Positions 1-64,000 of a DNA stretch of 64,000 bases are shown piece by piece (the stretch's first letter is position 1; each line of letters opens with the position of its first letter). The position numbers were made by a program, and so were the translations under genes. The stretch is from Anderseniella sp. (lineage in GTDB: Bacteria; Pseudomonadota; Alphaproteobacteria; Rhizobiales; Aestuariivirgaceae). The DNA lies in assembly GCA_028289645.1 (NCBI GenBank), contig JANQOK010000007.1:1-64000 (forward strand), read 5' to 3'. The notes under the pieces were generated by a model that did not search any database, was not told the DNA's origin, and was given only the letters and a program-made list of their open reading frames with translations.

Positions 1-1024
<1,024 letters not shown>

Positions 1025-1032
<8 letters not shown>

Positions 1033-1654
1033 GGTTGCCGACAAGCCGAAACTGAATCCGGTGCTGAAGCTGGTGCTGGAACTGGGCCCGCTGGTGATTT
1101 TCTTTTTTGTGAATGCCAGGGGCGAGGCGCTGATCGAACGGTTTGAGCTTGGAAACCTGTTTCCGCAGCCGATTTTCCTGGCCACGGCCGTGTTCATGGT
1201 GGCGATGCTGGTGTCGATTGCGGCAAGCTGGATACTCAGCCGGCACTTAGCCATCATGCCACTGATCACGGGCGTCGTGGTGCTTGTCATGGGCGGGCTG
1301 ACGCTGTGGCTGCAGGACGACACGTTCATCAAGGTCAAGCCAACCATCGTCAACGTGTTCTTTGGCGCCGTCCTGCTCATCGGGCTGGCGTTCGGCCGTT
1401 CCCTGCTGGCCTACGTCTTTGATGCCGCCTTCGCGCTGGACGAGCAGGGCTGGCGAAAACTGACCATGCGGTGGGGACTGTTCTTCTTTTTCCTTGCCGC
1501 ACTGAACGAATTGGTGTGGCGCACGCAATCCACTGACTTCTGGGTTGCGTTCAAGGTCTGGGGTACGATGCCGCTGACCATGATCTTTGCGCTGGCGCAG
1601 TTGCCGCTGATGCAAAAGCACATGCTGCCGGACCCCGAAGACGAACAGGTTTGA
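1025..1654 (+). CDS. yciB: Inner membrane septation protein A (YciB/IspZ family)
   Basis: This is a polytopic inner-membrane protein of the YciB/IspZ family, linked in enterics to cell envelope synthesis and septation. The 209-residue product has about six hydrophobic segments, including [17 protein letters not shown] near residue 20, a conserved family feature. The start is a TTG at 1025 that overlaps the ftsY stop and has GAGGAAGG about 8 bases upstream. The open frame extends further upstream, but that part lies within ftsY and has no family similarity. The ftsY-yciB linkage is usual in Rhizobiales. Confidence 0.9.
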
Positions 1655-1732
1655 GACGCACATTTTTTTGTAAGGTCATTCCGGCAATAAAAATGTGAGA
1701 CATACGGAGCAGAATAGTATATGCAAAGGGGA

Positions 1733-1753
1733 GTGTGTACAGTTTGTGCACAC
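1733..1753. promoter_or_regulatory. Palindrome upstream of the marR-like gene, candidate operator
   Basis: This is a 21-bp inverted repeat with arms GTGTGYACA and TGTRCACAC around a 3-base centre; the only flaw is a T opposite a G at the sixth position. It lies about 50-70 bases upstream of the MarR-family start. Size, symmetry and position fit an autoregulatory MarR operator, but that is inference. Confidence 0.5.
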
Positions 1754-1800
1754 GTCAAGATTGTAGAGTGATGACTAACAAAAGCCGGGGGGCTAATATT

Positions 1801-2268
1801 ATGGATGATCGTCCAGATTCTAGTAATGTGCCGAGTGACAAGGAAACTACAGCGCCGGTCAGCTTCTGGTTAAAGCGCGCTGCTCAGTATTCAGCTGATC
1901 TATATTCAGATCGCCGAGGGAAATCCGGCCTCACTCAGCGCCAATTTACCGTTTTGGAAGCAGTTTTTCACAATGAGGGCCAGAGCCAGACGGCGCTGGT
2001 GAAAGAGACCGGCATTGACCGTTCGACGCTGGCTGATCTGGTAAACCGCCTCGAAACCCACGGGTATTTGTCCCGCAAGCGCAGCGACAAAGATGCCAGG
2101 GTCAACTTTGTTTCCCTGACGGAGGCGGGCCGGGACATGCTGCTGAACGCACAACCGCAAGTGTCAATGGTGGATCAGGCGCTTGTCGATGCACTGCCGG
2201 AAAGCAACCGCAAGGCGTTCATCGCTTCGCTTCAGTTGCTGTCGGAGAAGCTCGACGACACTGAATAA
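1801..2268 (+). CDS. MarR-family transcriptional regulator
   Basis: The protein is 155 residues long from ATG 1801, which has a G-rich stretch (GGGGGG) about 9 bases upstream. An ATG at 1771 is an alternative start; anything earlier would run through the palindrome at 1733-1753. The winged helix-turn-helix covers roughly residues 40-120 (LTQRQFTVLEAV, then TGIDRSTLADLVNRLETHGYLSR, then the wing KDARVNFVSLTEAGR). MarR proteins are usually ligand-responsive repressors of their own gene and a neighbour. Here the gene sits alone between yciB and the convergent ccmG, so the target is unclear. The DNA around its 5' end is more AT-rich than its neighbours, which could mean later insertion. Confidence 0.85.
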   Translation: MDDRPDSSNVPSDKETTAPVSFWLKRAAQYSADLYSDRRGKSGLTQRQFTVLEAVFHNEGQSQTALVKETGIDRSTLADLVNRLETHGYLSRKRSDKDARVNFVSLTEAGRDMLLNAQPQVSMVDQALVDALPESNRKAFIASLQLLSEKLDDTE

Positions 2269-2310
2269 GCGTTCACTTTTTCGTGAGCGGCGGCTCGTCG
2301 TTCAGATGAA

Positions 2311-2345
2311 AGCCTGCTGGCCGGTTATGGCTGGCGGGCTTTTTC
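2311..2345 (+). terminator. Rho-independent terminator between marR and ccmG
   Basis: A 12-bp stem that includes G-U pairs (AGCCTGCTGGCC, loop GGTTAT, GGCTGGCGGGCT) is followed by TTTTC. It serves the rightward MarR gene and overlaps the 3' end of the convergent ccmG. Confidence 0.75.
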
Positions 2346-2915
2346 TATGGCCGGAATGACCTCTTCACGCATGGCCTGTTCGGAAATCGGCCCTGTGTAC
2401 TTGTAGACAATGGTACCCTCGCCGTTGACCACAAAGGTTTCAGGCACCCCGTAGACGCCCCAGTCGACCGCGGCGCGGCCGTTGGCATCAACACCGACCT
2501 TTGTATACGGGTTGCCCAGGGCGTTGAGGAAGCGCAGCGCATTTTCGCGCTGGTCCTTGTAGTTGAGGCCGGCCATATCGATGTCGTCGCGTTTGGCAAG
2601 TTCCATCAGCTGCGGATGTTCCTCGCGGCACGGACCGCACCAGGATGCCCAGACATTGACCAGAGTGACTCTGCCCTCGGCCAGGCTGCCGGAGGCGAAG
2701 CCGGGTACCGCAGCGGCATCAATAGTCAGGCCCTGCAGGGCCGGAAGGTCAAACGACGGCGCCGGTTTGTTGATCAGCGCAGACGGCAGTTTGGAAGGAT
2801 CACCGCTTTGCAGACCGGTCATGAAGATGGCGGCGAGGCCGGCAAAGATCAGCACGGGCACCAGCACCCAGGAACGGGTCTGCTTCGGCGGGTTTTCTGA
2901 GGCCTGGTTGCTCAT
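2325..2915 (-). CDS. ccmG: Cytochrome c maturation thiol:disulfide reductase CcmG/DsbE
   Basis: CcmG is the membrane-anchored periplasmic thioredoxin that keeps apocytochrome c or CcmH cysteines reduced for haem ligation. The protein has 196 residues: an N-terminal anchor (LVPVLIFAGLAAIFMTGL), then a thioredoxin fold with active site WASWCGPC and the family-typical VYGVPETFVV near the cis-proline. The start at 2915 overlaps the ccmD stop by ATGA; a longer frame upstream lies inside ccmD. It is the last gene of the leftward operon ccmA-ccmB-ccmC-ccmD-ccmG. The ccmE, ccmF and ccmH genes are not in this window. Confidence 0.95.
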   Translation of the reverse strand: MSNQASENPPKQTRSWVLVPVLIFAGLAAIFMTGLQSGDPSKLPSALINKPAPSFDLPALQGLTIDAAAVPGFASGSLAEGRVTLVNVWASWCGPCREEHPQLMELAKRDDIDMAGLNYKDQRENALRFLNALGNPYTKVGVDANGRAAVDWGVYGVPETFVVNGEGTIVYKYTGPISEQAMREEVIPAIEKARQP

Positions 2916-3091
2916 GCTGTCGCTTGTCCTGATCTGCGGCGCCGGTCGGCCCCTTCGTCGTCGAGTTGCCTGAGGCGCTTTGCCACCGAGCGCGCGCGCG
3001 CGAAGATCCACAATGCCAGCGCGCCCAGCACAACAATTGTCACTGCGTATGACGAGATCACGAAGCCCATGTGAGGAGCAGAGAAATCCAT
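2912..3091 (-). CDS. ccmD: Haem exporter protein CcmD
   Basis: This is a small 59-residue reading frame between ccmC and ccmG. It begins MDFSAPHMGFVISSYAVT, followed by one transmembrane helix (IVVLGALALWIFA), a basic stretch and a charged tail. That is the standard CcmD architecture: a short N terminus, one membrane span and a cytoplasmic charged segment. CcmD belongs to the CcmABCD release complex for holo-CcmE. The gene starts 15 bases after the ccmC stop, and its TGA overlaps the ccmG ATG. Identity rests on size, topology and position. Confidence 0.93.
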   Translation of the reverse strand: MDFSAPHMGFVISSYAVTIVVLGALALWIFARARSVAKRLRQLDDEGADRRRRSGQATA

Positions 3092-3106
3092 GCGCTCAGG
3101 ACCTTC

Positions 3107-3841
3107 TCATTGCAGTGCGCCGGTGCGGGCCAGTTCGGTCTGGCGAATGCGCCGGGCGCCGATTTCAGAGCGGATGGAAATCAGGTGCAGGGCCAGAAAC
3201 AGAAAACTGTAGGCCAAGCCCATGATCAGCAGTGGCGTCAGGATGGACGGATGAATAGTCGGGCCGTCGGTGCGGAACACGCTGGCCGGCTGATGCAGCG
3301 AATACCACCAGTCAACCGAGAACTTGACGATCGGCACGTTGATGAACCCGACAATGGCGACGATGGCGGCTATGCGCGATGCCCGGCGCGGGTCGTCGAT
3401 GGCCTGCCAGATGGCAATATAACCCAGATACAGCAGCAGCAGCACGAACATGGAGGTGAGGCGGGCATCCCAGACCCACCATGTGCCCCACATGGGCTTG
3501 CCCCACAAAGACCCGGTGGCAAGGGCCAGGAAACAAAACGCGGCGCCGATGGGCGCGGCCGCCTTGGCCGCAATATCGGCCAGCGGATGGCGGAAGACGA
3601 TGCCGATGATGCTGGCCACCGCCATCACCGTGTATACCATCAGCGCAGACCAGGCGGCCGGCACATGGACATACATGATGCGCACGGTTTCACCCTGCTG
3701 ATAGTCGGCAGGCGCGCGCGCCAGGCCAAGAAACAGGCCCACGGCAAACAGCGCCAGGGTAATCATCCACACCCACGGCTGAACCGTCGCCTGCAGGCGC
3801 ATGAAGCGGGTTGGATTGGCAAATCTTTCTATCGAACTCAT
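3107..3841 (-). CDS. ccmC: Haem exporter protein CcmC
   Basis: CcmC is the integral membrane protein that presents haem to CcmE. The 244-residue product has six membrane spans, and the tryptophan-rich WGTWWVWDARLTS motif of the haem-handling protein family near residue 118. Periplasmic histidines (VHVPAAW, and SLHQPAS after DWW) sit where the haem axial ligands are expected. The length is normal for alphaproteobacteria. It lies between ccmB and ccmD on the same strand and is separated from ccmB by a gap of about 70 bases. Confidence 0.96.
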   Translation of the reverse strand: MSSIERFANPTRFMRLQATVQPWVWMITLALFAVGLFLGLARAPADYQQGETVRIMYVHVPAAWSALMVYTVMAVASIIGIVFRHPLADIAAKAAAPIGAAFCFLALATGSLWGKPMWGTWWVWDARLTSMFVLLLLYLGYIAIWQAIDDPRRASRIAAIVAIVGFINVPIVKFSVDWWYSLHQPASVFRTDGPTIHPSILTPLLIMGLAYSFLFLALHLISIRSEIGARRIRQTELARTGALQ

Positions 3842-3914
3842 AGTGGTAACCTGTAATACCAGTCATTCGGGCACGCAATGGCGACATGGTCACAGGCCGG
3901 TAAATCGGCGGTGA

Positions 3915-4586
3915 TCAGCGCATGTAGCTGCGCAGCGCCGCAGCGGAGGCGAACGGCGTAACAACCAAAGCCGCCAAGACGATGGCAACCAGGATGATCA
4001 GGGCGGTGCCGGAATTGTCGATGCCGGACTGCGCACCGGACGAGGCGAGAACACCGAAAATCATCACCGGCACGTAGAGCGGCAGCACCAGAAGCGACAC
4101 CAGCAGTCCGCCCTGGCGCAACCCCACGGTGATGGCCGCACCCAGGCTGGCTAGCAGGGACAGGGCCAGCGAGCCGGTTACCATGGCTATGCCAAGCGGC
4201 AGGATGAGAGCCGTGTCCAGGTTGAGCAGGAACCCCAGTACCGGTGCCGCAATCGCCAGCGGCAGTCCGGAGGTGAGCCAGTGCACCGACGCCTTGGCCA
4301 GCACGACGACCTCCAGCGGCGTCGACGACAGGGCCATGATCTCCAGCGATCCGTCATCATGGTCGGTCTGGTACAGCCGGTCGGCGGACAGCAGGACAGA
4401 CAACAGCAGGGCGATCCACAAGGCGCCCGGCGCGATGCGCTGCAACAATTGCTGATCCGGACCCAGCCCCAGGGGCAGCAGAACAATGACGGTCAGGAAG
4501 AAACCGATTGCCGTGCCGATATTGCCGCCCTGGCGAACGGCGAGGCTCAGGTCGCGGGAAATCACGGCTGCAAAGGCTGACTTCAT
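3915..4586 (-). CDS. ccmB: Haem exporter permease CcmB
   Basis: CcmB is the membrane subunit of the CcmAB ATPase that releases holo-CcmE from CcmCD. The 223-residue protein has six hydrophobic segments and the conserved ISRDLSLAVRQGG start and ADRLYQTDHDDGSLE loop typical of the family. I start it at ATG 4586, one base after the ccmA stop (TGA-A-ATG). A longer frame from 4616 would overlap ccmA and adds nothing conserved. Confidence 0.95.
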   Translation of the reverse strand: MKSAFAAVISRDLSLAVRQGGNIGTAIGFFLTVIVLLPLGLGPDQQLLQRIAPGALWIALLLSVLLSADRLYQTDHDDGSLEIMALSSTPLEVVVLAKASVHWLTSGLPLAIAAPVLGFLLNLDTALILPLGIAMVTGSLALSLLASLGAAITVGLRQGGLLVSLLVLPLYVPVMIFGVLASSGAQSGIDNSGTALIILVAIVLAALVVTPFASAAALRSYMR

Positions 4587-4587
4587 T

Positions 4588-5205
4588 TCACCCGGCCCGA
4601 TCCGCAAGGCCGGCAAAGTCCAGAATGTCGCTGGACTTGACGGGCAATTCGATGTGCGTGGAGGCGATGATGATGCCGGCGCCGTCGAGATGCCGGGTCA
4701 TCATGTCCGCCAGCAGTTGCAGTGATGCGGCATCGAGCCCGACGGTCGGCTCGTCAAGCAGCCACACCGGTTTTTCGACCAGCGCCAGCCGGGCCAGGCC
4801 CAGCCGGCGCTTCTGGCCGGCGGACAGGCGCTGGGCCTGAAACTCGCCCAGCGCGGTAAGGTTCATGGCCGCCATCGCGCCGGCGACATCACCGCCGCCG
4901 AAAAATCCGGCCCAGAAGCTCAGGTTCTCTGTGACAGACAGATGCAGCTTGATGGCATCCTGGTGGGCAATGAAATGCACGTGTTCCCCAAGCAGGGTGT
5001 CCGGAGGCAGGGAGGCCTCTTCAAGCTCAAGGGTGCCGCCGGCGGGCTCGGAGAGTCCGGCGATCAGGCGCAACAGAGAAGTCTTGCCGGCGCCGTTGGG
5101 GCCGCGCAAGACCAGCATGCGGCCGGCACGGGCCGTGAAATCGACACCGGCAAACACCAGTCGCCCGCCGCGCTCACATGCCAGTTGTTGCCCCACGATC
5201 TTCAT
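4588..5205 (-). CDS. ccmA: Haem exporter ATP-binding protein CcmA
   Basis: CcmA is the cytoplasmic ATPase of the CcmABCD complex. The 205-residue protein shows Walker A GPNGAGKTSLLRLIAG, the Q-loop region HFIAHQDAIK, the signature LSAGQKRRLGLAR and Walker B WLLDEPTVGLD, all with family spacing. I use ATG 5205 (MKIVGQQLAC) because this matches the usual N terminus; the frame stays open to 5265 without conserved sequence. It is the first gene of the leftward ccm operon and diverges from acnA, so their promoters share the 5206-5330 gap. Confidence 0.95.
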   Translation of the reverse strand: MKIVGQQLACERGGRLVFAGVDFTARAGRMLVLRGPNGAGKTSLLRLIAGLSEPAGGTLELEEASLPPDTLLGEHVHFIAHQDAIKLHLSVTENLSFWAGFFGGGDVAGAMAAMNLTALGEFQAQRLSAGQKRRLGLARLALVEKPVWLLDEPTVGLDAASLQLLADMMTRHLDGAGIIIASTHIELPVKSSDILDFAGLADRAG

Positions 5206-5330
5206 GCGAGCGGTGTTTAGCGCAAACAATCCGTCGTTGAAAGTGAAGTTCGACCAGAGTGCCACTGGTACTTGACGAAAGATTTGTCTAGAAGACGGCC
5301 ATCACAATCATTCCACGGAGCCCATACCAG

Positions 5331-8030
5331 ATGACCGATCAGTCGCTTGACAGTTTCAAATGCCGCAAGACCCTCAAGGTGGGAAACAAGGCGTATGTCT
5401 ATTACTCACTGAAGGCGGCTGAGAAAAACGGTCTCGACGGCATTTCATCGCTGCCGGCGTCGCTGAAGGTTCTGCTGGAAAACCTGCTGCGCCATGAGGA
5501 CGGGCGTACGGTGACCAAGACCGACATTGAGGCCATGGCCAAGTGGGTCAAGGCGAAGGGCAAGTCCAAGCGCGAGATCGCGTTCCGTCCGGCCCGGGTG
5601 CTGATGCAGGACTTTACCGGCGTTCCCGCCGTGGTCGATCTCGCGGCGATGCGCGACGCCATGGTCGACCTGGGCGGCAATCCGAAGAAGATCAATCCGC
5701 TGGCGCCTGTGGACCTGGTCATCGACCATTCGGTGATGGTGGACTTTTTCGGCACCGCCGGGGCGTTCAAGAAGAACGTCAACATGGAGTACGACCGCAA
5801 TGGCGAGCGCTACAAGTTCCTGAAATGGGGCCAGGACGCATTTGACAATTTCCGCGTCGTTCCGCCAGGCACCGGCATCTGCCACCAGGTCAATCTTGAG
5901 TATCTGGCCAAGACCGTGTGGACCAAGAAGCAGAAAGTGAACGGCAAGGCGGCGACGGTTGCCTATCCCGACACGCTGGTCGGCACCGACTCGCACACCA
6001 CCATGGTCAACGGCCTGGGTGTGCTCGGTTGGGGCGTCGGCGGCATCGAGGCCGAAGCCGCCATGCTCGGACAGCCGATCTCCATGCTGATCCCGGAAGT
6101 GGTGGGTTTCAAGCTGACCGGCAAGCTGGCCAAAGGCACCACGGCGACCGACCTGGTTTTGCGGGTCGTCGAAATGCTGCGCCAGAAAGGCGTGGTCGGA
6201 AAATTCGTCGAGTTCTATGGTCCCGGCCTGAGCAACCTGTCGCTGGAAGACCAGGCAACCATCGCCAACATGGCGCCGGAATACGGTGCGACCTGCGGTT
6301 TCTTCACGGCGTCCAACGAAACACTGGAATACCTCAAGGGCACCGGGCGCACCAAGGCAGAGGTCGACCTGGTCGAAAAATATGCCAAGACACAAGGCAT
6401 GTTCCGCACAAGGTCCACCCCGGACCCGGTGTTCACCTCCACCCTCGAGCTTGATCTGGGCAAGGTGGTGCCGGCGATTTCCGGACCCAAGCGGCCGCAG
6501 GACCGGGTTATTCTGTCAGAGGCGACCACAGCGTTCGCCACAGCAATGGAGACCGAGTTCAAGCAGGCCGATGAAATGGCCAAGCGCTTTCCGGTGTCCG
6601 GCGCAAACTTTGATATCGGCCATGGCGACGTGGTGATTGCCGCGATCACATCATGCACCAACACCTCCAATCCGTCGGTGATGATCGGTGCCGGTCTGCT
6701 GGCCCGCAATGCCGCCAAGTTCGGCCTCAAGGTCAAGCCATGGGTGAAGACATCGCTGGCGCCGGGCTCGCAGGTGGTGACCGAATATCTCAAGTCTTCC
6801 GGGCTGCAGAAAGACCTGGACAAGATGGGATTTGACCTGGTCGGCTATGGGTGCACGACCTGCATCGGCAATTCCGGCCCGCTGCCGGAGAACATTTCCG
6901 AAGCCGTCAGGGAGAACAACCTGGTGGCCTGTTCGGTGCTGTCGGGCAACCGCAACTTTGAAGGCCGGGTGAATCCGGATGTGCGCGCCAACTACCTGGC
7001 CTCACCACCGCTGGTGGTGGCCTATGCGCTGGCCGGGTCGATGAACATCAACCTGACAACCGATCCGCTTGGCCATACGCCGAAGGGCGAGCCGGTATAC
7101 CTGGCCGATATCTGGCCGGACGCCAAGCAGGTGGCCGAGTTCGTGCGCAAGAACGTGACCCGCAAGGCCTATCAGAGCCGCTACAAGGATGTGTTCAAGG
7201 GTGATGCCCAGTGGCGCAAGATCAAGGTCGACGGCGGCATGACATACAACTGGGAGTCAACCTCGACATACGTGCAGAACCCGCCGTATTTTGACGGCAT
7301 GAAGATGGAGCCGGAGCCGATCGAGAATGTGGTGGACGCCCGCATTCTTGGCCTGTTCAGGGATTCCATCACCACCGACCATATTTCGCCAGCCGGGTCG
7401 ATCAAGGCCGACAGTCCGGCGGGAGATTACCTGACCGAACACCAGATCCGCCCCATCGACTTCAACTCCTATGGTGCGCGGCGCGGCAACCACCAGGTGA
7501 TGATGCGCGGCACGTTCGCCAACATCCGCATCAAGAACCAGATGCTTTCAGGTGTCGAGGGCGGTTACACCCGGCACTATCCGTCCGGCAAGCAGATGGC
7601 GATCTACGATGCCGCCATGAAGTACAAGGCAGACGGTGTGCCGCTGGTGGTGTTTGCCGGCAAGGAATACGGTACCGGATCGTCACGGGACTGGGCGGCC
7701 AAGGGCACCCGCCTGCTGGGCGTGCGGGCAGTGATCGCCCAGTCGTTTGAACGCATTCACCGTTCCAACCTGATCGGCATGGGCGTGCTGCCGCTGCAGT
7801 TCCAGGGAGACGACAGCTGGGAAGCGCTGGGCCTGAAGGGCGACGAGACCGTCACCATCAACGGCCTTGACGGCAAAATGAAGCCGCAGCAGACTTACGA
7901 TGTCGAGATTACGTCGGCCGGCAAGACCAGAACGGTTACGGTCAAGAGCCGGATCGATACGGCAGACGAACTGGACTATTTCAGCAACGGGGGCATCCTG
8001 CCTTACGTGCTTCGGCAACTGGCAGCCTGA
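5331..8030 (+). CDS. acnA: Aconitate hydratase A
   Basis: This is the TCA-cycle aconitase, a [4Fe-4S] enzyme converting citrate to isocitrate. The 899-residue length and sequence match the AcnA/IRP1 type. Cluster cysteines lie in [11 protein letters not shown] (about residue 441) and [10 protein letters not shown] (about 507-510). The substrate-binding loop [13 protein letters not shown] and the C-terminal swivel motif [16 protein letters not shown] are intact. The gene is monocistronic, divergent from ccmA and followed by a 121-bp gap. The acnA-ccm neighbourhood is common in Rhizobiales. Confidence 0.98.
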
Positions 8031-8101
8031 CCTGCGCGCGGCGCCGGCATGCAGCGCGATGGCTGGATTGAGCCGCCAGTTGGAGACATAACGTTGACAC
8101 T

Positions 8102-8117
8102 CACTCACTCGTGAGTG
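8102..8117. promoter_or_regulatory. Palindrome with upstream TTGACA before the DUF1223 gene
   Basis: CACTCAC-TC-GTGAGTG is a perfect 7-bp inverted repeat. It lies just downstream of a TTGACA hexamer at 8094-8099 and 35 bases before the DUF1223 start. The arrangement fits an operator inside a promoter spacer, but no good -10 box is visible. Confidence 0.4.
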
Positions 8118-8151
8118 GCAGTTGAATGGTAGTTGGGTCATAAGTCACGCC

Positions 8152-8922
8152 ATGGACAAATTGACACACATATCCCGCCGCGGCCTGCTTGCCGGTGGCG
8201 CGGCCATGACCGCCGCCGCCGCGACAGGTATGCCCGGGCCTGCACAGGCATCGCGCGAAACGCCGGTGTTCGTGGAACTGTTCACATCGCAAGGGTGTTC
8301 TTCGTGCCCGCCTGCCGACGCCTTCATGGGAGAGCTCATCCTGCGTCCAGGCATTATCGGTGTGTCGATGAACGTCGACTACTGGGATTATCTCGGGTGG
8401 CGCGACACGCTTGGGTCTGCGACGTTTTCCCGGCGCCAGAGGGAGTATGCCGTCCGTCGAGGCGACGGCCGGGTGTACACCCCGCAAATGGTCATCAACG
8501 GCCGTGCTCATGCGGTGGGATCGCACAAGCAGGCGGTGATGAGAGAAGTCGAGCAGCAGGCGTCTGTTCCCGATACCTATTTTGTGCCGATCCGGGTCTC
8601 GTCCAAGGGCGGTGAACTGCATGTCGATGTGTCCGGCGGCCCGACCGACCGCATTATCCAGGCATCAACAGTTTGGGTGATGTCGGTTGAACCGAAAGTC
8701 TCGGTTGCCATCAGGCGTGGTGAGAATTCCGGCCGCAAAATCGACTACTACAACGTGGTGCGCCAGATGACGCCGATCGGCATGTGGAAAGGCGAAGCGG
8801 CATCGTTCAACCTGCCCAAGGCGCAGATCGTCAACAAGCAGAACAGCATGTGCGTGGCTGTGCTGCAGGTCGACGGCGGCGGCCCGATACTGGGTTGCGC
8901 CAAGATGGAAATGTCTGCCTAA
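8152..8922 (+). CDS. Tat-exported thioredoxin-like DUF1223 protein
   Basis: The 256-residue protein begins at ATG 8152. It carries a twin-arginine signal (SRRGLLAGGAAMTAAAA, then an Ala-rich cleavage region near residue 34), so export in folded form to the periplasm is expected. The DUF1223 domain follows, starting FVELFTSQGCSSCPPADAF; the CSSC pair resembles a thioredoxin active site. DUF1223 proteins are thioredoxin-like proteins of unknown substrate. The frame extends 30 bases upstream of my start, but the twin-arginine signal decides for 8152. Its stop overlaps the stop of the convergent DUF1330 gene by 4 bases. Confidence 0.85.
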   Translation: MDKLTHISRRGLLAGGAAMTAAAATGMPGPAQASRETPVFVELFTSQGCSSCPPADAFMGELILRPGIIGVSMNVDYWDYLGWRDTLGSATFSRRQREYAVRRGDGRVYTPQMVINGRAHAVGSHKQAVMREVEQQASVPDTYFVPIRVSSKGGELHVDVSGGPTDRIIQASTVWVMSVEPKVSVAIRRGENSGRKIDYYNVVRQMTPIGMWKGEAASFNLPKAQIVNKQNSMCVAVLQVDGGGPILGCAKMEMSA

Positions 8923-9206
8923 AGCCCCTCTACAATGACAAACTGACCTTCGGCTGCACCGGCGCGCTTTTCGCGGGCGGCGGTGTATTCCGGCGAGTTG
9001 TAGAAGGCGCGCGCGGCGTCCATGTCCGGGAACTGCAGGATCACGACCCGGCGGGTCTCGTCGTCACCCTCGACGGTTTCAGTGGCGCCGCCGCGGGCAA
9101 GGTAGGTGCCGCCGTACTTGGCGATCGCGGCAGGCGCATCCGCTTTATAAAGTTCGTACCGGTCGGCATCGGTTACATCCATGCGTACAACGATATAGGC
9201 AGCCAT
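8919..9206 (-). CDS. DUF1330 domain protein
   Basis: The 95-residue protein belongs to DUF1330, a ferredoxin-like alpha/beta-barrel dimer family of unknown function. It shows the typical AAYIVVRMDVTDADRYELY start, GGTYLARGG, and ILQFPDMDAARAFYNSPEY. A strong ribosome site (AAGGAGATG) lies 7 bases before the ATG. It is a single gene, tail to tail with the DUF1223 gene and downstream of the leftward dehydratase gene. Confidence 0.85.
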   Translation of the reverse strand: MAAYIVVRMDVTDADRYELYKADAPAAIAKYGGTYLARGGATETVEGDDETRRVVILQFPDMDAARAFYNSPEYTAAREKRAGAAEGQFVIVEGL

Positions 9207-9251
9207 ATGGGCATCTCCTTCTTGGGGTGTCGTCCGCTGCGCTGAGATTTC

Positions 9252-10178
9252 CTAGACAGCGAACTTGGCCGGATCAACATTGGCACCGCATATCACGGCG
9301 CAGATCTTTTCATTGTCTTTCGGTCTGTAATTTCCGCCGAGCAGGGCAGCCAGCACGGTTGCGCCGCCGGGTTCGGTCATGATGCGGTGATTGTGCCAAA
9401 GCCACATCTGGGCTTCTTCGATGGCTTCATCAGATACCAGCAGGCAGTCATCGACATGGACGTTGGCGATTCCAAAGGCCATACTGCCGATTTCAGATGC
9501 GCCGAGCGAATCCGCCGCAATACCTGACACGTCGACCTTCACCGGTTGCCCCGCCGCGCGCGCAGCATGCAGCGCGGGGCAGGTTTCCGGTTCCACTGAA
9601 ACGATGTTTGCACGGTCGCCATACCAGGCGGCAACACCGCCGATCAGTCCGCCACCGCCGACGGCTATCAGCACAGTGTCGAGGTCGGGGCACTGGTCCT
9701 GCAGTTCGAGGCCTAGCGTTCCCTGGCCGGCAAGTGTCGGTTCGGCATTGTAGGCATGAACCGATACTGCCCCAGTGCGTTCGATGTGTGCATCACACAA
9801 GGCAAGCGCCTCGGCGTAGTTGGCTCCGTCCTGTATGACTTCGGCACCATAGGACTTGATGCGGGCGACCTTGGCCGGCGCGGAAATGGATGGCACGAAG
9901 ATATGCGCCTCAAGCCCGAGACTTTCAGCGACATGGGCGACGGCGGCGCCGTGATTGCCGCCGGATGCTGCAGCCACACCTGCGGCCTTCGCCGCCTCAT
10001 TGCCGATCAGCGAATTGAAGGCGCCGCGCGCCTTGAATGAGCCGGAATACTGCAGGCACTCCAGTTTCAGGGTGACTGGCTGGTCGATGCCCGGCAGCGC
10101 GACCTGAATGACCGGGGTGCGGCAAATGCGCGGCGCAATGCGCGCGTAGGCGAGTTCGATATCTGTCCGGGTAATCAT
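9252..10178 (-). CDS. PLP-dependent threonine/serine dehydratase family protein
   Basis: This is a fold-type II PLP enzyme of 308 residues. The PLP lysine is in SGSFKARGAFNSL, the phosphate-binding and substrate loops are SGGNHGAAVAH and GGGGLIGGVAAWYG, and SEPGGATVLAA-like sequence lies near the C terminus (TEPGGATVLAA). There is no C-terminal ACT regulatory domain, so it resembles catabolic dehydratases or hydroxyectoine-type EutB rather than biosynthetic IlvA. I start at ATG 10178, because the longer frame overlaps folD. It lies 28 bases downstream of folD on the same strand, so the two are probably cotranscribed. Serine or threonine breakdown beside a C1-folate enzyme is plausible but unproven. 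Confidence 0.85.
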   Translation of the reverse strand: MITRTDIELAYARIAPRICRTPVIQVALPGIDQPVTLKLECLQYSGSFKARGAFNSLIGNEAAKAAGVAAASGGNHGAAVAHVAESLGLEAHIFVPSISAPAKVARIKSYGAEVIQDGANYAEALALCDAHIERTGAVSVHAYNAEPTLAGQGTLGLELQDQCPDLDTVLIAVGGGGLIGGVAAWYGDRANIVSVEPETCPALHAARAAGQPVKVDVSGIAADSLGASEIGSMAFGIANVHVDDCLLVSDEAIEEAQMWLWHNHRIMTEPGGATVLAALLGGNYRPKDNEKICAVICGANVDPAKFAV

Positions 10179-10206
10179 TTGGCGATGTGAAGCTGGATGG
10201 TGATGG

Positions 10207-11127
10207 TTATGGCTGGGTGGAGAAGCCGGTGTCATAGTGGCTCTTTTGCGCGCGTGCGGCAACCAGTGCGTTGCGCATCAGGATCGCGACCGTGACCGGC
10301 CCGACGCCACCGGGAACGGGTGTGATCCAGCCTGCGGTATCAAGGCAGGCATCGAAATCCACATCACCGACGGTTTTCGTCTCGCCGTCCACTTCAACCT
10401 GGTTGATGCCGATGTCGATCAGGGCAGCGCCCGGCTTGATCATGTCTGCGGTCACCAGCTTCGGTTTGCCGACCGCCACGAACACTGCATCTGCGCGCCG
10501 CGCATGCATGGCGACCGAGCGGGTCATGTGATGACATACGGTGACCGTAGCCCCTTCCGCCATCAGCAGGAACGCGATCGGTTTGCCGACAATTTCAGAA
10601 TGGCCGATGACGACAGCCTCCAGACCTTCGAGCTTCAGCCCCGTCCGGCGCAAAAGCTCAACCGAGGCCATGGCTGTGCACGGCCCGAGCGACAGGTCGC
10701 GATAGACGATGTTGCCGATGGAGGCGGGATGCATGCCTTCGACGTCCTTCATCGGGTGGATGGCGGTTTGCAGGGCACGCATGTTGAACTGCTCAGGCAC
10801 CGGGCGCTGCAGGATGAGGCCGGTGACGCGCGGGTCGGTGTTGCAGGCATTGATGGCTGCGGTCAGCTCCTCGGCGCTGATCGAGGCTGGGAAATTGCGC
10901 TCTTCAAACTGGATGCCGGCCCGGTCCGCCACCCTGGCCTGGTTGCGCACGTAAAGGGCAGCTTCAGGCACATCGCCGACGGTCATGGACACCAGCTTGA
11001 CCGGCCAGCCGACACGGGCCAGTTCCTCGACACCGGAACGGACCCCGGTCAGGATTTCATCTGCAACGGGTTTGCCGCGTAGGACGTTGTGCGGATGGGT
11101 GATTGCGGTTGTGGCCACGGCGGTCAT
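10207..11127 (-). CDS. folD: FolD-like methylenetetrahydrofolate dehydrogenase with altered catalytic residues
   Basis: FolD normally oxidises 5,10-methylene-THF with NADP+ and then hydrolyses methenyl-THF to 10-formyl-THF. The 306-residue protein has the family layout: ILQRPVP, the Rossmann region VVIGHSEIVGKPIAFLL and the terminal PVPGGVGPVTVAILMRN. Two key positions differ. The catalytic YxxxK reads YVRNQ, with Gln for Lys, and the usual KDVDG reads KDVEG. In the human enzyme the Lys is needed for cyclohydrolase activity, so this copy may be dehydrogenase-only or a specialised paralogue. The start is ATG 11127 with ACGGGAA upstream; a TTG at 11142 is also possible. It is probably the first gene of a pair with the dehydratase. 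Confidence 0.87.
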   Translation of the reverse strand: MTAVATTAITHPHNVLRGKPVADEILTGVRSGVEELARVGWPVKLVSMTVGDVPEAALYVRNQARVADRAGIQFEERNFPASISAEELTAAINACNTDPRVTGLILQRPVPEQFNMRALQTAIHPMKDVEGMHPASIGNIVYRDLSLGPCTAMASVELLRRTGLKLEGLEAVVIGHSEIVGKPIAFLLMAEGATVTVCHHMTRSVAMHARRADAVFVAVGKPKLVTADMIKPGAALIDIGINQVEVDGETKTVGDVDFDACLDTAGWITPVPGGVGPVTVAILMRNALVAARAQKSHYDTGFSTQP

Positions 11128-11203
11128 GAAGGTTCCCGTCAAAAACAGTTGGTCCGTGCATGGACGTTAGGCGCGCGAAGCGCATGCCGCTTGCTCATCA
11201 GCG

Positions 11204-11902
11204 TCATGCATTGATCTGCATGCGAAGGCCGCGTGCGTCGAACTCTGGTATAGCGGGAAACGCCAGATGATTGCCTGCGGCAATACGCCGTGCCGACCAA
11301 CAACACGCACAGGCATCCAGAATATCGTCATCAGTGGCCTGTGACTTCTTCCAATGCGGATGCTGCAGTCTGTCCAATGGAAATCCGGCGGCTCTCAACA
11401 GTGCGCGGCGCAGTTGGGCGCCATCTGCGGTTTTCTTGCCGTGCTGCAGGGGCTGGCCGTTGTTCATGGCGCAGAATGCCACTTCCGGGTGCACCTCGTA
11501 GACCCGGGACTGCAATGCCGGCGTGATGACGGCATCGATTTCGCGCATCCTCGGAAACAGCATGAAGGCCTGTTTGGAGAACTTGCTGCCCAGCACGCGG
11601 GCATTGATTTCACAGGCATTGCGATAGTCGTTGCTCATCACCGCCTCGCGACACGGGACCGGAAACACCGATGAGCGGCGCGGGCCGATATAGCGGCGCG
11701 CTTCGGCCTCGCAGGAACGGGCGCTGGTGGCGGGAAACCCGATCGGCATGTCCACGCCGATGTGGTCAGCTCCAGTGTCCAGCGCGACGTGGATGTCGGG
11801 GATTATACTGGCGGTCGGCGCCGCGCTGGCCTCGCCCGACCACGACACCATGACCCAACCGGCCTTGCAGCCGTCCAGCCCGAGGAAAGGCGTATCAGGC
11901 AT
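11204..11902 (-). CDS. DUF429 domain protein (RNase H-like fold, function unknown)
   Basis: The 232-residue protein belongs to DUF429, predicted to have an RNase H-like fold. Visible features are GLDGCKAGWVMV (first acidic strand), HIGVDMPIGFP, the ARRYIGPRRSSVFPVP block, EVHPEVAFCAMN and a final ATDDDILDACACCW acidic motif. These carboxylates could bind metal, but no substrate is known. Its start overlaps the end of pdxY by 8 bases, so the two form an operon; whether that reflects shared function is unknown. Confidence 0.8.
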   Translation of the reverse strand: MPDTPFLGLDGCKAGWVMVSWSGEASAAPTASIIPDIHVALDTGADHIGVDMPIGFPATSARSCEAEARRYIGPRRSSVFPVPCREAVMSNDYRNACEINARVLGSKFSKQAFMLFPRMREIDAVITPALQSRVYEVHPEVAFCAMNNGQPLQHGKKTADGAQLRRALLRAAGFPLDRLQHPHWKKSQATDDDILDACACCWSARRIAAGNHLAFPAIPEFDARGLRMQINA

Positions 11903-12734
11903 TTGTGGATCGAACCTGGGTGATGTTGCCGGTATGCGGCGGCTGATCGATCAGGTCGTTCCACGCGGCCAGGTCAAGTTCATCATTGGCCGACAAGGCA
12001 GTTGCCTCAACTACCCGAAAGGCGGTGTTGCCGGCATGCAGCAACGCGTCCCTGGGCGATGATTTCAGAATGCGCGCGGCGAACACGCCGGCGAACAGGT
12101 CGCCGGTGCCGTGCGGCGGGTCGGAAAACACCAGGGTTTCATGCAGCGTGGCGGACCGGGCCTCGACCAGCAGGTTGCCGATGCCGAGGGTATCGGGAAA
12201 GGCGGAGGTGACCACGGCGGTGTCCGCGCCGAGCGAGCGTGCCGCATGCACCAGAGAGGTGTTGTCGCTGCTTTTGTCGCCGGTCAGCACATCGAGCTCA
12301 TAGCGGTTCGGCATGACGATGTCGGCCAGCGGCAGCAACTGGGACTTAAGTGCAGCGACAACCTCGTCTGCCACATAGGTGCCGTATGAGTCAGCACATA
12401 CCGGATCGACCAGTACCTGGAACTGCTGGCGCGCATCCTGCAGGCGCCTGATAAAATCGGCCGTTGCCGCGACCTGGTCCGCGTCACGGAAATACCCGGT
12501 CATCACCAGGTCGATCTCGCGGCGCCATTCGGGCCGTTCGAAGCTGGCCAGGAGGTCGGTGATGCTCTGTGCCGATGTCACCATGCCCGGCGGCTTGCCG
12601 TGCCCGGGATGATGGGCCCAGGTCACAGTGGGCACTTCCCAAACGTCGATGCCCAGTCGGCGTGCCGCAAAAGCCGACGCGGTGTTGCCGATATAGCCAC
12701 GTGAAATGCGCGAGGAAATGGAGACGATGGCCAT
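11895..12734 (-). CDS. pdxY: Pyridoxal kinase PdxY-like
   Basis: This is a ribokinase-fold kinase of 279 residues that phosphorylates pyridoxal in the B6 salvage pathway. It resembles PdxY in length and in the N-terminal GYIGNTASAFAARRLGIDVW, the VDPVCADSYGTYV loop, PNRYELDVLTG and the catalytic GTGDLFAGVFAA anion-hole/base motif (DPPHGTGD). It is the first gene of a leftward pair with DUF429 and diverges from the malyl-CoA lyase-like gene. Another vitamin or sugar kinase activity of this superfamily cannot be fully excluded. Confidence 0.85.
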   Translation of the reverse strand: MAIVSISSRISRGYIGNTASAFAARRLGIDVWEVPTVTWAHHPGHGKPPGMVTSAQSITDLLASFERPEWRREIDLVMTGYFRDADQVAATADFIRRLQDARQQFQVLVDPVCADSYGTYVADEVVAALKSQLLPLADIVMPNRYELDVLTGDKSSDNTSLVHAARSLGADTAVVTSAFPDTLGIGNLLVEARSATLHETLVFSDPPHGTGDLFAGVFAARILKSSPRDALLHAGNTAFRVVEATALSANDELDLAAWNDLIDQPPHTGNITQVRSTNA

Positions 12735-12838
12735 GGATTTCTGCGAACTCAGACACTGTCAGGAAATGTTTCAGATCAACAGTATGTCTGAACTGCAGCC
12801 GGGTGGCTAGATGGCCGGATCAATCCACTCTTGTTATT

Positions 12839-12868
12839 GTGCGCTGCAATATATTATGAACGGCGCAC
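12839..12868. promoter_or_regulatory. Inverted repeat in the pdxY / mcl2 divergent promoter region
   Basis: GTGCGC (12839-12844) and GCGCAC (12863-12868) flank 18 bases containing an AATATATT palindrome, just upstream of the ribosome site for the rightward gene. It may be an operator for the divergent pair. Nothing else was recognised in the gap 12735-12896. Confidence 0.35.
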
Positions 12869-12896
12869 ATAAAGTTCAGGCAGGGGAATTGCTTAC

Positions 12897-13775
12897 ATGA
12901 CTGTCAGGCCGCGCCGCAGTGTTTTATATATGCCGGGGTCCAACACCCGGGCGCTGGAAAAGGCGAAGTCGCTTGCCGCTGATGCGCTGATTCTGGACCT
13001 GGAAGATGCGGTGGCGCCGTCTGCCAAGGCTGAGGCGCGCGGATTTGTCTGTGACGCAGTGAAGACCGGTGGCTATGGCAGGCGCGAGCTGATCATCCGC
13101 ATCAATTCGCTTACATCCGAGTGGGGCACGGACGACCTTGCAGCGGCAGTCGAGGCAGGCCCGGATGCCATCCTGGTGCCGAAAGTGTCCACACCGTTCG
13201 ATATCGCAACCGTTGACAAGGCCATGGCGCACGCGCCGGAAACCTTATCAATCTGGGCCATGATGGAAACCCCGCTGGCCATGCTGAACGCACGCGAAAT
13301 TGCCTCTGCAGCCACGGAGTATTCCCGTTTTGAGTGCATGGTGATGGGAACCAATGATCTGGCCAAGGAAACCGGCGCCGGTCTTGGCGGCGACCGTGTC
13401 GCCATGCTGCCATGGCTGATGACCTGCGTGGCGGCAGCGCGCGCATACGGGCTGGCAATAATTGACGGCGTCTACAATGATTTCAGGAACGAGGCAGGCT
13501 GTGCGACTGAATGCGGGCAGGGCAGGTTGATCGGCATGGACGGCAAGACCCTGATTCACCCTGGCCAGATCGCGCCGGCCAATGCGGCGTTTGCACCGTC
13601 GGCCGAGCAGGTCGCCGCGGCAAACGACATCATTGCGGCGTTTGCCCTGCCGGAAAATGCAGGCCTGGGCGCAATCAACCTCAATGGCCGCATGGTCGAA
13701 CTCTTACACTGTGAAATCGCGAAAAAGACGGTTGCCATGAGCGAGGCGATCTCGGCCCTGGAGGCAACATCATGA
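12897..13775 (+). CDS. mcl2: HpcH/CitE family lyase, probable (3S)-malyl-CoA thioesterase
   Basis: The 292-residue protein is a CitE-fold member with RRSVLYMPGSNTRALEKAKSL, LILDLEDAVAP (metal-binding acids), MMETPLAMLNAREI and GTNDLAKE motifs. Its length is closer to the malyl-CoA thioesterase Mcl2 (about 290) than to the lyase Mcl1 (about 318) of Rhodobacter. Its partner, overlapping by ATGA, is a mesaconyl-CoA hydratase-like gene, which places it in the ethylmalonyl-CoA pathway that regenerates glyoxylate and succinyl-CoA from acetyl-CoA. Beta-methylmalyl-CoA lyase activity is the alternative. The start ATG 12897 has AGGGGAA upstream. Confidence 0.8.
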   Translation: MTVRPRRSVLYMPGSNTRALEKAKSLAADALILDLEDAVAPSAKAEARGFVCDAVKTGGYGRRELIIRINSLTSEWGTDDLAAAVEAGPDAILVPKVSTPFDIATVDKAMAHAPETLSIWAMMETPLAMLNAREIASAATEYSRFECMVMGTNDLAKETGAGLGGDRVAMLPWLMTCVAAARAYGLAIIDGVYNDFRNEAGCATECGQGRLIGMDGKTLIHPGQIAPANAAFAPSAEQVAAANDIIAAFALPENAGLGAINLNGRMVELLHCEIAKKTVAMSEAISALEATS

Positions 13776-14830
13776 GCACGACATCAGGCAAGACCACATC
13801 CGGCAACTTCTTCGAGGACTTTTCCGTCGGACAGATCATCCGGCATGCGGTGCCGCGCACGGTGGGTGACGGCGAGCGTGCCCTGTACACCGGGCTCTAC
13901 GGCACGCGCTGCGCGGTGCAATCGTCGGACGCCTTTGCCAAGGCGATCGGCTACAGCCAGGTGCCTCTGGACGACATGCTGGTGTTCCACATCGTGTTCG
14001 GCAAGACCGTGCCGGATATCTCCCTCAATGCGGTCGCCAACCTGGGTTATGCCGACTGCCGCTTCCTGAAGCCGGTGTTTGCCGGAGACACACTGCACTC
14101 GCAGTCGGAAGTCATCGGCGTGAAACAGAATTCAAACGGCAAGACCGGCGTGGTCTATGTGCGCTCGACCGGCATGAACCAGCATGGTGACCCGGTGCTG
14201 GAGTTTGTGCGCTGGGTGATGGTGCGCAAACGGGATGTGGCATCGGATGCGCCGGATCCGGTGGTGCCGGACCTGCCGGACCACGTGTCGCCAGCCGGCC
14301 TGGGTGCAGCGTGCCCGGTGATCGTTCCGTCGGCATGGGACACCGGCCTGTCCGGGTCGGCGTACTTCTTCGATGACTACGAGGCCGGCGAGCGCATTGA
14401 CCATGTGGATGGCATGACGGTGGAGGAAGCCGAACACATGCTGGCCACCAGGCTGTACCAGAACACGGCGAAAGTGCATTTCAACCAGTTCACCGAAGGC
14501 CAGGGCCGGTTTGGCCGCAGGCTGATCTATGGCGGACACGTGATTTCGCTGGCCCGAGCCCTGTCGTTCAACGGGCTGGCCAACGCCTTTCATATCGCCG
14601 CGATCAACGGTGGTGCGCATGTGGCACCGCTGTTTGCCGGCGAGACGGTGTTCAGCTGGTCAGAGGTTCGCGACACGGCGCGGCTGGACGGCCGCGATGA
14701 CGTGGGTGCCTTGCGGTTGCGCACCGTCGCCACCAAGGATGCACCGTGCAATTCGTTCCCGGAGACCGGCGATGACGGTGTTATTCTGGATCTCGATTAC
14801 TGGGCGTTGATGCCGGTCCGGCCGTCCTGA
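13772..14830 (+). CDS. mch: Mesaconyl-CoA hydratase, double MaoC domain
   Basis: The 352-residue protein has two hot-dog domains. The first starts NFFEDFSVGQIIRHAVPRTV and contains PLDDMLVFHIVFGKTVPDIS, closely matching mesaconyl-CoA hydratase of the ethylmalonyl-CoA pathway. The second contains HFNQFTEGQGRFGRRLIYGGHVISLARAL with the hydratase Asp/His-type motif. The expected reaction is mesaconyl-CoA to beta-methylmalyl-CoA. It overlaps mcl2 by 4 bases and precedes sdhC by 131 bases. The two genes act in consecutive steps, which strengthens both assignments. Confidence 0.87.
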   Translation: MSTTSGKTTSGNFFEDFSVGQIIRHAVPRTVGDGERALYTGLYGTRCAVQSSDAFAKAIGYSQVPLDDMLVFHIVFGKTVPDISLNAVANLGYADCRFLKPVFAGDTLHSQSEVIGVKQNSNGKTGVVYVRSTGMNQHGDPVLEFVRWVMVRKRDVASDAPDPVVPDLPDHVSPAGLGAACPVIVPSAWDTGLSGSAYFFDDYEAGERIDHVDGMTVEEAEHMLATRLYQNTAKVHFNQFTEGQGRFGRRLIYGGHVISLARALSFNGLANAFHIAAINGGAHVAPLFAGETVFSWSEVRDTARLDGRDDVGALRLRTVATKDAPCNSFPETGDDGVILDLDYWALMPVRPS

Positions 14831-14961
14831 ACGCGCTCCGGGCCATAATGGGATGTACTGACACGGTGTGGAATTATGCCGCGTCCGCATTGCGCATGTT
14901 GCGTTGCACATAGTATGACAGGGCCAATCCTGCCCAGACGACACCACCGGGGACCATCCGA

Positions 14962-15357
14962 ATGGCGAATTCACCAATGAAAGAGCGGCCGCTCTCTCCT
15001 CATCTGAGCATCTACAAGCCAATGCTCACCATGATGATGTCGATTGTGCATCGTATCACCGGCATAGGGCTGTATTTCGGCATGGCTTTGTTCGTTTGGT
15101 GGCTGTTTTCAGCGGCGCATTCGCAAAGTTACTTCGACTTCGTGCAAGGCTTTGTGGGTTCTTGGTTCGGGCGGCTGGTGTTGTTCGGCTTTACCTGGGC
15201 ACTGGTGCACCATGCACTCGGCGGGCTTCGGCATCTGCTGTGGGACACCGGGCGCGGCTTTGATCTGGTCAGGATCGAATGGATGGCGCGGGCAACCATT
15301 GCCGGATCTGTCACTTTAACGCTGCTGATCTGGATCGCAGCCTATGCGGCGAGGTAA
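14962..15357 (+). CDS. sdhC: Succinate dehydrogenase cytochrome b556 subunit
   Basis: SdhC is one of the two membrane anchors of complex II and binds haem b and ubiquinone. The 131-residue protein has three membrane helices, the N-terminal RPLSPHLSIYKP motif that marks the family, SIVHRITGIGLYFG, and the haem-ligand region LVHHALGGLRHLLWD. It is the first gene of sdhCDAB, 6 bases before sdhD. The upstream gap (14831-14961) should hold the promoter; it contains TGTTGCGTTGCA, also found upstream of mmsA. Confidence 0.95.
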   Translation: MANSPMKERPLSPHLSIYKPMLTMMMSIVHRITGIGLYFGMALFVWWLFSAAHSQSYFDFVQGFVGSWFGRLVLFGFTWALVHHALGGLRHLLWDTGRGFDLVRIEWMARATIAGSVTLTLLIWIAAYAAR

Positions 15358-15363
15358 CCGGGC

Positions 15364-15744
15364 ATGAGCATGAGAACACCGTTGAGCAAAGTGCGCGGCC
15401 TGGGCTCGGCCAAGTCCGGCACGGAGCATTTCTGGCATCAGCGGCTGACGGCGGTTGCCAACATTCCGCTGGTGATCTTCCTGATCTGGTTCTGCGTTTC
15501 CAAGGTGGGAGCCGATCGCGCGGAGATGGCTGCAGCGCTGTCCAACCCGCTGGTGGCGCTGATGCTGGTGTTCACCATTATTTCGGTCACCTGGCACATG
15601 CGGCTCGGCATGCAGGTTGTGATTGAGGACTATATTCACAGTGAAGGCAGCAAGCTGATCTGCCTGCTCGGCAATACCTTCTTCTCGCTGGCGGTGGCCC
15701 TGACCGGCCTGTTCGCCGTACTCAAGATTTCCTTCGGAGGCTGA
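15364..15744 (+). CDS. sdhD: Succinate dehydrogenase hydrophobic membrane anchor
   Basis: The 126-residue SdhD is the second membrane anchor of complex II. It shows [26 protein letters not shown]-type N-terminal sequence with the conserved GTEHFWHQR motif, three hydrophobic helices, and [19 protein letters not shown], which includes the haem and quinone-site residues of the family. It starts 6 bases after sdhC and ends 7 bases before sdhA, so translation is likely coupled. Confidence 0.95.
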
Positions 15745-15751
15745 CCGGTAC

Positions 15752-17584
15752 ATGGCTGCGACGAAAGCATACGAGTTTATCGACCACCAGTTTGACGTGG
15801 TCGTTGTCGGTGCCGGCGGAGCCGGCCTTCGCGCCACGCTCGGCATGGCCGAGCAGGGCCTCAGAACGGCTTGCATATCCAAGGTGTTCCCGACCAGGTC
15901 GCACACCGTGGCGGCGCAGGGCGGCATTGCCGCGAGCCTGCACAATATGGGCCCCGATCACTGGCAGTGGCACATGTATGACACGGTCAAGGGGTCCGAC
16001 TGGCTGGGCGATACCGATGCCATGGAGTACCTGGCGCGTGAAGCCCCGGCGGCAGTGTATGAACTTGAGCACTACGGCGTGCCGTTCAGCCGCACCGAGG
16101 AAGGCAAGATCTACCAACGCCCGTTCGGCGGTCATATGCAGAATTTCGGTGATGGGCCGCCGGTGCAGCGCACCTGCGCGGCGGCTGACCGGACCGGGCA
16201 TGCCATCCTGCATACGCTGTACGGACAAAGCCTGAAGAACAACGCGGAATTCTTCATCGAGTATTTCGCCATTGACCTGATCATGTCCGACGATGGTGCG
16301 TGTACAGGGGTTGTGGCGTGGAACCTGGAAGACGGCAGCGTGCACCGGTTCGCCGCCAAGATGGTGGTGCTGGCAACCGGCGGTTACGGCCGGTCGTATT
16401 TCTCGGCGACCTCTGCCCACACCTGCACCGGCGACGGCAACGGCATGGCGGTGCGCGCCGGCCTGCCGCTGCAGGACATGGAATTCGTGCAGTTCCATCC
16501 GACCGGGATTTACGGCGCCGGCTGCCTGATCACCGAAGGCGCGCGCGGCGAAGGCGGCTACCTGACCAATTCCGAAGGCGAGCGGTTCATGGAGCGCTAC
16601 GCGCCCAATGCCAAGGACCTGGCGTCGCGCGATGTGGTGTCGCGCTGCATGACCATGGAAATTCGCGAAGGTCGCGGTGTCGGCAAGGACAAGGACCACA
16701 TTCACCTGCACCTGGATCATCTCGATCCGGCCGTCCTGCACGAGCGCCTGCCGGGCATTTCGGAGAGTGCGAAGATTTTTGCCGGTGTTGACCTGACCCG
16801 TGAGCCAATCCCGGTGCTGCCGACCGTGCACTATAATATGGGCGGTATCCCGACCAACTACTGGGGCGAGGTTCTCAATCCGACCAAAAAGGACCCGGAT
16901 GCCATCCAGCCGGGCCTGATGGCGGTCGGCGAGGCAGGATGTGCTTCGGTGCACGGCGCCAATCGCCTGGGCTCGAATTCATTGATCGATCTTGTGGTGT
17001 TCGGCCGTGCGGCGGCCATCCGGGCCGGCAAGGTTGTCGACCGGGAAAGCTCAGTGCCGACCATCAACGAAGCGGCTGTCGACAGGATCATGAGCCGGTT
17101 TGATGCCCTGCGCCATGCATCGGGTAGCGTGCCGACCGCGAACCTGCGCCTGGAGATGCAGCGTGCCATGCAGGAAGACGCGGCGGTGTTCCGCACCCAG
17201 GAGACGCTGGCGCAAGGCTGCAAGCGGCTGGATGACGCCTGGACGAAAATGTCTGACCTTAAGGTGACTGACAGGTCAATGATCTGGAACTCCGACCTAG
17301 TTGAAACACTGGAGCTGGAAAACCTGATGGCGAGCGCCATCACCACTGTGTATTCAGCCGAGGCGCGCAAGGAAAGCCGCGGCGCCCATGCGCGCGAGGA
17401 TTTCAAGTCGGGGCCCTATGACGGGCGTGACGACAAGAACTGGCGCAAGCACACGCTGTCGTGGGTCGATGCCAACGGCAAGGTGAAGCTGGATTACCGT
17501 CCGGTGCACACCGAGCCGCTGACAAAACCGGCCGAAGGCGGCATTGACCCGAAGAAGATCGCGCCCAAAGCGCGGGTGTACTAA
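15752..17584 (+). CDS. sdhA: Succinate dehydrogenase flavoprotein subunit
   Basis: This is the catalytic flavoprotein of complex II, oxidising succinate to fumarate. In the 610-residue chain the FAD-binding motif is [20 protein letters not shown], the covalent-FAD histidine is in [15 protein letters not shown], and the active-site regions [21 protein letters not shown] and [10 protein letters not shown] are intact. C-terminal HARED and [10 protein letters not shown] are typical. It is the third gene of sdhCDAB, 21 bases upstream of sdhB. Confidence 0.98.
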
Positions 17585-17604
17585 GGCGACGGGATAGGAA
17601 AAAC

Positions 17605-18384
17605 ATGGTTGAACTCGTACTCCCAAAAAACTCCAGGGTTGGCGACGGCAAGGTGTGGCCGAAACCACAGGGCGCAAACCGCACCCGTGAATTCAAGGTG
17701 TATCGCTGGAGCCCGGACGATGACGCCAATCCGCAGGTCGACACCTACACCATCGACCTGGACGACTGCGGGCCGATGGTTCTCGACGCGCTGATCAAGA
17801 TCAAGAACGAGATTGATCCGACGCTGACCTTCCGTCGCTCGTGTCGCGAGGGCATTTGTGGGTCGTGTGCCATGAACATTGACGGCACCAATACGCTTGC
17901 CTGCACCCGCGGTATCGACGAAGTGGATGGCGATATCCATATCTATCCGCTGCCGCACATGCCGGTTGTCAAGGATCTGGTGCCGGACCTGTCGCGGTTT
18001 TACGCGCAACACCGCTCAATCGAACCGTGGCTGAAGACCGAGACGCCGCAACCCAGGACCGAATGGAAGCAGTCGCATGAGGACCGTGAAAAGCTCGACG
18101 GGCTGTATGAATGCATCCTGTGCGCGTGCTGCTCGACCTCATGCCCGTCCTACTGGTGGAACGGCGACCGTTATCTCGGGCCGGCCATCCTGCTGCAGGC
18201 ATACCGGTGGCTGATTGATTCACGTGACGAGGCCACTGGCGAACGTCTCGACAACCTTGAAGACCCGTTCCGGCTGTACCGGTGCCACACCATCATGAAC
18301 TGCTCCAAGGCGTGCCCGAAGGGATTGAACCCGGCCAAGGCGATTGCCGAGATCAAGAAGATGATGGTCGAACGACGGGTGTGA
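17605..18384 (+). CDS. sdhB: Succinate dehydrogenase iron-sulfur subunit
   Basis: The 259-residue electron-transfer subunit of complex II carries three Fe-S sites. The [2Fe-2S] site is [12 protein letters not shown] with a later Cys (LACTRG), the second is [16 protein letters not shown], and the third is [17 protein letters not shown]. The length is normal. The last codons GTG-TGA overlap the possible GTG start of the next gene, so transcription may continue into the nucleotidyltransferase gene. Confidence 0.98.
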
Positions 18385-19202
18385 CCGAACGTTATATCGA
18401 GCAGGGCATGGCTGCAGATGCTGTAGCCGAGATAGACCGGCGTCTCGCCGATGTTGCACGAAACGAAGACGTTGTAATTCCGCTCGCGATCGAGAGCGGC
18501 AGTCGAGCCTGGGGTTTCCCCTCTCCTGACAGTGACTATGACTGCCGGTTTGTCTATGTCAGGACCTGGGACGAGACGTTCAGCCTGTTTCCGAAGCGCG
18601 ACGTAATTGAAACACCGTTGACCGAATTGATTGATGTGAACGGCTGGGAGCTTTCAAAGGCGCTCAAGCTGATGCTCAAGGGAAACGCGGTGTTGATTGA
18701 GTGGCTCAAATCTCCAATCACCTACCGTGCAAATCGGGACTTTCGGGCAGCCTTTCTGAAGCTGGCAGAAGAAACCGCAAACCCGCCCGGTTGGGCCAAT
18801 CACTATCTGCACCTGGCAAAATCCATGCGTGCCCGGGTTTTGCAAAACCTAGACGATGTGCCGCTGAAAAAGCTGTTTTACCTGATACGACCGGTGGCGG
18901 CAGCCGCATGGATCATGGAAGGGCGTGGTCGGGGGCTGCCGCCGATGCGGTTGCAGGCGCTGGTGACGGATCTGCAACCGGATGAGAATGTGCGAAGGTG
19001 TGTCGACGATCTGGTCGAGTTGAAGCTTGAAACCCGTGAACTGGGGACAGGCAAGGCGCCAGAACCCATACTGGATTTTGTCAGCCGTACGATTCCGGCA
19101 CTGGAAGCCTGGCTGACGTCGCAAGACGTGACCCCTCATGCAGATGCGCAACGCAAGGCTGATGAGTTTCATAGGACATGGATTGCGCAACTGAATTCAT
19201 GA
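18381..19202 (+). CDS. Predicted nucleotidyltransferase (COG3541-like)
   Basis: The protein has 273 residues from GTG 18381, which overlaps the sdhB stop; ATG 18408 is the alternative. The nucleotidyltransferase core is [25 protein letters not shown], with the GS motif and the DxD metal ligands as in Pol-beta-like enzymes of the COG3541 group. An all-helical domain follows. The substrate is unknown; relatives are often phage- or accessory-encoded. A frame reaching further upstream lies within sdhB and is not coding. It is not functionally related to sdh, but close packing suggests read-through. Confidence 0.75.
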
Positions 19203-19228
19203 CGCGGCACAGATTTGAGGATTGATTC

Positions 19229-20218
19229 ATGATGAAGCGCTTGATGTTGTTGGTACCGGCCTTTTTGATGATTCAGGGAAATCAAGCAAGGGCGTTTGAC
19301 TGCGCCAAAGCGGGTACCGAGACCGAGAAGCTGATCTGTTCCGACAGCGCACTCAAGCAGGCGGATGATGATCTCGGCCAGGCGTGGCGCAAGGCGCGCG
19401 CGCGGCTCGGCGAGGCTGAATTCGACATGCTCAGGCAGAACCAGCGGGCCTGGCTGAAGACCCGCGATGGCCGTTGTGGCTACGGCAGCGACGCTGAACG
19501 TGTCGACTGCCTGAAACAGCAGACCACCCAGCGTACATTGATCATTGCAGCCAGGCCGAGGACCGGGCCGGGAGGCGGTGCAGAGATGGTGCCGTTCGCC
19601 AAGGTCCAGGAAGGATCAAAGACTGCTTATGAAATTGAAATCGCCGGCGTGCGGTTTGCCGAACCGGGCGGGGCCGGGGAGGTTGCCTTCAACAAGGCTG
19701 TCGACAAGCTGGTCGGCGAGGCGCCGTTCACCGAGAAGATCGATTTCGAAACCGCGGGCCAGCTCAGTTACAACCAGTCGATCAGCCTGGAGTACGCGGC
19801 ACCAAACCTGGTGTCGGCGCTGGTGCAGACCTGGCGCTACGACGGCGGTGCGCATGGCAACTATTTCTTTTCCTCTGTCAATGTGAGCCCGCAAACCGGC
19901 GAACTGACCTATGACACGCTGTTTCCGGAGAAGGCAAAGGCAACTCTGGCCGATGCCTGCAAGAGCCGGCTGCGCGCGCATGATGCGGACCAGGCCCTCA
20001 GCCGGGCACAGGTTGCGGAGATGATGTCGCCGGATTACGCCAAGACTATTCTGACAGCGGCGGGCAACCTGTCCGCGTGGACCTTTGATACCAATGGTGC
20101 CAGGGTTCATTTTTCGCCTTATGAGCTGGCGCCCTATGCAGCAGGCAGCTTTGAATGCCGCCTGCCGCTGGACCTTTTGCGAGATTTGTCCAAAGCGGGC
20201 CAGCATCTGCCGCAATGA
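19229..20218 (+). CDS. Secreted protein with LprI-like (DUF1311) and RsiV-like domains
   Basis: The 329-residue protein has a signal peptide (MMKRLMLLVPAFLMIQGNQARA, cut before FDCAKA). Residues about 23-105 form a DUF1311/LprI-like module with paired cysteines (FDCAKAGTETEKLICSD, then CGYGSDAERVDCL). LprI-type proteins can inhibit host lysozyme. The C-terminal half resembles the DUF4163/DUF3298 region of RsiV (QTWRYDGGAHGNYFFSSVNV, then GELTYDTLFPEKA), a domain that in RsiV binds lysozyme. Joining two lysozyme-related modules points to a periplasmic lysozyme-binding role, but this is inference from families only. Confidence 0.7.
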   Translation: MMKRLMLLVPAFLMIQGNQARAFDCAKAGTETEKLICSDSALKQADDDLGQAWRKARARLGEAEFDMLRQNQRAWLKTRDGRCGYGSDAERVDCLKQQTTQRTLIIAARPRTGPGGGAEMVPFAKVQEGSKTAYEIEIAGVRFAEPGGAGEVAFNKAVDKLVGEAPFTEKIDFETAGQLSYNQSISLEYAAPNLVSALVQTWRYDGGAHGNYFFSSVNVSPQTGELTYDTLFPEKAKATLADACKSRLRAHDADQALSRAQVAEMMSPDYAKTILTAAGNLSAWTFDTNGARVHFSPYELAPYAAGSFECRLPLDLLRDLSKAGQHLPQ

Positions 20219-20329
20219 CGAAAACCGGCATGGTTAACTGAATGTCAATCTGGTTGCTGCAATTTTACCCAACAGGAGTTCAACGCGACTCGGGATTGAT
20301 GCAGTCAGTCAGTCAAGGACACGAAAGCC

Positions 20330-20758
20330 ATGCAAAACGCCGCCCTCTCCGCCGATAAAGCCAGTCCGACGCCGCCTGTGACGGTCGCCTACCCGTCCGC
20401 GCAGTGCGAAAAAAGCCCGTATTCCAGCATTGTCGGGCGTGGCAATGTTCCCCTGCTGATCGAAGACTGCCTGCTGGCCGAAGTGCCACGCGACCAGTTG
20501 CAGCGCGAATGGGAAGCCTGCAAGACAATTTCGGATGTGGATGCCGCGGATTATTGCCGGCGCGCTGCCGGGCGCCTGTCACGGGCCTTTGAAAGTGAAA
20601 TTGCTTCAGCGGACCTGTCCGACATTGTTGCCAATGCGGCTGTGCTGTTCCTGCTGTCGCTGCGCAAAAGCGGCGTTGCCTCGCCGGACCAGATCGGGCC
20701 CTGTGAAGTCTGCTATGACGGCACTGAGGTCGGCGGCCGGGTCAGCGCCACCGGTTAG
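20330..20758 (+). CDS. Hypothetical protein, 142 residues
   Basis: I do not recognise this protein. It starts at ATG 20330 with AAGGA about 10 bases upstream. It has no signal peptide or clear membrane span. Five cysteines are spread along it, two of them as CEVC near the C terminus. The middle is helical (LQREWEACKTISDVDAADYCRRAAGRL). Codon use resembles the neighbours. It lies 111 bases after the LprI-like gene and 49 bases before the VOC gene on the same strand. Confidence 0.6.
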   Translation: MQNAALSADKASPTPPVTVAYPSAQCEKSPYSSIVGRGNVPLLIEDCLLAEVPRDQLQREWEACKTISDVDAADYCRRAAGRLSRAFESEIASADLSDIVANAAVLFLLSLRKSGVASPDQIGPCEVCYDGTEVGGRVSATG

Positions 20759-20807
20759 GTGAATCGGCCAACTCGCAATCGCCGGCGATTTGTGATTTGC
20801 TCCCGAC

Positions 20808-21263
20808 ATGACCAGCGACACTACATCTGCTGACCTGTTTTCGGATGCCGCCGCATTCGGGCGGTCTCTCGGGCCCGGCATCGGCCTCAACCTGCTGGTC
20901 AGCGACACCTCAAGGCACTGCGATTTTGCCGTTGCGGTGCTGGGCGCGAAAGTCCTGCATCACAGTGACGACTTTTCGGTGTTTTCGCTGAGCGGCTCGA
21001 TCTGGATGATCCACGCCGACGGCACCTACAGGACCAATGTGCTTTATGGCGTGGCCACACAGGCGCAGGGCCGCGGCGCCGGCGCGGAACTGCGGGCTTA
21101 TGGTGTTGATCCGGACCATGCGGAAACCGCCGCGCGGGCCGGCGGCTGGACTGTACTGGCCGGCGCCGAAGACAAGCCGCACGGGCTGCGCGAGGCTGTC
21201 ATCCTGGATGACGATGGCTATGCCTGGGTGCCTGGGGTGGCGATCCAGGACCAGGAGGGGTGA
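20808..21263 (+). CDS. VOC (glyoxalase/dioxygenase) superfamily protein
   Basis: The 151-residue protein has the beta-alpha-beta-beta-beta pattern of the vicinal oxygen chelate fold: GLNLLVSDTSRHCDFAVAVLGAKVLHHSDDFSVF, then a repeat of the motif ending AVILDDDGYAWVPGV. Members are small metal-dependent enzymes or resistance proteins. Glyoxalase-like metal ligands (His/Glu) are not clearly conserved, so no reaction can be assigned. It converges with the DUF1826 gene. Confidence 0.65.
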   Translation: MTSDTTSADLFSDAAAFGRSLGPGIGLNLLVSDTSRHCDFAVAVLGAKVLHHSDDFSVFSLSGSIWMIHADGTYRTNVLYGVATQAQGRGAGAELRAYGVDPDHAETAARAGGWTVLAGAEDKPHGLREAVILDDDGYAWVPGVAIQDQEG

Positions 21264-21352
21264 GTTCAGACAAAGCGGCTGTTGCCTGTTGCCGGGATGG
21301 TGTCGGCTCCGGCCATGCGCCACCGAGCTTCAATGCTCCAATATTGAGTTGA

Positions 21353-22006
21353 TCAGTGTTGGCGCACAGAGTTTGTGGCCGCTTGTGGGTCATCAGCCGG
21401 ATCGAGAACCAGCATCAGCCTCGTCTCGCCGGTCCCCTCGATTGGCGGCGAGCGGTGCAACAGCGCGGACTCCGGCGGATCGGGCCACAGCGTGCCGCGT
21501 AGAATAATCGGTGCGCCGGTGGGGACGGTGAACACCCGTTTCGGATCCAACCCATCGGTCGAAATGCCATACTGGGTGCCGGTGCCGCGATATGTGCACA
21601 CCAGCCGCGCGGTCACGGCGTCGATATGAAACCTGCTGCAGGCGTTGTCCTTCACAACATCGAGCCTCAGGCGCAGGTAAGGGGTATCCATCAGGGTTGC
21701 GAACGTGTCCGCCAACGCTGCAATGTCGTTGACGAGCACATCACGCTGTTCGCCGCCCGGCATGCCGGCGCTGATGCAGATCAAGGATACGACATCGGGC
21801 ACGGCACGGGGCTGCACGATTACGCGCGTGCCTGGCAGGCAGGCTGGATCGAGATTGTCAATCCAGTTCTGAAACCCGGGCTCTGGCTGGCGCGGCCAGA
21901 TCACCGCGGCGGCACCGCGGGTGTGGATGAGGTTCATGGTTTGCGGACTGTCGGCCAGGCCAACTCCAACGCCTACATTGCGGACATTTTGCCGTTGGTA
22001 GTTCAT
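21353..22006 (-). CDS. DUF1826 protein, candidate member of the Zur regulon
   Basis: The 217-residue protein contains the DUF1826 signature: LRLRLDVVKDNACSRFHIDAVTARLVCTYRGTGTQYG. The His/Cys pair in this block could bind metal. DUF1826 genes are often found beside zinc uptake genes, and here it sits directly downstream of znuA on the same strand. It is separated from znuA by a strong terminator, and a Zur-like palindrome lies 55-70 bases upstream of its ATG. A role in zinc-limitation physiology is therefore likely; the biochemical activity is unknown. Confidence 0.8.
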   Translation of the reverse strand: MNYQRQNVRNVGVGVGLADSPQTMNLIHTRGAAAVIWPRQPEPGFQNWIDNLDPACLPGTRVIVQPRAVPDVVSLICISAGMPGGEQRDVLVNDIAALADTFATLMDTPYLRLRLDVVKDNACSRFHIDAVTARLVCTYRGTGTQYGISTDGLDPKRVFTVPTGAPIILRGTLWPDPPESALLHRSPPIEGTGETRLMLVLDPADDPQAATNSVRQH

Positions 22007-22057
22007 GACAGACCTGCTGCGGATGGCAGGATGGTAGCTGGGCGCATATTCATTGGC

Positions 22058-22074
22058 ATATGTTATTACATCAC
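22058..22074 (-). promoter_or_regulatory. Candidate Zur box upstream of the DUF1826 gene
   Basis: Read leftward, the core is GTGATGTAATAAC, followed by AT. Aligned on ATAAC with the znuA/znuC intergenic site it gives the shared form GTKAYKTWATAACRT, an imperfect palindrome of the Zur type. Binding is inferred from context. Confidence 0.55.
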
Positions 22075-22086
22075 ATCTGTCGGCCG

Positions 22087-22112
22087 AAAAAACGGGCGGC
22101 GCGGGCCGCCCG
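22087..22112 (-). terminator. Rho-independent terminator of znuA
   Basis: A perfect 8-bp stem (CGGGCGGC / GCCGCCCG) with a 4-base loop is followed on the minus strand by six T. It lies 23 bases beyond the znuA stop and separates znuA from the DUF1826 gene. Confidence 0.9.
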
Positions 22113-22134
22113 CCATGAACGTCTGCTGGTCTTG

Positions 22135-23292
22135 TTAGCTTGCCTCAGACAGGCAGGTCTTGATCGACGTTGCCATATTGCGGATCAGTTGGAAGTACAT
22201 GTCCGGTCCACTGGTAAGCGTCGCGCCAAGCGGATCGATCACGCCCGACTTTGCCTGCGTGCCTTCGGTTACAGTTGACACCAACTTGGGCTCGAACTGC
22301 GGCTCGGCAAACACACAGGTTGCGCCCAACTCCTGGACCTTTGCACGGATTTCGGTAACGCGCTCAGCACCCGGCATGACTTCCGGCGAAATGGTGATCG
22401 AACCGGCAGCGGTCACGTCAAAACGCTTTTCGAAATACTGGTAGGCATCGTGAAACACGATAAAGCCCTTGTCGTGCACCGGCTTCAGGTCAGCCGAGAC
22501 CTCGGTGACAAGTGCGTCAAGTTTGGCCGTTACCTTTTCGGCATTGGCTTTGTATTTGCTGGCATTTTCGGGGTCTGCCGCCGCCAGAGTTTCTTCGATT
22601 TCATGAACCATTGCCTTGGCGTTTGCAGGGTCCAGCCAGATATGGGCATCAAACTCCCCGTGGGCATGACCGTCGTGGCCGGCTTTTGCCTCTTTGTCAT
22701 GGTCGTGGTCATGGTCGTGATCGTCGTGGCCGGCTTTGGCTTTCTTGTCGTGGTCATGATCATGGTCGTGGTCATCGTGGCCGGCTTTGGCCTTCTTGTC
22801 GTGGTCGTGATCATGGTCGTGGTCATCGTGGCCGGCTTTGGCCTTCTTGTCGTGGTCATGATCATGGTCGTGGTCATCGTGACCGGCCTTGGCTTTCTTG
22901 TCATGATCGTGATCATGGTCGTGGTCATCAAAAGCGCCGCCCTCACGGAACTTAAGCTTGACCAGGTCGTGGGCGTCGATCAACTCTACGGCTTTGGCAT
23001 TCGCGCCGATTGTTTCCAGCGGTTTTTCAAGGAAGGCTTCCAATTCGTGCCCGATCCAGAATACGACTTTGGCCGATTCCAGCATTTTGGCCTGTGATGG
23101 CTTCAACGCGTAATTGTGCGGCGACTCGGCGCCCTCGATGATCAGTCCGGGCTCGCCGACACCTTCCATAACGGCGGAAACGAGCGAGTGAACCGGCTTG
23201 ATGGAGGCAACCACATTCACGTCGGCCATGGCCGAAACAGTGGAGGAAACAAGCAACGTGGAAGCGAGTAAAACAGACTTGATGCGACCCAT
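22135..23292 (-). CDS. znuA: Zinc ABC transporter substrate-binding protein ZnuA
   Basis: ZnuA is the periplasmic zinc-binding protein of ZnuABC. The 385-residue protein has a signal peptide (MGRIKSVLLASTLLVSSTVSAMA), then VVASIKPVHSLVSAVMEG, ESPHNYALKPSQA, DAHIWLDPANAK and FHDAYQYFEKRF, which hold the expected zinc-ligand histidines. Residues 122-206 are a charged loop of five near-identical 17-residue repeats rich in His and Asp, the zinc-collecting loop typical of ZnuA but unusually regular here. It diverges from znuCB-zur across a candidate Zur box and ends at a strong terminator. Confidence 0.96.
   Translation of the reverse strand: MGRIKSVLLASTLLVSSTVSAMADVNVVASIKPVHSLVSAVMEGVGEPGLIIEGAESPHNYALKPSQAKMLESAKVVFWIGHELEAFLEKPLETIGANAKAVELIDAHDLVKLKFREGGAFDDHDHDHDHDKKAKAGHDDHDHDHDHDKKAKAGHDDHDHDHDHDKKAKAGHDDHDHDHDHDKKAKAGHDDHDHDHDHDKEAKAGHDGHAHGEFDAHIWLDPANAKAMVHEIEETLAAADPENASKYKANAEKVTAKLDALVTEVSADLKPVHDKGFIVFHDAYQYFEKRFDVTAAGSITISPEVMPGAERVTEIRAKVQELGATCVFAEPQFEPKLVSTVTEGTQAKSGVIDPLGATLTSGPDMYFQLIRNMATSIKTCLSEAS
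22675..22929 (-). repeat. Five 51-bp tandem repeats encoding the ZnuA His/Asp loop
   Basis: Each unit encodes DDHDHDHDHDKKAKAGH or a one-residue variant (KEAKAGH, and a final variant leading into DGHAHGEF). Units differ by only a few third-position changes, implying recent expansion. Confidence 0.93.
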
Positions 23293-23349
23293 GACGGTCT
23301 CCCTTGATCAAGATGAAAAATGAGGTGACGTTAAGCCATTACGAGATTG

Positions 23350-23364
23350 CGTTACTTTATAACG
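23350..23364. promoter_or_regulatory. Candidate Zur box between znuA and znuC
   Basis: CGTTA-CTTTA-TAACG is a 15-bp palindrome midway between the divergent znuA and znuCB-zur starts. It aligns with the site upstream of the DUF1826 gene, so one operator could repress both divergent units. Confidence 0.65.
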
Positions 23365-23425
23365 TGTGCAATAAGACGAGGCAATAGCCGCTGCCGCAAA
23401 AAGCAGGATATACTGCGGGACCGCC

Positions 23426-24283
23426 ATGCTGAAACGACCCGACGCATTAGCCACTATGGACAATGCTGGCATCTGCCGCGCCGGCCGTTGGCTCGTGCGC
23501 GGCGTGACGTTGTCCATTGATGCGGGCGAGATCGTTACGCTGATCGGGCCGAATGGTTCGGGAAAATCCACCACGGCCAAGATGACGCTTGGCATTCTCA
23601 AGCCCGATGAGGGGGCGATCCGCCGCCGACCGGATCTGAAAATCTCCTACGTACCGCAGAAACTTCAGGTCGATTGGACATTGCCGTTGACCGTGCGCCG
23701 CTTCATGCGCCTGACCGGGCATGCCAGTGTCAGCGAGGCCGATGATGCAATGGCTGCCACCGGTGTCAGCCATCTGGCGGCAGCGGAGGTACGTACCCTT
23801 TCAGGCGGGGAGTTCCAACGGGTGATGCTGGCACGAGCCATTGCCAGGAAGCCCGATCTGCTGGTTCTCGACGAGCCAGTCCAGGGCGTGGATTTTACCG
23901 GCGAAATTGCTCTTTACGACTTGATCAAGCAGATTAGGGACGATTTAAACTGCGGTATTCTGCTGATTTCCCATGACCTGCATGTGGTCATGGCAGCCAC
24001 GGACCGGGTGATCTGCCTGAACGGGCACGTGTGCTGCTCGGGCACGCCAACCGTGGTGGCCTCAAGCCCGGAATACAAGGCACTGTTCGGCGCCCGTGCG
24101 GCACCGACACTGGCAGTCTACGAGCACCGCCACGATCATTCGCACCTGCCCGATGGCCGTGTGCGGCATGGCGATGGCTCGATCACGGATCACTGTCATC
24201 CTCAAGACGGCCACCATCGCCAGGACAGCACGCCTGGCGAGACCCGGTCCCGTCAAGATGGCGAGAGGAGTCCAGATGCTTGA
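23426..24283 (+). CDS. znuC: Zinc ABC transporter ATP-binding protein ZnuC with His-rich tail
   Basis: ZnuC is the ATPase of the zinc importer. The 285-residue chain has Walker A GPNGSGKSTTAKM, signature LSGGEFQRVMLARAIA and Walker B LLVLDEPVQGVD. After the ATPase core the last 55 residues form an unusual histidine-rich tail (YEHRHDHSHLPDG, then DHCHPQDGHH), possibly a zinc sensor or buffer. The 3' end overlaps the znuB start by 8 bases. It is the first gene of znuC-znuB-zur. Confidence 0.95.
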   Translation: MLKRPDALATMDNAGICRAGRWLVRGVTLSIDAGEIVTLIGPNGSGKSTTAKMTLGILKPDEGAIRRRPDLKISYVPQKLQVDWTLPLTVRRFMRLTGHASVSEADDAMAATGVSHLAAAEVRTLSGGEFQRVMLARAIARKPDLLVLDEPVQGVDFTGEIALYDLIKQIRDDLNCGILLISHDLHVVMAATDRVICLNGHVCCSGTPTVVASSPEYKALFGARAAPTLAVYEHRHDHSHLPDGRVRHGDGSITDHCHPQDGHHRQDSTPGETRSRQDGERSPDA

Positions 24284-25127
24284 CGATTTTTTCACCCGTG
24301 CGATCGTGGCTGGCATCGGCGTTGCGCTGGTCGCCGGCCCGCTGGGTTGCTTCATAGTGTGGCGGCGGCTGGCCTATTTCGGTGACACGCTTTCGCACGC
24401 GGCGCTGCTCGGTGTGGCGCTGGCCTTCTTGTTTGAGGTCAATATCACGCTGGCTGTGTTTGGCGTGTCGGCCTGTGTGTCGCTCGCGCTGCTTCTGCTG
24501 CAGAAGCGGGCCACCCTGTCTGCCGACGCACTGCTCGGGCTTCTGGCTCATTCTGCCCTGGCGCTGGGCCTCGTCGTACTCGCCTTCATGACCTGGGTTC
24601 GCATGGATTTGATGGGTTTCCTGTTCGGTGACATCCTGGCCGTCTCAAGATTGGATATCGCTGTTATCTGGCTGGGCGGTGCGGTTGTGCTAGGGGTGCT
24701 TGCAGCCGTCTGGCGGCCATTGTTTGCTGCGACCGTCAACCGGGAACTGGCCGAGGCTGAAGGCATGAATCCGGAACGGGCCAATATCATCTTCATGCTG
24801 CTGATGGCCGCCGTCATCGCCATATCAATGAAGATTGTCGGCGTTTTGCTGATCACCGCCATGCTGATCATTCCGGCTGCGGCGGCGCGCCGGTTTGCGA
24901 CCGGGCCTGAACAAATGGCGCTGCTGGCGGCAGGGCTCGGGGCGGCATCCGTCGCCGGCGGCCTGTTCGGGTCGCTGGAATGGGACACGCCCGCCGGGCC
25001 CAGTATTGTGGTGGCCGCGTCGGGTCTGTTCGTGCTGTCGGTTTTGCCGGCATTTTCGCGCGGCCCTGCAAAGCGCAATGAGCAGGAGCATCATGCAACC
25101 GAAATTCAGAAAGAGGCTGGGCCATGA
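24276..25127 (+). CDS. znuB: Zinc ABC transporter permease ZnuB
   Basis: The 283-residue permease has eight or more hydrophobic segments and the metal-transporter family blocks GCFIVWRRLAYFGDTLSHAALLG and ALLITAMLIIPAAAARRFA-like sequence (VLLITAMLIIPAAAA). I start it at ATG 24276 (MLDDFFTRAI), which has GAGAGGAG just upstream. The frame is open further upstream, but that region is znuC coding in another frame. The last codons overlap the zur start. Confidence 0.95.
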   Translation: MLDDFFTRAIVAGIGVALVAGPLGCFIVWRRLAYFGDTLSHAALLGVALAFLFEVNITLAVFGVSACVSLALLLLQKRATLSADALLGLLAHSALALGLVVLAFMTWVRMDLMGFLFGDILAVSRLDIAVIWLGGAVVLGVLAAVWRPLFAATVNRELAEAEGMNPERANIIFMLLMAAVIAISMKIVGVLLITAMLIIPAAAARRFATGPEQMALLAAGLGAASVAGGLFGSLEWDTPAGPSIVVAASGLFVLSVLPAFSRGPAKRNEQEHHATEIQKEAGP

Positions 25128-25534
25128 ATGAACATGTTCACGCATCCGCTGACCTGACCAAGAACCAGGCACTGGTAATGGGTGCTCTGACCAGGTCGGA
25201 CTCGCCGCTCAGCGCCTACACCATTCTCGACCAGCTTCGTGATGATGGCTTTCGCGCCCCGCTGCAGGTCTATCGTGCGCTTGATAAACTTGTCGAGTTT
25301 GGCATGGTGCACAGGCTGGAAAGTCTTAATGCCTTTGTCGCCTGCCGACATCCCAGGTGTGATGATCACGAGACCGTCGTTTTCATGATCTGCGAGACAT
25401 GTAGCCGAGTGCAGGAACTTTCCGACGATGTTCTCGCCAACAGGGTCGCATTCCTTGCCGACGAGGCTCGTTTTGCGCTGAAGAATACCACGGTGGAGTT
25501 GCGTGGCATTTGCCGAAGCTGCCAGGCGGCCTGA
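25124..25534 (+). CDS. zur: Zinc uptake regulator Zur (Fur family)
   Basis: This 136-residue Fur-family repressor has an N-terminal winged helix (LTKNQALVMGALTRSDSPLSAYTILDQL), the DNA-binding helix region LQVYRALDKLVEFGMVHRLES, the metal site CRHPRCDDHETVVF and structural zinc cysteines ICETC and CRSC. With zinc bound it should repress znuA, znuCB-zur and probably the DUF1826 gene. Its start overlaps the znuB stop by ATGA, so it is autoregulated through the operon. Zur rather than Fur is chosen from context and the CxxC pairs. Confidence 0.94.
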   Translation: MNEHVHASADLTKNQALVMGALTRSDSPLSAYTILDQLRDDGFRAPLQVYRALDKLVEFGMVHRLESLNAFVACRHPRCDDHETVVFMICETCSRVQELSDDVLANRVAFLADEARFALKNTTVELRGICRSCQAA

Positions 25535-25572
25535 ATTTCATGGTCCAGAACGTGGGCCAGCGGAATTTAAGC

Positions 25573-26166
25573 TCAGGCGACGTTGCGTTTGAGCCAGTTG
25601 CTGCGCCACAGGGTATTTGTGTAGCAGATGGCTTCGCCATAGACCTCTTCAATGATCGACGACGGCATCGGCCAGGGCAGGCGAACCTCGCCATGGGTCT
25701 CCTCGCTGCCTGTGAAATTGAGCTCGGCATTGTGCTTGTCGGCCAGGTGCCGCATGCGATGGTTTGATGACCGGCACCACAGCAGCACTGAGCTGACGCC
25801 GCGGTTTTGCAGGGCGGCGATGATGCGGGCAAACAGCGCATCGCCGACGCCTTTGTCCTGCCATTCGGGAACAACGGAAAACGCCGCCTCGGCCCGTATC
25901 GGCAAACTGTTGGCCAGCAGTTTCACCTCGCCGACACCCAGCAGTTCGCCGTCGACGAAGGCGCCAAACACCATATTGCCGCCGGCAAATGCCGATCGGG
26001 CATAGATGTCGAGAAAGCTGTCGTGCACGGCGGCGCCGAAACGCATGGCGCGCGAAGCAGGGTCGAGCCGGTCGAAATGGCTCCTGAACAGATCCCGCTC
26101 GCTGCTCCAAAGCCTGCGGATTGTAATGGCGGTTGCCGTTTCCGGTGCAGTGGAATGCATTGTCAT
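25573..26166 (-). CDS. GNAT family N-acetyltransferase
   Basis: The 197-residue protein from ATG 26166 (AAGGAAAAG upstream) has the GNAT fold. ITIRRLWSSERDLFRSHFDRLDPASRAMRFG is an N-terminal block seen in GNAT domains linked to protein lysine acetylation, and the acetyl-CoA loop is VVPEWQDKGVGDALFARII. The substrate is unknown. It converges with zur and diverges from mmsA, sharing a 254-bp gap that contains two good palindromes. Confidence 0.8.
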   Translation of the reverse strand: MTMHSTAPETATAITIRRLWSSERDLFRSHFDRLDPASRAMRFGAAVHDSFLDIYARSAFAGGNMVFGAFVDGELLGVGEVKLLANSLPIRAEAAFSVVPEWQDKGVGDALFARIIAALQNRGVSSVLLWCRSSNHRMRHLADKHNAELNFTGSEETHGEVRLPWPMPSSIIEEVYGEAICYTNTLWRSNWLKRNVA

Positions 26167-26224
26167 GGTCTTTTCCTTCTCAGTCGCCTGTATGAGTCGG
26201 GCAAAATCAATACGCATAATGTAG

Positions 26225-26239
26225 TGCTGCAATGCAGCA
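26225..26239. promoter_or_regulatory. Palindrome TGCTGCA-A-TGCAGCA
   Basis: This perfect 7-bp inverted repeat around one base lies 59 bases upstream of the GNAT start and in the shared promoter region with mmsA. It is a candidate operator. Confidence 0.45.
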
Positions 26240-26253
26240 TGGAAAAGGCAAAA

Positions 26254-26270
26254 TTGTTGCGTTGCAACAA
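26254..26270. promoter_or_regulatory. Palindrome TTGTTGC-GTT-GCAACAA
   Basis: This perfect 7-bp inverted repeat with a 3-base centre sits between the GNAT gene and mmsA. Its core TGTTGCGTTGCA recurs exactly at 14897-14908 upstream of sdhC. It may be a binding site for a metabolic regulator; the protein is unknown. Confidence 0.45.
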
Positions 26271-26420
26271 AACGTGATGACCGAATTGCGGTGGATGATT
26301 TGCCGTTGCGATAGGGAAACTGGTGCTTGCCTAAGCCCGGCAGGCTGATTAGGTTCGCGCAGATTGTGACAACCAGTTCAAGGGAGCCGTTCAGCGATCG
26401 CGGGCGGGCATGTGCGGAGT

Positions 26421-27920
26421 ATGGTCAAGGAAATCGGACACTTTATTGGCGGCAAGGCAGTTGCAGGGACATCCGGGCGGTTTGCCGACGTCTATGACCC
26501 GAATACGGGCGAGGTACAGGCGAGAGTCGCCCTGGCCAGCGAGGCCGAGCTGAAAACCGCCGTTGCGGACGCCAAGGCGGCACAGCCGGCATGGGCTGCG
26601 ACCAACCCGCAGCGCCGCGCCCGGGTGCTGGCCAAGTTCATCGAGCTGGTCAATGCCGAAAAGGAGGAACTTGCCCAGATGCTGTCGTCCGAGCACGGCA
26701 AGACCATTCCCGACAGCCACGGCGATATTCAGCGCGGCATCGAGGTGTGCGAGTTTGCCACCGGCATACCGCATCTGCTGAAAGGCGAGTACACGCAGAA
26801 CGCCGGTCCCGGCATCGACATTTACTCCATGCGCCAGGCTCTCGGCGTCACCGCCGGTATCACGCCGTTCAATTTCCCGGCCATGATCCCGATGTGGAAA
26901 TTCGCCCCGGCAATAGCGTGCGGCAATGCCTTCATCCTGAAGCCCTCCGAACGCGACCCTTCGGTGCCGATGCGGCTCGCCGAACTGATGATGGAGGCCG
27001 GACTTCCTGCCGGTATCCTGAACGTGGTCAACGGCGACAAGGCATCGGTCGATGCAATCCTCGATGATCAGGACATTCAGGCTGTCGGCTTTGTCGGCTC
27101 AACCGCGATTGCCGAATATGTCTATTCACGCGGCTGTGCAGCCGGCAAGCGGGTGCAGTGTTTCGGTGGTGCGAAGAACCACATGATCATCATGCCCGAT
27201 GCCGACATGGACCAGGCTGTCGATGCGCTGATCGGGGCCGGCTACGGCTCGGCGGGCGAACGCTGCATGGCGATTTCCGTCGCAGTTCCAGTAGGCGAGG
27301 AAACCGCAAACCGATTGGTCAGCAAGCTGATGCCGCGGGTCGAGAACCTGCGCATCGGCCCGTCCACCGATCGCGAAGCCGATTATGGACCCGTGGTGAC
27401 CGGCCAGGCGCTGGACCGGATCCGCGATTATGTCGAGGTCGGCATCAAGGAAGGGGCGACGCTTGCGGTGGACGGCCGCGACTTCAAGATGCAGGGCTAT
27501 GAAAATGGCTACTTCATGGGCGGATGCCTGTTCGACAATGTGACCAGGGACATGCGCATCTACAAGGAAGAAATCTTCGGGCCCGTCCTGTCGGTGGTGC
27601 GCGCCAAGACCTACGAAGAAGCGCTTGAACTGCCGATGAGCCATGAATACGGCAACGGTGTCGCGATCTATACCCGTGACGGCGATGCAGCGCGTGACTT
27701 TGCCGACCGCATCAATATCGGCATGGTCGGTGTCAATGTGCCGATCCCGGTGCCGCTGGCCTACTACACTTTCGGCGGCTGGAAGAAATCGTCGTTCGGC
27801 GACCTGAACCAGCATGGACCGGATTCAGTGCGGTTTTACACGCGCACCAAGACCGTCACCTCGCGCTGGCCGTCTGGCATCAAGGACGGGGCGGAGTTTT
27901 CCATTCCAACGATGAATTGA
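26421..27920 (+). CDS. mmsA: Methylmalonate-semialdehyde dehydrogenase (CoA-acylating)
   Basis: MmsA converts methylmalonate semialdehyde to propionyl-CoA (or malonate semialdehyde to acetyl-CoA) in valine, beta-alanine and inositol breakdown. The 499-residue protein shows the MmsA-specific FVGSTAIAEYVYSRGCAAGKRVQ, CFGGAKNHMIIMPDADMDQ and the catalytic cysteine in GSAGERCMAISVAV. I prefer ATG 26421 over the in-frame GTG at 26412. The gene stands alone and ends at a likely hairpin terminator. Confidence 0.95.
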   Translation: MVKEIGHFIGGKAVAGTSGRFADVYDPNTGEVQARVALASEAELKTAVADAKAAQPAWAATNPQRRARVLAKFIELVNAEKEELAQMLSSEHGKTIPDSHGDIQRGIEVCEFATGIPHLLKGEYTQNAGPGIDIYSMRQALGVTAGITPFNFPAMIPMWKFAPAIACGNAFILKPSERDPSVPMRLAELMMEAGLPAGILNVVNGDKASVDAILDDQDIQAVGFVGSTAIAEYVYSRGCAAGKRVQCFGGAKNHMIIMPDADMDQAVDALIGAGYGSAGERCMAISVAVPVGEETANRLVSKLMPRVENLRIGPSTDREADYGPVVTGQALDRIRDYVEVGIKEGATLAVDGRDFKMQGYENGYFMGGCLFDNVTRDMRIYKEEIFGPVLSVVRAKTYEEALELPMSHEYGNGVAIYTRDGDAARDFADRINIGMVGVNVPIPVPLAYYTFGGWKKSSFGDLNQHGPDSVRFYTRTKTVTSRWPSGIKDGAEFSIPTMN

Positions 27921-27957
27921 CCTGTTCGCGTCGTGTGGGCGCGGATACATCATTGGG

Positions 27958-27991
27958 CAGCCGCGGACCGCAATCCGCGGCTGTCTTGCTT
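27958..27991 (+). terminator. Hairpin terminator downstream of mmsA
   Basis: CAGCCGCGGA and TCCGCGGCTG form a perfect 10-bp stem around CCGCAA, followed by TCTTGCTT. The T-tract is weak but the stem is strong. Confidence 0.65.
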
Positions 27992-28133
27992 AACGGGTTG
28001 TTCATCATGTTTGCAATCGGGCCTACGCAGAGCCGTCAGCCGAGACTGGTTGAGCCAACTTCGTGACCAGTCGTTAACGTCCCCTGTGCGAGTCTCCCGG
28101 ACTTTGAACGATGGATTTGGGGACGGATAATCC

Positions 28134-29354
28134 ATGGCGAACTGGATATTTATCGCTATCGCGGTGGCGGCCGCACTCTCGATGCTGCTTGTGTTCAACT
28201 GGCGGCGCCCGGTCACAGTGCGCAGAAGCGTGCTGATAAACCGGCCCTCACAGGACATCTGGAACTCGATCGACTATCTGTCCGGCGATTTTTCCTGGCA
28301 GCAGCATTTTGACCATGCCGAAACCGATGAGGACGGCCGCGTCCACCACTTCTACTCGCTCAGGCGTGACGATGGCAGCAAGGTCGGCTGGGACCTGCAG
28401 TTTGAAATAATCGAACGTGACATCGGCAAGTCCATGAAAGTACGGCGCACTGGCCTCGAAGCCGAGCAGAAAAATGACCGGCTGCTGGAACGTGACATTG
28501 ACCTTGAGCCGCAGGAGACCGGAACCCTGGTGACCTTCCGCGAGTTCTGGGGGCCACGCTCCATAACCGGATTTGCTCTGGCGCACATGGATGCAGCTTC
28601 GATGCTTGCCCGCCTGAAAAGCTGGGCTGAAACCGGCAATGCCACGCCCAGGGGGTCGAACGGCTGGACCAGTGCAGTGATATCCGGTGCATCCCTGCTG
28701 GCAACAGCCGCGGCGTTTTCACTGCTGCTGGGCTGGGAGATCGGTGTCATCTTTGTCGGCCTGCTGGTGCTGCATGAACTCGGTCACCTGGTTTCGTTCC
28801 GCATGATCGGCCAGCCATGGGGCAAGATTATCTTCATACCGTTTCTGGGCGGAGTTGCCGTGTCGCGTGTACCCCACTTGCGACTGGCCGATGATGCGTT
28901 TTGTGCCATCATGGGCGCGGGACTCTCGGTGCTTGCGCTGGTGCCGGCCGTTATGGTCAGCGCCTGGGAAGTCAGCTCACCGACAACTGTGCAGCTGGCC
29001 TATGTGATCGCCGCCATTGCCGGTGGGCTCAACCTGTTGAACCTGCTGCCGGTGTTTCCGCTCGATGGTGGGCGGGTACTGCGCGCGGTGATGCAGTCGT
29101 TCCTGCCGAAGCATGTGCGCAACGCCATGTTTGCGATAGCCGGCATCGTGGCCATTGTCGGTGTAGTGCTGCACAATCCGGTGCTGGTTGCAATTGCCGT
29201 GGTTGCGTTTTTCCAGAGTACCCGGCTGGGCCCGGCGAGGGACGGTGTGGCGCTGATGAAACCCTACCGGGCGTCGGTCATGTGCGCGGCCTACATGTCG
29301 CTGCTGGTGATACATGGGGTGGCTGCCGTCACCTACTGGCCCAGCCTCGCATGA
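28134..29354 (+). CDS. Site-2-protease (M50) fused to an SRPBCC/START-like domain
   Basis: The 406-residue membrane protein begins with one hydrophobic helix. A START-like polyketide-cyclase/SRPBCC domain follows (about residues 25-165: VRRSVLINRPSQDIWNSI, then TLVTFREFWGP), and then an intramembrane metalloprotease (about 175-400). The zinc motif is LLVLHELGHLVSF, and the third-ligand region is NLLPVFPLDGGRVLRA. The usual PDZ domain is absent and the SRPBCC domain may replace it as a substrate or lipid sensor. The target is unknown. The gene starts 213 bases after mmsA and ends 77 bases before zapE. Confidence 0.82.
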   Translation: MANWIFIAIAVAAALSMLLVFNWRRPVTVRRSVLINRPSQDIWNSIDYLSGDFSWQQHFDHAETDEDGRVHHFYSLRRDDGSKVGWDLQFEIIERDIGKSMKVRRTGLEAEQKNDRLLERDIDLEPQETGTLVTFREFWGPRSITGFALAHMDAASMLARLKSWAETGNATPRGSNGWTSAVISGASLLATAAAFSLLLGWEIGVIFVGLLVLHELGHLVSFRMIGQPWGKIIFIPFLGGVAVSRVPHLRLADDAFCAIMGAGLSVLALVPAVMVSAWEVSSPTTVQLAYVIAAIAGGLNLLNLLPVFPLDGGRVLRAVMQSFLPKHVRNAMFAIAGIVAIVGVVLHNPVLVAIAVVAFFQSTRLGPARDGVALMKPYRASVMCAAYMSLLVIHGVAAVTYWPSLA

Positions 29355-29431
29355 TTTTTGCCGTGCAGGGTTGAACAGCTGCGGTGCGCACGCTACCAGT
29401 GATGCGCTTTCGTATCCCATAATGGTTCACA

Positions 29432-30568
29432 ATGCCCAGGCGACCATCCACCCGGTACAGAAACCTCATTGAAGACGGCAGGCTGGATTCAGATGCGGGC
29501 CAGCTTGAGGTGCTTGAACAGCTGGATGCCCTGGCCCTGCAACTGGACGAATATGGCCCGCCCGCACCGGCCAACGGTCTGGCCTGGCTGTTCAAACGCA
29601 AGCAAGCCGCTGCTGCACCGCGCAGTGTCTACATCTGGGGTGATGTGGGGCGCGGCAAGACCCTGGTGATGGATTTGTTCCATGATGCGATTGCGCCGAA
29701 AACCAAGCGCCGCATTCATTTTCACGCGTTCATGCAGGAAGTGCACCGCGACATCCACGCTTACCGCAAGGACCAGGACAAGGGCCTGATCGACGCTGAC
29801 GCCGATCCGATCGCATCTGTCGCCAAAACCATCGCGGGTGATGCAGCCGTGCTGTGCCTGGACGAGTTCCAGGTCAAGGACATCACAGATGCAATGATCC
29901 TGGGACGACTGTTCGAGGCTTTGCACAAGGCCGGCTGCGTGATTGTGGCAACCTCCAACATCCCGCCGGACGAGCTTTACCGCAACGGGCTCAACCGCAA
30001 GCTGTTCGAACCCTTCATCGATTTCATCAAGTCCCGGTTCGACATCGTCGAGCTGGACGGTCCCTCGGATTACCGGCTGGAAAAGCTGTCCGGCGAAGAG
30101 GTCTATTTTTGTCCGCTGGGACCAGGTTCGCTGGCGCGCCTCAAGCTGCTATGGCACAAGGTAACCGGCCAGGATGACGGGGTGCCGGCGGAACTGCAGG
30201 TGCAGGGGCGGGTGCTGCCGGTGCCGCAGACCGCCCGGGGAGCGGCGTGGTTTACGTTTGCCGAACTGTGCGATGAGCCGCTGGGAGCGGCCGATTACCT
30301 GGCCATTGCCAAGGCCTACAAGGTTGTCTTCATTCAAGGCGTGCGCGAACTGAGCGAGGCGCAGGGCAACGCGGCGCGGCGCTTCATCAATCTGATCGAC
30401 ACGCTGTATGACGCCCATGCCCGGGTGGTGATCAGCGCCGACACGCCACCGCAGGGCATATACCGCTATGCCGACACTCCGGTCGAGTTTGCCCGCACCG
30501 TGTCGAGACTTACTGAGATGCAGTCTGCGCAATGGTGGCAACAGGCCCCGGACGCAATTGCCGGGTGA
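29432..30568 (+). CDS. zapE: Cell division protein ZapE (AFG1-like ATPase)
   Basis: ZapE is an AFG1-family P-loop ATPase; in E. coli it acts at the constricting Z-ring under stress. The 378-residue protein has Walker A YIWGDVGRGKTLVMDLF, the family block RIHFHAFMQEVH, and Walker B LCLDEFQVKDITDAMI, with TSNIPPDELYRNGLNR as the sensor region. The length fits bacterial ZapE. It directly precedes mdh by 125 bases, an order conserved in Rhizobiales. Confidence 0.94.
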   Translation: MPRRPSTRYRNLIEDGRLDSDAGQLEVLEQLDALALQLDEYGPPAPANGLAWLFKRKQAAAAPRSVYIWGDVGRGKTLVMDLFHDAIAPKTKRRIHFHAFMQEVHRDIHAYRKDQDKGLIDADADPIASVAKTIAGDAAVLCLDEFQVKDITDAMILGRLFEALHKAGCVIVATSNIPPDELYRNGLNRKLFEPFIDFIKSRFDIVELDGPSDYRLEKLSGEEVYFCPLGPGSLARLKLLWHKVTGQDDGVPAELQVQGRVLPVPQTARGAAWFTFAELCDEPLGAADYLAIAKAYKVVFIQGVRELSEAQGNAARRFINLIDTLYDAHARVVISADTPPQGIYRYADTPVEFARTVSRLTEMQSAQWWQQAPDAIAG

Positions 30569-30675
30569 TTTCAAGGCAGTGCGGTTGCTATAGACCAAAA
30601 GCGTAGCGAGTGCGCTGTTCTAGTTACTTGCGGTCAGCCCGGCTAGGGTTTAGTACACGGCCATCTTTCGCATAA

Positions 30676-31656
<981 letters not shown>

Positions 31657-31682
31657 CGGTTTAGCGACGCAGCGCCCGGGCA

Positions 31683-31704
31683 TTTTGGCAAAGGGTTGCC
31701 AAAA
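31683..31704. promoter_or_regulatory. Perfect hairpin between mdh and sucC
   Basis: TTTTGGCAA-AGGG-TTGCCAAAA is a 9-bp inverted repeat. No T-run follows, so it is not a standard terminator. It could be an operator or an mRNA-processing or stability stem that sets mdh apart from suc expression. Confidence 0.45.
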
Positions 31705-31792
31705 GGCTTTGCGGCGTTGCGTTTTCGTTGTTCACTATTGGCGATGACCTGATCCAGCTTGCGAAAAGACACTCAAACGGGACCGAAACAAG

Positions 31793-32986
31793 ATGAATAT
31801 TCATGAATACCAGGCCAAGGCACTGTTGAAATCATTTGGCGTATCGGTTTCCGACGGAGTGCCGATCATGAAGCCCGAGGAAGCCGAAGCCGCCGCCAAA
31901 TCCCTTCCCGGACCGGTGTGGGTGGTCAAATCACAGATCCACGCCGGCGGTCGCGGCAAGGGCCGCTTCAAGGAACTGGGAGACGATGCAGCCGGTGGCG
32001 TGCGGGTGGTCAAGTCGGTCGAGGATGTGGTCAGGAATGCATCCGAAATGCTCGGCAACACCCTGGTCACCAAGCAGACCGGTCCGGCGGGCAAGCAGGT
32101 CAACCGGCTGTACATCGAAGACGGGGCCGATATTGCCCGTGAGCTTTACCTGTCCATCCTCGTCGACCGCACTGTCGGCCAGGTCGCCTTTGTCGCGTCG
32201 ACCGAAGGCGGCATGGATATCGAGGCGGTGGCAGAAGAAACCCCGGAAAAGATCATCAATGTCGCCATTGACCCGATTGCCGGGATCACCGATGCGGACG
32301 TTCAAAGCCTGTGTGACGGCCTGAAACTGGACGGTGCTGCACGCGAAGACGGCCAGACGCTGTTTCCGACGCTGTACAAGGCGTTCACCGAGACCGACAT
32401 GAGCCTGCTCGAGGTCAACCCGCTGGTGGTGCTGGGCGACGGGCATCTGCGTGTGCTCGATGCCAAGATCTCCTTCGACGGCAACGCCGAGTTCCGGCAT
32501 CCGGAACTGGCCGATCTGCGCGACCTGACCGAAGAGGACGCCAAGGAGATCGAGGCGTCGAAATACGACCTTGCCTATATTGCGCTGGATGGCGACATCG
32601 GCTGCATGGTGAACGGCGCCGGCCTGGCCATGGCAACCATGGACATTATCAAGCTGTATGGTGCGTCACCGGCCAACTTCCTGGATGTGGGCGGCGGCGC
32701 CACCACTGAAAAGGTAACGGCAGCCTTCAAGATCATCACCTCCGACCCGCAGGTGAAGGGCATTCTGGTCAATATTTTCGGTGGCATCATGCGCTGCGAC
32801 GTGATTGCCGAGGGGGTTGTCACCGCGGTCAAGGAAGTTGGTCTGCAGGTGCCGCTGGTCGTCCGGCTGGAAGGCACCAATGTGGAGAAGGGCAAGGACA
32901 TCATCAACCAGAGCGGGCTGAATGTCATTGCCGCCGATGACCTCGACGATGCCGCCCAGAAGATCGTCAAGGCAGTGAAGGGTTGA
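31793..32986 (+). CDS. sucC: Succinyl-CoA synthetase, beta subunit
   Basis: SucC is the nucleotide- and succinate-binding subunit of succinyl-CoA synthetase. The 397-residue ATP-grasp protein starts [17 protein letters not shown] and contains [27 protein letters not shown], and the C-terminal [35 protein letters not shown] and [11 protein letters not shown] blocks. It lies 136 bases after mdh. Unlike the usual order, sucD does not follow directly: a secreted-protein gene lies between. Confidence 0.97.
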
Positions 32987-32994
32987 TTGCCGTC

Positions 32995-33591
32995 ATGCCA
33001 TTCAGGTCACACAAGGTTGCGCTGGCGGCGGCCATCGGCATGTTCGCGATATGCGCGGCGGGTTCGCCGGTGCGCGCCGAAGGTCCGGTTGATGACGAGG
33101 CAGATCCGGTTTTCGTGTTCAACAAGGTCTGCTATTCCCAGGTGCCGTCGATCGGCGCCATCCGCGACATGGCAACCAGGCTGGCCTGGCAGGCGCTGGA
33201 GAAAACCGACCTGAAACCGTTTTCACCTGATCCGGATCCGGAAGTGCTGGAAGGCTGGGATGTCCAGGTCGGCAAGAAATTTTTCCGGCTCGGCCTGGTA
33301 CGCACCGTGGTCAGCGACAAGTTCAAACAGACATTTCCGGACTTTGCCGACGGCACGGCAACGTCGTGCACGCTGGTGCTCGACGGCGGCAGCAATGCGC
33401 AGCAGGTGTCCGAGAACATGCAAAAGCTGGCTGGCAAGGATCCGGTAACCAAGGATGTGCCGGACGGCGAGTTCAGAACCACGACGTGGGCCGGCGGAAA
33501 CGACAAGTACAAGGTGTTCCTGATTTCCAAGGCCGCCGCGGCCGGGGAAACCGGCTTGTTGAACGTGACGATTTTGGCAAAGGCAGAGTAA
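32995..33591 (+). CDS. Unknown secreted protein between sucC and sucD
   Basis: I do not recognise this 198-residue protein. It has a clear signal peptide ([30 protein letters not shown]), then a mature part with two conserved-looking cysteines (FNKVCYSQ and [10 protein letters not shown]), which could form a disulfide. The start ATG 32995 is 8 bases after the sucC stop; a TTG overlapping that stop is also in frame. It ends 47 bases before sucD. Its placement inside sucCD means it should be co-expressed with the TCA cycle, but a periplasmic role in that pathway is not obvious. Confidence 0.75.
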
Positions 33592-33638
33592 CCAGGTGCT
33601 TCTGCCTGAAGCGCCGAACGACAGAAAGAAGTGAAGCG

Positions 33639-34541
33639 ATGTCCATTCTTATCGACAAGACCACCAAGGTTCTCGTGCAAGGGCTGACCGGTAAAACAGG
33701 AACATTCCATACCGAACAGGCACTGGCCTATCACGCCACGCAGATGGTGGGCGGGATCCATCCGAAAAAGGGTGGCGAGACATGGACGGGCCAGGGTGGC
33801 GAGACACTGCCGGTGTTTGCAAGCGTGGCAGAGGGCAAGCAGGCAACCGGTGCCAACGCGTCGGTGGTGTATGTGCCGCCGGCGGGTGCCGGCGCGGCGA
33901 TCATCGAGGCCATCGAGGCCGAGATACCCCTCATCGTGTGCATCACCGAAGGTGTTCCGGTGATGGACATGGTCAAGGTGAAGGCGCGGCTCGAAAAGTC
34001 CGGTTCGCGGCTTGTCGGCCCCAACTGCCCGGGCATTCTGACGCCCGACGAATGCAAGATCGGCATCATGCCCGGCAACATCTTTTCCAAGGGATCGGTT
34101 GGCGTCGTGTCGCGCTCCGGCACGCTGACCTATGAAGCGGTGTTCCAGACGACCAATGAGGGCCTCGGGCAGACTACGGCTGTCGGTATTGGCGGCGACC
34201 CGGTCAAGGGTACCGAGTTCATCGACGTGCTTGAGATGTTCCTGGCCGATGACGAAACCGAGTCGATCATCATGATCGGCGAAATCGGCGGCTCGGCGGA
34301 AGAAGACGCCGCCCAGTTCATCGCCGACGAAGCGAAGAAGGGCCGGGCAAAACCGGTTGCAGGCTTCATCGCCGGGCGCACGGCACCTCCCGGTCGTACC
34401 ATGGGCCATGCCGGTGCTGTCATCTCCGGCGGCAAGGGCGGTGCCGACGACAAGATCGAGGCCATGCGCAGCGCCGGTATCGCGATTGCGGATTCTCCGG
34501 CCACGTTAGGCAAAACACTCGCTCAGCGGTTGAAAGCCTAG
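33639..34541 (+). CDS. sucD: Succinyl-CoA synthetase, alpha subunit
   Basis: SucD binds CoA and carries the phosphohistidine. The 300-residue protein starts [27 protein letters not shown]. It shows [29 protein letters not shown], the loop [15 protein letters not shown] and the active-site histidine in [16 protein letters not shown]. The frame is open further upstream within the preceding gene, but the family start is clearly ATG 33639. It is followed after 99 bases by sucA. Confidence 0.97.
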
Positions 34542-34640
34542 CAAAAACGGCTATGTTGACTCGGCGTGGATTTTTTTAAGTTCACGCCAAGGCAAATTGA
34601 CAAAGGCTCACTGCCGGTTTTGCCCGGCAGAGTAGGTAAC

Positions 34641-37607
34641 ATGGCCAAGACAGACGCGAACGACGTGTTCGAACAAACGTCATTCCTCTACGGCGGAAAC
34701 GCCCAATTCATCGAACAACTGCAAGCTGCTTATGAGCGCGATCCGAACTCGGTAGATCCGGGCTGGCAGGATTTCTTCGCCAACCTGGGCGACAATCCGC
34801 AGGACGTTGCAGCCAAAGCTGAGGGTCCCAGCTGGGCCCGGTCGGACTGGCCGCAGCCGCTGAACGGCGAAATGGTGTCGGTGCTCGACGGCGACTGGGC
34901 TGCCGTTGAAAAATCCATTGGCGGCAAACTGGCAGGAAAGGCCGCCAAATCCGCTGACACACTGGACATCGACGAGCTGCGCAAGGCGACGCTGGACTCA
35001 GTGCGCGCCCTGATGATGATCCGCGCCTACCGCATGCGCGGGCATCTGATTGCCGACCTTGATCCGCTGAACCTGCGGGAAAAGCAGCCGCACCCGGAGC
35101 TTGATCCGGCCTCATACGGATTCGGTCCCGAAGACCTCGATCGCGAAATCTTCATCGATCACGTGCTCGGCCTGGAGCGCGCCACCATCAACCAGATCGT
35201 GGCCATATTGAAGTCGACTTACTGCTCGACCATGGCGGTTGAGTTCATGCACATGTCCGATCCGCGCCACAAGGCATGGTTGCAGGAGCGCATCGAAGGT
35301 CCGGACAAGTCCATCGAGTTCACGGTGCCCGGCAAGAAGGCCATTCTCAACAAGCTCATCGAGGCGGAAGGCTTCGAAGCCTATCTCAATGTGAAGTACA
35401 CCGGCACCAAGCGGTTTGGCCTGGATGGCGGTGAATCGATCGTGCCGGCGCTGGAGCAGATCATCAAGCGCGGCGGCAATATGGGTGTCAGCGACATCGT
35501 GCTTGGCATGGCGCACCGCGGCAGGCTCAACGTGCTGGCCAACGTGATGGGCAAGCCCTACACGGCGATATTCCACGAGTTCAAGGGCGGGTCGTCGACG
35601 CCTGAGGAAGTCGAAGGATCCGGTGACGTGAAGTATCACCTGGGTTCGTCCTCCGACCGGGAGTTCGACAACAACAAGGTGCATCTGTCGCTGACCGCCA
35701 ACCCGTCTCACCTGGAGATTGTCGATCCGGTTGTGCTCGGCAAGGCACGCGCCAAGCAGGACCAGCTTGGCAGGGACCGCTCCAAGGTCATGCCGCTGCT
35801 GATCCACGGCGATGCCGCGTTTGCAGGCCAGGGCGTGGTGGCGGAATGCTTCGGCCTGTCGGGTCTGCGCGGCCACCGCTCGGGCGGGTCCATCCACTTC
35901 ATCATCAACAACCAGATCGGCTTCACGACCAGTCCGATCTGGGCGCGCTCATCACCGTATCCGTCGGATGTGGCCAAGATGATCGAGGCGCCGATCTTCC
36001 ACGTGAACGGCGATGATCCGGAGGCCGTTGTGTATGCCGCCAAGATTGCCACCGAGTTCCGGCAGACGTTCGGGCACCCGGTGGTCATTGACATGTTCTG
36101 CTATCGCCGGTTCGGCCACAACGAGGCCGATGAGCCCGCCTTCACCCAGCCGGTCATGTACCGCCGCATTTCGAAACACACACCGGTGGCACAGCTTTAC
36201 GCGCAGCGCCTGATCGATGAAGGGTCGATGAGCGAGGCTGACTACACCGAAATGAAGGCTGCATTCCGCAGCAGGCTGGAAGATGATTTCGAGGCTTCAG
36301 ACAACTACAAGCCCAACAAGGCTGACTGGCTGGACGGACGCTGGTCGGGCCTGAAGACCACGAAAATCGACGACGACCCGCGCCGCGGCAAGACTGGTTT
36401 CGATGTCAAGAAACTGCAGAAGCTCGGCGAGCAGATGTACACTATTCCTGAGGACTTCAACATTCACCGTACTCTGAGACGGGTGATTGACGCCCGGATG
36501 AAAGTGATGAAGTCCGGTGTCAACCTGGACTGGGCGACGGCTGAATCGCTGGCGTTCGCCACACTGCTTGAAGACGGCAGCAGGGTCAGGCTGTCGGGGC
36601 AGGATGTGGAACGAGGCACCTTCTCGCAACGCCATGCGGTCTGGATCGACCAGCAAACCGAGCGCCGCTATGCGCCCCTGAAACACCTGTCGGGGGAAAA
36701 GTCGAGCGACTTTGAAATCATCAACTCAATGCTGTCGGAAGAGGCGGTGTTAGGGTTTGAGTATGGGTATTCGCTGGCGGAACCGCGCACCCTGGTGTTG
36801 TGGGAAGCCCAGTTTGGTGATTTTGCCAATGGCGCGCAGGTGATCTTCGACCAGTTCCTGTCGTCCGGCGAACGCAAATGGCTGCGCATGTCGGGCCTCG
36901 TCTGCCTGTTGCCGCACGGCTATGAGGGCCAGGGCCCGGAGCATTCTTCGGCACGGCTTGAGCGCTTTCTGCAGATGTGCGCCGAGGACAACATGCAGGT
37001 CGCCAATTGCACGACGCCTGCCAACTACTTCCATATCCTGCGCCGCCAGATGGGCCGGGATTTCCGCAAACCGCTTATCCTGATGACGCCAAAGTCGCTT
37101 CTGCGCCACAAGAGGTGTGTGGCTTCGCTTGAGGAGATGGGTCCCGACTCATCGTTCCACAGGGTGCTTTGGGACGATGCCGAGTACAAGAAGGACTCGT
37201 CAATCAAGCTGGTGAAAGACGAAAAGATCCGCCGTATTGTCCTGTGTACCGGCAAGGTCTACTACGATCTGTTTGAAGAGCGCGAGAAGCGCGGCATCGA
37301 CGACATCTACCTGATGCGGGTCGAACAGTTGTATCCGTTCCCGGCAAAAGCCCTGGTCAATGAGCTGTCGCGCTTCAAGGATGCCGAGATGGTCTGGTGT
37401 CAGGAAGAGCCGCACAATATGGGGTCTTGGAGCTTCATACAGCCGTATATGGAATGGGTGCTGAACCGGATCGAAGCCAAGCATCGCCGGCCCAGCTATG
37501 CGGGTCGGCCGGCGTCCGCTTCAACCGCGACCGGACTGATGAGCCGGCATTTGAAGGAGCTGGCCGCGTTCCTTGAAACGGCGCTTGGCAATGGAAAAGT
37601 GGGTTAG
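34641..37607 (+). CDS. sucA: 2-oxoglutarate dehydrogenase E1 component
   Basis: SucA is the thiamine diphosphate-dependent E1 of 2-oxoglutarate dehydrogenase. The 988-residue chain begins with the E2-binding segment DVFEQTSFLYGGNAQFIEQLQAAYERDP. It contains MAHRGRLNVLANVMGKPY, the ThDP/Mg motif GDAAFAGQGVVAECFGLSG with NNQIGFTT, and C-terminal QEEPHNMGSWSFI. I start it at ATG 34641; a GTG 75 bases upstream is in frame but not family-like. The complex is completed by sucB and lpdA downstream. Confidence 0.97.
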   Translation: MAKTDANDVFEQTSFLYGGNAQFIEQLQAAYERDPNSVDPGWQDFFANLGDNPQDVAAKAEGPSWARSDWPQPLNGEMVSVLDGDWAAVEKSIGGKLAGKAAKSADTLDIDELRKATLDSVRALMMIRAYRMRGHLIADLDPLNLREKQPHPELDPASYGFGPEDLDREIFIDHVLGLERATINQIVAILKSTYCSTMAVEFMHMSDPRHKAWLQERIEGPDKSIEFTVPGKKAILNKLIEAEGFEAYLNVKYTGTKRFGLDGGESIVPALEQIIKRGGNMGVSDIVLGMAHRGRLNVLANVMGKPYTAIFHEFKGGSSTPEEVEGSGDVKYHLGSSSDREFDNNKVHLSLTANPSHLEIVDPVVLGKARAKQDQLGRDRSKVMPLLIHGDAAFAGQGVVAECFGLSGLRGHRSGGSIHFIINNQIGFTTSPIWARSSPYPSDVAKMIEAPIFHVNGDDPEAVVYAAKIATEFRQTFGHPVVIDMFCYRRFGHNEADEPAFTQPVMYRRISKHTPVAQLYAQRLIDEGSMSEADYTEMKAAFRSRLEDDFEASDNYKPNKADWLDGRWSGLKTTKIDDDPRRGKTGFDVKKLQKLGEQMYTIPEDFNIHRTLRRVIDARMKVMKSGVNLDWATAESLAFATLLEDGSRVRLSGQDVERGTFSQRHAVWIDQQTERRYAPLKHLSGEKSSDFEIINSMLSEEAVLGFEYGYSLAEPRTLVLWEAQFGDFANGAQVIFDQFLSSGERKWLRMSGLVCLLPHGYEGQGPEHSSARLERFLQMCAEDNMQVANCTTPANYFHILRRQMGRDFRKPLILMTPKSLLRHKRCVASLEEMGPDSSFHRVLWDDAEYKKDSSIKLVKDEKIRRIVLCTGKVYYDLFEEREKRGIDDIYLMRVEQLYPFPAKALVNELSRFKDAEMVWCQEEPHNMGSWSFIQPYMEWVLNRIEAKHRRPSYAGRPASASTATGLMSRHLKELAAFLETALGNGKVG

Positions 37608-37707
37608 GGTGTTGTCGCGATTGTTATCTCCCTGACGGTTTGAGTTTTGTATGTTTGATTCAGCCCGGTTGCGACCTGGCCGAAGCAGTCTTTAAAGGAC
37701 GGATGTG

Positions 37708-38925
37708 ATGTCGAATGAAATCCGGGTGCCGACGCTGGGAGAATCCGTAACCGAGGCCACCATCGGCCAGTGGTTCAAGAAGCCGGGTGAGGCGATCACC
37801 GCCGATGAACCCCTGGTTGAGCTGGAAACCGACAAGGTGACCGTTGAAGTACCGGCTCCTGCTGCCGGTGTCATGGGAGAAATACTGGTCCAGGAAGGCG
37901 ATACGGTTGAGGTCGGCGCACTTCTTGGCACCGTGGCCGAAGGCGATGGTGCCGCACCGGCACAACCGGCGGCGGCGGAAAAGCCGGCTGAAGCAAAGGC
38001 CGAAGCTGCCGGCAAGGAGACCGGCGGTGATGGTGCCCCGGCTGTTGCCGCATCACCATCGGCGTCCAAGATGCTGGCTGAAAACAATTTGTCCGCTGAC
38101 CAGGTCGCAGGTTCCGGCAAGCGCGGCCAGGTGTTGAAGGGAGATGTGCTGGAAGCACTGGAAAAAGGCACCAAGGCGCCTGCTTCCGCCCCTGCGGCAC
38201 GGGCGCCGTCGTCACCAGACGATGCACCGCGTGAAGAGCGCGTGAAGATGACCCGGTTGCGCCAGACCATTGCCCGGCGCCTGAAGGATGCCCAGGACAC
38301 GGCGGCCATGCTGACCACCTTCAACGAGGTGGATATGAGCGCTGTCATGGATCTGCGCAAACGCTACAAGGAACTGTTTGAGAAGAAGCATGGCGTGAAG
38401 CTGGGTTTCATGGGCTTCTTCACCAAGGCCGTGTGCCATGCGCTGAAGGAAGTGCCGGCGGTCAACGCCGAGATCGACGGCACCGATATCGTCTACAAGA
38501 ATTTCTGCCATGTCGGCGTGGCGGTCGGCACCGACAAGGGTCTGGTTGTGCCGGTGGTGCGGGATGCCGACGCCATGTCGATTGCCGAGGTTGAAAAGGA
38601 CATTGCCCGGCTTGGCGGACTGGCGCGCGACGGCCAGCTGTCGATGGCAGACATGCAGGGCGGCACGTTCACGATTTCCAATGGCGGCGTGTACGGCTCG
38701 CTGATGTCGACGCCTATCCTGAATGCGCCGCAGTCGGGGATTTTGGGCATGCACAAGATCCAGGAGCGCCCGATGGCGGTGAACGGAGAAGTCAAGATTC
38801 GGCCGATGATGTATCTCGCCCTGTCCTACGACCACCGTATCGTGGATGGCAAGGAGGCCGTCACCTTCCTGGTGCGGGTGAAGGATTCACTGGAAGACCC
38901 CGAACGCCTTGTGCTTGACCTGTAA
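37708..38925 (+). CDS. sucB: 2-oxoglutarate dehydrogenase E2 (dihydrolipoyl succinyltransferase)
   Basis: The 405-residue E2 has one lipoyl domain (residues 1-77, lipoyl lysine in [13 protein letters not shown]), an Ala/Pro-rich linker, a peripheral subunit-binding domain ([21 protein letters not shown]) and the catalytic domain ending [21 protein letters not shown]. The final [11 protein letters not shown] is intact. The TAA stop at 38923-38925 coincides with the first base of a 32-bp terminal inverted repeat of an inserted element. Confidence 0.97.
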
Positions 38926-39188
38926 TACCAAAGGAAGTGATTAATGACCCATTTGATGGCTGCAAATCCGTTCACTCTGGCAGGCGCGGTGCGCAGCGCG
39001 ATGTGGTGCATCGGGCAAGCGCCGCAACGCACCAGATGGACGGAATTGCCCCACCGGAGGCCGATTTTTCGCGCTCGCCGGACGTCGTTATGCTTCACTT
39101 GTGGTCGGCCAGACCAAGGCGTGAAGCATGTCTAGCCGGCAAACGCGAAAAACCGGTCAAATGGATCATTAATCACTTCCTTTGGTAT
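38925..39188. mobile_element. MITE-like palindromic element between sucB and lpdA
   Basis: The element is 264 bp with 32-bp terminal inverted repeats (38925-38956 and 39157-39188) that match at 31 of 32 positions and start ATACCAAAGGAAGTGATTAA. A TA next to CCAAAGG at both ends would fit TA target duplication, as in Tc1/mariner or IS630-type MITEs. The right interior (39065-39152) folds into a long hairpin with arms TTTTTCGCG, GCCGG, ATGCTTCAC and TGGTC, each with its complement in order. The left interior is also self-complementary. There is no transposase gene, and short open frames inside look non-coding. It splits the suc operon from lpdA. Confidence 0.75.
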
Positions 39189-39201
39189 AGGGATTAAACT
39201 C

Positions 39202-40599
39202 ATGTATGATCTTGTTGTTATCGGCACAGGCCCAGGCGGCTATGTGGGTGCGATCCGTGCTGCCCAACTGGGCATGAAGGTGGCCGTTGTGGAGAAGCGC
39301 GCTGCTCATGGCGGCACCTGCCTGAATGTCGGCTGCATCCCGTCCAAGGCACTGCTGCATGCATCGGAACTTTTCGAGGAAGCCGGGCACGCCTTCAAGA
39401 ACATGGGCATCAAGGTGTCGGCACCCAAGGTCGACATGAAGCAGATGCTGAAGTTCAAGCAGGATGCCATTGACGGCAACACCAAGGGCATCGAGTTCCT
39501 GCTCAAGAAAAACAAGATCGATGCGTTTCACGGTACCGGCAAGATACTTGCTGCCGGCAAGGTCGAGGTGACACCTGAAAAGGGCGACGCGCAGGTTCTG
39601 GAAACCAAGAACATCTGCATTGCCACCGGCTCCGACGTTGCGCAGCTGCCGGGTATCGACATCGACGAAAAGCAGGTGGTGTCTTCGACCGGCGCGCTGG
39701 AACTGACCAAGGTGCCGGGGCACATGGTTGTGGTCGGCGCCGGCGTCATCGGCCTGGAACTGGGCTCCGTGTGGCGCAGGCTTGGCGCGAAAGTCACGGT
39801 CGTTGAATTCCTTGACCACATCCTGCCGGGAACAGACAGCGAAGTTGCCAAGAGATTCAGGGTCATGCTGGGCAGGCAGGGTTTCGAGTTCAAACTCAGT
39901 TCCAAGGTGACCGGCGCCAAAACCTCAAAGTCAGGCGTCGAGGTGACCATAGAACCATCCAAGGGCGGTGATGCCGAGACCCTGGACGCGGACATCGTGC
40001 TGGTGGCCATCGGGCGGGTGCCGTTCACCGCCGGGCTGGGGCTTGAAGATGCCGGCGTTGCGGTCGACGAGCGCGGCCGCGTTGTCGTGGATGACCACTT
40101 CGCCACCAATGTGCCTGGCATTTATGCGATCGGCGACGTGGTGCGTGGCGCCATGCTGGCCCACAAGGCCGAGGAAGAAGGCGTGGCACTGGCGGAACTG
40201 CTGGCCGGCCAGGCAGGTCATGTGAACTACGGAATTATTCCAGGCGTGGTCTACACCTATCCGGAGGTGGCTTCGATTGGCAAAACCGAGGATGAACTGA
40301 AGGCGGAAGGCGTTGCCTACAAGTCCGGTTCGTTTCCGTTCATGGCCAATGGCCGCGCCAAGGCCAACCAGACGACGGACGGGTTTGTGAAGGTGCTGGC
40401 CGACGCCAAGTCAGATCAGGTGCTGGGCGTGCACATACTCGGTCCGCAGGCCGGCGAACTGATCCACGAGTGCGCCGTGCTGATGGAGTTCGGCGGATCG
40501 TCGGAAGACTTGGCGCGCACCTGCCACGCGCATCCGACCCTGTCGGAAGCAGTCAAGGAGGCAGCCCTGGCTGTCGACAAGCGCGCCATTCATTCATAG
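39202..40599 (+). CDS. lpdA: Dihydrolipoyl dehydrogenase (E3)
   Basis: This is the FAD/NAD flavoenzyme E3 that reoxidises lipoyl groups of the 2-oxoglutarate complex. The 465-residue chain has FAD motif [21 protein letters not shown], the redox disulfide [19 protein letters not shown] motif [17 protein letters not shown] and the C-terminal [28 protein letters not shown] with the catalytic His-Glu pair. Its start is only 14 bases beyond the right end of the MITE-like element, so its native leader has been altered and the element may supply or block promoter function. Confidence 0.97.
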
Positions 40600-40620
40600 C
40601 CGCGAACGACTGCTTTTTTT

Positions 40621-40706
40621 CGTCATTCCCGCGAAAGCGGGAATCCATACTTATTGGTACACACTGCACTATCTGGCATTGGATCCCCGTTTTCACGGGG
40701 ATGACG
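40621..40706. repeat. REP/BIME-like double hairpin after lpdA
   Basis: Two 8-bp hairpins occur: ATTCCCGC-GAAA-GCGGGAAT (40625-40644) and ATCCCCGT-TTTC-ACGGGGAT (40683-40702). The pair is bounded by CGTCAT and ATGACG. Such extragenic palindromes are widespread in Proteobacteria. It lies between the convergent lpdA and flavoenzyme genes; no T-run follows the stems. Confidence 0.75.
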
Positions 40707-40757
40707 ATAGTACGGCCGACCAGCAGATGTGACCTCCGTGCAATCATGTTAGCGCAA

Positions 40758-42089
40758 TCAGATTTCCGTTTCCGGCATCAGCCGGCTGCCGTCGATCATG
40801 CGCATGTAGCTGAACGGGGCAGGGTCCACAACGGGCGTCTTGCCGGTGACCAGGTCGGCCATCAACTCGCCTGCGCCGGGGCCGATACCGAAGCCGTGCC
40901 CTGAAAACCCTGTTGCCAGATACAGCCCGGGGATCTGCTCGATACCTGATATGACCGGAACAGCATCCGGTGTCACATCAATCACACCAGCCCACTTGTG
41001 GACGATCTTGACCCTCTTGAATTCCGGGTGATCGGCAGCCAGTTCGCCAAGGCATTCCTCCAGTACCCAGTCGACAGGTTTCGGATCAAGCACCCGCACT
41101 TTCTCAAATGGTGATATGTCATCCAATGACCAGCGCGATGCGAGCATGGCTTCGGAAATAAACCGCTTGCCGATGCGCAGTTTCAGGTAAGGCCATTCTG
41201 AGCGCAGCGCCGGCAGGAATGCCTTCAGGTACTTGAACGATGCCGGGATGATGTCGGACACGGTGACGGCGTTGTGGGCAATGGTATAACCGCCGTCAGC
41301 ACGTTTGCGGACAGCATACTTGCCACCGGCAAATGATGTCGAATATGGCAGGTCCAGCGGCTCGGTGGCCTGCACGCTGGACAAGGTGATGAGCTGTGGC
41401 AGGTTGAGGCCGAGATTGCCCAGAAACCGCCGCGACCAGGCGCCGCCGGCATAAACGACGGACGCGCACTTTACAGGCCCGCGCTCGGTCATCACGCCGG
41501 ACACTTTGCCGGCTTCGGTTTCAATGCCGCGCACGGCCCAGCCGGTGAAGATGTACGCGCCCTTGTTACGGGCGGCCTGCGCAATTGCCGGAGCGGCCTT
41601 TTGCGGTTCTGCACGTCCGTCGCTTTCAGTGTAAAGGGCGCCGGCAAACCGGGCACTGGCACCCGGCACCAGCCGATCGAGCTCCTCACCGCGGACAATG
41701 CGCGAATTGACCTGGAAGGGGCGGGCGTTTTTTGCCGCCCATGCCTCACGTTGCTGCAGGCCGTTTTCGTCGGTCTCCATGTAGGCGATGCCGCATTGCC
41801 GGAAGCCGGTGTCGGAGCCTGTGCGCTCATTGATGTTGCGCCACAACCGGAGCGACTCCACGATCAGCGGCATTTCGCGGCTGTCGCGGCCCATCTGGCG
41901 GCACCAGCCCCAATTGCGGCCTGACTGTTCGCCGGCGATGCGTCCCTTCTCGAACAGGGCCACTTTGAGGCCGCGCTCGGCAAGTTCCAGGGCCGTGCAG
42001 GTGCCGATGATGCCACCACCGATGACGACCACGTCAACGGCTTCCGGCAGGTTTGTGTCACTTTCTATGAATTCGGGAAGGGGCAGCAT
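40758..42089 (-). CDS. FAD-dependent oxidoreductase of the DAO (D-amino acid/sarcosine oxidase) family
   Basis: The 443-residue DAO-family flavoprotein has the dinucleotide motif VVVIGGGIIGTCTALELAERG, then GEQSGRNWGWCRQMGRD near the flavin, and C-terminal ATGFSGHGFGIGPGAGELMADL. The family oxidises amines and amino acids such as sarcosine, dimethylglycine or D-amino acids. No covalent-flavin histidine signature is obvious, so the substrate cannot be fixed. I start it at ATG 42089; an upstream in-frame extension lacks conservation. It lies 54 bases after xerC on the same strand. The nearby quaternary-amine operon makes an N-methyl amine substrate conceivable. Confidence 0.78.
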   Translation of the reverse strand: MLPLPEFIESDTNLPEAVDVVVIGGGIIGTCTALELAERGLKVALFEKGRIAGEQSGRNWGWCRQMGRDSREMPLIVESLRLWRNINERTGSDTGFRQCGIAYMETDENGLQQREAWAAKNARPFQVNSRIVRGEELDRLVPGASARFAGALYTESDGRAEPQKAAPAIAQAARNKGAYIFTGWAVRGIETEAGKVSGVMTERGPVKCASVVYAGGAWSRRFLGNLGLNLPQLITLSSVQATEPLDLPYSTSFAGGKYAVRKRADGGYTIAHNAVTVSDIIPASFKYLKAFLPALRSEWPYLKLRIGKRFISEAMLASRWSLDDISPFEKVRVLDPKPVDWVLEECLGELAADHPEFKRVKIVHKWAGVIDVTPDAVPVISGIEQIPGLYLATGFSGHGFGIGPGAGELMADLVTGKTPVVDPAPFSYMRMIDGSRLMPETEI

Positions 42090-42143
42090 GATGGCGCGAG
42101 CATATGGTTGCTGCCGCTTGCTTGCCAAGTGCAAAAAGGTCTG

Positions 42144-43106
42144 TCAGCTGGAGCGCGGGTGGGCCTTGTCGTATTGTGAGAGCAGATGCTCGCGGTCAAC
42201 GCCGGTATAGACCTGGGTGGTGGACAGGCTGGCATGGCCGAGCAGTTCCTGAATGGTGCGCAGATCGGCGCCGCCGCCGAGCAGGTGAGTGGCAAACGAG
42301 TGGCGCAGCGCATGCGGTGTGGCGGTGTCCGGCAGGCACAGGGCGGAGCGCAGCTTCTGCATCAGCAACTGGATGTTGCGGGCGTTCAACCGGCGGCCCT
42401 GTTTACCGATAAACAGTGGTCCCTCGGGATCGAGGCCGGGGGTCAGGTCCAGGTAGGCCTGAATTGCGTCGCCCGCCGCCGGCAGGACAGGCACAAGGCG
42501 GGTCTTGTTGCCTTTGCCGACGATGCGCAGCACGTCCTCGTTGGGCGGCACCGGCGCCTCGTTCCGGTTCAGGTTCAAGGCTTCTGATATGCGCAGGCCG
42601 CAGCCGTACAGCAGCATCAACACAGCCGTGTCACGGGCAATAACCCAGGCTTCAGCGCCATCGGATGTTCTGGTCTCGACCAGGTTGACCGTCTGCCTGG
42701 CGGCATCCGCGTGCAGGGGTTTCGGTATGGCATGGGGCAGCTTGGGCGTGCGCAGGGTTGCCACCGCCGGGTTGCGCAACACGCCTTCATTGTCGAACCA
42801 GCGGTACAGGGTGCGAATGGCCGACAGTTGCCGCGCCAGGGTGCGGCTTTCAACACCAGCATTGCGCCGGGCCGCCATGAAGGCTCGGAAATCAAGGGGC
42901 CTGAGCGTTTCTAGGTCGCGCAGCGATGCCGGCCTGCCGAGATGATCAGCAAGAAAGCGGGTGAACTGGGTAATGTCGCGGATATAGGCGTCCAGGGTGT
43001 GCGGGCTCACCTGTTTTTCAATGCCCAGATGCCCGACCCAGGCGGCAATTTTCGCGGCAGCGTCAGCAGCAGCGTTGAACTGGATGGGCTGGTTGTCAGC
43101 GGTCAT
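42144..43106 (-). CDS. xerC: Tyrosine recombinase XerC
   Basis: XerC resolves chromosome dimers at dif with XerD and FtsK. The 320-residue protein has the N-terminal SAM-like core-binding domain (KQVSPHTLDAYIRDITQFTRFLADHLG) and a catalytic domain with Arg in YGCGLRISEALNLN, Lys in VGKGNKTRLVPV, the HxxR motif PHALRHSFATHLL and LLGHASLSTTQVYTGVD with the nucleophilic tyrosine. Full motifs and length indicate a chromosomal Xer protein rather than an integrase of a mobile element. No dif site was identified. Confidence 0.93.
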   Translation of the reverse strand: MTADNQPIQFNAAADAAAKIAAWVGHLGIEKQVSPHTLDAYIRDITQFTRFLADHLGRPASLRDLETLRPLDFRAFMAARRNAGVESRTLARQLSAIRTLYRWFDNEGVLRNPAVATLRTPKLPHAIPKPLHADAARQTVNLVETRTSDGAEAWVIARDTAVLMLLYGCGLRISEALNLNRNEAPVPPNEDVLRIVGKGNKTRLVPVLPAAGDAIQAYLDLTPGLDPEGPLFIGKQGRRLNARNIQLLMQKLRSALCLPDTATPHALRHSFATHLLGGGADLRTIQELLGHASLSTTQVYTGVDREHLLSQYDKAHPRSS

Positions 43107-43178
43107 GCGGCCAGTCTAACACAGTGTGGTTAATGCGATGCTGATATGGCCTGTGAATTTATTCAGGCCAAAAAGGCT

Positions 43179-43712
43179 CTAGTCCCACACCGAGCGTGCC
43201 GGTGGCGCAGTGTTGCAATCCTGCATCGTCAGCGTGCGCCAGCGGTGGGTGGAACTGAAGGTTGGCGCAGCGTCTGCGCCAATGGTCAGGCACAAGGCGG
43301 TGTCGCGCAGGCGCAGACGGTTTTGCGGAGTCCTGTCGAAGCGTTGCAGCCGGTCAGCGGGCAAGAAGCTCTCTGATGCACCGCAGGGCCGGAGCAGGAC
43401 AGGCGAGCCAGGCAAGGGTGCATTGACACCGAAGGCAGTGATGCAGGCATCGAACGCTGGCATGACAAGTCTGCCATCGCGTTCAATAACAACCCGGTCC
43501 ACGCTTCCCCGTTCAGGCAGGCAGTTGTGGGCAACCAGGGGAAGGTCTGTTCGTGCCGTCTGCCCGACGCCCGGCACGTCTATGCAATAGCCCTCGCCGG
43601 GATAGTCCAGATCGTCGGCCAGGCGCAGCTGCGGTGCGTTCTGGGCCAAAACCCACTGGGCCGGCGCCGAAACCAAAGCCACGACGGCAGCTGCCACCAA
43701 CCAGTTCTGCAT
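43179..43712 (-). CDS. Small secreted protein, possibly ricin-type beta-trefoil
   Basis: The 177-residue protein has a signal peptide (MQNWLVAAAVVALVSAPAQWVLA) followed by a mature domain of about 150 residues with spaced cysteines. Internal repeats of the type CIDVPG..., CITAFG... and CLTIGADA are followed by LVAHNC, LLRPCG and LTMQDC. This triple pattern of strand-Cys blocks resembles a ricin B-like beta-trefoil, which often binds carbohydrate. The match is by eye only. It is on the same strand as xerC, 72 bases upstream, and 80 bases downstream of the quaternary-amine operon. Confidence 0.65.
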   Translation of the reverse strand: MQNWLVAAAVVALVSAPAQWVLAQNAPQLRLADDLDYPGEGYCIDVPGVGQTARTDLPLVAHNCLPERGSVDRVVIERDGRLVMPAFDACITAFGVNAPLPGSPVLLRPCGASESFLPADRLQRFDRTPQNRLRLRDTALCLTIGADAAPTFSSTHRWRTLTMQDCNTAPPARSVWD

Positions 43713-43792
43713 GAATGCTCTCCCAATTCGTCATCTCAGCAGATTACACATAACCATCATGGTCTAAGGATGATGTGTTTGGCCGGTCCACA

Positions 43793-44725
43793 TTACCTGT
43801 TGACGTGTGCGTTCGCTTTCAACATGCCGGTGATCAGGGCGTCACGTTTCCGGGCAAGTTGTTCCACCGATTGCCCGCCAGCCTCGGCTTCGACACCTTT
43901 TGCGAGCTGGCCGGACAGGCCGCTATTCAACCTGGTGTCACCCAGATCATCCCACCAGCGGTGAAAGCTTTCGGTGTAGCGGTCACAGAACTCCTCCAGT
44001 CCTCCCGGTCCGGCGCCAAGATGGAACAGCATGTGCGGGCCCATGGCTGCCCAGCGCAGGCCGGGGCCGGCCCAGACCGCCTTGTCGACATCTTCCACCG
44101 ACGCAACACCGCTCTCGACCAGATGAATGGCCTCGCGCCACAAGGCGGCCTGCAGCCGGTTGGCCACATGGCCGGGAACCTCGCGCCTGACCCGAATGGT
44201 CACCTTGCCCACGGCCTTGTAGAACGCCTCAGCCGTCGCCAGGGCGTCGGTTTGCGTGTTGTCGTTGGCCAGCAGTTCGACCAGCGGAATCAGGTGCGGC
44301 GGGTTGAAAGGATGGCCGAGAATGAAACGCGACGGGTCGTTCCAGCCCTGCTGCATTTCGCTCACCATCAGACCGGACGCCGAGGAACACACCACCGCTT
44401 GCGACGACAGATGAGGTTCGATTTCGGCGAACAAGGCGTGTTTCACATCAATGCGTTCAGGCACGTTCTCCTGGACGAATTGAGCCGATGAAACCGCTTC
44501 CGCAGCGCTGCCGTGAAAAGACACGGATCCCTTGCGCCCCTCGATGGCCAGACCAAGTTCCATGAGCGTTGGCCAGGCATTTGCGACATAGGTCGTCACA
44601 TCATTTTCGACCGTAGGCGAGACATCGTAGATCCGGACATCCATGCCGGCGGCTGCAAACAACGCTGTCCAGCTGGCGCCGATTACGCCAGCACCCAGCA
44701 CGGTGGTTGTGTTGATTTCAGTCAT
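43793..44725 (-). CDS. L-carnitine dehydrogenase-like 3-hydroxyacyl dehydrogenase
   Basis: The 310-residue protein is of the 3-hydroxyacyl-CoA dehydrogenase fold: NAD motif VLGAGVIGASWTALFAAAGMDVRIYD, ENVPERIDVKHALFAEIE, catalytic SSASGLMVSEMQ and GHPFNPPHLIPLVELL, and VPGHVANRLQAALWREAIHL in the C-terminal domain. The stand-alone length and context fit L-carnitine dehydrogenase (CdhA), which makes 3-dehydrocarnitine, rather than a fatty-acid enzyme; some rhizobial relatives carry a fused thioesterase, absent here. Its start overlaps the upstream SDR stop by ATGA. It is the last gene of the operon. A BKACE partner for its beta-keto product is encoded three genes upstream. Confidence 0.8.
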   Translation of the reverse strand: MTEINTTTVLGAGVIGASWTALFAAAGMDVRIYDVSPTVENDVTTYVANAWPTLMELGLAIEGRKGSVSFHGSAAEAVSSAQFVQENVPERIDVKHALFAEIEPHLSSQAVVCSSASGLMVSEMQQGWNDPSRFILGHPFNPPHLIPLVELLANDNTQTDALATAEAFYKAVGKVTIRVRREVPGHVANRLQAALWREAIHLVESGVASVEDVDKAVWAGPGLRWAAMGPHMLFHLGAGPGGLEEFCDRYTESFHRWWDDLGDTRLNSGLSGQLAKGVEAEAGGQSVEQLARKRDALITGMLKANAHVNR

Positions 44726-45465
44726 CAGAACAATCCCGGGTTGAGAGGCGATGCGGCGGTCAGGCCGCCGTCGAGTGTGAAACACTGCCCGGTTGCAAAC
44801 GACGCTGCATCCGAGGCAAGCCATACGGCCAGGCCGGCCACGTCCTGCGGCTTGCCGAAGCGGCGTGCCGCATGGCGGGCCAGGGCATCGGACTTTGCCC
44901 GTTGCGGATCGCCGGCCAGGTCAAAGCCGGCATCCAGCATGCCGGTTTCAATCCAGCCCGGGCAGATGGCATTGCAACGGATCTGCGGGCCGTGATCGAC
45001 CGCAATGGACCGGGTCAGGCCGTGAACAAAGGCTTTCGACGCGTTGTACAGCGCCATGCCGGGATCAGCCACATTGCCGGAAATCGATCCGATATTGATG
45101 ATGGAGCCGCCATCGGCCATCGTCGGGATGAATGCCCGGCAGACATTGAACACGCCGCGGGCGTTGGCCCCCATCAACCGGTCCCAGTCATCGTCGCTCG
45201 TCTGCGTGACCGTCTTCTCAATCTGAATGCCGGCATTGTTGACAAGGATGTTCATGCCACCGAGGTCATGGGCCATGTGCGCAACCTGCGCCGGGTCCGC
45301 CACATCGCATTGTTGCCAGGCGAGTTCATCCGGAAACGCTTCCGGTCTTTCGCCGCGTCCGCAAACCGCGACCTGCGCGCCTTCGGCAGCGAAGGCCCCG
45401 GCAATTGCCAGGCCGATACCCTGACGGCCGCCGGTGACAAGCGCCTGTTTTCCCTGCAGCAACAT
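44725..45465 (-). CDS. Short-chain dehydrogenase/reductase
   Basis: This is a 246-residue classical SDR. The cofactor motif is LVTGGRQGIGLAIAGAFAAEG, with NNAGIQIEKT and catalytic Ser-Tyr-Lys in IGSISGNVADPGMALYNASKAF. Arg after the glycine motif (CGRGERP) would permit NADP. It starts one base after the aldehyde dehydrogenase stop; longer in-frame starts overlap that gene. It probably oxidises or reduces a hydroxyl group on the pathway substrate or handles acetoacetate, but the reaction is not fixed. Confidence 0.85.
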   Translation of the reverse strand: MLLQGKQALVTGGRQGIGLAIAGAFAAEGAQVAVCGRGERPEAFPDELAWQQCDVADPAQVAHMAHDLGGMNILVNNAGIQIEKTVTQTSDDDWDRLMGANARGVFNVCRAFIPTMADGGSIINIGSISGNVADPGMALYNASKAFVHGLTRSIAVDHGPQIRCNAICPGWIETGMLDAGFDLAGDPQRAKSDALARHAARRFGKPQDVAGLAVWLASDAASFATGQCFTLDGGLTAASPLNPGLF

Positions 45466-45466
45466 A

Positions 45467-46885
45467 TTAATGGGCAACCATGACATGGCGGATGGAGGTA
45501 TAGGCATCCAGCGCGTAGACCGACATGTCGCATCCGGTGCCGGATCCTTTCATCGCGGCCCAGGGCATTTCCGGGGTGCCGACACCGTGGGTGTTGACCC
45601 AGGTGAAGCCGTAGCGCAGCCGTGAAGTCACCCGCATGGCCCGCCCGACATCGGCGGTGAACACCGAGGAAGCCAGCCCATAGCGTCCGGCATTGGCGAT
45701 CCTGATGACATCATCCTCATCGCTGAAACGCGACAGGGTGACGACCGGTCCGAAAATCTCCGCGCAGGCGACTTCCGCGTCATTGTCAACATTGGCGATC
45801 AGTGTCGGCTGATAGAAAAAACCATCGCTCTCGCCGACTTGCCCGCCACAGACAATTTCGGCAGTGCCGCGGGCCCGGTCCACGAAGCCGGCTACACGCT
45901 CCCGTTGGGCAGCCGACACAATCGGACCCATCTCGGTGCCTTCGGATTTCGGCGCACCGATCCTGATCTCATTGACCTGTGCCTCGGTTGCCGCCACCAG
46001 CCTGTCATAGACGCTGTCATGCACCATGATCCGGCAGGGCTGGGCGCAGTCCTGGCCGGCGTTGAAGAACGAGCCGTAGCGGATGGTTTCGGCGACGGCA
46101 TCAAGATCGGCATCGTCAAACACGATGACCGGTGCCTTGCCGCCCAGTTCCAGGTGCACGTGCTTGATCTGAGCGGATGCCGCGCGCATGGCGGCCATGC
46201 CGGTGGCCGGCGATCCGGTCACCGTGATGGCCTCCGTTTCCGGCGCATTGACAAGCCGGTCTCCGATCGTCGGGCCGCGGCCGTGGATAACATTGACCAC
46301 GCCTTTCGGGATAACGCCCGCCAACAGCTCCGCCGCCCGCAATGTGGACAATGGTGTGATCTCGGAAGGCTTGAGAACCACCGTGCACCCGGCGGCGAGC
46401 GGGGCAGCCAGCTTCCAGGCTGCCATCATCAGCGGATAGTTCCACGGTGCAATCGCGGCCACCGGGCCCACCGGGTCACGGCGGATCATCGAGGTGTGGC
46501 CGGCAACATATTCTCCGGCAGCCGAACCGGTCATGGTGCGGGCAGCGCCGGCGAAAAACCGGAACGTGTCGATGGTCAGCGGCATTTCATCGTCATGGGC
46601 AGAGGGCCACGGTTTGCCGACATCCAGGCTTTCCAGCTCGGCAAGTTCCAGCGCGTTGTCCTCCAGGACCTGCGCGATCTGCAGCAGCAAGGCTGAGCGC
46701 TCGGCTGGCGACGTTCTGGAGTAGGCATTGAAAGCCTCTGCGGCGGCAGCCACTGCTGCATCCGCCTGCTCATCGCTTGCCTCGGCTACGGCAACGATGT
46801 CGCTGCCCGTTGACGGATCAACAACCGAAAGCGCTTCACCCGCGCCGTCGACAAGTTCGCCGTTGATCAGCTGCCTGGTCTGCAT
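45467..46885 (-). CDS. NAD(P)-dependent aldehyde dehydrogenase
   Basis: The 472-residue ALDH-superfamily enzyme resembles aminoaldehyde/betaine aldehyde dehydrogenases. The cofactor site includes APWNYPLMMAAWKLAAPLAAG and VTGSPATGMA, the general-base Glu is in LELGGKAPVIVFDDAD, and the catalytic Cys is in FNAGQDCAQPCRI. A good ribosome site (AGGGAGAA) precedes ATG 46885. Betaine aldehyde, or the semialdehyde released by Rieske cleavage of carnitine, are candidate substrates suggested by its neighbours. Confidence 0.87.
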   Translation of the reverse strand: MQTRQLINGELVDGAGEALSVVDPSTGSDIVAVAEASDEQADAAVAAAAEAFNAYSRTSPAERSALLLQIAQVLEDNALELAELESLDVGKPWPSAHDDEMPLTIDTFRFFAGAARTMTGSAAGEYVAGHTSMIRRDPVGPVAAIAPWNYPLMMAAWKLAAPLAAGCTVVLKPSEITPLSTLRAAELLAGVIPKGVVNVIHGRGPTIGDRLVNAPETEAITVTGSPATGMAAMRAASAQIKHVHLELGGKAPVIVFDDADLDAVAETIRYGSFFNAGQDCAQPCRIMVHDSVYDRLVAATEAQVNEIRIGAPKSEGTEMGPIVSAAQRERVAGFVDRARGTAEIVCGGQVGESDGFFYQPTLIANVDNDAEVACAEIFGPVVTLSRFSDEDDVIRIANAGRYGLASSVFTADVGRAMRVTSRLRYGFTWVNTHGVGTPEMPWAAMKGSGTGCDMSVYALDAYTSIRHVMVAH

Positions 46886-46896
46886 GGTTATTCTCC

Positions 46897-47829
46897 CTAG
46901 AAGTTGACCCGGTCACCGCCCTTCAGGGCGAGGCGCTCACGGGCCTGCGCCGGTGTTGCGACGGACAGCCCGAGGTTTTCGATGATGGTGCGAATTTTGC
47001 GCACCTGATCGGCGTTGGACCTGGCCAGTTCGCCCTTGCCGATGTAGAGGCTGTCTTCCAGACCCACCCGCAGGTTGCCGCCGAGCATGGCCGACTGGGT
47101 GGCAAACGGCATCTGATGGCGCCCGGCGGCAAGAACAGACCACTCGTAGTTTTCCGCACCGAACAGTTTGTCGGCGATGGTGTGCATATGCATGAGGTTG
47201 TCGAGGTCGGCACCAACACCGCCAAGGATACCGAATACCATCTGGATGAAGAAAGGCGGTTGGATCATGCCCTGATCGACAAACCAGGCCAGGTTGTAGA
47301 GATGGCCGAGATCATAGCATTCAAATTCAAAGCGCGTGCCGTGCCCATCGCCGAGCTGCTTCAGCGCATGTTCGATGGTCTGGAATGTGTTGGGAAATAT
47401 GAAATCCCGGGTCATCTCCAGGAACGGTTTTTCCCAGTCATGTTTCCAGTCATCGTATTTGTCTGCCATGGGAAAGATGCCGAAATTCAATGACCCCATA
47501 TTCAGGGACGCCATTTCTGGACTGGCGGTGGTTGCCGCCAACAGGCGTTCATCAATGGTCATGCCGAGACCGCCGCCGGTGGACACGTTCACCACCGCAT
47601 CGGTTGCTTGCTTGATGACCGGCAGAAACTGCATGAACGTCTCAGGCCGCGGGTCGGGCTTGCCGGTTTCCGGATCGCGGGCATGCAGGTGAATGATCGA
47701 TGCCCCGGCTTCGGCCGCCTCAATCGAGGCGCTTGCAATGTCTGCCGGCGTGACCGGCAGGTGCGGCGACATTGTCGGGGTGTGTATGCCTCCCGTCGGG
47801 GCGCAGGTGATGATGACCGGTTTCGACAT
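46897..47829 (-). CDS. BKACE (DUF849) beta-keto acid cleavage enzyme, probable dehydrocarnitine cleavage
   Basis: BKACE enzymes cleave a beta-keto acid with acetyl-CoA to give acetoacetate and a new acyl-CoA. The 310-residue TIM-barrel protein starts KPVIITCAPTGGIHTP and shows the zinc histidines in SIIHLHARDPETGKPDPR, NVSTGGGLGMT, the Glu in TRFEFECYDLGHLYNLAW and GRHQMPFATQSAMLGGNLRVGLED. Together with the carnitine-dehydrogenase-like gene this suggests conversion of 3-dehydrocarnitine to betainyl-CoA. Another beta-keto acid is possible because the family is broad. It is separated by 11 bases from the ALDH gene and by 9 from SDR2. Confidence 0.88.
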   Translation of the reverse strand: MSKPVIITCAPTGGIHTPTMSPHLPVTPADIASASIEAAEAGASIIHLHARDPETGKPDPRPETFMQFLPVIKQATDAVVNVSTGGGLGMTIDERLLAATTASPEMASLNMGSLNFGIFPMADKYDDWKHDWEKPFLEMTRDFIFPNTFQTIEHALKQLGDGHGTRFEFECYDLGHLYNLAWFVDQGMIQPPFFIQMVFGILGGVGADLDNLMHMHTIADKLFGAENYEWSVLAAGRHQMPFATQSAMLGGNLRVGLEDSLYIGKGELARSNADQVRKIRTIIENLGLSVATPAQARERLALKGGDRVNF

Positions 47830-47838
47830 GGGTTCCGC

Positions 47839-48600
47839 CTAAAGTTTCATCTGCTGGACCTGGGCGGACAGCCCGCCATCAATGACCCAGAGCTGGCCGC
47901 TGGCATAGCGGGCTTCGTCGCCGGCCAGCCAGTTGACCAGGTTGGCAATATCTTCAGGCTGGCCATAGGTGCGCATCGGGTGCACATCGCGGACGGCCTG
48001 TTGCAGTGTCTCGATGTTTCCCCCGCCGCCGCCTGACCCGTCTCCTGCAAAGAAACTCTGCAGCATTGGCGTGTCGACATAGCCGGGACAGACGGCGTTG
48101 ACCCGGATGCCCTCCGGTCCATGGTCACAGGCCATGGCCCGGGTCAGTGCATGCACGGCACCCTTGGTGGCGCAATAGGCTGCAAGACCGGGATCGGCGA
48201 TATAGCCGTCATAGGAGCCGAAATTGATCACACTGGCCGCGCCGGACTTGCGCAACAGCGGCAGCGCATATTTGGAGGTCAGAAACATGCCGGTGACGTT
48301 GATGGCGAAAATCCGGTTCCACTGCTCAAGCGTCGTGTTTTCAATCGTCTCTTCAATCTCGATGCCCGCCGCATTGACCAGAATGTCGAGCTTGCCCCAG
48401 TCCGTTGCCAAGTCCTCAAATGTTTCGATGATCTGTGCTTCATTGGTCACATCAAACGGACGGAACGTTCCCGCGCCTGCATTGTCGGCAAGATCAGCCG
48501 CGATCACCCGGGCCCCCTCTTTCTCGAAGCGGGCGCAGATTGCCGACCCGATACCGCCTGTGCCGCCGGTCACCAGGGCGGTCTTGCCTTGCAGCGTCAT
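47839..48600 (-). CDS. Short-chain dehydrogenase/reductase (second of the operon)
   Basis: The 253-residue SDR begins at ATG 48600, overlapping the Rieske gene stop by ATGA. The cofactor loop is LVTGGTGGIGSAICARFEKEG with IAADLADNAG (Asp after strand 2, favouring NAD). The catalytic residues are in INFGSYDGYIADPGLAAYCATKGA (Ser, Tyr, Lys). The C-terminal part carries a glycine-rich insert (GDGSGGGGGN) not seen in the other SDR. It likely oxidises a hydroxylated intermediate of the same pathway. Confidence 0.85.
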   Translation of the reverse strand: MTLQGKTALVTGGTGGIGSAICARFEKEGARVIAADLADNAGAGTFRPFDVTNEAQIIETFEDLATDWGKLDILVNAAGIEIEETIENTTLEQWNRIFAINVTGMFLTSKYALPLLRKSGAASVINFGSYDGYIADPGLAAYCATKGAVHALTRAMACDHGPEGIRVNAVCPGYVDTPMLQSFFAGDGSGGGGGNIETLQQAVRDVHPMRTYGQPEDIANLVNWLAGDEARYASGQLWVIDGGLSAQVQQMKL

Positions 48601-49739
48601 GGCGTCACACACGCCTTGTAGGCGTCCAGAACCAGACCGTGAAAATGGTGCACCGCGTGTTCGGACTTGCCGGACCCATCAGGGTCGTGGACGATCCGTC
48701 CTTGCTGAAAGGCGGGTGTGTTCATGCCCTTCTGCACGCTTTCGACCAGAGCGATGTCCTCCACCTGCAGCACCTCGTCGAGATAGCGGATGGCATCGAG
48801 TTCCATCTGATCCGGCTCCGGTGTCTCCAGATAGAAGTCGTAGGTCTCCAGCGTCCTGTCCGGCCCGACGGGGATGACATTGAGCACGATCATCGACGAC
48901 CGGCCGGGATAGCGCATCAGGCACGTGGTCGGCCACAGCCACCAGACTGCGTGGGTGCGCACTGTCGCGTTGGACACATCATAGGCGCTGTTGGGGCTGT
49001 TGCCGGCCTCTGCCATATGGCTGGAATAGATGCCGTGGGTGGTCACCTTGTAGGTGTCCATGTCCACCAGGTCGCAAAAGTCCTTGTGGGCAGTGGGGCA
49101 GTGGTAGCACTCCAGGAAATTGTCGACGATGTTCTTCCAGTTTGAGCGGATTTCATAAGTCAGCCGATGGCCGAACGTCAGTTGATCCACGTCGGGAGCC
49201 CAGAAGCGGATTTCGGTTTCCAGATCGCCTGACTGGGAGCTCAACAAAGCGGCGTCGGGATCCAGATTGACAAACACGAAACCACAAAATTCCTCCACCT
49301 GCACCTGGTCCAGGCAGATGTCTTCGGTGCTGAAACCGGCAAGGTTTTCAGTGTGCGGTGCGCGCGCCAGTTGCCCGTCCAGCCGGTACACCCAAGCATG
49401 ATAGGGGCACATGATGCGGTTGGTCTTGCCCTCTCCGGACAACAGCTCGTGGGCGCGATGCTTGCAGACATTGTAGAACGCCCGCAGCTGTCCTGCGTTG
49501 TCGCGTGTCAGGGCAATCGGCGTTCCGGCAATTTCGGTGGTGAAGTACGAGCCCGGTTCCTTCAGCTTTTCAACATGACAGACCCATTGCCAGCTGCGGG
49601 TCAGGATGGCCTGCTGGTCAAGCCGGAACCATTCGGCGCGCGTATAGGCTTCGGCGTTGAGCGACAGCGAACGGGCCGGGTCCTGATGAAAGCCGCGCGA
49701 CAGCTGCTGATAGTCGTCCTTCGCCAGGATTGACGGCAT
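48597..49739 (-). CDS. Rieske non-haem iron oxygenase alpha subunit, quaternary-ammonium type (CntA/GbcA-like)
   Basis: The 380-residue oxygenase has the Rieske [2Fe-2S] site CKHRAHEL (about residues 92-99) and CPYHAW (about 112-117). The mononuclear iron site lies in NWKNIVDNFLECYHCPTAHKDF. The residue bridging the two centres is Glu (ECYHC) instead of the Asp usual in aromatic-ring dioxygenases; Glu there is typical of the carnitine, glycine betaine and stachydrine oxygenases. The expected chemistry is O2-dependent N-demethylation or C-N cleavage. No reductase partner is encoded in the window. Its start overlaps the betC stop. Confidence 0.85.
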   Translation of the reverse strand: MPSILAKDDYQQLSRGFHQDPARSLSLNAEAYTRAEWFRLDQQAILTRSWQWVCHVEKLKEPGSYFTTEIAGTPIALTRDNAGQLRAFYNVCKHRAHELLSGEGKTNRIMCPYHAWVYRLDGQLARAPHTENLAGFSTEDICLDQVQVEEFCGFVFVNLDPDAALLSSQSGDLETEIRFWAPDVDQLTFGHRLTYEIRSNWKNIVDNFLECYHCPTAHKDFCDLVDMDTYKVTTHGIYSSHMAEAGNSPNSAYDVSNATVRTHAVWWLWPTTCLMRYPGRSSMIVLNVIPVGPDRTLETYDFYLETPEPDQMELDAIRYLDEVLQVEDIALVESVQKGMNTPAFQQGRIVHDPDGSGKSEHAVHHFHGLVLDAYKACVTP

Positions 49740-51280
49740 CACGAATCCTCCTGTTTGCCCAGCGGCGGGAACCGGTAACGCTCTGCGGCTACCGTCCAGT
49801 CCATGTGGTTGCGCACATATTGCCGGCTGGCATCCGATGGCGGGTTGTAGTCCCAGCTTTCGCCGGGCCCGGCCTGCATGGCTGCATGCAGGGCCCTGCG
49901 CGACTTCTGGGTTGCCATTACATCAGCGCGCAGCCGGTCGCTGTCCCAGCGCTCCGCCACCTCCTGGGCGAAGCTCTGAACCGCATTGTGATGGCGCGGA
50001 TCAGCCGCGAGGTTGTTTTGTTCGCCCGGGTCTTCAGCCAAATCAAAGAGTTGCGGCGGGTCCGGGTCGCAGTGAATGTATTTCAAGGTGCCGCGGCGGA
50101 TCATGTAGACCGGCCACGGGGTCATCTCGGCGCAATACTCCCCTATGGCTTCATCGATCGGGTCCTGTTCGCCGCGGGCCAGCGGCATCAGGCTGCGGCC
50201 GTCGATGGGTTCGCCAAAAATGGCGTCATCGCCACCGGCGATCTCGATCAGGGTCGGCATCAGATCGACCAGTGAGCAGGCATTGCCGGCAATGCCGGTG
50301 GCGACGCCGGGTCCGGCCATGACCAGCGGCACCCGTGCAGAATGCTCAAAGAAGTTCATCTTGTACCACAGGCCGCGCTCGCCGAGCATGTCGCCATGGT
50401 CGGCGGTGACGATGATGATCGTGTCGTTGCGTTCGCCGATCTCCTCGAGAGTCCGGACCAGTTCGCCGATCTTGCTGTCAAAATAGCTGACATTGGCGAA
50501 ATAGGCGCGCCGAGCCCGGCGGACTTCCTTCTCGCTCAAGGGTGTGTAACTGGCCTCAATGCCGTCCATCAAACGGCGGGAAAACGGGTCCTGTTCCTCC
50601 AGGGCGGGCACGAAACCTGGCAACTCGATATCTTCATCGCGATACAGGTTCCACCACTCGGGCCGCGCCACGTAGGGATCATGGGGATGTATGAAACTGG
50701 CCACCATCGCAAACGGTGCGCTGTTCCCGCTCGCCTTGTCGCGAGCATAGTCGAACAGCCAGCGCCGTGCGGCAAACCCGACCTCGTCGTCATAGTCGAT
50801 CTGGAAAGTGGCATTGGCGACGCCGCTTTCCTTCACCGTCTGCATGTTGTGATACCATTTGTCGATGCGCTCATCGGGAGCTTCCCAGTCAGGTGTCCAG
50901 GCGAAGTCCGACGGGTAGATGTCGGTTGTCACGCGGTCCTCGAAGCCATGTTTCTGATCGGGGCCGACGAAGTGCATCTTGCCGGACAGACAGGTGCGGT
51001 AGCCAAGTGCTTTCAGGTAATGGGCAAAGGTGGGGACGGTGGCGCGGAACTCCGAGGCATTGTCGTAGGCCGCAATCCGGCTGATCAACTGACCTGACAT
51101 GAAGGAAAACCGCGACGGCGCACACAGCGGAGAATTGCAGTAGGCGGCGTCGAATCGCATGCCGCGGGCAGCGAGTGCATCCAGGTGCGGGGTCTTGACC
51201 ACGTCATGCCCGTAGGCGCCGGTGAAATGCGGCGCCAGCTGATCTGCCATGATGACAATGATATTGGGACGACCAGCCAA
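49739..51280 (-). CDS. betC: Choline-sulfatase-like arylsulfatase
   Basis: BetC hydrolyses choline-O-sulfate to choline and sulfate. The 513-residue alkaline phosphatase-fold sulfatase has metal ligands in NIIVIMADQL, the formylglycine motif CAPSRFSFMSG (Cys-x-Pro-Ser-Arg), SGKMHFVGPDQKHGFEDR, HDPYVARPEWW and TADHGDMLGERGLWYKM, plus the choline-sulfatase C-terminal block (WDYNPPSDASRQYVRNHMD). No signal peptide is seen, so it is cytoplasmic. The start is a TTG with a strong GGAGGAAAA site; the next ATG would remove the first metal ligand. It is the first gene of the seven-gene operon, divergent from the regulator. Confidence 0.88.
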   Translation of the reverse strand: MAGRPNIIVIMADQLAPHFTGAYGHDVVKTPHLDALAARGMRFDAAYCNSPLCAPSRFSFMSGQLISRIAAYDNASEFRATVPTFAHYLKALGYRTCLSGKMHFVGPDQKHGFEDRVTTDIYPSDFAWTPDWEAPDERIDKWYHNMQTVKESGVANATFQIDYDDEVGFAARRWLFDYARDKASGNSAPFAMVASFIHPHDPYVARPEWWNLYRDEDIELPGFVPALEEQDPFSRRLMDGIEASYTPLSEKEVRRARRAYFANVSYFDSKIGELVRTLEEIGERNDTIIIVTADHGDMLGERGLWYKMNFFEHSARVPLVMAGPGVATGIAGNACSLVDLMPTLIEIAGGDDAIFGEPIDGRSLMPLARGEQDPIDEAIGEYCAEMTPWPVYMIRRGTLKYIHCDPDPPQLFDLAEDPGEQNNLAADPRHHNAVQSFAQEVAERWDSDRLRADVMATQKSRRALHAAMQAGPGESWDYNPPSDASRQYVRNHMDWTVAAERYRFPPLGKQEDS

Positions 51281-51309
51281 CAGTATTTTCCTCCGCCTTA
51301 GAGACTAGG

Positions 51310-51343
51310 GTCAAAAATTCGGCGATACTTGACTTTTTTCGCC
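51310..51343. promoter_or_regulatory. Repeat-rich divergent promoter region betC / regulator
   Basis: GTCAA (51310-51314) and TTGAC (51329-51333) form an inverted repeat 14 bases apart. GGCGA (51321-51325) pairs with TCGCC (51339-51343). The gap 51281-51366 must contain both divergent promoters, and these repeats are candidate binding sites for the CdhR-like regulator. Confidence 0.35.
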
Positions 51344-51366
51344 ATCAGGTTTTTGTTTTTCGTCAA

Positions 51367-52386
51367 ATGATTCATAGCAAAGCGCCTCGCAAGGCGCCGT
51401 TCAGAATAGGCCTCCTGGTGCTTGAGGGACATAACTCCCTGGCCATGCACGCTTTTATCGACCCGTTTCGCTGCGCCAATTATCTGCGCAGTTCAAAGCT
51501 TTACGAGTGGGATTTCCTCGGTTGGCAGCATGACCGGGTGGTGGCCAGCAACGGCGTCACAATCGGTAATCTGACGCCAATCCGCGATTTCGGTGGTGAC
51601 CTCGACCTGTTGGTAGTCAACGCCAGCTGGGATGTGGAGACGTTCAATCAACCGGCGCTGTTGAACTGGCTGCGAGGACAGGCCAGCCGCGGTGTTGACC
51701 TGTGCGGCCTCGATACCGGCGCGTTCGTTCTCGGGTTTGCCGGCCTGTTGAAAGGCAAGAGATCTGCTGTGCATTACGAACACATCGCGGCGTTTCGGGA
51801 AACCTTCACAGATATCAATATGGGCGAGGACCTGTATGTAATCGATGCCGGCCGGCTGGCCAGCTGTGGTGGCATCGCGGCGACCGACCTGGCGTTGGAG
51901 ATACTGCGCCAGCACCAGGGAACTGAAATCGCCAATGCGGCCGGGCGATACATATTCCACGAGCGGTTGCGCGCCGGCCATGAAGGACAGCTACCGGCGC
52001 CCAAGGAGCCGATTGGCTACACGGCCCCGGAACGGCTGCGTGAAGCCATCGTGTTGATGGAAAGCAACCTTGAACACCTGTTGGGCATCGGCGAGATTGC
52101 ACAGCGGATCGGTCAGTCACAGCGACAGTTGGAGCGACTGTTCAAAGCGCACACGGGCGTCACACCGGTGCGCTATTATCTCGATGTCCGGCTTGACCGC
52201 GCCCGGGGCCTGGTGACGCAGACGCAGATGGCAATTGTTGATATTGCGGTTGCCTGCGGGTTCAGCAGCGGCTCGCGCTTTTCACGCGCCTACAAACTCC
52301 GCTTCGGACTTGCTCCCAGCCGCGACCGCATCGAAGGCCGGGTTCCGTTCCAGTTCAGGTCGTTTCCAAGCCATGCCGGACTGTGA
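51367..52386 (+). CDS. GlxA/CdhR-type AraC-family transcriptional regulator
   Basis: The 339-residue protein joins an N-terminal class I glutamine amidotransferase-like domain (FRIGLLVLEGHNSLAMHAFIDPFR, then GVDLCGLDTGAFVLGFAGLL) to a C-terminal AraC/XylS DNA-binding domain (IGEIAQRIGQSQRQLERLFKAHTGVTPVRYYLDVRLDRAR, then IAVACGFSSGSRFSRAYKLRFG). GbdR, SouR and CdhR, which activate glycine betaine, sarcosine and carnitine genes in Pseudomonas, share this layout. It diverges from betC, so it probably activates the seven-gene operon in response to its substrate. Confidence 0.88.
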   Translation: MIHSKAPRKAPFRIGLLVLEGHNSLAMHAFIDPFRCANYLRSSKLYEWDFLGWQHDRVVASNGVTIGNLTPIRDFGGDLDLLVVNASWDVETFNQPALLNWLRGQASRGVDLCGLDTGAFVLGFAGLLKGKRSAVHYEHIAAFRETFTDINMGEDLYVIDAGRLASCGGIAATDLALEILRQHQGTEIANAAGRYIFHERLRAGHEGQLPAPKEPIGYTAPERLREAIVLMESNLEHLLGIGEIAQRIGQSQRQLERLFKAHTGVTPVRYYLDVRLDRARGLVTQTQMAIVDIAVACGFSSGSRFSRAYKLRFGLAPSRDRIEGRVPFQFRSFPSHAGL

Positions 52387-52510
52387 GCGGGCGGGCCTGT
52401 TTTCTGAGTGTGCGGATGCCCGACAGATGTGGTGTTGCGACGCTTGCCGGTCGACAATATCATTAGGCGCATTTTCCAGGCCTTATCAGGCAGATTGTCG
52501 GGATGAAGAC

Positions 52511-53431
52511 ATGAAAATTGCAATGATGGCAACCGGTGGTATCGGCGGGTTTCTGGCGGTCAGGCTGGCCAAAAGCGGGCACCAGGTGGCGACCATAGCG
52601 CGCGGAGCGCACCTTGAGGCCATCAGGGACAACGGGCTTGGTCTTGAAGCCTCCGACGGCACCCATTGCATCGAGCCGTGGATTGCCACGGCTGATCCGG
52701 AAGAAGTCGGGGCGGTCGACGCAATCATTTTTGGCGTGAAGGGGGATGCGTTGGAACCGGCTGCAAAGTCCTGTGAGCCGATGGTTGGAGCGGATACCAT
52801 TGTGATCCCGTTTCTCAATGGTGTCGAAGCGGCACAGCGATTGGCCGAGATCCTGCCGGAGAAAAATATCGGCAATGGCGTGGCGCATATCTCGACCACA
52901 ATAGCGGCTCCTGGTCTCATCAGACAGACTGGTGAATTCAATCGGTTTATCTTCGCTGAGCGTGACAGCCGGCCATCAGCGAGAGTTGACCGGCTTCAGC
53001 AGGCAATCAATGAGGCTGGTTCTTCGGCGCCGCAAACAGACGATATCGAACGTGACCTTTGGGCGAAATTCGTTCTGTTCTCAGCCGTCTCCGGTGTCAC
53101 CGCCGCAGCCCGCTGCACCATGGGTGATATCATAGAGAATCAAAGCCTGGCCGACCTGTTCAAAGCCATCATTTCTGAAACGGCGGCTCTCGCAAGAGCC
53201 CGGAATGTTGCACTGCCGGCCTCGATTGAATCCGACATCTGGTCGGCCTCGATGAAGCTGCCCCCCGCCATGCGGGCTTCGACGGCGATTGATCTGGAAA
53301 ACGGCCGTCCGCTGGAGATTGAATGGATTTCAGGTGCTGTGGCGAGGCTTTCCGACGCTGCCGGACTGCAGGCGCCGGTCAACAGCACGGTCTACGCGCT
53401 GCTGAGCCCCTACAGGCACGGCAGGCCTTAG
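52511..53431 (+). CDS. Ketopantoate reductase (PanE/ApbA) family protein
   Basis: The 306-residue protein begins at ATG 52511 with GGATGA upstream and carries an NADP-binding start MKIAMMATGGIGGFLAVRLAKSGHQV; the first Gly of the usual GxGxxG is Ala here. The catalytic lysine region is LWAKFVLFSAVSGVTAAARCTMG, and the C-terminal motif is MRASTAIDLENGRPLEIEWISGAV. It may reduce ketopantoate in pantothenate synthesis or another 2-keto acid; several paralogues are common. It is 125 bases downstream of the regulator. The longer upstream frame runs into that gene and is not coding. Confidence 0.82.
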   Translation: MKIAMMATGGIGGFLAVRLAKSGHQVATIARGAHLEAIRDNGLGLEASDGTHCIEPWIATADPEEVGAVDAIIFGVKGDALEPAAKSCEPMVGADTIVIPFLNGVEAAQRLAEILPEKNIGNGVAHISTTIAAPGLIRQTGEFNRFIFAERDSRPSARVDRLQQAINEAGSSAPQTDDIERDLWAKFVLFSAVSGVTAAARCTMGDIIENQSLADLFKAIISETAALARARNVALPASIESDIWSASMKLPPAMRASTAIDLENGRPLEIEWISGAVARLSDAAGLQAPVNSTVYALLSPYRHGRP

Positions 53432-53554
53432 CTCAGGGACTTGCAAGTTCCTTCAAATGACTCTGAGCAGAACCGAGATGCGCGTGGAACGGACGGCTGT
53501 GATGCTGATCATGCCGACATTGTGTTAATGCTTGCCGGTGTGCAATGTGTGCCG

Positions 53555-54082
53555 ATGGCTGAATTCGTAGTTCCCCATGATCCCGGCTGGAAAACGGCAT
53601 TTGCCGCTGAAGCCGCTTTGATAGGTGCGGCGCTTGGCGAAGAGTATATCCGCCTGCATCACATCGGCAGCACTGCGATACCAAACATCTTGGCAAAGCC
53701 GATCATCGATTTGCTGGGTGTCGTTGCCGATCTTGAAATCCTCGATATGAAATCCGCTGCAATGGAAGGCCTTGGTTACGAGGTTATGGGCGCCTTCGGC
53801 ATTAAGGGCAGGCGTTATTTTCGCAAGATAAATTCGGCGGGGCACCGAACTCACCACCTCCATGTCTTCAGTGAAGGCTCACCACACATCGAACGGCATC
53901 TGGCGTTTCGAGACTACCTGACCGAACAACCCGCCGTGGCTGCGGCGTATTCGGACCTGAAAGCAAACCTCACCAGCCAGGGCCCGCTATCGTGGGACAG
54001 CTACATTGAGGGCAAAGACCCGTTCATAACAGCCACGGAAACCGATGCCTTGATTTGGTACAGGCGCAGACAACCTGATTGA
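53555..54082 (+). CDS. GrpB-family (UPF0157) protein
   Basis: The 175-residue protein matches the GrpB/UPF0157 family, predicted nucleotidyltransferases. It starts MAEFVVPHDPGWKTAFAAEAALI, as family members do, which decides for ATG 53555 over a much longer open frame. Core motifs are RLHHIGSTAIPNILAKPIIDLLGVV and THHLHVFSEGSPHIERHLAFRDYL. Function and substrate are unknown; some family members are fused to dephospho-CoA kinase. It is alone in its orientation context, 123 bases after the panE-like gene. Confidence 0.85.
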   Translation: MAEFVVPHDPGWKTAFAAEAALIGAALGEEYIRLHHIGSTAIPNILAKPIIDLLGVVADLEILDMKSAAMEGLGYEVMGAFGIKGRRYFRKINSAGHRTHHLHVFSEGSPHIERHLAFRDYLTEQPAVAAAYSDLKANLTSQGPLSWDSYIEGKDPFITATETDALIWYRRRQPD

Positions 54083-54177
54083 ACTGGCAAGCATTCTATC
54101 GGGGGATGGATGCGAGAATAAACTTGACCAAAACACTCAGGTATTATTAATTCCATGTACTTTCGGCTTGAGAGGAT

Positions 54178-54792
54178 GTGGTGCAGCTTCTGGTCCGCTC
54201 GCCCGGTCTCCGGCCTTTGATATCAACAGATCTCTTTGTACTTGCCTGCCCTTGGTCCGCGGCCGGCCAGGTTCAGGGTCCGAAGGCATTGCGGAGTCGG
54301 AGAGTAGGTTTGGCAGACAAGCAACCATCGAATTCAAATTCATCAAAAACCGGGGATTGCGACACCCATGCGGTGCTGACCACAGATCTATATGAGCGCG
54401 ATCAGATTCGCGCGCTGTTCATCATGCGATGTTACTTTTTGTCGTTCTCCAAGGCCGGCTGTGACGCATGGCAAACGGGACTTGAAACTGCAGTTGAAGC
54501 GTTCGGGGAGCATGATGGGCCCGGGGTTGCGTGGCAGTGTTTGAAGACGGTTCGAGCGATGCGAAAGTCGAGGAACAGTGTGTTTCAGTTCTGCAATCCG
54601 TTTTGCAAATGCTGCAAGGACCGGATGACCCAGAGCGAAGCCAATATTATGGATTGCATTTGCGCCATCCGTGGCGGCGAGGCAGGCAAGCTGCACCTGT
54701 CCTCCATGATGTTGTGCGAGGGAAACAACGACACGAATTTCCTCGCCTCCATCCGAGACCTTACCAGCGAGCTTGTCCGATTGCAGAAGTGA
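54178..54792 (+). CDS. Cysteine-rich hypothetical protein
   Basis: I do not recognise this protein. From GTG 54178 it would have 204 residues, but the N-terminal 45 look non-coding; a TTG at 54310 is an alternative start. The C-terminal 140 residues look real: a helical segment (ERDQIRALFIMRCYFLSFSKAGCDAWQTGLETAVEAFG), then a cysteine cluster (FQFCNPFCKCCKDRM, CICAIRGGEAGKLHL). The CxxxCxCC arrangement could bind metal. A possible promoter (TTGACC 54124, TTAATT 54147) lies upstream. It converges with the ABC transporter gene. Confidence 0.5.
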   Translation: MVQLLVRSPGLRPLISTDLFVLACPWSAAGQVQGPKALRSRRVGLADKQPSNSNSSKTGDCDTHAVLTTDLYERDQIRALFIMRCYFLSFSKAGCDAWQTGLETAVEAFGEHDGPGVAWQCLKTVRAMRKSRNSVFQFCNPFCKCCKDRMTQSEANIMDCICAIRGGEAGKLHLSSMMLCEGNNDTNFLASIRDLTSELVRLQK

Positions 54793-54892
54793 GACGAGAC
54801 CGGCAGAGATTGCTCCGGCAGTTGCTTGGAGAACTCGCGAGAAATTTGTGCCGCAGCTGCATCAATAACACACACTGTGATGGAAGACGGTT

Positions 54893-56611
54893 TCAGGCAG
54901 AGACTGTGTCTGCGCCGGCTATGCCAAGTTTCACCGTCTTCACCGGCTTGAGGGCTGCTGGTGGATGATGCGCCACGCATATGATGGTGGTTTTCGGAAG
55001 CAGAGCGCGCAGCACCCCGAACAGTTCGGCTTCCGCGTCGGGCCCCAGCGCACTGGTGGGTTCGTCAAGGATCAGCCATTTAGGCTTTGCCAGCAGGATA
55101 CGTGCGAACACCAGGCGCTGTTTTTCGCCCTCCGACAATCCTTCAAGTGCTGCCACTCCGTCCTGCTCCAGCACGTGTGAACGATGCTGCAAACCAACCT
55201 GCAGCAACACCGATGTCAACCTGTCCAAATCGACCGGCCGATCGTTGTCGGGATAGGTCAGCGCGGATGCAACTCCTTCGCCGAACAGGTACGGGTTCTG
55301 TGACGCAAAGAACATGGGTTGATCAGGCAGACTTATGCTGCCTTGCCCGTATGGCCAGATGCCGGCCAGCGCGCGCAGCAAGGTCGTCTTGCCAATGCCG
55401 GACGGCCCGCGCAGCCACACCCTCTCGCCGGCGGCAATGCTCAGATCATCTATGCAAACGATACTGCGTCCATCAGGTGTGAACAGCTTGAGGTCCGAAA
55501 CTTCAAGCCTGTCGGCGCCCGAGCGCCGCCGGTCAATCTCGCTTGGCACGTCTGGCATGCGGCCGGGATCGCCGAGCCGATCCAGCAAGCCGCCAAGACG
55601 GTCAGACACCGCAACGAAATTTGCAAGGTCGCGGTAGGAGAAGATGAACCAACTCAGCGTGGTGGTGACTCTGGAAAACGCGGATGCGAGCTGCATCAGT
55701 CCGCCAAGCGTCACTTCCCTGGCCAGATAAGCGGGCAAGGACAGGAAGATCGGGACCCTCAGAACGGTCTGGAAGTACGGTCGCGTGAACAGGCCGACAA
55801 TGAATTCACGGCCGATCAGGCGGCGCCAGTTGACGAGGATTTTCGAGAACCGGTCGTCGATCCGGTCCCGTTCAGCCGCCTCGCCGTTTGCAATGGCCAC
55901 TTCTGCCGCGTTGTCGCGCAATTGCACGAGCGAGTAGCGAAAGTCCGCCTCTCGTCTTTCGCGTTCGAACAGCAGCCCCTTCAGCGGCCAGCCGAGGACA
56001 TGGGTGAATATGCTCGACAGCAACACGTATATGAACGATGCCCAGACCAGGTAATGCGGGATGGATATGTTCAGGCCAAATGCCGAAAACTCCAGCGCAA
56101 AGGTGGACAGTGACCACAGAACCGTGACGTAGGAAAACAGGCCGATGATCCTGGTAAACAGATCCAGTGCCTCGCTCAGCAGGCCGGATACGAACAGACG
56201 GCAGTCTTCGGCTATGCGCTGGTCGGGATTTTCGAGGCCCTCCGGGGCAAGCCCTTCACGCAAATGCCAGTAGGACTTGTTGGCCAGCCAGAGGCTCAAT
56301 GCATGATCGGTAAGCCGCGTGCGCCATCTGATGATGATGAACTTGCGCACATAGTCAGAAACCAGGAAGCGTCCGGCGCTGAGTGCCGTAAGCGCAAAGA
56401 AGACACCAACCTGCTCGATGGCGACCGTCGCATCATACGCCTCCAGTGCATTGAAGAAATCGGCGTTCCAGGTGACAAAACGAAGCGCGATCCAGATGCT
56501 GAAAAGCTCCAGGCCGATTACAATTGCCAACAATCCGAGAGTTGCAGGTGCACCTGGACCTGACGCGGCGATCCGCGCCAGGTCCAGGATCCGGGCGAGT
56601 ACACGGCACAT
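54893..56611 (-). CDS. Single-chain ABC transporter of the YddA/SbmA/Rv1819c type
   Basis: The 572-residue protein fuses an SbmA/BacA-like membrane domain (about residues 20-330, including WNADFFNALEAYDATVAIEQVGVFF and SYWHLREG) to an ATPase with Walker A LRGPSGIGKTTLLRALAGIWPYG, signature LSEGEKQRLVFARIL and Walker B WLILDEPTSALG. Members of this family import peptides or, in Mycobacterium, cobalamin and bleomycin. It starts 6 bases after the TonB receptor stop, so receptor and transporter are translationally linked, which supports an import role for the receptor's ligand. Confidence 0.88.
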   Translation of the reverse strand: MCRVLARILDLARIAASGPGAPATLGLLAIVIGLELFSIWIALRFVTWNADFFNALEAYDATVAIEQVGVFFALTALSAGRFLVSDYVRKFIIIRWRTRLTDHALSLWLANKSYWHLREGLAPEGLENPDQRIAEDCRLFVSGLLSEALDLFTRIIGLFSYVTVLWSLSTFALEFSAFGLNISIPHYLVWASFIYVLLSSIFTHVLGWPLKGLLFERERREADFRYSLVQLRDNAAEVAIANGEAAERDRIDDRFSKILVNWRRLIGREFIVGLFTRPYFQTVLRVPIFLSLPAYLAREVTLGGLMQLASAFSRVTTTLSWFIFSYRDLANFVAVSDRLGGLLDRLGDPGRMPDVPSEIDRRRSGADRLEVSDLKLFTPDGRSIVCIDDLSIAAGERVWLRGPSGIGKTTLLRALAGIWPYGQGSISLPDQPMFFASQNPYLFGEGVASALTYPDNDRPVDLDRLTSVLLQVGLQHRSHVLEQDGVAALEGLSEGEKQRLVFARILLAKPKWLILDEPTSALGPDAEAELFGVLRALLPKTTIICVAHHPPAALKPVKTVKLGIAGADTVSA

Positions 56612-56617
56612 GTACTG

Positions 56618-58915
56618 TCAGAACAGCACGTTCAGGCTCGCGTGGAACGTTCTGCCCGGCCCGGTTTGCAACTCAATTGGGTTGGTTCTTGCCACTGCGT
56701 CGCTGGCTGTGCGGCCGAAGTTGGCGGCGCTGGCCTGGAAGTAGCGGGTGTCGAACACGTTCTTCACACCGAACCTAAAGATGGTGTTGTCCAGCGGCCG
56801 CCACTTTCCATGCAGGTCGAACACCGCATAGCCATCCGGGTTGAAATTGTTCGGATTGGAGTTTCGCTCCACGTCGGCTGCAAAGATGCCGATGGCTTCG
56901 AGGGTCAGATTTTGTTCAATGAACTCATAGCTGAGCCCGGCCACAACCTCCAGCGGCGGCGCGGTGTAGGGCGTCGTGGGTGACTCAGGGTTTACCTTCT
57001 GCACACCCTCCTGCCAGGTCAGGGAGATGTCGCCGCGCAACGCATCCGTGAACTGGTAGCCGGCAGTGGCTTCGATGCCCCACAGCTCGACGCTTGAGAG
57101 GTTGCGATAGGTGAAGTCATTTGTTCCGGGAATGTTGAAGAATGCCTGGATGAAGTCGGTGTAGTCAGCGTAGAAGCCGTTGATAGAAAAGAAACCGCGG
57201 CCGAACTTTCCGCGCAGGCCGATCTCATAATTGTCCACCGATTCCGGTCTCAGGTCAGGTGCCGGTATCAGATTGAAGAAGGTGCCCGGCAAGGATGTGT
57301 ACAACTGCTGCGCAGTCGGCATCTTGAAGCCCTGATTGAATGCCGCGTACAGGGAGTACTGGTCCGTCAGATCGAAGTTTCCGCCAACAGCAAACAGGAC
57401 CTTGCTTTTCGACACCTCAACCGGTTCCGATCCCACCACCGGCTGATAGTCAGGGTCGGGGCGCGGGTCGAGGTTGTAATAGGCGTGCCGCATACCCGGT
57501 GTGAGTTCGAAGCGGCCGCCGAGCAGTTCGATCTGATCCTGGATGTAGAAGTCAGCCCGGACCGTCGTGGCATTGGCAAAATTGAAACCGCCGCCTCGGG
57601 TCTCCGTCACGGTGTCCTGGGTCAAGTTTCGCACCACGTCGATGCGCTGATAGTCGGTGCGGGTGATGTCGCCATCGAAGCCCCATGTGACCGTATTTGG
57701 TATGCCGCCCGGGTCAAAGCGGGAGGTGAACTGGATGTCCAATTCACCAAACTTTTCCGCGAACGACAGGAAGTCTTCTTCGATAACATCGTCATCGTTG
57801 GCGAGCGTCTTGGTCTCAGTGCCGGTGCGTTCGTAGCCGCTCGGCGAGTAGCTCAACACCCACTTCACGTCGTCAATGAACGCTGTGCCCAGGCCCCATT
57901 GGTGTTCAAGCGCGAAGCGACCTCGGTACAAATCCAGCTTGCGGTCATAGTCGTCTACGACCACACCGGTTGGGTTTCCTGTAAAGGAGCTGAATTGCGG
58001 GCCGAGGACATTGTCGTACTGGACGTCAGTGACGCGGCTGAGATAGTCGGCAGACAGTTCAAACCGATGGTTGCTGAACGGTGTGAACACCAGCTTGCCC
58101 AGGCCACGAACGCTGCTCTTGTCCGTTGGATCAAGCTCATTACAGGGCGTTGCCCCGAAGTCGAGATTGCGCGGACAGCCATATATGCCGCCATCGGCAC
58201 GCGCCTTGCCGAACTTGGCTTCATTGGCATGAGTGTAAGCAATGCCGCCCAAGAAGCTCAGTGTCTCGGTCAGTTGCGAGGCGAACGTTGCCGCGGTGTT
58301 GATTTCATTGTCCAGACTGTCGAACGAGGTCTCGAGGTTGCCGCCCATGTCCCTTCCATCAAACAACACATCTTCAGGGTCGATGGTCTCAACCGCCACG
58401 ATGCCGCCCAGCGCGTCGGCTCCCCACAATACCGATCCGGGGCCGCGCACGATATCGGCCTGCTTGGTGAAGTTGAAATCGAAATAGTCCCGCGTACCGT
58501 CAATTATCCGCTCCGGGATGCGTGCACCATCCACCAACAACTGCACCCGGTTGCCGCCCACGCCGCGAATATTGAAGCCGCTGAATGTGTTGAACGGATC
58601 GGTGCCTGTCGTCTGGCGGATTACCTGCACGCCGGGTTCGTAGCGCACAAGCTCCTGAATGTCGTTGGAAAACCTGTCAGCCAGCTGCTCCTGGCCAATC
58701 ACCGTGATGTTGGCATTCACGTCCAGCGGCTTGCGTCCCTGGCGATCGCCGAAAATGGTGATCAATCCGAGCGAAATGCCATCACCTGTCGTGTCCTGTT
58801 GCACGACATCCTCATCCTCGCGCCCCTGAGTTTCAGCGTCCTGCGCATGAACAATGTTGACAGATGACAATAGTGTAGCGCCCGCCAGAATGGCGGTTGC
58901 AGATAAACGATTCAT
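56618..58915 (-). CDS. TonB-dependent outer membrane receptor (haem-receptor-like)
   Basis: The 765-residue receptor has a signal peptide (MNRLSATAILAGATLLSSVNIVHAQ), a plug domain (LDVNANITVIGQEQL, then NIRGVGGNRVQLLVDGARIPE and VRGPGSVLWGADALGGIV) and a beta-barrel ending in Phe. Overall it resembles haem/haemoglobin receptors, but the FRAP and NPNL boxes read FKMP and APDL and no His lies between them, so haem uptake is doubtful. It is the first gene of a two-gene operon with the YddA-like ABC transporter. An IRO-type box and a second palindrome lie upstream, pointing to iron control. Confidence 0.88.
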   Translation of the reverse strand: MNRLSATAILAGATLLSSVNIVHAQDAETQGREDEDVVQQDTTGDGISLGLITIFGDRQGRKPLDVNANITVIGQEQLADRFSNDIQELVRYEPGVQVIRQTTGTDPFNTFSGFNIRGVGGNRVQLLVDGARIPERIIDGTRDYFDFNFTKQADIVRGPGSVLWGADALGGIVAVETIDPEDVLFDGRDMGGNLETSFDSLDNEINTAATFASQLTETLSFLGGIAYTHANEAKFGKARADGGIYGCPRNLDFGATPCNELDPTDKSSVRGLGKLVFTPFSNHRFELSADYLSRVTDVQYDNVLGPQFSSFTGNPTGVVVDDYDRKLDLYRGRFALEHQWGLGTAFIDDVKWVLSYSPSGYERTGTETKTLANDDDVIEEDFLSFAEKFGELDIQFTSRFDPGGIPNTVTWGFDGDITRTDYQRIDVVRNLTQDTVTETRGGGFNFANATTVRADFYIQDQIELLGGRFELTPGMRHAYYNLDPRPDPDYQPVVGSEPVEVSKSKVLFAVGGNFDLTDQYSLYAAFNQGFKMPTAQQLYTSLPGTFFNLIPAPDLRPESVDNYEIGLRGKFGRGFFSINGFYADYTDFIQAFFNIPGTNDFTYRNLSSVELWGIEATAGYQFTDALRGDISLTWQEGVQKVNPESPTTPYTAPPLEVVAGLSYEFIEQNLTLEAIGIFAADVERNSNPNNFNPDGYAVFDLHGKWRPLDNTIFRFGVKNVFDTRYFQASAANFGRTASDAVARTNPIELQTGPGRTFHASLNVLF

Positions 58916-58986
58916 TGGAAGGCCCCTTGCCTGCTCAATTGTACTCAGAATTGGCTGGCTAAAGGCGAACGCGCCCCAAGGCTGGC

Positions 58987-59004
58987 TTGATATTCGAATA
59001 TCAA
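58987..59004. promoter_or_regulatory. Perfect 18-bp palindrome upstream of the TonB receptor
   Basis: TTGATATTC-GAATATCAA is a perfect palindrome 72-89 bases upstream of the receptor start and 2 bases from the IRO-type box. It has TGA-N10-TCA spacing and does not match the Irr consensus; the regulator is unknown. Confidence 0.55.
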
Positions 59005-59005
59005 A

Positions 59006-59024
59006 GTTGACTATTTTAGTCAAC
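59006..59024. promoter_or_regulatory. Candidate RirA (IRO) box upstream of the TonB receptor
   Basis: GTTGACTA-TTT-TAGTCAAC is a perfect 19-bp palindrome containing TGA-N9-TCA, the iron-rhodo box recognised by RirA in Rhizobiales. It lies in the divergent region between the receptor and the cupredoxin gene and could act on either. Confidence 0.65.
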
Positions 59025-59152
59025 AATTATTAAATACGCGTACGGAAAGGCCCTCCATCGTAAGGTTTGGTGCTGGTGGTCCGGTGCGGAGCATGAAATG
59101 GGTTCGGCCGCAGCCGTAAGGGAACAAGGACGGCTTCAACAAGGATTGAACC

Positions 59153-59653
59153 ATGATTTCAGATACACCGAGTTCAACGCGCCGCCAGGTGCTCAAAGCT
59201 GCCGTTGCCGTGGCATGTTGTGCCGGCGCGAAAATTGGCACGGCCGACGCCGCAGTGCCCACCACGGTCGACCAGATCACTGACCCGACTTCTACGGCGG
59301 CCCGGAACATGTTTCGGTTCGAGCCTGATTTCGTGAAGCTTCAACCGGGCGATGAACTGGTCTTCCTGAACAGCCGGTCACACCACACGGTCCACTCGGT
59401 TCCCGAGCTCTGGCCTGACGGTGTTCCCGCGGTCAGCATCGCACACCAGCCGGAGGCTTCCGTGCGCTTCGACAGGGAAGGGTACTATGGTTTCCGATGC
59501 CAGCGGCACGGTCAGTACGGCATGGTCATGCTGGTGGTGGTGGGGCGTCCATCCGGCGCTGACAAGGTACGCAAGGTGATCAACATTATGAAAGCCAAGA
59601 AACGCGAACGGGCCGGATTTACCAGGCTGCTGGACCAGCACGACCATTCATAG
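59153..59653 (+). CDS. Pseudoazurin-like blue copper protein
   Basis: The 166-residue protein has a twin-arginine-like signal (STRRQVLKAAVAVACCAGA) and a cupredoxin fold. Type 1 copper ligands are visible: His in SRSHHTVHSV and the C-terminal loop FRCQRHGQYGMVM giving Cys, His and Met with C-x2-H-x4-M spacing, as in pseudoazurin. It should be a periplasmic electron carrier. A charged C-terminal extension (KKRERAGFTRLLDQHDHS) is unusual. No copper nitrite or N2O reductase is nearby. It diverges from the TonB receptor gene and may share its iron-responsive region. Confidence 0.82.
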   Translation: MISDTPSSTRRQVLKAAVAVACCAGAKIGTADAAVPTTVDQITDPTSTAARNMFRFEPDFVKLQPGDELVFLNSRSHHTVHSVPELWPDGVPAVSIAHQPEASVRFDREGYYGFRCQRHGQYGMVMLVVVGRPSGADKVRKVINIMKAKKRERAGFTRLLDQHDHS

Positions 59654-59840
59654 TGCACAGACTGCGGTAACTGACCGGGCGTGTTTTTTTGGTGATCATA
59701 GCCGAGCTGATCGCTTGATCCGAAAATTGGATTTCGATATAGGTCAGCCAGGCACCGACCTGATTTGCGACATACGGGGGCCGAGCTTCGCACCGACGAA
59801 ACGGCTCCTTGGGTCGCCATCTTACAACAAGGATCAGGCT

Positions 59841-60218
59841 ATGGCGTCGCGAACTTCCGGAAAACTGAACATGGGGCGCGTGGCCTCCATCCTGCCGGTC
59901 AGTGACATACAGAAGTCATATCAATTGTATGCATCGATGTTCGGGTTCAGGAAGGCTTTTGAGAACGGCGATCCGGTCGGTTTCATGATCCTGAAAAAGG
60001 ATGAAGCAGAGATCCATCTGTCGCTTCAACCAGGGTACAAAGCACCAAAGTTCAATGTTGCCCATATGCTGGTTTCAGATGCCGACGCGGCCTATGAGGC
60101 CTGCCTGCGGCATGGTCTGCGCATCATAAAACGACTTCAGAACAAGGATTACGGCCTGCGCGCCTTTGTGTTCGAGGATGCCGACGGCAACCGCATCGAT
60201 GTCGGCGAGCCGATGTAG
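59841..60218 (+). CDS. VOC superfamily (bleomycin-resistance/glyoxalase-like) protein
   Basis: The 125-residue protein from ATG 59841 (AAGGAT upstream) shows the VOC pattern: GRVASILPVSDIQKSYQLYASMFGFRKAFENGDPVGFMIL, AEIHLSLQP, and FVFEDADGNRIDVGEP, where the last Glu-type position commonly binds metal. It resembles bleomycin-resistance-type VOC proteins that bind or modify small molecules. The open frame extends 126 bases upstream, but the VOC fold starts near 59870, so the short form is preferred. Confidence 0.75.
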   Translation: MASRTSGKLNMGRVASILPVSDIQKSYQLYASMFGFRKAFENGDPVGFMILKKDEAEIHLSLQPGYKAPKFNVAHMLVSDADAAYEACLRHGLRIIKRLQNKDYGLRAFVFEDADGNRIDVGEPM

Positions 60219-60246
60219 CCCGTGCAGCGGGCGCTAGGTCACCGAA

Positions 60247-60660
60247 TCACTCGGCGTCCTTTTCCAGGCGGACAATGATATCTACCCGGCTCACTTTCAT
60301 GCCGGCAGGCGTGGACGGCAGTCCGCTGACGGTGATCTGATCGTTCTCGATATCCATCAGTCGGCCTTCATCCTCCACGTAATAGTGATAGTGGTTGGAT
60401 GTATTGGTGTCGAAATATGACTTGTGGCCCTCAACAGCGACTTCTCTCAGCAAGCCAGCTTCGGTAAAAACGTTCAGCGTGTTGTAGATGGTCGCAAGCG
60501 ATACACGTATGCCTTCACTTACCGATTCAGAATGAAGCTGTTCTGCAGTTACATGACGATCGCCGTTTCCGAACAGCACGCCGCCAAGGGCCATGCGCGG
60601 TTTGGTTGGCCGGACGCCTGCGCTACGCAGTTTGATTTCCAAGTCTGTTGAACTCATCAT
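60247..60660 (-). CDS. irr: Iron response regulator Irr (Fur family)
   Basis: Irr is the haem-sensing Fur-family regulator of alphaproteobacteria; it is stable under iron limitation and controls haem synthesis and iron-storage genes. The 137-residue protein has the winged helix (VRPTKPRMALGGVLFGNGDRHVTAEQLHSE, then VSLATIYNTLNVFTEAGLL) and the Irr-specific histidine block FDTNTSNHYHYYVEDEGRLMDI in place of Fur metal sites and CxxC pairs. The N-terminal haem regulatory motif of Bradyrhizobium is absent, as in most Irr. The leftward gene is 137 bases downstream of the secreted hydrolase gene. Confidence 0.93.
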   Translation of the reverse strand: MMSSTDLEIKLRSAGVRPTKPRMALGGVLFGNGDRHVTAEQLHSESVSEGIRVSLATIYNTLNVFTEAGLLREVAVEGHKSYFDTNTSNHYHYYVEDEGRLMDIENDQITVSGLPSTPAGMKVSRVDIIVRLEKDAE

Positions 60661-60797
60661 TTTTCTACTCTAAACGCGCAACCATAAGGTGCATAGTGCA
60701 AAATAGTTCGGCTTTCATGCACTCAAGTCGCGCCGTTTGCCAGTGTATACAAAGGTACAGATTTTCCGAGTTGTGGATTGCCGGCGATGAAATGACG

Positions 60798-61799
60798 TCA
60801 TCGGGCGCCTGCCATGAACTCAACTATCGCGTCTATCAGGTCGGGTTTTACAGGTAGGCTCGGGTTCGCGTAAGTTGCAAGGTTGTCCTCTCGCGAATCC
60901 GTGCCGACCTCCTTGAGCACATGATTTACATCCGGCAGCAGTACGAGGGTCGAATTCGAACTGCCAGCATGCAGTTGCTCTGCATCGCTGACGGGCACCT
61001 GAATGTCGCGGCCGCCCTGCAAGATGAGCACAGGCAGTGAGACCTTTGAAATCATCTTGACCGGATCGTAGGCCATCAAGTCAGACATGAAGCCCTGAAC
61101 CTGAGGTGCGAACAGGCCCTGAAGCGCCGGATGAAACTTGCCCACGTCGACCTTGCGTCCCGCCTCCAGCTCATTGATGGCAGCGATCGCGTCATCCAGA
61201 AGCGGCTTGTTGGCCGGGTTGTCGCGCAACTGCTGGCGCAGTACGTCAGCGAACTTCCGTCCCGGCGAGGCGATAAGAACCAGTCCGCAAATCGGCGCGT
61301 TTCTCTGTGCGGCCAGCATTGCAACCAATGCCCCCTCGCTGTGACCGAGCAGCCAGATACAGGGCTGGCCGGATTGCGCCTGCGCCACCTTGATCCAGGC
61401 GTGAACGTCATCGGCGTAGTCGGCGAGGGTGACGTTGTTGGCGTCCTCAACGGCATTCCTGCTGCCGAACATGCCGCGCTTGTCAATCCTGACAGAACTG
61501 ATCCCGGCTTTGGCGAGGCCCTGTGCCAGATATCTGTAAGTAGCCGCAGAGACGCCCAGCGAGTTGTTCCCGTCCCGGTCGGTCGGCCCTGAGCCCGGGA
61601 TGATCAGTATGGTTGCCGAAGCGGTCGCATCTGGCGTCTGAAGAACGCCTTCCAGTGACCCCAGCGGGCCGGGTGCCTGCAATACTGTTTCACTGGATTG
61701 CGCGTTGCCAGACACAACGTGATCTCCAATCAGGGTGAACGCTGCCATCAGCAGGGTGAGCAGGACACGGCCGCATCCGGTCAGTCGCAGCAATGTCAT
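60798..61799 (-). CDS. Secreted alpha/beta hydrolase
   Basis: The 333-residue protein begins at ATG 61799 (AGGGAGAG upstream) with a signal peptide (MTLLRLTGCGRVLLTLLMAAFTLIG). An alpha/beta hydrolase domain of the dienelactone hydrolase/acylpeptidase-like type follows: oxyanion region IIPGSGPTDRDGNN, SVRIDKRGMFGS, nucleophile WLLGHSEGALVAM (GxSxG), acid in LILQGGRDIQVP and His in LPDVNHVLKEV. It is a periplasmic esterase or peptidase with unknown substrate. It starts 24 bases after the transaldolase-like gene and is probably cotranscribed. Confidence 0.82.
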   Translation of the reverse strand: MTLLRLTGCGRVLLTLLMAAFTLIGDHVVSGNAQSSETVLQAPGPLGSLEGVLQTPDATASATILIIPGSGPTDRDGNNSLGVSAATYRYLAQGLAKAGISSVRIDKRGMFGSRNAVEDANNVTLADYADDVHAWIKVAQAQSGQPCIWLLGHSEGALVAMLAAQRNAPICGLVLIASPGRKFADVLRQQLRDNPANKPLLDDAIAAINELEAGRKVDVGKFHPALQGLFAPQVQGFMSDLMAYDPVKMISKVSLPVLILQGGRDIQVPVSDAEQLHAGSSNSTLVLLPDVNHVLKEVGTDSREDNLATYANPSLPVKPDLIDAIVEFMAGAR

Positions 61800-61823
61800 C
61801 ACTCTCCCTATGTCGATGGCTAC

Positions 61824-62477
61824 TTACAGGATTTTCTGTCCGGTCTTGGCCCAGTCAGCGGTGAATGCATCCAGGCCCTTGTCGGTCAGCGGGTGCTTGA
61901 CCAGCGCCTTCAGTGTGGCGGGCGGCACGGTTGCCACGTCCGCCCCGGCGATGGCCGACTGCTTGACGTGGTTTACTGAACGGATCGAGGCAGCCAGGAT
62001 CTCGGTGCGGAAGTCGTAATTGTCGTAAATGGCGCGGATCTCCTCAATCAGCTCCATGCCGTCAAGGCCGATGTCATCGAGACGGCCGATGAACGGTGAG
62101 ATGAACGTGGCGCCGGCCTTGGCGGCCAGCAGCGCCTGGTTGGCATTGAAGCACAAGGTGACGTTGACCATGGTGCCTTCGCCGGTGAGCGTGCTGCAGG
62201 CTTTCAGCCCGTCCCAGGTCAGCGGCACCTTGATGGTCACGTTGCCGGCGATCTTGGCCAGATGGCGGCCCTCGGCGATCATGCCGTCGGCGTCCAGCGC
62301 GACCACTTCCGCCGATACCGGGCCGGGGATCATCTTGCAGATTTCGGCGATGGTTTCCTGGAAATCGCCGCCGGACTTGGCCACCAGTGACGGGTTGGTG
62401 GTGACACCGTCCAGCAGGCCCATGTCGGCGAGTTCGCGAATCTCATCAAGATCGGCAGTATCGGCAAAGAATTTCAT
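61824..62477 (-). CDS. tal: Transaldolase-like / fructose-6-phosphate aldolase (TalC/Fsa family)
   Basis: The 217-residue short transaldolase starts [36 protein letters not shown]. The Schiff-base lysine is in [15 protein letters not shown], followed by [31 protein letters not shown] and the C-terminal [18 protein letters not shown]. This short class includes both transaldolases of the pentose phosphate pathway and F6P aldolases, which sequence alone does not separate. It diverges from priA, an order seen in Rhizobiales, and heads a pair with the hydrolase gene. Confidence 0.92.
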
Positions 62478-62606
62478 TGAAACGGTCCATTAGATGATGG
62501 TGATTGGCGGGAACCTAGCACCGGTGCACAGCCAAGCCAATGACGAAGTGAGGCAGGCAGAGCCGTGGTTGATCCGGGCGCGGGTTTGCGCCAGCTTGGA
62601 CTGCAC

Positions 62607-64000
62607 ATGACAAGCGATTCCACAGTTCAGGTCCTGCTGCCGTTGGCACTGGAGGATGCCTATACCTACCTGGTGCCGGAGGCCATGATGCTGGGTCCGG
62701 GCGACTATGTGCGGGTGCCGTTGGGGCCGCGCCAGGTCACCGGCGTGGTGTGGGCGGTTGGCGGCGCCGCTCCAGACAGCGCCAGACTGCGGGCTGTCAA
62801 CGAGAAATATGAATCGCTCCCCATGCCGGAGCTGCACAGGCAGTTCATCGACTGGGTAGCGCAGTACTATCTGGAGCCGCCGGGATCGGTCCTGCGCATG
62901 GCCTTGCGGGTGCCGGAGGCGCTTGGTGCGCCACGGCAGCAGATCGCCTACCGGGCATCCGGCCAGCAACCGGCCAAGCTGACGGCGCAGCGAACCCGGG
63001 TGCTGGATGTGGCGGGCGACGGACTGGCACGGCGCGCGCCGGAGCTTGCCCAGGAAGCAGGCGTCGGAGCTTCAGTTGTAAAGGGACTGGTCAAGACAGG
63101 TGCGCTGGAAGCGGTCACGCTGCCGGCCATGGCGGGCTTTGCGGTGCCGGAACTGAACCACAGCCGGGTCGAGCTGTCGGACGGCCAGACCCAGGCTGCA
63201 GCAGACCTGCGCCAGGCGGTGACGGCGCGCCGGTTTTCGGTGTCGCTGCTGGACGGCGTCACCGGGTCCGGCAAGACGGAAGTTTATTTCGAGGCCATGG
63301 CGGCCGCGCTGGCGCAAGGCCGGCAAGTGCTGCTGCTGTTGCCGGAAATCGCGCTGACGGGGCCGTTCCTGCGCCGGGTCGAGGAGCGCTTTGGCGTGCC
63401 GCCGGCGGAGTGGCACTCGGCGGTTCGTCCCAGGGAGCGCGAGCGGGTGTGGCGCGGCGTGGCCAGCGGCGACGCCCGCATCGTGGTCGGTGCGCGCTCG
63501 GCGCTGTTCCTGCCCTGGCGGCGGCCCGGCCTGATCGTGGTGGACGAAGAGCATGAGCCGGCGTTCAAGCAGTCCGAAGGCGTCAACTATCATGCCCGGG
63601 ACATGGCCGTGCTGTACGGATCCCTGGGCGGGTTTCCGGTGATTCTTGCCTCGGCCACGCCATCGCTGGAATCACTGTGGAACGCCGGCAAGGGACGCTA
63701 TGCCCATGTCCGGCTGGAGGCCCGGTACGGCAAGGCGCAATTGCCGGAAGTGAACCTGCTCGACATGCGCAGCGAAAAGATGCCGTCGGGCGAATGGATG
63801 GCGCCGGCGCTAGTCGACGCCGTGGCCGACACGCTCGGCAAGGGCGACCAGGCGCTGCTGTTCTTGAACCGGCGCGGCTATGCGCCGCTCACCCTGTGCC
63901 GTACGTGCGGGTTCCGGCTGGCCTGTCCGCAATGTGCGAGCTGGCTGGTGGAACACAGGTTCAGGGGCAGGCTGGCCTGCCATCACTGCGGGCATGAAGA
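62607..64000 (+). CDS. priA: Primosomal replication restart helicase PriA (3' end outside window)
   Basis: PriA restarts stalled replication forks. The visible 464 codons run from ATG 62607 to the window edge without a stop; an in-frame GTG at 62565 with AGGCAGG upstream is another possible start. The 3'BD domain begins VQVLLPLALEDAYTYLVPE. The helicase follows with Walker A LLDGVTGSGKTEVYFEAM, LLLLPEIALTG, Walker B VVDEEHEPAFKQSEG, ASATPSLESL and LLFLNRRGYAP. The zinc-binding insert starts CRTCGFRLACPQC and continues ACHHCG at the edge. Confidence 0.95.
   Translation, partial: MTSDSTVQVLLPLALEDAYTYLVPEAMMLGPGDYVRVPLGPRQVTGVVWAVGGAAPDSARLRAVNEKYESLPMPELHRQFIDWVAQYYLEPPGSVLRMALRVPEALGAPRQQIAYRASGQQPAKLTAQRTRVLDVAGDGLARRAPELAQEAGVGASVVKGLVKTGALEAVTLPAMAGFAVPELNHSRVELSDGQTQAAADLRQAVTARRFSVSLLDGVTGSGKTEVYFEAMAAALAQGRQVLLLLPEIALTGPFLRRVEERFGVPPAEWHSAVRPRERERVWRGVASGDARIVVGARSALFLPWRRPGLIVVDEEHEPAFKQSEGVNYHARDMAVLYGSLGGFPVILASATPSLESLWNAGKGRYAHVRLEARYGKAQLPEVNLLDMRSEKMPSGEWMAPALVDAVADTLGKGDQALLFLNRRGYAPLTLCRTCGFRLACPQCASWLVEHRFRGRLACHHCGHE

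Follow-up and report, generated by a model that had tools for sequence, protein, structure and literature searches.

The receptor and ABC transporter genes at positions 54893 to 58915 of the window (the whole 64,000-nucleotide stretch of Anderseniella sp. DNA that was analysed) probably form an iron-regulated operon for the uptake of haem, or of a closely related iron-porphyrin or haemoprotein, in which an SbmA/Rv1819c-type protein would perform the inner-membrane step without a binding protein. Haem, which is no longer excluded, is the leading substrate candidate. The evidence comes from the two proteins themselves, their conserved pairing, the genes that accompany them in relatives and the promoter upstream of the receptor.

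The receptor and the linked ABC transporter

The TonB-dependent receptor is encoded on the minus strand (56618..58915) by an ORF of 765 aa with its ATG at 58915, and family profiles identified a Plug and a TonB barrel domain. It scored 324.1 bits with TIGR01786 (haemoglobin/transferrin/lactoferrin receptor) against a curated cut-off of 323.75, and three of its plasmid orthologues carry this family name in RefSeq. Since TIGR01786 also includes transferrin receptors, membership of the family alone leaves haem unproven. With TIGR01785, the model for haem/haemoglobin receptors of the HmuR/ShuA type, the score was 294.6 bits, below the curated cut-off of 316.85; this shortfall and the margin of only 0.35 bits for TIGR01786 count against the haem reading. 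PhuR (8the) was the best PDB match of the receptor both in sequence (E 1.6e-52) and in structure, where the AlphaFold model (pLDDT 86) matched it with an E value of 3e-57 and TM scores of 0.81/0.87. The next fold matches were TbpA, ChuA and ShuA.

Haem receptors of the HmuR/HasR type are marked by two boxes, FRAP and NPNL, that flank a His, and by a further His in the plug. At the box positions the receptor has FKMP and APDL, with no His in the sequence between the two and none where PhuR carries a His, whether in its plug region or close to NPNL, and this absence of the canonical haem-ligand residues also counts against haem. The initial annotation, which had called the boxes degenerate, was right about these residues but not about decay at FKMP: the Met of FKMP (Met532) is invariant in 54/54 homologous receptors, which rules out a degenerate haem-receptor motif. 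Met532, which is extracellular and lies beside the old FRAP site, is a candidate haem-holding residue. The conserved His 283, 338 and 407 of these receptors, which sit at periplasmic turns in the predicted model, are further candidates, position 407 being Asn in the window's own copy.

The ABC gene (54893..56611, minus strand) encodes a single chain of 572 aa with a TMD and an NBD. PF06472 (137 bits) and PF05992 (SbmA_BacA, 90 bits) exceeded their gathering scores in the same chain as PF00005 (ABC_tran, 72 bits), as in Rv1819c-type proteins. Rv1819c (6tqe) was the best PDB match in sequence (E 2.2e-70) and in fold (TM 0.81, predicted model pLDDT 89), and ABCD4 was also found among the matches of both kinds. 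Domains, sequence and fold thus agree with the SbmA/Rv1819c type proposed in the initial annotation, while the score with the SbmA equivalog NF008306 was only 82.6 bits vs a cut-off of 492. RefSeq labels for this SbmA/BacA-like branch include 'peptide transport'. In the ABC tree the transporters of the haem-type operons form one clade, being one side of a branch with an SH-aLRT of 100. Residues C137, E147 and R285 are retained in 95-98% of clade members, as against 0/25 outside rows, these being other bacterial ABCs of the superfamily with Rv1819c itself not among them. Arg285, in the membrane domain, might bind haem propionates.

The receptor stop and the ABC start are 6 bp apart on the minus strand (56612..56617), as first noted, and from this layout the two genes are likely to be translationally coupled. 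On scanning genome contigs, we found a homologous receptor directly upstream of the ABC gene, on the same strand, at 56/68 loci, with a gap of no more than 106 bp in 39 of those 56; the adjacency is therefore not due to chance. In a sample of 150 genomes of the order, all eight genomes with a receptor at E<1e-80 (our own counted) also carry the ABC at E<1e-150. The operon is spread over many Alphaproteobacteria and a few Betaproteobacteria. These findings support receptor and ABC as a conserved functional unit, and bear out the earlier coupling of the two genes, which was to fall if relatives did not keep the pair together. A mirror-tree comparison of receptor and ABC gave r = 0.89 (54 pairs), a value that is not taken as proof because common ancestry alone yields high ones.

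Operon partners and probable iron control

At 55 of 60 usable clade loci, a HemS/ChuX-like and/or a ChaN-like gene with the orientation of the ABC gene lies no more than 2.5 kb from it (53 HemS-like, 44 ChaN, 42 both). Such neighbours were found at 0/5 loci where the ABC is linked to an M16 protease, and at none of 22 other superfamily ABCs in their 1.5-kb flanks. One weak BLAST match of 40.8 bits was observed at locus L024. All seven PDB matches of the HemS-like profile were HemS, PhuS or haemin-degrading proteins (best E 4.3e-14), including two entries named 'putative heme/hemoglobin transport protein' that we take to be PhuS. The first match of the ChaN-like profile was 2g5g (E 2.2e-15), entitled 'putative lipoprotein' and presumably C. 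jejuni ChaN. RefSeq names at the orthologous loci run in the same direction: haemoglobin/transferrin/lactoferrin receptor, SbmA/BacA-like or ABC transporter, hypothetical or ChuX/HutX, and ChaN.

The window's own pair has no adjoining HemS-like and ChaN-like genes, which counts against the haem reading; at the locus of its nearest named relative (L046) they are likewise not beside the pair. The HemS-like profile gave no match in the window's genome, in a search run without a positive control. A ChaN encoded on contig C14 was rejected as being of the operon type, having 25% identity to the first row and 27% in its best BLAST match.

Upstream of the receptor we identified an IRO-box-like iron operator (59006..59024), an inverted repeat GTTGACTA-TTT-TAGTCAAC which holds TGA-N9-TCA at 59007-59023, the operator form of the RirA regulon (consensus from passages of PMC6386902). 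With A/T flanks, TGA-N9-TCA occurs in 34/54 receptor promoters, the window's included, as against 0.72 expected in shuffles. This form was picked after inspecting the promoters, and spacings of 5-13 served as the control; they gave 1-2 promoters each, except for N6 with 9. A strict palindrome filter retained only 4/55 promoters (0.2 expected). On scanning the whole genome with the operator pattern, the window's site was the one perfect match, and near-matches were fewer than in the reversed control (5 vs 9); a wider regulon is therefore not demonstrated in this genome. Iron control of the operon, as originally suggested, is likely on the strength of this promoter sequence. The genome encodes five Rrf2 proteins, with a best RirA score of 87.2 vs a cut-off of 193. 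Outside the operon lies a gene for Irr, a haem/iron-responsive regulator of the Fur family (60247..60660, minus strand; NF045678 IrrA, 195.9 bits vs a cut-off of 150). Beside the IRO-like box there is also a perfect 18-bp palindrome, TTGATATTCGAATATCAA (58987..59004), which was not among the top repeats of 53 pair loci or of G149.

Proposed haem uptake and competing readings

From its family, fold and neighbours, the PhuR-like receptor would bring haem across the outer membrane with energy from TonB. The operon encodes no dedicated periplasmic binding protein, and haem would be handed to the SbmA/Rv1819c-type ABC, presumably a homodimer, and on to the cytoplasm. We infer that the ABC itself carries haem inward because it is strictly linked to the receptor and its relatives act as importers, Rv1819c being an importer of vitamin B12. 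In most relatives the HemS/ChuX-like and ChaN-like proteins of the same operon would then receive or process the haem. In the window's genome the HutX of a separate hmu locus could, speculatively, stand in for the missing cytoplasmic genes.

This hmu locus, on another contig, is complete, with genes for a haem receptor, a binding-protein-like protein, a FecCD-type permease, HmuV and HutX. The pair itself is not accompanied by the binding protein, FecCD permease and ATPase of an HmuTUV-type importer. The earlier statement that hmuTUV-like genes are absent thus holds for the window, as judged by a family scan of eight or nine proteins (about 51-62 kb), but not for the genome. HmuV exceeded its cut-off in 44/50 pair-bearing genomes vs 52/150 in the order sample. 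Taken with the genome's own hmu locus, this rules out that the ABC simply replaces HmuTUV; the pair adds to the standard haem route. The complete locus also counts against the ABC as the inner-membrane haem step. Haem from the receptor could go to HmuTUV in trans, with the linked ABC for example exporting haem, a porphyrin, or a haem-derived or scavenging molecule, and the exporter-type fold leaves the direction of transport unfixed. We consider this unlikely, though it deserves to be weighed, as the ABC is tied both to the receptor and to genes for cytoplasmic HemS-like and ChaN-like proteins, and PMC3603451 presents Rv1819c, its relative of solved structure, as transporting vitamin B12.

Siderophore or antimicrobial-peptide uptake, put forward in the initial annotation, is known for TonB receptors and SbmA-type transporters elsewhere. 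Here it is improbable: the siderophore receptor model scored 152.9 vs a cut-off of 223.5, and the conserved operon partners are haem proteins.

A Fus/YddA-type system that obtained a cofactor, iron-sulphur or another, from a protein it imports would share the layout of a TonB receptor with a fused ABC that passages of PMC5095587 and PMC3855560 give for FusA-FusD and yddA-yddB-pqqL. However, the M16 protease is absent from the conserved neighbourhood of the clade; the M16-type cluster occurs mainly at five separate Pseudomonas and Yersinia loci (M16 domain confirmed by Pfam at 3/5), whose ABCs group apart in the tree and have neighbours other than HemS or ChaN. We rejected this system as very improbable on the tree, the neighbours and the distribution of the M16 domain. 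Loci L051 and L099 also hold a distant member of the M16-type cluster.

Corrinoid uptake as by Rv1819c and ABCD4, the former the best solved relative of the ABC and the latter among its matches, is equally hard to credit and was rejected, given receptor scores of 94 and 78.2 with BtuB models, a long way short of the respective cut-offs of 599.7 and 836, a better BtuB-like receptor on another contig (248 bits, below its own cut-off) with binding-protein-like and ATPase genes, and the absence of a riboswitch in 48-64 kb of the window, besides neighbours of the HemS and ChaN haem families. The siderophore, peptide or corrinoid first proposed has therefore given way to haem, on these grounds together with the PhuR fold and the lack of a Fus protease in the clade.

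Relation to known systems

To our knowledge, one inner-membrane solution has been described for Gram-negative haem uptake, a TUV-type transporter with its binding protein. This solution is also the one in passages of PMC12670364. The operon described here bears an iron operator and is conserved, combining a haem-family receptor, an exporter-fold ABC and two haem-handling proteins, usually alongside TUV. It gives the poorly assigned SbmA/BacA-like branch a defined candidate substrate in haem, and makes a binding-protein-free haem importer a testable question. Tentatively, and with more doubt than confidence, it may represent a second general inner-membrane haem route in Gram-negatives: an SbmA/Rv1819c-fold importer that would work with no periplasmic binding protein and be supplied by its own PhuR-like receptor, which would hold haem without the known His/Tyr pair. 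We found no description of this receptor-ABC operon in the literature searched. The Stenotrophomonas hemP-hemA-smlt0796-smlt0797 operon was rejected as a precedent, because passages of PMC9241770 present smlt0796 and smlt0797 as predicted periplasmic proteins with no known relatives that are dispensable for haemin use.

With the Phu/Hmu systems (PhuR-PhuSTUVW, HmuRSTUV) the pair shares a receptor nearest to PhuR in sequence and fold and, in most relatives, a HemS/PhuS-like cytoplasmic protein in the operon. The ChaN-like partner is a further likeness, since PhuW is a relative of ChaN. Unlike these systems, the pair's operon has no T-U-V genes and encodes, for the inner membrane, an SbmA/Rv1819c-type ABC made as one chain, and its receptor has neither the His of the FRAP-NPNL loop nor that of the plug.

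As in the Fus and YddA-YddB-PqqL systems (passages of PMC5095587 and PMC3855560), a TonB receptor adjoins a fused ABC of the same superfamily, but their M16 protease contrasts with the HemS-like and ChaN-like proteins found here, and the ABCs belong to separate clades. In domain make-up and fold the pair's ABC resembles Rv1819c, SbmA/BacA and ABCD4. We know of no link of these three to a TonB receptor. The pair's clade is set apart from the other superfamily ABCs compared by its C137, E147 and R285.

Conservation of the receptor-ABC transporter pair

Only 6 bases separate the TonB-dependent receptor gene (58915 to 56618, minus strand, 765 aa) from the downstream gene for a single-chain ABC protein (56611 to 54893, minus strand, 572 aa), which joins an ABC_membrane_2/SbmA_BacA membrane domain to an ABC_tran domain. 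Rv1819c was its nearest solved relative by sequence (6tqe, E 2.2e-70) and also the best by fold (AlphaFold model of mean pLDDT 89, TM 0.81). The coupling of the two proteins proposed in the initial annotation was borne out by synteny. Short peptides taken from the ABC protein matched at 68 loci of the genome_contigs collection, no census since all patterns came from one protein, and in 56 of these a receptor homologue lies directly upstream of the ABC gene on the same strand. The gap between the two was at most 106 bp in 39 loci and 0.75-1.75 kb in 17, most of the longer gaps holding HemS-like and ChaN-like genes. The 12 unpaired loci were five from Pseudomonas/Yersinia with an M16 protease and a different receptor (loci L104, L105, L107, L109, L112), four with a different receptor-like ORF nearby (L073, L086, L091, L093), two whose contig begins at the ABC gene (L077, L108) and one false match (L113). 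Among 150 genomes of the order, the window's own included, all eight with the receptor at E<1e-80 had the ABC protein at E<1e-150; 36 further genomes had only more distant ABC-superfamily members. A 204-aa ORF at 54178-54792 (plus strand), convergent with the ABC gene, had no Pfam match.

Receptor family and candidate haem-binding residues

The receptor narrowly passed the TIGR01786 haemoglobin/transferrin/lactoferrin receptor model (324.1 bits, cut-off 323.75) and fell below the cut-offs of TIGR01785, BtuB and the siderophore-receptor models. The haem receptor PhuR was its nearest solved relative in sequence (E 1.6e-52) and the top fold match of its AlphaFold model (pLDDT 86; 8the, TM 0.81/0.87), followed by TbpA and then ChuA and ShuA. 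FKMP had been taken for a degenerate haem-receptor motif; it proved to be the family norm, its Met532 being unchanged in all 54 aligned receptors, as are Cys247 and Cys258. Neither the plug nor the FRAP-NPNL loop has a conserved His across these 54 sequences. This is the chief structural argument against a haem reading; haem iron, if bound, must be gripped otherwise than in PhuR/HasR. The conserved His residues are 283 (85%), 338 (94%) and 407 (98%), the last being Asn in the window receptor. Strand order in the model would put all three at turns on the periplasmic side, with FKMP and the two Cys in loops outside the cell.

Operon partners and probable iron control

In a quick, unrooted tree of 88 ABC proteins, 63 haem-operon proteins formed one side of a branch (SH-aLRT 100), and the five M16-linked proteins were likewise split off (SH-aLRT 98). 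Counting same-strand genes no farther than 2.5 kb from the ABC gene at the 60 clade loci with room on the contig, we found a HemS-like gene at 53, a ChaN-like gene at 44, both at 42 and either or both at 55. Three of the five loci with neither have a PNPOx-type ORF nearby (L073, L086, L091), which we read as HugZ-like; at L097 a ChaN-like gene stands at a greater distance upstream. The fifth, L046, is the nearest named relative of the window and has none of these genes, and the window itself also lacks both the HemS-like and the ChaN-like gene beside the pair. By profile, neither was detected at the five M16-linked loci or in the 1.5-kb flanks of 22 other ABC genes; BLAST gave one weak match, at L024. 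A PDB search with the HemS-like profile returned HemS-type haem proteins only (7/7), and all five members scanned carry the Pfam HemS domain above gathering score; the ChaN-like profile ranked 2g5g first, and both members scanned contain PF04187 (192.6 and 187.5 bits, cut-off 27.7). RefSeq names at the Paracoccus aminophilus pAMI4 locus are haemoglobin/transferrin/lactoferrin receptor, SbmA/BacA-like transporter, ChuX/HutX family protein and ChaN family lipoprotein, and those at other orthologous loci are similar. Near the haem operon of nine Shinella/Devosia loci (L060, L061, L067, L076, L079, L081, L084, L085, L101) lies an invasion-associated-locus-B family gene, a label taken from a Devosia plasmid annotation.

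Upstream of the receptor is an 8+8 inverted repeat (59006-59024) containing TGA-N9-TCA, the IRO box bound by RirA (excerpts of PMC6386902). In a form settled after the promoters had been viewed, with A/T on both outer sides, this element occurred in 34 of 54 receptor promoters, the window's included; shuffled sequence gave 0.72. At other spacings 1-2 promoters matched, except for nine at spacing 6, probably from tandem boxes. The suggested iron control is thus supported at the promoter, but the Rrf2 proteins of the genome score below the RirA cut-off (best 87.2, cut-off 193). The receptor gene is preceded, at a distance of about 1.3 kb, by an Irr regulator gene (60247-60660, minus strand). The perfect 18-bp palindrome TTGATATTCGAATATCAA (58987-59004) adjoins the iron box; in relatives it did not rank with the leading repeats. 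A pseudoazurin-like cupredoxin, below its equivalog cut-off (59153-59653, plus strand), is divergent from the receptor and shares its promoter region. No Rfam family matched in 48-64 kb.

Proposed route of haem uptake and known layouts

Iron-starvation-induced haem uptake through the receptor and the ABC transporter is the most likely function. Iron starvation would lift repression of the operon, the receptor would import haem or strip it from a haemoprotein, and the transporter, needing no dedicated binding protein, would move the haem across the inner membrane. Its handling in the cytoplasm would then fall, in most relatives, to the HemS-like and ChaN-like proteins. Strong linkage evidence backs the first half of this mechanism, and the transporter's substrate and direction are what we infer.

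The main rival is that haem passes via HmuTUV in trans and the linked ABC protein has a different job. The absence of hmuTUV-like genes noted earlier does not extend to the genome, where contig C8 carries a haem locus with HutX (169 bits, cut-off 110), a haem receptor (TIGR01785, 501 bits, cut-off 316.85), HmuV (282.5 bits, cut-off 261) and binding-protein-like and FecCD-type permease genes, both below the cut-offs of named models. An Rrf2-family regulator adjoins hmuV in this hmu locus (L118:14104-14553; best model RirA, 65.1, cut-off 193). Of 57 candidate pair-bearing genomes 50 were tested, and HmuV exceeded its cut-off in 44 of them; in the order sample it did so in 52 of 150 genomes, which include five of the eight pair genomes there. 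The pair therefore travels with hmuTUV and does not replace it. Elsewhere in the genome, contig C6 encodes a receptor that resembles BtuB but scores below the BtuB cut-off, together with binding-protein-like and ATPase genes. The operon HemS-like profile had no match in the genome, which shows little as the search had no positive control, and its one ChaN-family protein belongs to a different subfamily from the operon ChaN-like proteins.

No description of the haem version of this layout was found in the literature searched, which lay mostly outside subscription journals. At L104, L105, L107, L109 and L112, a sigma-factor/anti-sigma-like pair (our reading) accompanies a TonB receptor, an ABC protein of the same kind and the M16 protease, which would make these loci a Fus-layout variant with cell-surface signalling. 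According to excerpts of PMC5095587, PMC3855560 and PMC6793856, Fus and YddA-YddB-PqqL have in common with the window pair a receptor plus a fused ABC protein; since this layout is already known, the haem operon is a variant of it.
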